A program made the position numbers and the translations under genes. A stretch of 14,787 nucleotides of DNA from Clostridia bacterium (GTDB taxonomy: Bacteria > Bacillota_A > Clostridia > Christensenellales > CAG-138): contig JAFZJT010000225.1 of the NCBI GenBank assembly GCA_017553815.1, forward strand, positions 1 through 14,787. The letters run 5' to 3'. Below, one piece after another: positions 1-14,787 of the stretch (the first letter of the stretch is position 1; every line of letters begins with the position of its first letter). The notes beneath the pieces are model-generated. The model made no database searches. It had not been told where the DNA came from and saw only the letters and a program-made list of their open reading frames with translations.

Positions 1-1440
1 GTCCATCTCATAGAGCACCTTGCCGTTGTGGGAAACGATCTGTTCCACAATGTATGGGGTGTGCAGCTCTCCGCCGTTCACAGCCGCAGCAACAGCCGCT
101 GCGAGCTGGATGGGGGTAACTGCGATGCTCTGGCCGAAGCCTATCCTCGCAAGATCGTTGTCCTTAACGTATTTTCTGTTTGTAACGATGCCGCTTGATT
201 CGCCGGGAAGCCCGCTTCCGGTGCTCTGGCCGAGTCCGAATGCATAGAGGTAGTCGTAGAATTTCTCGGAGCCCATCGAAATGGCGAGCTGCATGAAGCA
301 AACGTTGCAGCTGTTCTCCGTGGCCTCGGTGAGGCTCTGGCTGCCGTGCCCTGCGTGCCTCCAGCACTTTATGCGTTCGCCGTTCACGATGTAACCGCCG
401 TTGCAGTAAAAGTTGGACGAAAGCGAGGTGCTCGAGGAATCGAGCGCGGCCGCAAGGGTCAGTATCTTAAAGGTCGAGCCGGGCTCGTAAACGTCGGTCA
501 CGACCCGGTTCTTCGAGAGCGCGGAAAGCGCCTCAAGATCGTTTCTCGGCGGGGAGTTAAGGTCGAAATCCGGCTTGGTGGATATTGCCTTTATCGCGCC
601 GGTGTTTACGTCGAGTATGACGCCCTGCGCGTTCGATGCGTTGTTGACGGAGACCGCTTCCTCAAGCGCGTTTTCAAGGTAGCTTTGGAAATAGGTGTTT
701 ACCGTCAATCGAACCTTGCTGCCGTCCTCGGGTTCAACATAGACCTCCTCGCTGCCGGGTATGAGTGCGCCCGCTCGGTCGGTCTCGGCGATGTATTTGC
801 CGTTGCGTCCGACCAGGTATTTGTCGAGCGTCATTTCAAGCCCGCTCTGACCTACGCTGTCAACGGTGGTGAAGCCGATGATCTGCGAGAGCAGGGAGCC
901 GTAGGGGTAGTAGCGCTTGATATCGGCAAGGATGCCCACGCCGTTTCCGAGGCGAAGCTCGGTAACAGAATCGGCAACGCTCTTATCCACCTGGCGCTTG
1001 ACGACGTATTCGCTGATGCGAGTGCTCTTGAGCTTTGAAAGCAGATTTCCTTCATCCACGCCGAGCAGGGAGGAGAGTTCGCTCGCAATACGCGGCTTCT
1101 CGGACTCCTTCGCCGCCTGAGGCCAAACCACGATCTGATATGCCGAGGTGTTCACCGCAAGCTCGAGCCCGGTTTCATCGACGATGATGCCGCGTGAAGC
1201 GGTGATGGGGGTGGTTCTGCGCCACTGGCTCTGCGCCTTTTCGAGCAGCCACGAGCGGCCGAGAACCTGAAGGTAGAATATTCGGCAGATCAGCACTATA
1301 AACGGAAAAATCAGTATAAGAAGCAACCACGGCACTCTTCTTTTAAAGGATGCCGCGGGATCAAAGGCGCTGTCCGCCCTGCTGTGCTTCTGTTTTTTGT
1401 GGGGTTTATTCTTTCCCCCGGGTATCGATCGGATATTCAT
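1..1440 (-). CDS. ftsI: Class B penicillin-binding protein (FtsI/PBP2B/SpoVD type), 3' end outside window
   Basis: Transpeptidase that cross-links peptidoglycan, probably at the division septum, anchored in the membrane with its catalytic domain outside. The 480 visible codons read open from ATG at 1440 to the window edge. They show a basic cytoplasmic N-terminus, a membrane segment at about residues 36-58, a dimerisation region starting around 76 (ASRGIIVDE), and the transpeptidase domain. The catalytic SxxK motif is PGSTFK (Ser322, Lys325) and the SxN motif is SCN (377-379). The KTG motif is not reached, so it should lie just beyond base 1. A TAG stop sits in frame just upstream of the ATG, so no earlier start exists; the ribosome site is weak (GGAG 13 bases before the ATG). 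It follows an ftsL-like gene in a dcw cluster, which favours the FtsI/PbpB role. A sporulation SpoVD role cannot be excluded without the C-terminus, where a PASTA domain might occur. Confidence 0.93.
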   Translation of the reverse strand, partial: MNIRSIPGGKNKPHKKQKHSRADSAFDPAASFKRRVPWLLLILIFPFIVLICRIFYLQVLGRSWLLEKAQSQWRRTTPITASRGIIVDETGLELAVNTSAYQIVVWPQAAKESEKPRIASELSSLLGVDEGNLLSKLKSTRISEYVVKRQVDKSVADSVTELRLGNGVGILADIKRYYPYGSLLSQIIGFTTVDSVGQSGLEMTLDKYLVGRNGKYIAETDRAGALIPGSEEVYVEPEDGSKVRLTVNTYFQSYLENALEEAVSVNNASNAQGVILDVNTGAIKAISTKPDFDLNSPPRNDLEALSALSKNRVVTDVYEPGSTFKILTLAAALDSSSTSLSSNFYCNGGYIVNGERIKCWRHAGHGSQSLTEATENSCNVCFMQLAISMGSEKFYDYLYAFGLGQSTGSGLPGESSGIVTNRKYVKDNDLARIGFGQSIAVTPIQLAAAVAAAVNGGELHTPYIVEQIVSHNGKVLYEMD

Positions 1441-1529
1441 TGGGCAAAACGATCTCCGCGCCTATGCTCGGAAAAAGCATCCTTTCATATCGTTAAACGG
1501 AATGAACGGCGGCGCGGCCAATATCGTTT

Positions 1530-1979
1530 TTAGGGCTGTGATTGAACGAGCCCGGCTGCCTCTGCGAACTCAGCCGCGTTTATAACGGGCTGGGTGCTGA
1601 ATGAAAGTCCCTCGATGGAGCTCCGGGTGCTTTCGATCCGGCTGTTTAAGTCGTTGATATTTGCCTGAACACGCGCGATCCCCGCAAAACTGATCACCGT
1701 GAAAAATGCCACCGCCGCGACCGCCGCTGCGCAGCCCACCATGAAAAGCTTGGGCATGAAGCGGGTCTGCGTGAGAAACGCGCGGAGCGAGAATCTCTTG
1801 CGAGCCGCCTTCCTGCGGTTTTCGGTTCTTTGCGCATTTTGCTGCCTGCGCTTTTGAGCGGGCGCAAGCTGTGCGGTGCGGTATGCGTAATCTGTTCTGT
1901 ATGCAAGCGAGCCGTTGCTGGGCGCGTATACGCGCTCCTTTCCCTTTGCGGCTGCGTTGAATTCCGTATTCTTAGCCAT
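1530..1979 (-). CDS. ftsL: FtsL-like cell division protein
   Basis: Small bitopic membrane protein of 149 residues, expected to join the FtsL/DivIC/DivIB-type complex that activates septal peptidoglycan synthesis. A long basic cytoplasmic tail (about 75 residues, many Arg and Lys) precedes one membrane segment at about 76-100. A short coiled-coil-like stretch follows (about 101-128, NINDLNSRIESTRSSIE), then a C-terminal AEFAEAAGLV motif resembling the family's usual A-x-x-x-LGM ending. The start has a good ribosome site (AGGGGGAAG) and lies 31 bases after rsmH. Primary sequence conservation in FtsL is poor, so the call rests on topology, size and position between rsmH and a class B PBP. The C-terminus stops soon after the GLV motif, a little shorter than many relatives. 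An 89-base gap follows before the PBP gene. Confidence 0.82.
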   Translation of the reverse strand: MAKNTEFNAAAKGKERVYAPSNGSLAYRTDYAYRTAQLAPAQKRRQQNAQRTENRRKAARKRFSLRAFLTQTRFMPKLFMVGCAAAVAAVAFFTVISFAGIARVQANINDLNSRIESTRSSIEGLSFSTQPVINAAEFAEAAGLVQSQP

Positions 1980-2010
1980 GTTATTCTTCCCCCTAAGAAT
2001 TTATGAGCAT

Positions 2011-2961
2011 TTATCGAATGAGCTTTCTTGCCGCGCGCAGTTTTGCGCTGCGCGATCTTGGGTTGGCTTCAAGCTCCGTATCCGCCGCAGTGAGCGGTTT
2101 GTTTGTGATGATCTCGATCTCCCTTTCCTTGCCGCAGGTGCATATAGGTGCGCTTGGGGGGCAGGTGCAGGGATCCTGAAGGGTTTTGAAAACTCGTTTG
2201 ACGATGCGATCCTCGAGAGAATGGAAGGTGATGACGGCTATAACGCCGCCCGGGTTCAAAAACCGTGCCGCGTCGGTTATCGCGTTCTCAAGACCCGAGA
2301 GTTCGCCGTTGACTTCGATGCGTATTGCCTGAAAGGTTCGCTTCGCGGGATGCTGGCTTTCGCGCCTTGCCGCAGCAGGCATCGCGCGCTTTATGATCTC
2401 GCTCAGTTCGGTCGTCGTCTTGATGGGAGAGGCTTGTCTTTCTCTTTCTATCGCGTCTGCGATGCGGGAAGCGTAACGCTCCTCCCCATAATACTTTATT
2501 ATATCATACAGACGCGACTTTGGGTAGGTGTTTACGACGTCAAATGCACTTATATTTTGGCTCCTGTCCATTCTCATGTCGAGCTCGGCTTCGTTCATGT
2601 AGGAAAAGCCGCGGCTCGCGTCGTCGAGCTGATGGGAGCTGACGCCGAGATCGAGCATTATGCCGTCCGCGCCGCTGACGCCGTAGGGGGCGAGCAGAGC
2701 GCGCATATCGAAAAAATTACTGTGTATAGCAGTAAATTTCGAGTCTGAACCTAATATTCTGCCAGCCTCTGCGATAGCGTCGTCATCGCGGTCGATGCCG
2801 AACAGCCTGCTTCCTTCCGGAAGAAGTGAGAGTATGCCCGCGCTGTGACCGCCGCCGCCGAGGGTGCCGTCCACAAAAACGCCGCCTCGCTCGGGCTTAA
2901 GAAGCTCGAGCGACTCGCTTAGCATTATCGGAACATGATAGCCGCTCTGCATAGCGTTCAT
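2011..2961 (-). CDS. rsmH: 16S rRNA (cytosine(1402)-N4)-methyltransferase RsmH
   Basis: Methylates N4 of C1402 in 16S rRNA in the decoding centre, using S-adenosylmethionine, in the cytoplasm (formerly MraW). The 316-residue length is normal. Visible family motifs are an SAM-binding loop near the N-terminus (VDGTLGGGGHS, about 30-40), DLGVSSHQLDDASRGFSY in the middle, HPAKRTFQAIRIEVN, and a C-terminal NPRSRSAKLRAARK. The gene overlaps mraZ by 4 bases (ATGA), so translation is likely coupled. It is the standard second gene of the dcw cluster. No irregularity seen. Confidence 0.98.
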   Translation of the reverse strand: MNAMQSGYHVPIMLSESLELLKPERGGVFVDGTLGGGGHSAGILSLLPEGSRLFGIDRDDDAIAEAGRILGSDSKFTAIHSNFFDMRALLAPYGVSGADGIMLDLGVSSHQLDDASRGFSYMNEAELDMRMDRSQNISAFDVVNTYPKSRLYDIIKYYGEERYASRIADAIERERQASPIKTTTELSEIIKRAMPAAARRESQHPAKRTFQAIRIEVNGELSGLENAITDAARFLNPGGVIAVITFHSLEDRIVKRVFKTLQDPCTCPPSAPICTCGKEREIEIITNKPLTAADTELEANPRSRSAKLRAARKLIR

Positions 2962-3431
2962 TCGGTAACGGGGGAGAGCCTTTGCTCGCGCTGCTTCTCG
3001 TAAGCCGCCGCATCGCCTGAAAACTCAACGACGCCGTAGCCTTCTATGGACTGCGCGTAGCGCTCGGGATCCCAGATCTCAACATGGTCGCCCACGCCGA
3101 AAAGCATTATTTCGCCGCCGAGTCCGGCATACTTGATAAGATGCTGGGGGATCAAAAGGCGGTCGCTCTTGTCAAGGTTGACATCCTCCGCGTTGGAGAG
3201 GATGAATCGCTTCGCTCTGCCGAATGCACTGTCGTACATAGAAGAGCTGGCGATGCCGCCATAGGTCTTTTCAAAAACATCAAGGTTCATAAGCTGAAGA
3301 TACTTATCATCCGCCCTGTTGCTCAAACCGTACATGACGACAAGGTTTTCGGAAAGCTCGCTGCGCCAGCGGACGGGCACGGTCACTCTGCCCTTGGCGT
3401 CAACGGTATTTCGGCTGGAGCCCTTGAACAT
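2958..3431 (-). CDS. mraZ: Transcriptional regulator MraZ
   Basis: AbrB-like DNA-binding protein (157 residues) that forms ring-shaped oligomers and represses its own dcw operon in studied species. Two family half-repeats are seen: DAKGRVTVP near residues 11-19, and DKSDRLLIP in the second half, where the usual Gly-Arg is Asp-Arg. The start chosen is ATG at 3431, matching the conserved MFKGSSRN N-terminus and preceded by a strong AAAGGAGG ribosome site with a 7-base spacer. An in-frame upstream ATG at 3515 would lie upstream of the predicted transcription start and is unlikely. The C-terminal tail, with an EKQREQRLSPVTE end, is slightly longer than the commonest 143-residue form. The gene heads the leftward dcw operon and overlaps rsmH. 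Confidence 0.97.
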   Translation of the reverse strand: MFKGSSRNTVDAKGRVTVPVRWRSELSENLVVMYGLSNRADDKYLQLMNLDVFEKTYGGIASSSMYDSAFGRAKRFILSNAEDVNLDKSDRLLIPQHLIKYAGLGGEIMLFGVGDHVEIWDPERYAQSIEGYGVVEFSGDAAAYEKQREQRLSPVTE

Positions 3432-3490
3432 CTCGTGCCCTCCTTTCGCGCATAATTGGGGCTGAAACCCCATATTTACTATCCTCGTGC

Positions 3491-3535
3491 CCCATTGTAT
3501 CACACTTGAACCCACTTTGCAACACTTTTTCCCAC
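3491..3535 (-). promoter_or_regulatory. Array of five MraZ-type operator boxes, 10-bp period
   Basis: Read on the minus strand, five 5-base boxes begin at 3535, 3525, 3515, 3505 and 3495: GTGGG, GTGTT, GTGGG, GTGTG, ATGGG, each separated by 5 bases. MraZ is known to bind tandem TGGGN-like repeats with 5-base spacers (AAAGTG[T/G] in mollicutes), so one ring oligomer could contact successive helical turns. The array spans the -10, spacer and -35 of the mraZ promoter and extends just upstream of it. Repeat pattern and phase are read directly; binding is inferred. Confidence 0.82.
3494..3522 (-). promoter_or_regulatory. Sigma-A-type promoter of the mraZ/dcw operon
   Basis: On the minus strand, TTGCAA (3517-3522) is followed after exactly 17 bases by TACAAT (3494-3499). 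Transcription would start near 3486-3487, leaving a leader of about 55 bases before the mraZ ATG. Spacing and hexamers fit a housekeeping promoter, and the position in front of mraZ supports it. Both hexamers overlap the MraZ-type boxes, so repressor binding would block polymerase directly. Confidence 0.75.
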
Positions 3536-3571
3536 ATGACAGTAAAAAAATTTAGTTTTTTTATTAAACTG

Positions 3572-3600
3572 TTGATTTGAAGCGCATAAACTGATAAGAT
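3572..3600 (+). promoter_or_regulatory. Probable promoter for maf and the MreB-like gene
   Basis: TTGATT (3572-3577) and TAAGAT (3595-3600) are separated by 17 bases, upstream of maf on the plus strand. A start near 3607 would give a leader of about 77 bases. An A/T-tract at 3543-3562 lies just upstream and could act as an UP-like element. Both hexamers deviate from consensus, so this is a moderate call. It is divergent from the mraZ promoter, with about 50 bases between the two -35 elements. Confidence 0.5.
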
Positions 3601-3683
3601 AACGGTGCGCGGAACGGGTTTGAAGGTTTGCTCAAGCTCGATCATGCCGCAAAAAACGGATCAAATACGGAGATAAAGCGAAA

Positions 3684-4301
3684 ATGAAGCTGATACTCGC
3701 AAGCGCGTCGCAAAGGCGGCGGGAGTTGCTCGAAATGTGTGGCTACGACTTTGAGATAGAGGTCTCAAGGTTGGATGAGCATATCGCCGAAAAGGATCCG
3801 GAGCGCTTTGTTTCAAAGCTTGCCGAAGCGAAGGCGGAGGAGGTCTTTGCGCGCCTCGCTTCATGGGAAGCGCAGGAGGGCGGCGCTTCTTCGGGCGATG
3901 ATATCGCCGTGCTCGGTTCTGACACTATAGTATACCATAACGGAAGCATAATTGGCAAGCCCAGCGATGAAAAAGATGCGTTTCGCATCCTTTCGGAGCT
4001 TTCGGGCAAAACGCACGAGGTCTACACCGGCGTTGCGGTCATAACGAGTAAAAAGCGCCTTGTTGAATGCGACATAACGCGCGTCACCTTCGAGAAGCTC
4101 GGAGATGATGAGATCGAAAAATACATTGCATCGGGCGAACCTATGGATAAGGCCGGTGCCTACGGCATTCAGGGGTCATTCGGCATGTTTGTTCAAAAGG
4201 TCGAGGGCAATTATTTCACCGTGATCGGACTCCCGCTTCCAAGGGCATACAGAATGCTCAAAAGCGTTGGCGTGCTCCCAAAAGACTTTCGCCCGATCTG
4301 A
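3684..4301 (+). CDS. maf: Maf-family nucleoside triphosphate pyrophosphatase
   Basis: Maf proteins hydrolyse dTTP, UTP and modified nucleotides to monophosphates (house-cleaning). In Bacillus subtilis Maf overproduction blocks septum formation. The 205-residue protein shows the family pattern: ILASASQRRRELL at the N-terminus (nucleotide binding), VLGSDTIV with the catalytic Asp, IIGKPSDEKDAF, LSGKTHEVYTGV, and the late GEPMDKAGAYGIQG motif. Length is typical, apart from a short insertion (about residues 60-73, EEGGASSGD-like region) before LGSDT. The start ATG has GGAG 11 bases upstream. It is the first rightward gene after the divergent mraZ junction, and the MreB-like gene follows after 74 bases. 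In Firmicutes maf is often next to mreBCD, so this pair may be a reduced version of that neighbourhood. Confidence 0.95.
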   Translation: MKLILASASQRRRELLEMCGYDFEIEVSRLDEHIAEKDPERFVSKLAEAKAEEVFARLASWEAQEGGASSGDDIAVLGSDTIVYHNGSIIGKPSDEKDAFRILSELSGKTHEVYTGVAVITSKKRLVECDITRVTFEKLGDDEIEKYIASGEPMDKAGAYGIQGSFGMFVQKVEGNYFTVIGLPLPRAYRMLKSVGVLPKDFRPI

Positions 4302-4332
4302 GCTGCGCGGATACATAAAGGAATTTCTCAAC

Positions 4333-4370
4333 ACCTTCGGAATACTCTTTTTTATGAGTGTTTCGGAGGT
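4333..4370 (+). promoter_or_regulatory. 15-bp RNA hairpin masking the Shine-Dalgarno of the MreB-like gene
   Basis: The 5' arm ACCTTCGGAATACTC (4333-4347) pairs along its whole length with the 3' arm GAGTGTTTCGGAGGT (4356-4370) across an 8-base U-rich loop. Twelve pairs are Watson-Crick and three are G-U. The 3' arm contains the CGGAGG ribosome site (4364-4369) that serves the ATG at 4376. The three imperfect positions are wobble pairs only in the plus-strand transcript; on the minus strand they would be A-C mismatches. That favours a functional plus-strand RNA. No strong U-run follows, so it is a poor intrinsic terminator. Control of translation start is the likelier role, but that is inference. 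Confidence 0.65.
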
Positions 4371-4375
4371 TTATT

Positions 4376-5407
4376 ATGTTTACTTCTTGCATGGGAGCCG
4401 ATCTCGGCTCAAGGAATACGAGGCTCGCGCTGAGGGACGGCTGTTTTGTCGAGCCGACGCTCGTTTCTATGGCGGCTTGCGAACGATCGGTGCGCTGTGC
4501 AGGTGCCGAGGCCGAATTTTCGGAGTATGGCAGGGTCGCGCCGATAAAAAACGGCTGCTGCGTGAACGCGAAGCTGCTCGCCGCGATGCTGTCGGAGCAG
4601 TGTAAAAAACACGGCGGAAGAAGGGGTTCACCGCGAAATACCGAGCTGTATCTCGCGCTTTCAAAAGCGACGCCATATCATAGGCTGCGCGTTTTTGAAA
4701 AAGCAGCGGAGGCGGCGGGCTTTCGCGGCATGCGCGTGCTTTCGCGCCCGCTTATGGGCTTGCTCGGCGCGGGCGAGGACCCGCTCTCAAGCAAGGTGCG
4801 CATGATCGTGGATATCGGCGCGCAGACCGTGAACTGCGCAGCGATAGGCTCGGGAGGAATCCTCTTTGAGTGCTCCGAGAGCTTTGGAAGCGAGCTTGCG
4901 GAGCGGGCAATACAGAACTATTTTGCCTCGGCGCACAGGGTACGGATAGGTTCTCGCGTGGCGGAGCTGATGAAGCTGAATCTTGATAGGCTTGGCTTCA
5001 CCGTGGACGGACGATCTCTTGACGACGGCCTGCCGCGCGCCGTAAACGCGGATGCGGACGCGATTCGCGCCGCCGCGCTCGGCGGGATAGGATGCATCGT
5101 TTCCTTCGCGGCGGATATGATAAGGCTTCTTCCGCCCGAAGCCTGCTCCGATCTTGCGGATACAGGCATAATGCTGATCGGTGGGGGCGCGAAAATGTTT
5201 GGCCTTTCCGAGCTTTTTGAATCTGCGCTTGGGATAAAGGCGCAGGTCGCCGAAAACGCCGAGACCGCCGCCGCGGACGGCATGAGAAGGTATCTTTTTC
5301 TCGAAAAGGAGCATAGAAGCGCGCTTATGGATACCTGCGTGCAGCTTCTGCCTAACCAAAGTCCCTCGCTCATCGAATCGGAAAACGCGATGATAGATCG
5401 GCGCTGA
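4376..5407 (+). CDS. Divergent MreB-like actin-fold protein with altered nucleotide-site motifs
   Basis: This 343-residue protein aligns along its length with MreB. The phosphate-1 loop is ADLGSRNT (8-15, MreB DLGTANT). PIKNG (56-60) matches the MreB P-x-K-DG element. VDIGAQTV (145-152) matches the phosphate-2 loop DIGGGTT, and IGSRVAELMK (191-200) matches the IGERTAExIK segment. LIGGGAKMFGL (267-277) is the adenosine motif and VAENAETAAADG (291-302) matches VAEDPLDCVAxG. MreB normally builds membrane-bound filaments that guide lateral wall synthesis. Here the IEEP motif that holds the catalytic Glu reads LSRP (122-125), and the second phosphate loop loses its glycines, so ATP hydrolysis is probably weak or lost (inference). 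No mreC or mreD follows. The start is ATG at 4376 with CGGAGG 6 bases upstream; a GTG at 4358 is inside the hairpin and unlikely. A remote alternative is another actin-like family (FtsA/PilM), but the MreB-specific segments argue against it. Confidence 0.8.
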   Translation: MFTSCMGADLGSRNTRLALRDGCFVEPTLVSMAACERSVRCAGAEAEFSEYGRVAPIKNGCCVNAKLLAAMLSEQCKKHGGRRGSPRNTELYLALSKATPYHRLRVFEKAAEAAGFRGMRVLSRPLMGLLGAGEDPLSSKVRMIVDIGAQTVNCAAIGSGGILFECSESFGSELAERAIQNYFASAHRVRIGSRVAELMKLNLDRLGFTVDGRSLDDGLPRAVNADADAIRAAALGGIGCIVSFAADMIRLLPPEACSDLADTGIMLIGGGAKMFGLSELFESALGIKAQVAENAETAAADGMRRYLFLEKEHRSALMDTCVQLLPNQSPSLIESENAMIDRR

Positions 5408-5420
5408 TCGCTCGAGCAAA

Positions 5421-5446
5421 CCAAAAAAACAGATTGGGTCTTTTTT
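5421..5446 (+). terminator. Weak possible intrinsic terminator after the MreB-like gene
   Basis: CCAA (5421-5424) can pair with TTGG (5434-5437), followed within a few bases by a run of six T (5441-5446). A longer A-tract/T-tract pairing is also possible. The stem is short and AT-rich, so termination would be inefficient. The placement just after the stop codon and just before the def promoter is the main reason to list it. Confidence 0.25.
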
Positions 5447-5459
5447 ATACGACTGTCCA

Positions 5460-5468
5460 TGCTATAAT
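5460..5468 (+). promoter_or_regulatory. Extended -10 promoter of the def-fmt operon
   Basis: TGCTATAAT combines a TGn extension (5460-5462) with a perfect TATAAT (5463-5468). No good -35 lies at 16-18 bases; that position is the T-run at 5441-5446. Extended -10 promoters tolerate a poor -35. Transcription would begin near 5475, giving a leader of about 100 bases before def. Its place at the head of the long rightward operon supports the call. Confidence 0.65.
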
Positions 5469-5484
5469 CATAATGGAGATTTAG

Positions 5485-5502
5485 GCGGATCGCTCGATCG
5501 GC
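5485..5502 (+). other. Small hairpin in the def leader
   Basis: GC, one mismatch, GATC, loop GCTC, GATC, one mismatch, GC: six pairs around a G-G mismatch, contained in the palindrome GATCGCTCGATC (5488-5499). It lies shortly after the predicted transcription start. The same GATCGCTCGA string occurs at 5406-5415, at the end of the MreB-like gene. No known riboswitch or leader family is recognised; the function is unknown. Confidence 0.35.
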
Positions 5503-5578
5503 AAACTCAAGATCATTGCGGTCAAACGGGAAGGTCGGGCAGCTCCGCCCAAAATACAAAAGCATCGGAGATACTAAA

Positions 5579-6076
5579 ATGGCAGTCAGAAACATATTCA
5601 AGGACGACGCAAGCTGTTTGTACAAGACGGCGAGACCCGTCGAAAAATTCGATAAAAAGCTGCACACTCTGCTCGACGACATGGCGGAGACCATGTACGC
5701 CGCCGAGGGCGTAGGGCTTGCCGCACCCCAGGTCGGCATACTGCGCCGCATATTCGTAATGGACTGCGGCGACGGTCTCATCGAGGCGATAAACCCGGAG
5801 ATCGTTGAAACCTCAGGCGAGCAGGGCGGTATGGAGGGCTGTTTATCATTCCCGAACCGCTCGGGCTACGTCGTGCGCCCCGATAGGGTCGTGTTCCGCG
5901 CGCTCAACCGTGAGGGCGAGCTGATGGAGTACGAATGCGAGGGCTTGCATGCGCGCTGCGTAATGCATGAGACCGACCATCTCGACGGGCATGTTTACCT
6001 CGAGAAGGTGACCGAGCCGCCCGAGGGCTTCACCGAGGAAGCGGGCGAGGACTACGAAGAGGACGAGGAAGAATGA
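5579..6076 (+). CDS. def: Peptide deformylase
   Basis: Metalloenzyme that removes the formyl group from the N-terminal methionine of new proteins. All three catalytic motifs are present: GVGLAAPQ (44-51), EGCLS (86-90, metal-binding Cys88) and HETDH (130-134, metal-binding His130 and His134 with catalytic Glu131). Length is 165 residues, with an acidic tail (about 156-165, EDYEEDEEE-like) beyond the core. ATG at 5579 is chosen because GGAG sits 8 bases upstream and MAVRNIF fits the usual N-terminus. An upstream in-frame ATG at 5516 would add 21 residues unlike the family. It is first in the long rightward operon and overlaps fmt by 4 bases (ATGA). The Fmt/Def pair works in one cycle, formylating initiator tRNA and then deformylating the product. 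Confidence 0.97.
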   Translation: MAVRNIFKDDASCLYKTARPVEKFDKKLHTLLDDMAETMYAAEGVGLAAPQVGILRRIFVMDCGDGLIEAINPEIVETSGEQGGMEGCLSFPNRSGYVVRPDRVVFRALNREGELMEYECEGLHARCVMHETDHLDGHVYLEKVTEPPEGFTEEAGEDYEEDEEE

Positions 6077-7047
6077 GGATAGCCTTTTTGGGAACGCCCG
6101 AATTCGCCGTTCCTTCATTAAAAATGCTCGTTGAAAGCGGGCACGAGACAGCTGTCTTCACTCAGCCGGACAGGCCCAAGGGCAGGGGCAAATCGCTCGC
6201 GATGCCCGAGGTGAAGGTCTTTGCGCTCGAAGCGGGGCTTCCAGTATATCAATTTGAAAGGATACGCTCCGAAGAGGGCCTGAATGCGCTTATTTATTTC
6301 GCGCCCGATTTGATGGTGACCGCGGCTTTCGGTCAGCTTCTTTCAAAGGCCAATCTTGAGGTGCCGAAGCACGGCTGTATAAACGTTCACGGGAGCATTC
6401 TTCCAACGTATCGCGGCGCATCGCCGATACAGAGCGCGATCATCGCGGGCGAGAGGGTAACGGGCTGCACCACCATGCTGACGGACATCGGCATGGACAC
6501 GGGCGATATACTGCTATATAAAGAGGTGGAAATAGGAGAGGACGAGACGTACGGCGAGCTGTATTCCCGCCTTGCATCCATCGGCGCGGAGCTGTTAAAA
6601 GAAACGATAGAAGCGCTTGAAAACGGAACGCTCACGCGCACTCCGCAGAACGGCGAAGAGGCCACGCATTGCAAAACCATAAAAAAGAGCGAGGCGCAGA
6701 TCGATTTTTCGCTTCCTTCCCAGAGAATACACGACCTTGTGCGCGGCATGGATCCTTCCCCGATCGCCTATGCAAAATGCGGTGGAGAGAATATCAAGAT
6801 CTTCAAAACCAAGCCATTGAGCGACGCTTCTCCGCTCTTGGATGAAGCGAATGCGACAGGCGGTAATGCGGAAACGGGTGAATGCGTTGTTGCAAGCTCG
6901 AAAAAGGGGCTCGTCGTTAAAACCGGCGACGGCTATATCGAGATAAGGGAGCTTCAGTTTCCGAACGCGAAACGGATGGACGCTAAAGCCGCGCTGAACG
7001 GCAAAAAGCTGCTCGGCAGGGTGTTTGACGCACCCGAAAAGGAATAA
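6073..7047 (+). CDS. fmt: Methionyl-tRNA formyltransferase
   Basis: Transfers a formyl group from 10-formyltetrahydrofolate to Met on the initiator tRNA. The 324-residue protein has the N-terminal MRIAFLGTPEFAVPSL Rossmann start. The active-site segment is INVHGSILPTYRGASPIQ (103-120; Asn104 and His106 match the catalytic pair), with GMDTGD (140-145) supplying the conserved Asp. A C-terminal tRNA-binding OB-type domain ends with IRELQFPNAKRMDAKAALNGK. It overlaps def by 4 bases, so translation is probably coupled. Two tandem TAA stops close it, followed by 30 bases to rsmB. Nothing unusual. Confidence 0.98.
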   Translation: MRIAFLGTPEFAVPSLKMLVESGHETAVFTQPDRPKGRGKSLAMPEVKVFALEAGLPVYQFERIRSEEGLNALIYFAPDLMVTAAFGQLLSKANLEVPKHGCINVHGSILPTYRGASPIQSAIIAGERVTGCTTMLTDIGMDTGDILLYKEVEIGEDETYGELYSRLASIGAELLKETIEALENGTLTRTPQNGEEATHCKTIKKSEAQIDFSLPSQRIHDLVRGMDPSPIAYAKCGGENIKIFKTKPLSDASPLLDEANATGGNAETGECVVASSKKGLVVKTGDGYIEIRELQFPNAKRMDAKAALNGKKLLGRVFDAPEKE

Positions 7048-7077
7048 TAAAGTTCAAAAAGCGGAAAGGAGAGGGCT

Positions 7078-8442
7078 GTGGCGGAGAAAAGCGTGCTGCG
7101 CACTGCATACGAAGTGCTGAAAAGGATAACGGCAGGCGGCGCATTTGCAAACCTTGCGCTCAAGGAAAGCCTGAAGCAAGCGGAGGCAAAGACCGCTTCG
7201 TCCGTTACCGCGCTTGTCTACACAACGCTTGAGAATTCTTCTTATGAGGAATATCTCATCGCGCACTACGCCAAGGGCAGGGTGCAGGGCAGCATAAAAA
7301 ACGTGCTGAGTTTGGGTATCACCGAGCTTCTTTTCATGGATACGCCCGACCATGCCGCCGTGAACGGCGCGGCGGAGCTGACGCGCTCCATAGGCAAGGC
7401 GAAGCTCTGCGGATTTGTGAACGGCGTGCTTCGCACGATCGCGCGGGATAACGCCGAAAACAAGCTCTTCCCGCTGCCCGATGATCCCGCCGAGCGGCTG
7501 AGCGTGCGTTTCGGGATCCCGAATGGCCTCGCAGGGGAATACGTTCGCGACTACGGCCTCGAGTTCACCGAGGACATGCTCTCATCAAGGGTGCATGAGC
7601 TCACGGTGCGCGCGCAGTATCCTTTCACGACCGAGGCGCTTAAAGCCGAGCTTGGAGCGTGCGACATAGCCTATACCGAGGGCAGATACGATAATAACGC
7701 GCTCGTACTCGATTGCGGAGTGAATATTGCGGAGCTTCCGTTATTTAATGAAGGAAAGCTTACCGTGCAGAGCGAGAGCGCGATGTTGAGCGTTCGCGCC
7801 TGCAGGGTGCGCGAGGGCATGAAGGTGCTCGACACCTGCGCCGCCCCCGGCGGAAAGAGCGCCTATCTTGCAAGCCTTATGAGGAACACGGGCTCCATCA
7901 CCGCGTGGGAGATGCACGAGCACCGCACGGAGCTGATGCGGGAAACTTTCAAAAGGCTCGGCGTTACGAACTGCATCTATAAAACCCTTGACGCATCTAA
8001 AGCGCCCGACATCGGCGAAAGGTACGATATAGTGCTCTGCGACGCGCCATGCTCGGGGCTCGGCGGCGGAGGCAAGCCCGACGCGCTCATACGGCGCACC
8101 GACGAAGCCATAGCGGAGCTTGCGGATATCCAGCTCAAAATCCTTTTGAACGCCGCGAATTTCGTTAAGGAAGGCGGCGCGCTCGTGTACTCGACCTGCA
8201 CCGTTTCAAGGTGCGAAAATGAGGGCAATATCGAGCGCTTCCTTGAAAAACGCCCCGATTTTGAACCCGAAAGCCTCGCTTGGCTTCTATGTGACGGAAA
8301 CGGTGAAAGCGGCGGAAACGAACCTGCCGAGCTTGCCGAAAGAAGGGGAAGGCTCGGCACCCAGCTTTTCCCGAATATCGACGGCATGGACGGCTTTTAT
8401 ATAGCAAGACTGATAAAAAAAGCGGAAAATAACGGTAGATGA
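7078..8442 (+). CDS. rsmB: 16S rRNA (cytosine(967)-C5)-methyltransferase RsmB
   Basis: Methylates C5 of C967 in 16S rRNA using SAM. Of 454 residues, the N-terminal ~130 form a NusB-like RNA-binding domain (helical; ITELLFMDTPDHAAVNGAAEL is its signature stretch). The rest is the methyltransferase: DTCAAPGGKSAYLA (252-265, SAM site), DAPCSGLG (322-329, Cys325), and YSTCTVSRCENEGNIERFL with the catalytic Cys374. The usual VLRRKP segment after DAPCSGLG is GGGGKPD here. The start is GTG at 7078, supported by AAAGGAG 6 bases upstream. It overlaps rlmN by 4 bases (ATGA). Confidence 0.96.
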   Translation: MAEKSVLRTAYEVLKRITAGGAFANLALKESLKQAEAKTASSVTALVYTTLENSSYEEYLIAHYAKGRVQGSIKNVLSLGITELLFMDTPDHAAVNGAAELTRSIGKAKLCGFVNGVLRTIARDNAENKLFPLPDDPAERLSVRFGIPNGLAGEYVRDYGLEFTEDMLSSRVHELTVRAQYPFTTEALKAELGACDIAYTEGRYDNNALVLDCGVNIAELPLFNEGKLTVQSESAMLSVRACRVREGMKVLDTCAAPGGKSAYLASLMRNTGSITAWEMHEHRTELMRETFKRLGVTNCIYKTLDASKAPDIGERYDIVLCDAPCSGLGGGGKPDALIRRTDEAIAELADIQLKILLNAANFVKEGGALVYSTCTVSRCENEGNIERFLEKRPDFEPESLAWLLCDGNGESGGNEPAELAERRGRLGTQLFPNIDGMDGFYIARLIKKAENNGR

Positions 8443-9521
8443 TCAATCTTTTATCCATAGAAAAACAGGAACTCGAGCAGCTTCTTTCCGAGTGGAAGGA
8501 GCCGCGTTTTCGCGCCGCTCAGATAATGGACTGGCTCAAAAAGGGCGTTTGCCCCGTGGATATGTGCAATATCCCGAAGTGTCTGCGCGAAAAGCTCGCG
8601 GAGCTGCCGTTCGGCGGCGTTAAGCTGATCGAAACGCTTTATTCAAAGAAGGACGATACCGCCAAGATGCTCTATGAGCTTGAGGACGGCAATATCGTAG
8701 AATGCGTTTTGATGCGCTACGGCTACGGCAACACGCTCTGCATCTCGACCCAAGCTGGGTGCAGGATGGGCTGCGCGTTCTGCGCTTCAACCTTGAACGG
8801 CAGGGTGCGCGATCTGAATGCGGGCGAGATGCTCTCCGAGGTGCTCGAGACCGAGAAAAACTTCGAGCACGGCGAGGAAAGAAAGCGCACGGTCACGAAC
8901 ATCGTGATGATGGGCAGCGGCGAGCCGCTCGACAACTACGAAAACACCGTTCGCTTCCTAAAAAGGGTGACGGCGGATGACGGGCTTCGTATAAGCCCGA
9001 GAAATATTTCGCTCTCGACCTGCGGCATAGTTCCGAAAATCTACACGCTGATCGACGACGCGCCGCATATAACGCTCTGCATCTCCCTTCACGCGCCGAA
9101 CAACGAGATCAGGGACAGGCTGATGCCGATAAACGCAAAATGGCGCATGGAGGAGCTGCTCCCCGCGGCGAAGGCGTATGCGGACGCGACCGGAAGAAGG
9201 GTGATCTTCGAGTACGCGCTCGTACACGGGGTGAACTCATCCGAGGAATGCGCGAGGGAGCTCTCTTCAAGGCTTCGCGGCATAAACTGCCACGTGAACC
9301 TCATCCCGCTGAACTCGGTCAAGGAGCGCGCGCTGGACGGCGTAACAAGAGCATACGCGCACACCTTCGAGGGCTATCTTACTAAGCGCGGCATATCCGC
9401 CACGGTGCGCCGCGAGCTCGGAACCGATATCGAGGGCGCGTGCGGACAGCTTAGAAACAGGCGCATCAGCGAAAGAGAAATGAACACCGCAAATAACTCA
9501 GACACGGAGAACAAGCAATGA
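8439..9521 (+). CDS. rlmN: Dual-specificity 23S rRNA/tRNA (adenine-C2)-methyltransferase RlmN
   Basis: Radical-SAM enzyme that methylates C2 of A2503 in 23S rRNA and of A37 in some tRNAs. The iron-sulfur cluster motif is CRMGCAFC (Cys108, Cys112, Cys115). The two mechanistic cysteines are also visible: Cys101 (LCISTQ, seven residues before the cluster motif, as in the E. coli enzyme) and Cys335 in GACGQLRNR. The conserved GEP motif reads MMGSGEPLDN, rather than the common MGMGEP. Length 360 is normal. These features fit RlmN, and nothing points specifically to the resistance paralogue Cfr; housekeeping context agrees. It overlaps both rsmB and the PP2C gene by 4 bases. Confidence 0.96.
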   Translation: MINLLSIEKQELEQLLSEWKEPRFRAAQIMDWLKKGVCPVDMCNIPKCLREKLAELPFGGVKLIETLYSKKDDTAKMLYELEDGNIVECVLMRYGYGNTLCISTQAGCRMGCAFCASTLNGRVRDLNAGEMLSEVLETEKNFEHGEERKRTVTNIVMMGSGEPLDNYENTVRFLKRVTADDGLRISPRNISLSTCGIVPKIYTLIDDAPHITLCISLHAPNNEIRDRLMPINAKWRMEELLPAAKAYADATGRRVIFEYALVHGVNSSEECARELSSRLRGINCHVNLIPLNSVKERALDGVTRAYAHTFEGYLTKRGISATVRRELGTDIEGACGQLRNRRISEREMNTANNSDTENKQ

Positions 9522-10243
9522 TATTTGCGCATAGAACCGATATAGGAAGAAGGCAGTCCAATCAGGATTTCTTCCATGTGCCCGAAGAAAATGAAAAGCA
9601 GCTCGTTATAGTTGCGGACGGCATGGGAGGCCACCGTGCCGGAGACGTTGCGAGCAGAAAGGCGATCGAGGCCATCCTTGACTTTGCGGACGCGAGCCGG
9701 GAGGAGCCGTCGGCGCAGTTTTTGACGCAGGCGATCTCGATCGCAAACAGGTGCATCTTCGATATCGCTGCAAGGGAAGGCGACTGCATGGGCATGGGCA
9801 CAACGGTCGTCATGGCGTACGTTGAAACCGATAGGATCATCTACGCGAACGTGGGCGACAGCCGTCTGTATCATTTCAACGGCGAAACGCTTCGTCAGGT
9901 AACGCGCGACCATTCGCTCGTTGAGGAGCTCGTTCGCTCGGGCGTTATCACAAGGCGTCAGGCCGAGGTGCATCCGCAGCGGAATATCCTCACAAGGGCG
10001 GTCGGTACGGCAAGGTTCATAAAGTCCGACACGGGCACGATTCGCTGGAAGCGCGGCGATATCATAATGCTTTGCAGCGACGGTCTGCACGGCAGCGTTT
10101 CATTAAAGGAGATGGAGCGCATCATCTCAAACAGCTCCGATATGCTCGAAGCCTGCGACGAGCTGACCGAGACCGCGCTTGACAACGGCTCGAACGACAA
10201 TATCACCGTGGTTTTGGTGAAGAACGCGGGAGGTGCGCTATGA
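9518..10243 (+). CDS. prpC: PP2C-type protein serine/threonine phosphatase (Stp/PrpC)
   Basis: Metal-dependent phosphatase that reverses phosphorylation by the adjacent PASTA kinase. The 241-residue cytoplasmic protein shows the PP2C motifs in order: TDIGRRQSNQD (7-17), VADGMGGHRAG (32-42, metal-binding Asp34), GMGTTVV (92-98), NVGDSRLY (111-118), CSDGLHG (186-192, Asp188) and NDNITVVLV (226-234, Asp227). All expected metal-ligand aspartates are present. It overlaps rlmN and the kinase gene by 4 bases each, so phosphatase and kinase are likely made in a fixed ratio. This phosphatase-kinase-rsgA-rpe order is a conserved Firmicutes arrangement. Confidence 0.97.
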   Translation: MIFAHRTDIGRRQSNQDFFHVPEENEKQLVIVADGMGGHRAGDVASRKAIEAILDFADASREEPSAQFLTQAISIANRCIFDIAAREGDCMGMGTTVVMAYVETDRIIYANVGDSRLYHFNGETLRQVTRDHSLVEELVRSGVITRRQAEVHPQRNILTRAVGTARFIKSDTGTIRWKRGDIIMLCSDGLHGSVSLKEMERIISNSSDMLEACDELTETALDNGSNDNITVVLVKNAGGAL

Positions 10244-12165
10244 TAGGCAGAGTGCTTTCCGAACGCTATAGGATAAAGGCAGAGATCGCAAACGGCGGCA
10301 TGGCGGAGGTTTACCGCGCCTATGACGAGGTCGAAAACCGCGAGGTCGCGATCAAGCTTATAAAAAAGGAATACTGCGAGGACAAGGAGTATATTAGGCG
10401 GTTCGAGCGTGAGGTCAACGCCGTTTTGTCGCTCGATCATCCGAATATCGTGCGCGCATACGATTTCGGAGTATGCGATGGTCGGCACTACCTCGTTATG
10501 GAGCTCGTGGAGGGCAACACGCTCAAGGATCTGCTCGAAAATCGCGGCAAGCTCCGCCCGAAGGAAGCGGCGTACATGGTATGCAAGGTGCTCGATGCGC
10601 TCAGCTGCGCCCATGAAAACGGCTATGTTCATAGGGATGTGAAGCCTCAGAACGTGCTTATCTCCAACGATAACGATATAAAGCTCACCGATTTCGGCAT
10701 TGCAAAATCGAGGCAGAGGGTAACGAACACCTTCGATGGCAGCAAGGTCATAGGCTCGGTAGAATACATCTCCCCGGAGCAGGTGAACGGCGAGCCGGTG
10801 ACGGAAAAAAGCGATATTTATTCGGTTGGAATCATGTTCTACGAGATGCTGACGGGCAGCCCGCCATTTGAGGGGGAGCTTGCCGTGAATATCGCGATGC
10901 AGCATATAAAGCAGCCGGTCAAGCCTCCGCACGAGATTGACCCGAGGATCTCGCGAGCGCTCAGCGACGTTGTTTTGAAGGCCACGGCGAAGGACAGAAA
11001 CGCGCGCTACTCGAGCGCAAACGAAATGAAGCGCGATATCCTGCGCTCCTTCAAACAGCCCAAGGGCAGGTTCGCGCACACGAAAAAATCGGAGCGAAAC
11101 CGTTACGACGGCAACGGGGAGGACGACGGCAACAGGAGTTCCAAGCTCAAAACGGGGCTAATCCTCGGCGCGGCGGGACTCGTGCTCGCGCTTATCGCGG
11201 TAATGTTCTTCTCATGGCTCAAGCTCTTCAGCGGAAACGGGGATAAAAAGCTTTCCAAGGTTCCCGACCTTCTCGGAAGAAGCGCCCAAAGCGCCAAGCA
11301 GCTTCTTAAAAACAGAGAGTTTGGAATAAAAGTTGCGGGCACTATGACGGATTCCGAATACGACGAGGGCACCGTCTGCAAGCAAATACCGGCGGCGGGA
11401 ACGGCTTTTGAGATAGGCTCGGAGGTCGAGGTGTGGATATCGAGCGGCACGGAAACGGTAAGTATGCCGAACATCGTGGGCAAAAGCTTTGAGGACGCGG
11501 CTCTGCTTCTCGACGCATACGGGATAGCCGTTGAATCCATCAGCTTTGACGCAAGCGTCAGCCCCGAGGGCAAAGTGCTCTGGCAGTCCATACCCGAGGG
11601 TACGGAGCTTGTGAAGGGCGATGAGAGCATAAGCATCGAGATCAGCGGCTCCAAGGAGACCACGCTCGTTCCGATGCCCGATCTTTCAAAATATAAATCC
11701 ACTAAGCGCATCGCGGATGTGCTGAGGATCTACGGCTTCGAGGATTTCATCTTCGGCTTCGGCGAAAGCAGTGGTGGCTCCGAGGGCGAATTGACGGTCA
11801 CGGCGCAGCTTCCGTCCGCAGGAAGAATGGTGCTTCCAAGCAATATGCGCGTTGAGATAATGATCTCGCCAGAAAGCATGAAGGCGTTTTCGGATATCGA
11901 ATTCTCGATACCCGCGAGTCAGACGGGCGGTGAATTGAGCGTGACCCTGCTCTCGGAGAACGGCGAATTCCTGCTCTATGAGCAGAAGCTCGAAAAGTCG
12001 AGCGAGGCGGCGACCATAGCTTTTCAGGCGGGGTATCTTGAGGCGGGCAAGTTCACGCTCGTGGTTTACTCGGATGAGGCGGAGCTGATGCGAATCTCCG
12101 CTGAGTTTGAAGCAAAGAACAAAACAGCGTCAAATAATGAGGAAAGAGTTGGACAAGGAGCTTAA
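10240..12165 (+). CDS. prkC: PASTA-domain membrane serine/threonine protein kinase (PrkC/PknB/Stk)
   Basis: Transmembrane eukaryote-like kinase that senses muropeptides or lipid II and phosphorylates division, wall and translation proteins. Residues 1-270 are the kinase: Gly-rich loop IANGGMAEVY (16-25), Lys39 in VAIK, Glu58, HRDVKPQN (131-138), DFG (151-153) and SPEQ (178-181), with threonines in the activation loop (162, 164). All catalytic residues are present. A charged linker leads to one membrane helix at about 305-330. Outside are PASTA repeats at about 339-404, 405-470 and 475-543; the third is degenerate (MPDLSKYKSTKRIADVL). A beta-rich tail of about 95 residues may be an Ig-like cap domain, as on some Firmicutes homologues. 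Start ATG overlaps the phosphatase stop, and the 3' end overlaps rsgA. Confidence 0.97.
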   Translation: MIGRVLSERYRIKAEIANGGMAEVYRAYDEVENREVAIKLIKKEYCEDKEYIRRFEREVNAVLSLDHPNIVRAYDFGVCDGRHYLVMELVEGNTLKDLLENRGKLRPKEAAYMVCKVLDALSCAHENGYVHRDVKPQNVLISNDNDIKLTDFGIAKSRQRVTNTFDGSKVIGSVEYISPEQVNGEPVTEKSDIYSVGIMFYEMLTGSPPFEGELAVNIAMQHIKQPVKPPHEIDPRISRALSDVVLKATAKDRNARYSSANEMKRDILRSFKQPKGRFAHTKKSERNRYDGNGEDDGNRSSKLKTGLILGAAGLVLALIAVMFFSWLKLFSGNGDKKLSKVPDLLGRSAQSAKQLLKNREFGIKVAGTMTDSEYDEGTVCKQIPAAGTAFEIGSEVEVWISSGTETVSMPNIVGKSFEDAALLLDAYGIAVESISFDASVSPEGKVLWQSIPEGTELVKGDESISIEISGSKETTLVPMPDLSKYKSTKRIADVLRIYGFEDFIFGFGESSGGSEGELTVTAQLPSAGRMVLPSNMRVEIMISPESMKAFSDIEFSIPASQTGGELSVTLLSENGEFLLYEQKLEKSSEAATIAFQAGYLEAGKFTLVVYSDEAELMRISAEFEAKNKTASNNEERVGQGA

Positions 12166-13093
12166 ACAAGGCAGGATAATAAAGGGCATAGGCGGCTTCT
12201 ACACCGTGCTTTTACCGGGTGGAGAGAGCTGTGTCTGCAAGGCGCGCGGCCTCTTTCGCAAGCAGGGCGTAACGCCGCTCATCGGCGATGAGGTAGAGAT
12301 AGAGCTCAATTCCTCCCAATCGAGGATGGACGGGCGCGCGGCTGACGGGGCGGCCTCATCGGGCTACCTTGCGCGCATACTCCCAAGAAGAAACGAGCTC
12401 ATTCGCCCCGCCGTTTCCAATATCGACAGGCTCTTTGTCGTTATCGCGGCAAGCCGTCCGCAGCCCGACCTGCTTTTGATAGACAAGCTCCTGCTTCTCT
12501 GCGAAAAGTTCAATATCGAGCCCGTCATCATCATCAATAAATGCGATGAAGCATCAGCCGAGGATATCGAAAGCCTCAGATCGGAGTATGAAAAAACCGA
12601 GTATCCGATCTTCACCGTTTCCGCCGAAACGGGCGAGGGGCTGACCTTGCTGAAAGAAAAGCTCCAAGGCGCGGTGATATGCCTTGCGGGGCAGTCCGCC
12701 GTGGGCAAATCCTCGCTTTTAAACGCGCTCATCCCCGGCATAAAGCTTGCTGTCGGCGGCCTTAGTGAAAAGACCGAGCGCGGCAGGCACACCACGCGGC
12801 ACACGGAGCTGATACCGCTCCCCGAAACGGGCGGCGCGGTGCTCGACACGCCGGGCTTCAGCTTCCTCGACACGCTCGAGCTCGACGAGGCCGAGATAAG
12901 GCTTCTTTACCCCGAGCTGCGCGGACTTGAGGTAAACTGCCGCTTCAACGGCTGTTTGCACGTTACCGAGCCGGGCTGCTGCGTTAAAAAGACTATGAAC
13001 GGCGAAAACCCGCCGATACATAAAAACCGATACGAAAGATACGTTCGTCTTGTGAACGAGGCGATAGAAAGAAGGAAACACAGATATGATTAA
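12137..13093 (+). CDS. rsgA: Ribosome small-subunit-dependent GTPase RsgA
   Basis: Circularly permuted GTPase acting late in 30S subunit maturation; in Gram-positives (CpgA) it is also a kinase substrate. An N-terminal OB fold (about 11-85) is followed by G4 NKCD (134-137), G5 SAETGEG, G1 GQSAVGKS (185-192), G2 GRHTTRH and G3 DTPGF (237-241). A zinc motif follows, with Cys268, Cys273, His275 and Cys281. The start is uncertain. ATG at 12137 has no clear ribosome site. TTG at 12149 has GAGG 6 bases upstream and gives an N-terminus (DKELKQGRIIK) nearer the family length. An ATG at 12107 would give an over-long extension. All options lie inside the kinase gene, by 17 to 59 bases, suggesting coupling. 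It overlaps rpe by 8 bases. Confidence 0.95.
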   Translation: MRKELDKELKQGRIIKGIGGFYTVLLPGGESCVCKARGLFRKQGVTPLIGDEVEIELNSSQSRMDGRAADGAASSGYLARILPRRNELIRPAVSNIDRLFVVIAASRPQPDLLLIDKLLLLCEKFNIEPVIIINKCDEASAEDIESLRSEYEKTEYPIFTVSAETGEGLTLLKEKLQGAVICLAGQSAVGKSSLLNALIPGIKLAVGGLSEKTERGRHTTRHTELIPLPETGGAVLDTPGFSFLDTLELDEAEIRLLYPELRGLEVNCRFNGCLHVTEPGCCVKKTMNGENPPIHKNRYERYVRLVNEAIERRKHRYD

Positions 13094-13736
13094 GATAGCA
13101 CCGAGCATTCTCTCCGCCGACTACGCCGCCCTCGGCGCCGCCGTGGACGCGCTCAAGCCCTGGGGCGCGGATTACGTTCATCTGGACGTGATGGACGGCG
13201 CGTTCGTTCCGAACATCACCTTCGGCGCGCCGATGACCAAGGCGCTCCGCTCGCATACCGACCTCGTTTTCGACGCGCATCTGATGGTCGAAAACCCCGC
13301 CAAGTGGGTGCAGGACTTCAAAAACGCGGGCGCGGACATCCTGACCATACATATCGAGGCCGACCGCCACGCGCACCGCACCCTCCAGCTCATCCGCTCT
13401 CTCGGCATGAAGGCGGGCATTTCCTTGAACCCGCAAACCCCGCCGGAGGCGATCTCATACCTTCTTGAAGCGGTCGACCTTATCCTCGTTATGACCGTGA
13501 ACCCCGGCTTCGGTGGGCAGAAGTTCATTCCCGAGGCGGCGAAGAAGATCGCCGTTATAAGAAAAATGCTCGAGGAAAGAGGGCTTGAGGATAAGGTGGA
13601 GATCGAGGTGGACGGCGGCGTGAACGCCGAGACCGCGAAAATTTGCCGCGAATACGGCGCAAACGTGCTCGTTGCGGGAAATGCCGTTTATTCCTCGCCC
13701 GACCCCAAGGAAATGATAAGGCTTCTCAGAGGCTGA
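13086..13736 (+). CDS. rpe: Ribulose-phosphate 3-epimerase
   Basis: Interconverts ribulose 5-phosphate and xylulose 5-phosphate in the pentose phosphate pathway. This 216-residue TIM-barrel protein has the full family pattern: IAPSILSADY at the N-terminus, VHLDVMDG (31-38; metal-binding His32 and Asp34), DAHLMVENP with His65, MTVNPGFGGQ (136-145), and EVDGGVN with catalytic Asp176. The C-terminal phosphate-binding stretch is VLVAGNAVY. It overlaps rsgA by 8 bases, which with the lack of a strong independent ribosome site points to reinitiation. Linkage of rpe to rsgA is typical for Firmicutes and does not imply a shared pathway. Confidence 0.98.
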   Translation: MIKIAPSILSADYAALGAAVDALKPWGADYVHLDVMDGAFVPNITFGAPMTKALRSHTDLVFDAHLMVENPAKWVQDFKNAGADILTIHIEADRHAHRTLQLIRSLGMKAGISLNPQTPPEAISYLLEAVDLILVMTVNPGFGGQKFIPEAAKKIAVIRKMLEERGLEDKVEIEVDGGVNAETAKICREYGANVLVAGNAVYSSPDPKEMIRLLRG

Positions 13737-13748
13737 CGGAGGTAAAAA

Positions 13749-14312
13749 GTGAGATTTGACGAGAAAACCTTTATACTGAAGGACGGCAGGGAAGCGCTGC
13801 TGCGCCTTCCCACCGAGGCGGACGCCGAGGCCTTGCTCGAGTATCTTCGCATAACCGCGGAAGAAACGATTTTTATGATGCGCTATCCCGAGGAATGCGA
13901 AAAGCGGTATTCGATAGAGGGCGAAAAAGAGATAATTTCAAGGGCGAATGCATCCGAAAACGAGCTCAAACTGTTATGTGAGGTGGACGGCGAGATAGCG
14001 GGTATGTGCAATCTTTCGTTCAACACGTATCTGAAAAAACGGCATATCGCCAAAATCGCGATAGGCAACGTCAAAAAATACTGGGGCCTGGGCATGGGCA
14101 CAAGAATGATGGCGGAGCTGATAGCTATGGCCGAGGCGCGCGAGGGCGTTATTCAGCTTGAACTTGAATTCATAGAGGGCAATTCGCGCGCCCGCGCCCT
14201 ATATGAAAAGCTCGGATTCCGCGTAGTTTGCGTGCATCCGAATGCCTTTATTCTCAAGGACGGCACTCTGCTCAATGAATACATAATGGCAAAAGAACTG
14301 AAGAAACGCTGA
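13749..14312 (+). CDS. GNAT-family N-acetyltransferase, substrate unknown
   Basis: Acetyl-CoA-dependent acetyltransferase of 187 residues. The core shows LLCEVDGEIAGMCNLSF (75-91, a GNAT beta-strand region), then IAIGNVKKYWGLGMGTRMM (103-121) containing the acetyl-CoA pyrophosphate loop (G-L-G-M-G), and NSRARALYEKLGF (145-157), the classic motif B. An N-terminal FILKDGREALLRLPTEADAE segment is typical of the family. The start is GTG at 13749 with a strong GGAGGT 5 bases upstream, 12 bases after rpe. A thiamine pyrophosphokinase gene often occupies this place after rpe; here acetyltransferases sit instead. The substrate cannot be told from sequence. Confidence 0.9.
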   Translation: MRFDEKTFILKDGREALLRLPTEADAEALLEYLRITAEETIFMMRYPEECEKRYSIEGEKEIISRANASENELKLLCEVDGEIAGMCNLSFNTYLKKRHIAKIAIGNVKKYWGLGMGTRMMAELIAMAEAREGVIQLELEFIEGNSRARALYEKLGFRVVCVHPNAFILKDGTLLNEYIMAKELKKR

Positions 14313-14315
14313 AAA

Positions 14316-14787
14316 ATGGAGTTTGAGATAGAAAAAGTCAATATAAACGAGGAAAACGCAGGTGAACACGCCGCGCTTCTTGATACGCTCATCGCGCTTT
14401 CTGCGGAATGGGCGGGCGAGGGGAGCTGCGCGGGCTATTACGCGAACGACGCGGATGAATACTTCGATAAGGAGCTGTACGTCGCCCGCGCAGAAGGGAA
14501 GACCGTCGGCTATGCGCTCGGGCATATCAAGGTGCTTGAGGAAAAGACCTCGTATAACTCAATCGGTGAAAAGGCTTTCGAGCTGGACGAGCTGTTTGTA
14601 ACGAACGCTTTTCGCGGTCAAGGCATAGCGCGCGCACTCTTTCGCTTTGCGGAAAACGACCTGCGCGATAAGGTGACCGTTATCGGGCTCACCGCCGCAA
14701 CAAAGCATTCTAAGCAGCTTTTGAAGCTCTATATCGAGGAGCTCGGCAGGAGCTTCAATCATGCGCTGCGGGTGAAGCGACCGGAAC
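14316..14787 (+). CDS. Second GNAT-family N-acetyltransferase, 3' end outside window
   Basis: The frame is open from ATG at 14316 to the window edge (157 codons) without a stop. A central LYVARAEGKTVGYALGHI strand pair is followed by LDELFVTNAFRGQGIARAL, with the RGQGIA acetyl-CoA loop. A C-terminal helix (KQLLKLYIEELG) suggests that only a few residues are missing. It starts 3 bases after the previous acetyltransferase and has no clear ribosome site, so it probably depends on coupled translation. The two GNATs are not obvious close duplicates: N-termini and motif surroundings differ. Substrate unknown. Confidence 0.85.
   Translation, partial: MEFEIEKVNINEENAGEHAALLDTLIALSAEWAGEGSCAGYYANDADEYFDKELYVARAEGKTVGYALGHIKVLEEKTSYNSIGEKAFELDELFVTNAFRGQGIARALFRFAENDLRDKVTVIGLTAATKHSKQLLKLYIEELGRSFNHALRVKRPE

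Follow-up and report, generated by a model that had tools for sequence, protein, structure and literature searches.

A second, fast-evolving MreB with a degenerate ATP-hydrolysis motif in a family of uncultured Clostridia

An MreB-type gene of an uncultured clostridial genome encodes a protein in which ATP hydrolysis, as judged from its residues, is probably lost or low, and most related genomes that have such a gene also hold an MreB with the catalytic glutamate. The gene lies at positions 4376 to 5407 of the window, which is the whole 14,787-nucleotide stretch of DNA analysed here. The preferred reading, with a probability of about 0.55, is that the protein is an MreB with slow or absent ATP hydrolysis, which would modulate filaments of MreB1 or form long-lived filaments. 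MreB1 denotes the paralogue that often adjoins phosphoglucomutase and tatD genes, and MreB2 the paralogue linked to mreCD. The purpose of ATP hydrolysis by MreB is still debated. A conserved, probably hydrolysis-dead natural MreB beside an active one provides a ready-made comparison for the role of hydrolysis, and the comparison set also offers the motif-keeping MreB2 of sister genomes and a motif-poor MreB found at the mreBCD locus of genome G037.

Residue correspondences were taken from sequence alignment to the Caulobacter crescentus MreB of known structure (CcMreB, 4czf). The features of the window to which the text refers are as follows.

2011..3515, minus strand: mraZ and rsmH (mraW), Pfam PF02381 and PF01795, the divergent start of the division/cell wall cluster
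3684..4301, plus strand: maf, Pfam PF02545, the upstream neighbour, which adjoins mreBCD in sister genomes
4376..5407, plus strand: degenerate MreB paralogue, an open reading frame of 343 amino acids
4400..4420, plus strand: phosphate-1 loop DLGSRNT, residues 9-15, its Asp aligned with CcMreB D16
4613..4639, plus strand: GGRRGSPRN, residues 80-88, aligned with the hydrophobic-loop site of MreB1 (e.g. GTKLFFKPR)
4739..4750, plus strand: LSRP, residues 122-125, replacing I[DE]EP, with Arg124 aligned with the catalytic E140 of CcMreB
4811..4834, plus strand: phosphate-2 loop DIGAQTVN, residues 146-153, replacing DIGGGTT[D/E], from codons and alignment
4964..4975, plus strand: E197 to K200, corresponding to CcMreB E213 and K216, invariant in 23/23 rows
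5180..5191, plus strand: GGGA, residues 269-272, GGG kept in 23/23 rows
5516..6076, plus strand: def (peptide deformylase), by Pfam, the downstream neighbour, followed by fmt, rsmB and rlmN

The reading frame starts with an ATG at 4376, just downstream of a ribosome-binding-like site (cggagg), and the start position is shared with close relatives. The initial annotation, which described an MreB-type protein with a degenerate ATPase site, is borne out: Arg124 stands at E140, an MreB fold is predicted and nucleotide-site residues are kept. The codons confirm its LSRP at residues 122-125 and its DIGAQTV loop, and the alignment gives Arg and no acid at the catalytic position. Its further proposal, of capping, scaffolding or regulating MreB or FtsA filaments, stays a hypothesis. 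In the phosphate-2 loop, Gln150, Thr151 and Asn153 correspond to G166, T167 and E169. E213 and K216 presumably have a nucleotide-binding role, as taken from actin and MreB structures. In filaments of CcMreB, the attacking water is reported to be held by E140 and T167 (PMC4051119), and 95.8 per cent of non-Spiroplasma MreBs are reported to carry the motif E...T-X-[D/E] (PMC9597168). Two of the three motif residues are lost in the window protein (R124, T151, N153), Thr151 being the sole one kept. The residue pattern of the degenerate rows fits nucleotide binding and possible end-to-end stacking, without the usual hydrolysis.

Profile comparisons place the protein in the MreB family. Pfam MreB_Mbl (PF06723) is matched with 133.2 bits, the cut-off being 27, while the curated NCBIfam MreB models are not reached (PRK13927, 128.8 versus 293 bits; TIGR00904, 90.6 versus 365.75). 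The predicted structure has the MreB fold, with MreB as its best structural match, and Spiroplasma MreB3 is a poorer match to the window protein than CcMreB or TmMreB. Other actin-like identities were considered and rejected. Scores are far under the cut-offs for FtsA (TIGR01174, 14.1 versus 175.85 bits), PilM (TIGR01175, 18.7 versus 133) and MamK (NF040964, 18.8 versus 400), and the Pfam PilM profile PF11104 is not reached either (22.3 versus 27). A separate FtsA is present in G003 and G004, the two genomes scanned for it, and no PilM exceeded the cut-off in the eight related genomes scanned.

A search for MreB across a genome family of 103 species found a match in 102, and 146 MreB pieces from these 102 genomes and the window were tabulated with their surroundings. 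The E140 column has Glu in 116 pieces and is incompletely covered in five. The remaining 25 pieces, from 24 genomes and the window, have Ala, Arg, Gly, Ser or, once, Asn. As the loss recurs in 24 of the 103 family genomes, the degenerate MreB is more than a product of chance or a sequencing fault. The full E...T-X-[D/E] motif is found in 105 of the 116 Glu-keeping rows; the last acid is Asn in the other 11. These belong to genomes G038-G048 (e.g. L122:6789-7871 and L128:3012-4091), whose sole detected MreB keeps Glu140 and Thr167 and has Asn for the acidic E169 (loop DIGAGTSN or DIGAGTAN), so that the hydrolysis motif is lost in part.

A Glu-keeping MreB is also present in 21 of the 24 genomes with a degenerate one, so the window protein does not represent the only MreB of its lineage. 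In the other three (G004, G024 and G090) its absence is most simply an assembly gap, because the surroundings of MreB1 are missing there too: in G004 and G024 tatD has no match and phosphoglucomutase has weak matches of 26-28 per cent, and the phosphoglucomutase gene of G090 lies close to a contig end, with its start 309 bases away. G001 and G004 are the genomes nearest to the window in a quick tree, and the canonical mreB of G001 is split across two contig ends.

An initial protein search with the window protein gave at least 13 matches, 11 of those listed being close family, and scanning genome contigs added 10 loci, six of them close. Searched against a large protein collection, a profile of 22 degenerate rows found at least 19 proteins with E values no higher than 1e-20. 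Family size is a lower bound, since both protein searches scored the 7998 candidates sharing most words. Of the 19 listed, two are named, both as "rod shape-determining protein"; automated readings of shape genes accordingly take the degenerate protein for an ordinary MreB. The same profile gave 12 matches above 380 bits among 396 genomes drawn from the order, in many of which five first-look candidates were scored; all 12 are inside the 103-species family, and the next match has 246 bits. The degenerate MreB therefore looks like a lineage-restricted branch. Two other motif-poor MreB-like proteins, P0014 (IESP, DIGASKSE) and P0022 (VEQP, DIGSTTTS), come from distant sources, and motif loss thus seems recurrent. 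Within the open literature searched, a degenerate MreB in these Clostridia has not been described.

Conservation was counted in 23 full-length degenerate rows, which leave aside G037 and a fragment from G085. Kept in all 23 are D16, G18, G147, G164, A212, E213, K216 and G243, as well as D284, G289, the three Gly of GGGA and G327. E140, G166, T19, C110, A132 and G188 are among the residues kept in none, and four new residues are fixed in all 23: Ser at 19, Ala at 110, Phe at 132 and Ser at 188. Position 162 is Asp in 18 rows and Asn in five. The phosphate-1 loop of most family MreB1 rows (e.g. L047:9770-10807) is itself DLGTSS- rather than DLGTANT. E280 is Glu or Asp in all 23 degenerate rows. 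If an offset count is right, it would correspond to E271/E275/E285 of Spiroplasma, the acid whose change to Arg is reported to stop polymerisation (PMC12337190). V118, an inter-protofilament contact, and E119 are not conserved, which leaves pairing with an MreB partner open to question.

The hydrophobic loop is described as a membrane anchor of Gram-positive MreB (PMC4051119). It often has an FF pair in MreB1; in the window protein (GGRRGSPRN) and its subclade the pair is absent and basic residues take its place, and position 99 in this region is Arg in 21 of the 23 rows. The change is not clade-specific, as most MreB2 rows are without FF and many other degenerate rows keep Leu. Degenerate N-termini are shorter than those of the ten MreB1 and MreB2 rows compared.

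All 25 degenerate genes have open reading frames, that of G085 reaching a contig end. NG86 dN/dS, computed on stop-to-stop frames with some dS values above 1 (saturated), is 0.14-0.43 in 10 degenerate pairs versus 0.017-0.049 in five MreB1 pairs; neighbouring genes are mostly at 0.06-0.42, with one maf pair at 0.74 that rests on a dS of 0.02. Thus, the degenerate gene is constrained like several of its neighbours and is evolving far faster than MreB1. MreB1 is nearly invariant across G079-G089, whose degenerate copies differ widely.

These rates, about ten times those of MreB1, together with a clade stem of 1.26-1.71 changes per column, are what would be expected of a relaxed, slowly dying paralogue that has no specific new role. 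In many genomes of the family only one MreB was found, so that these bacteria can apparently do without a second, whatever its kind. Such an end is nevertheless quite improbable: the frames are open, dN/dS is well under 1, the nucleotide-site residues (D16, E213, K216 and GGG) are invariant and new invariant residues are shared, and the gene is retained across a clade whose members go down to 29 per cent identity to the window protein. On these grounds the sequences indicate that the gene is not simply decaying. Alternatively, the ATPase might have been rebuilt rather than lost, with Glu, Gln or Asp at position 166 (Gln150 here) and Thr or Ser at 167 positioning the water that E140 would otherwise place. 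All 61 MreB1 and MreB2 rows have Gly at position 166; the degenerate rows have Glu (12), Gln (5) or Asp (4) in 21 of 23, with one Lys and one Cys, and actin is reported to position water with Gln137 (PMC9597168). However, position 167, Thr in 12 rows and Ser in six, is Arg in four and Gly in one; the acid at 169 survives in one row of 23; and position 165 is Arg in 11. To our knowledge, no relocated catalytic site of this kind occurs in MreB, and a rebuilt ATPase is considered unlikely.

The gene neighbourhood bears on the origin of the paralogue. One side of the gene is made up, by Pfam, of maf, def, fmt, rsmB, rlmN, a PP2C phosphatase, a PASTA kinase, rsgA and rpe, and the other of mraZ, rsmH, an ORF in the ftsL position and a PBP; a GNAT gene is also among those named. 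The ORF in the ftsL position (1530-1979, 149 amino acids) has no Pfam match. By Pfam, neither mreC nor mreD is present among the genes of the whole window, as the initial annotation had noted for the vicinity of the gene. The pairing with maf is kept in relatives: in 22 of 24 genomes the two genes are no more than about 4.5 kb apart, sharing a strand in 19 of them and lying on opposite strands in three; in G081 the distance is about 1.8 kb. A possible role in division had been suggested from the maf and dcw neighbours. The presence of maf is no evidence for it, since maf is also found near an ordinary mreB-mreC-mreD locus, on the opposite strand, in 14 of 18 sister genomes. In these 18 genomes an ordinary MreB piece adjoins mreC, and the 17 pieces that cover the site have Glu and D[IM]GGGTTD. 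Most simply, maf is an inherited neighbour of the degenerate gene.

Among the 24 genomes with a degenerate MreB, mreC was detected in 23, the exception being G082, but in only one, G037, does it lie beside the degenerate gene. At the mreC loci of 18 such genomes, among which that of G006 ends at a contig end inside mreC, mreD and PBP2 were matched in 18/18 and mreB in 0/18; control mreC loci from three sister genomes did reveal mreB. Clusters of mreC-mreD-PBP2 without mreB are seen at L044:9113-13029, where HAD and tgt genes follow, and at similar loci of the degenerate clade. In G022, G024, G025 and G026, mreC and the MreB matches are on separate contigs. The MreB of G037 (L202:1809-2801) has Ser at D16, Asn at E140 and a loop DIGATKTT, scores higher as an MreB than the window protein (212.6 bits), and is still in the ordinary place, maf-mreB-mreC-mreD-PBP2. 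It may be either an intermediate or an independent loss.

In the quick tree of 86 rows the degenerate clade has support of 100 and is joined by G037 with 80; the whole groups with MreB2 (96), apart from MreB1. In a careful tree, built from 35 rows, the degenerate rows fall inside MreB2, with 100/99 for the combined group, on long branches. Together with the maf linkage, these free trees make it likely that the degenerate gene is a former mreCD-linked MreB2 that left the mreCD locus. AU tests leave standing a grouping with MreB1 (p 0.16 and 0.075) and one with CcMreB (p 0.056), as would be expected if the source of the gene was MreB1, or else an MreB that is older or was transferred. Against such a source are the free trees, the maf linkage and G037, and we regard it as improbable. 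Alternatively, the protein may be a non-polymerising, nucleotide-sensing adaptor for the adjoining division cluster, somewhat like FtsA or PilM. Its diverged inter-protofilament region would agree with this, and rsmH lies within about 4.5 kb of the gene in 18 of 24 genomes. However, the FtsA, PilM and MamK profile scores, the FtsA proper of G003 and G004 and the lack of PilM in the genomes scanned speak against an adaptor. The neighbourhood may have been inherited with maf, and no rsmH was seen nearby in G022, G037, G082, G084, G087 and G089 (the last on a contig of 3 kb). Proximity to rsmH is no proof of function, and an adaptor role appears rather unlikely.

The preferred reading, a non-hydrolysing or slowly hydrolysing MreB, can be outlined as follows. 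The ATP-hydrolysis motif of a former MreB2 would have been lost and the gene would have moved away from mreCD, with MreB1 retaining the catalytic Glu. The degenerate MreB may still bind ATP or ADP and hydrolyse little or none. As a slow or locked subunit, it could co-assemble with, cap or stabilise MreB1 filaments; alternatively, it might assemble by itself into long-lived filaments. Its attachment to the membrane may be altered as well. Precedents for several steps come from Spiroplasma. SpeMreB3, with Asp, Lys and Ser at the motif, is reported to polymerise with nucleotide and to release Pi slowly (PMC9597168). The E134A mutant of ScMreB5 is reported to be ATPase-deficient and yet to form filaments, whose lateral contacts and binding to liposomes are weaker (PMC9195046). 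In AMPPNP or ADP, SpeMreB1 is reported to lower the amount of SpeMreB5 filament (PMC12337190); it has high ATPase activity and is a precedent for crosstalk only.

Overall, the sequences suggest a helping or regulatory role in the cytoskeleton of walled bacteria for the second, fast-evolving MreB of some uncultured gut Clostridia. A broader and doubtful proposal, with the odds well against it, is a two-part elongation cytoskeleton in walled Clostridia, in which a highly conserved, active MreB1 would be joined by a non-hydrolysing, co-assembling or capping MreB that tethers elongation filaments to the division cluster. The degenerate MreB might then correspond, just as tentatively, to an actin-related protein in bacteria that have a wall. 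Eukaryotic Arps have diverged from actin as paralogues; they retain its fold, do not undergo ordinary ATP cycling and act as regulators. The likeness is conceptual, as the window protein is bacterial and belongs to the MreB lineage.

In comparison with the canonical MreB, Mbl and MreBH of Bacillota, the fold, length, phosphate-1 Asp, adenosine-side residues and Pfam family are shared. Unlike them, the degenerate protein has lost the catalytic Glu and its acidic partner, lacks FF at the hydrophobic loop, falls well under the NCBIfam cut-offs and has no adjoining mreCD, although adjacency to mreC and mreD is not universal even for Mbl and MreBH. The nearest known case is Spiroplasma MreB3 (SpeMreB3). 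Its reported signature has Asp, Lys and Ser/Thr at E140, T167 and E169 (PMC9597168), whereas the degenerate Clostridia rows have Arg (Ala, Gly or Ser in relatives), mostly Thr or Ser, and a non-acidic residue at these sites. The Asp and Lys of this signature are accordingly absent from the window protein (R124, T151). Spiroplasma is without a cell wall, whereas the related Clostridia mostly keep mreC.
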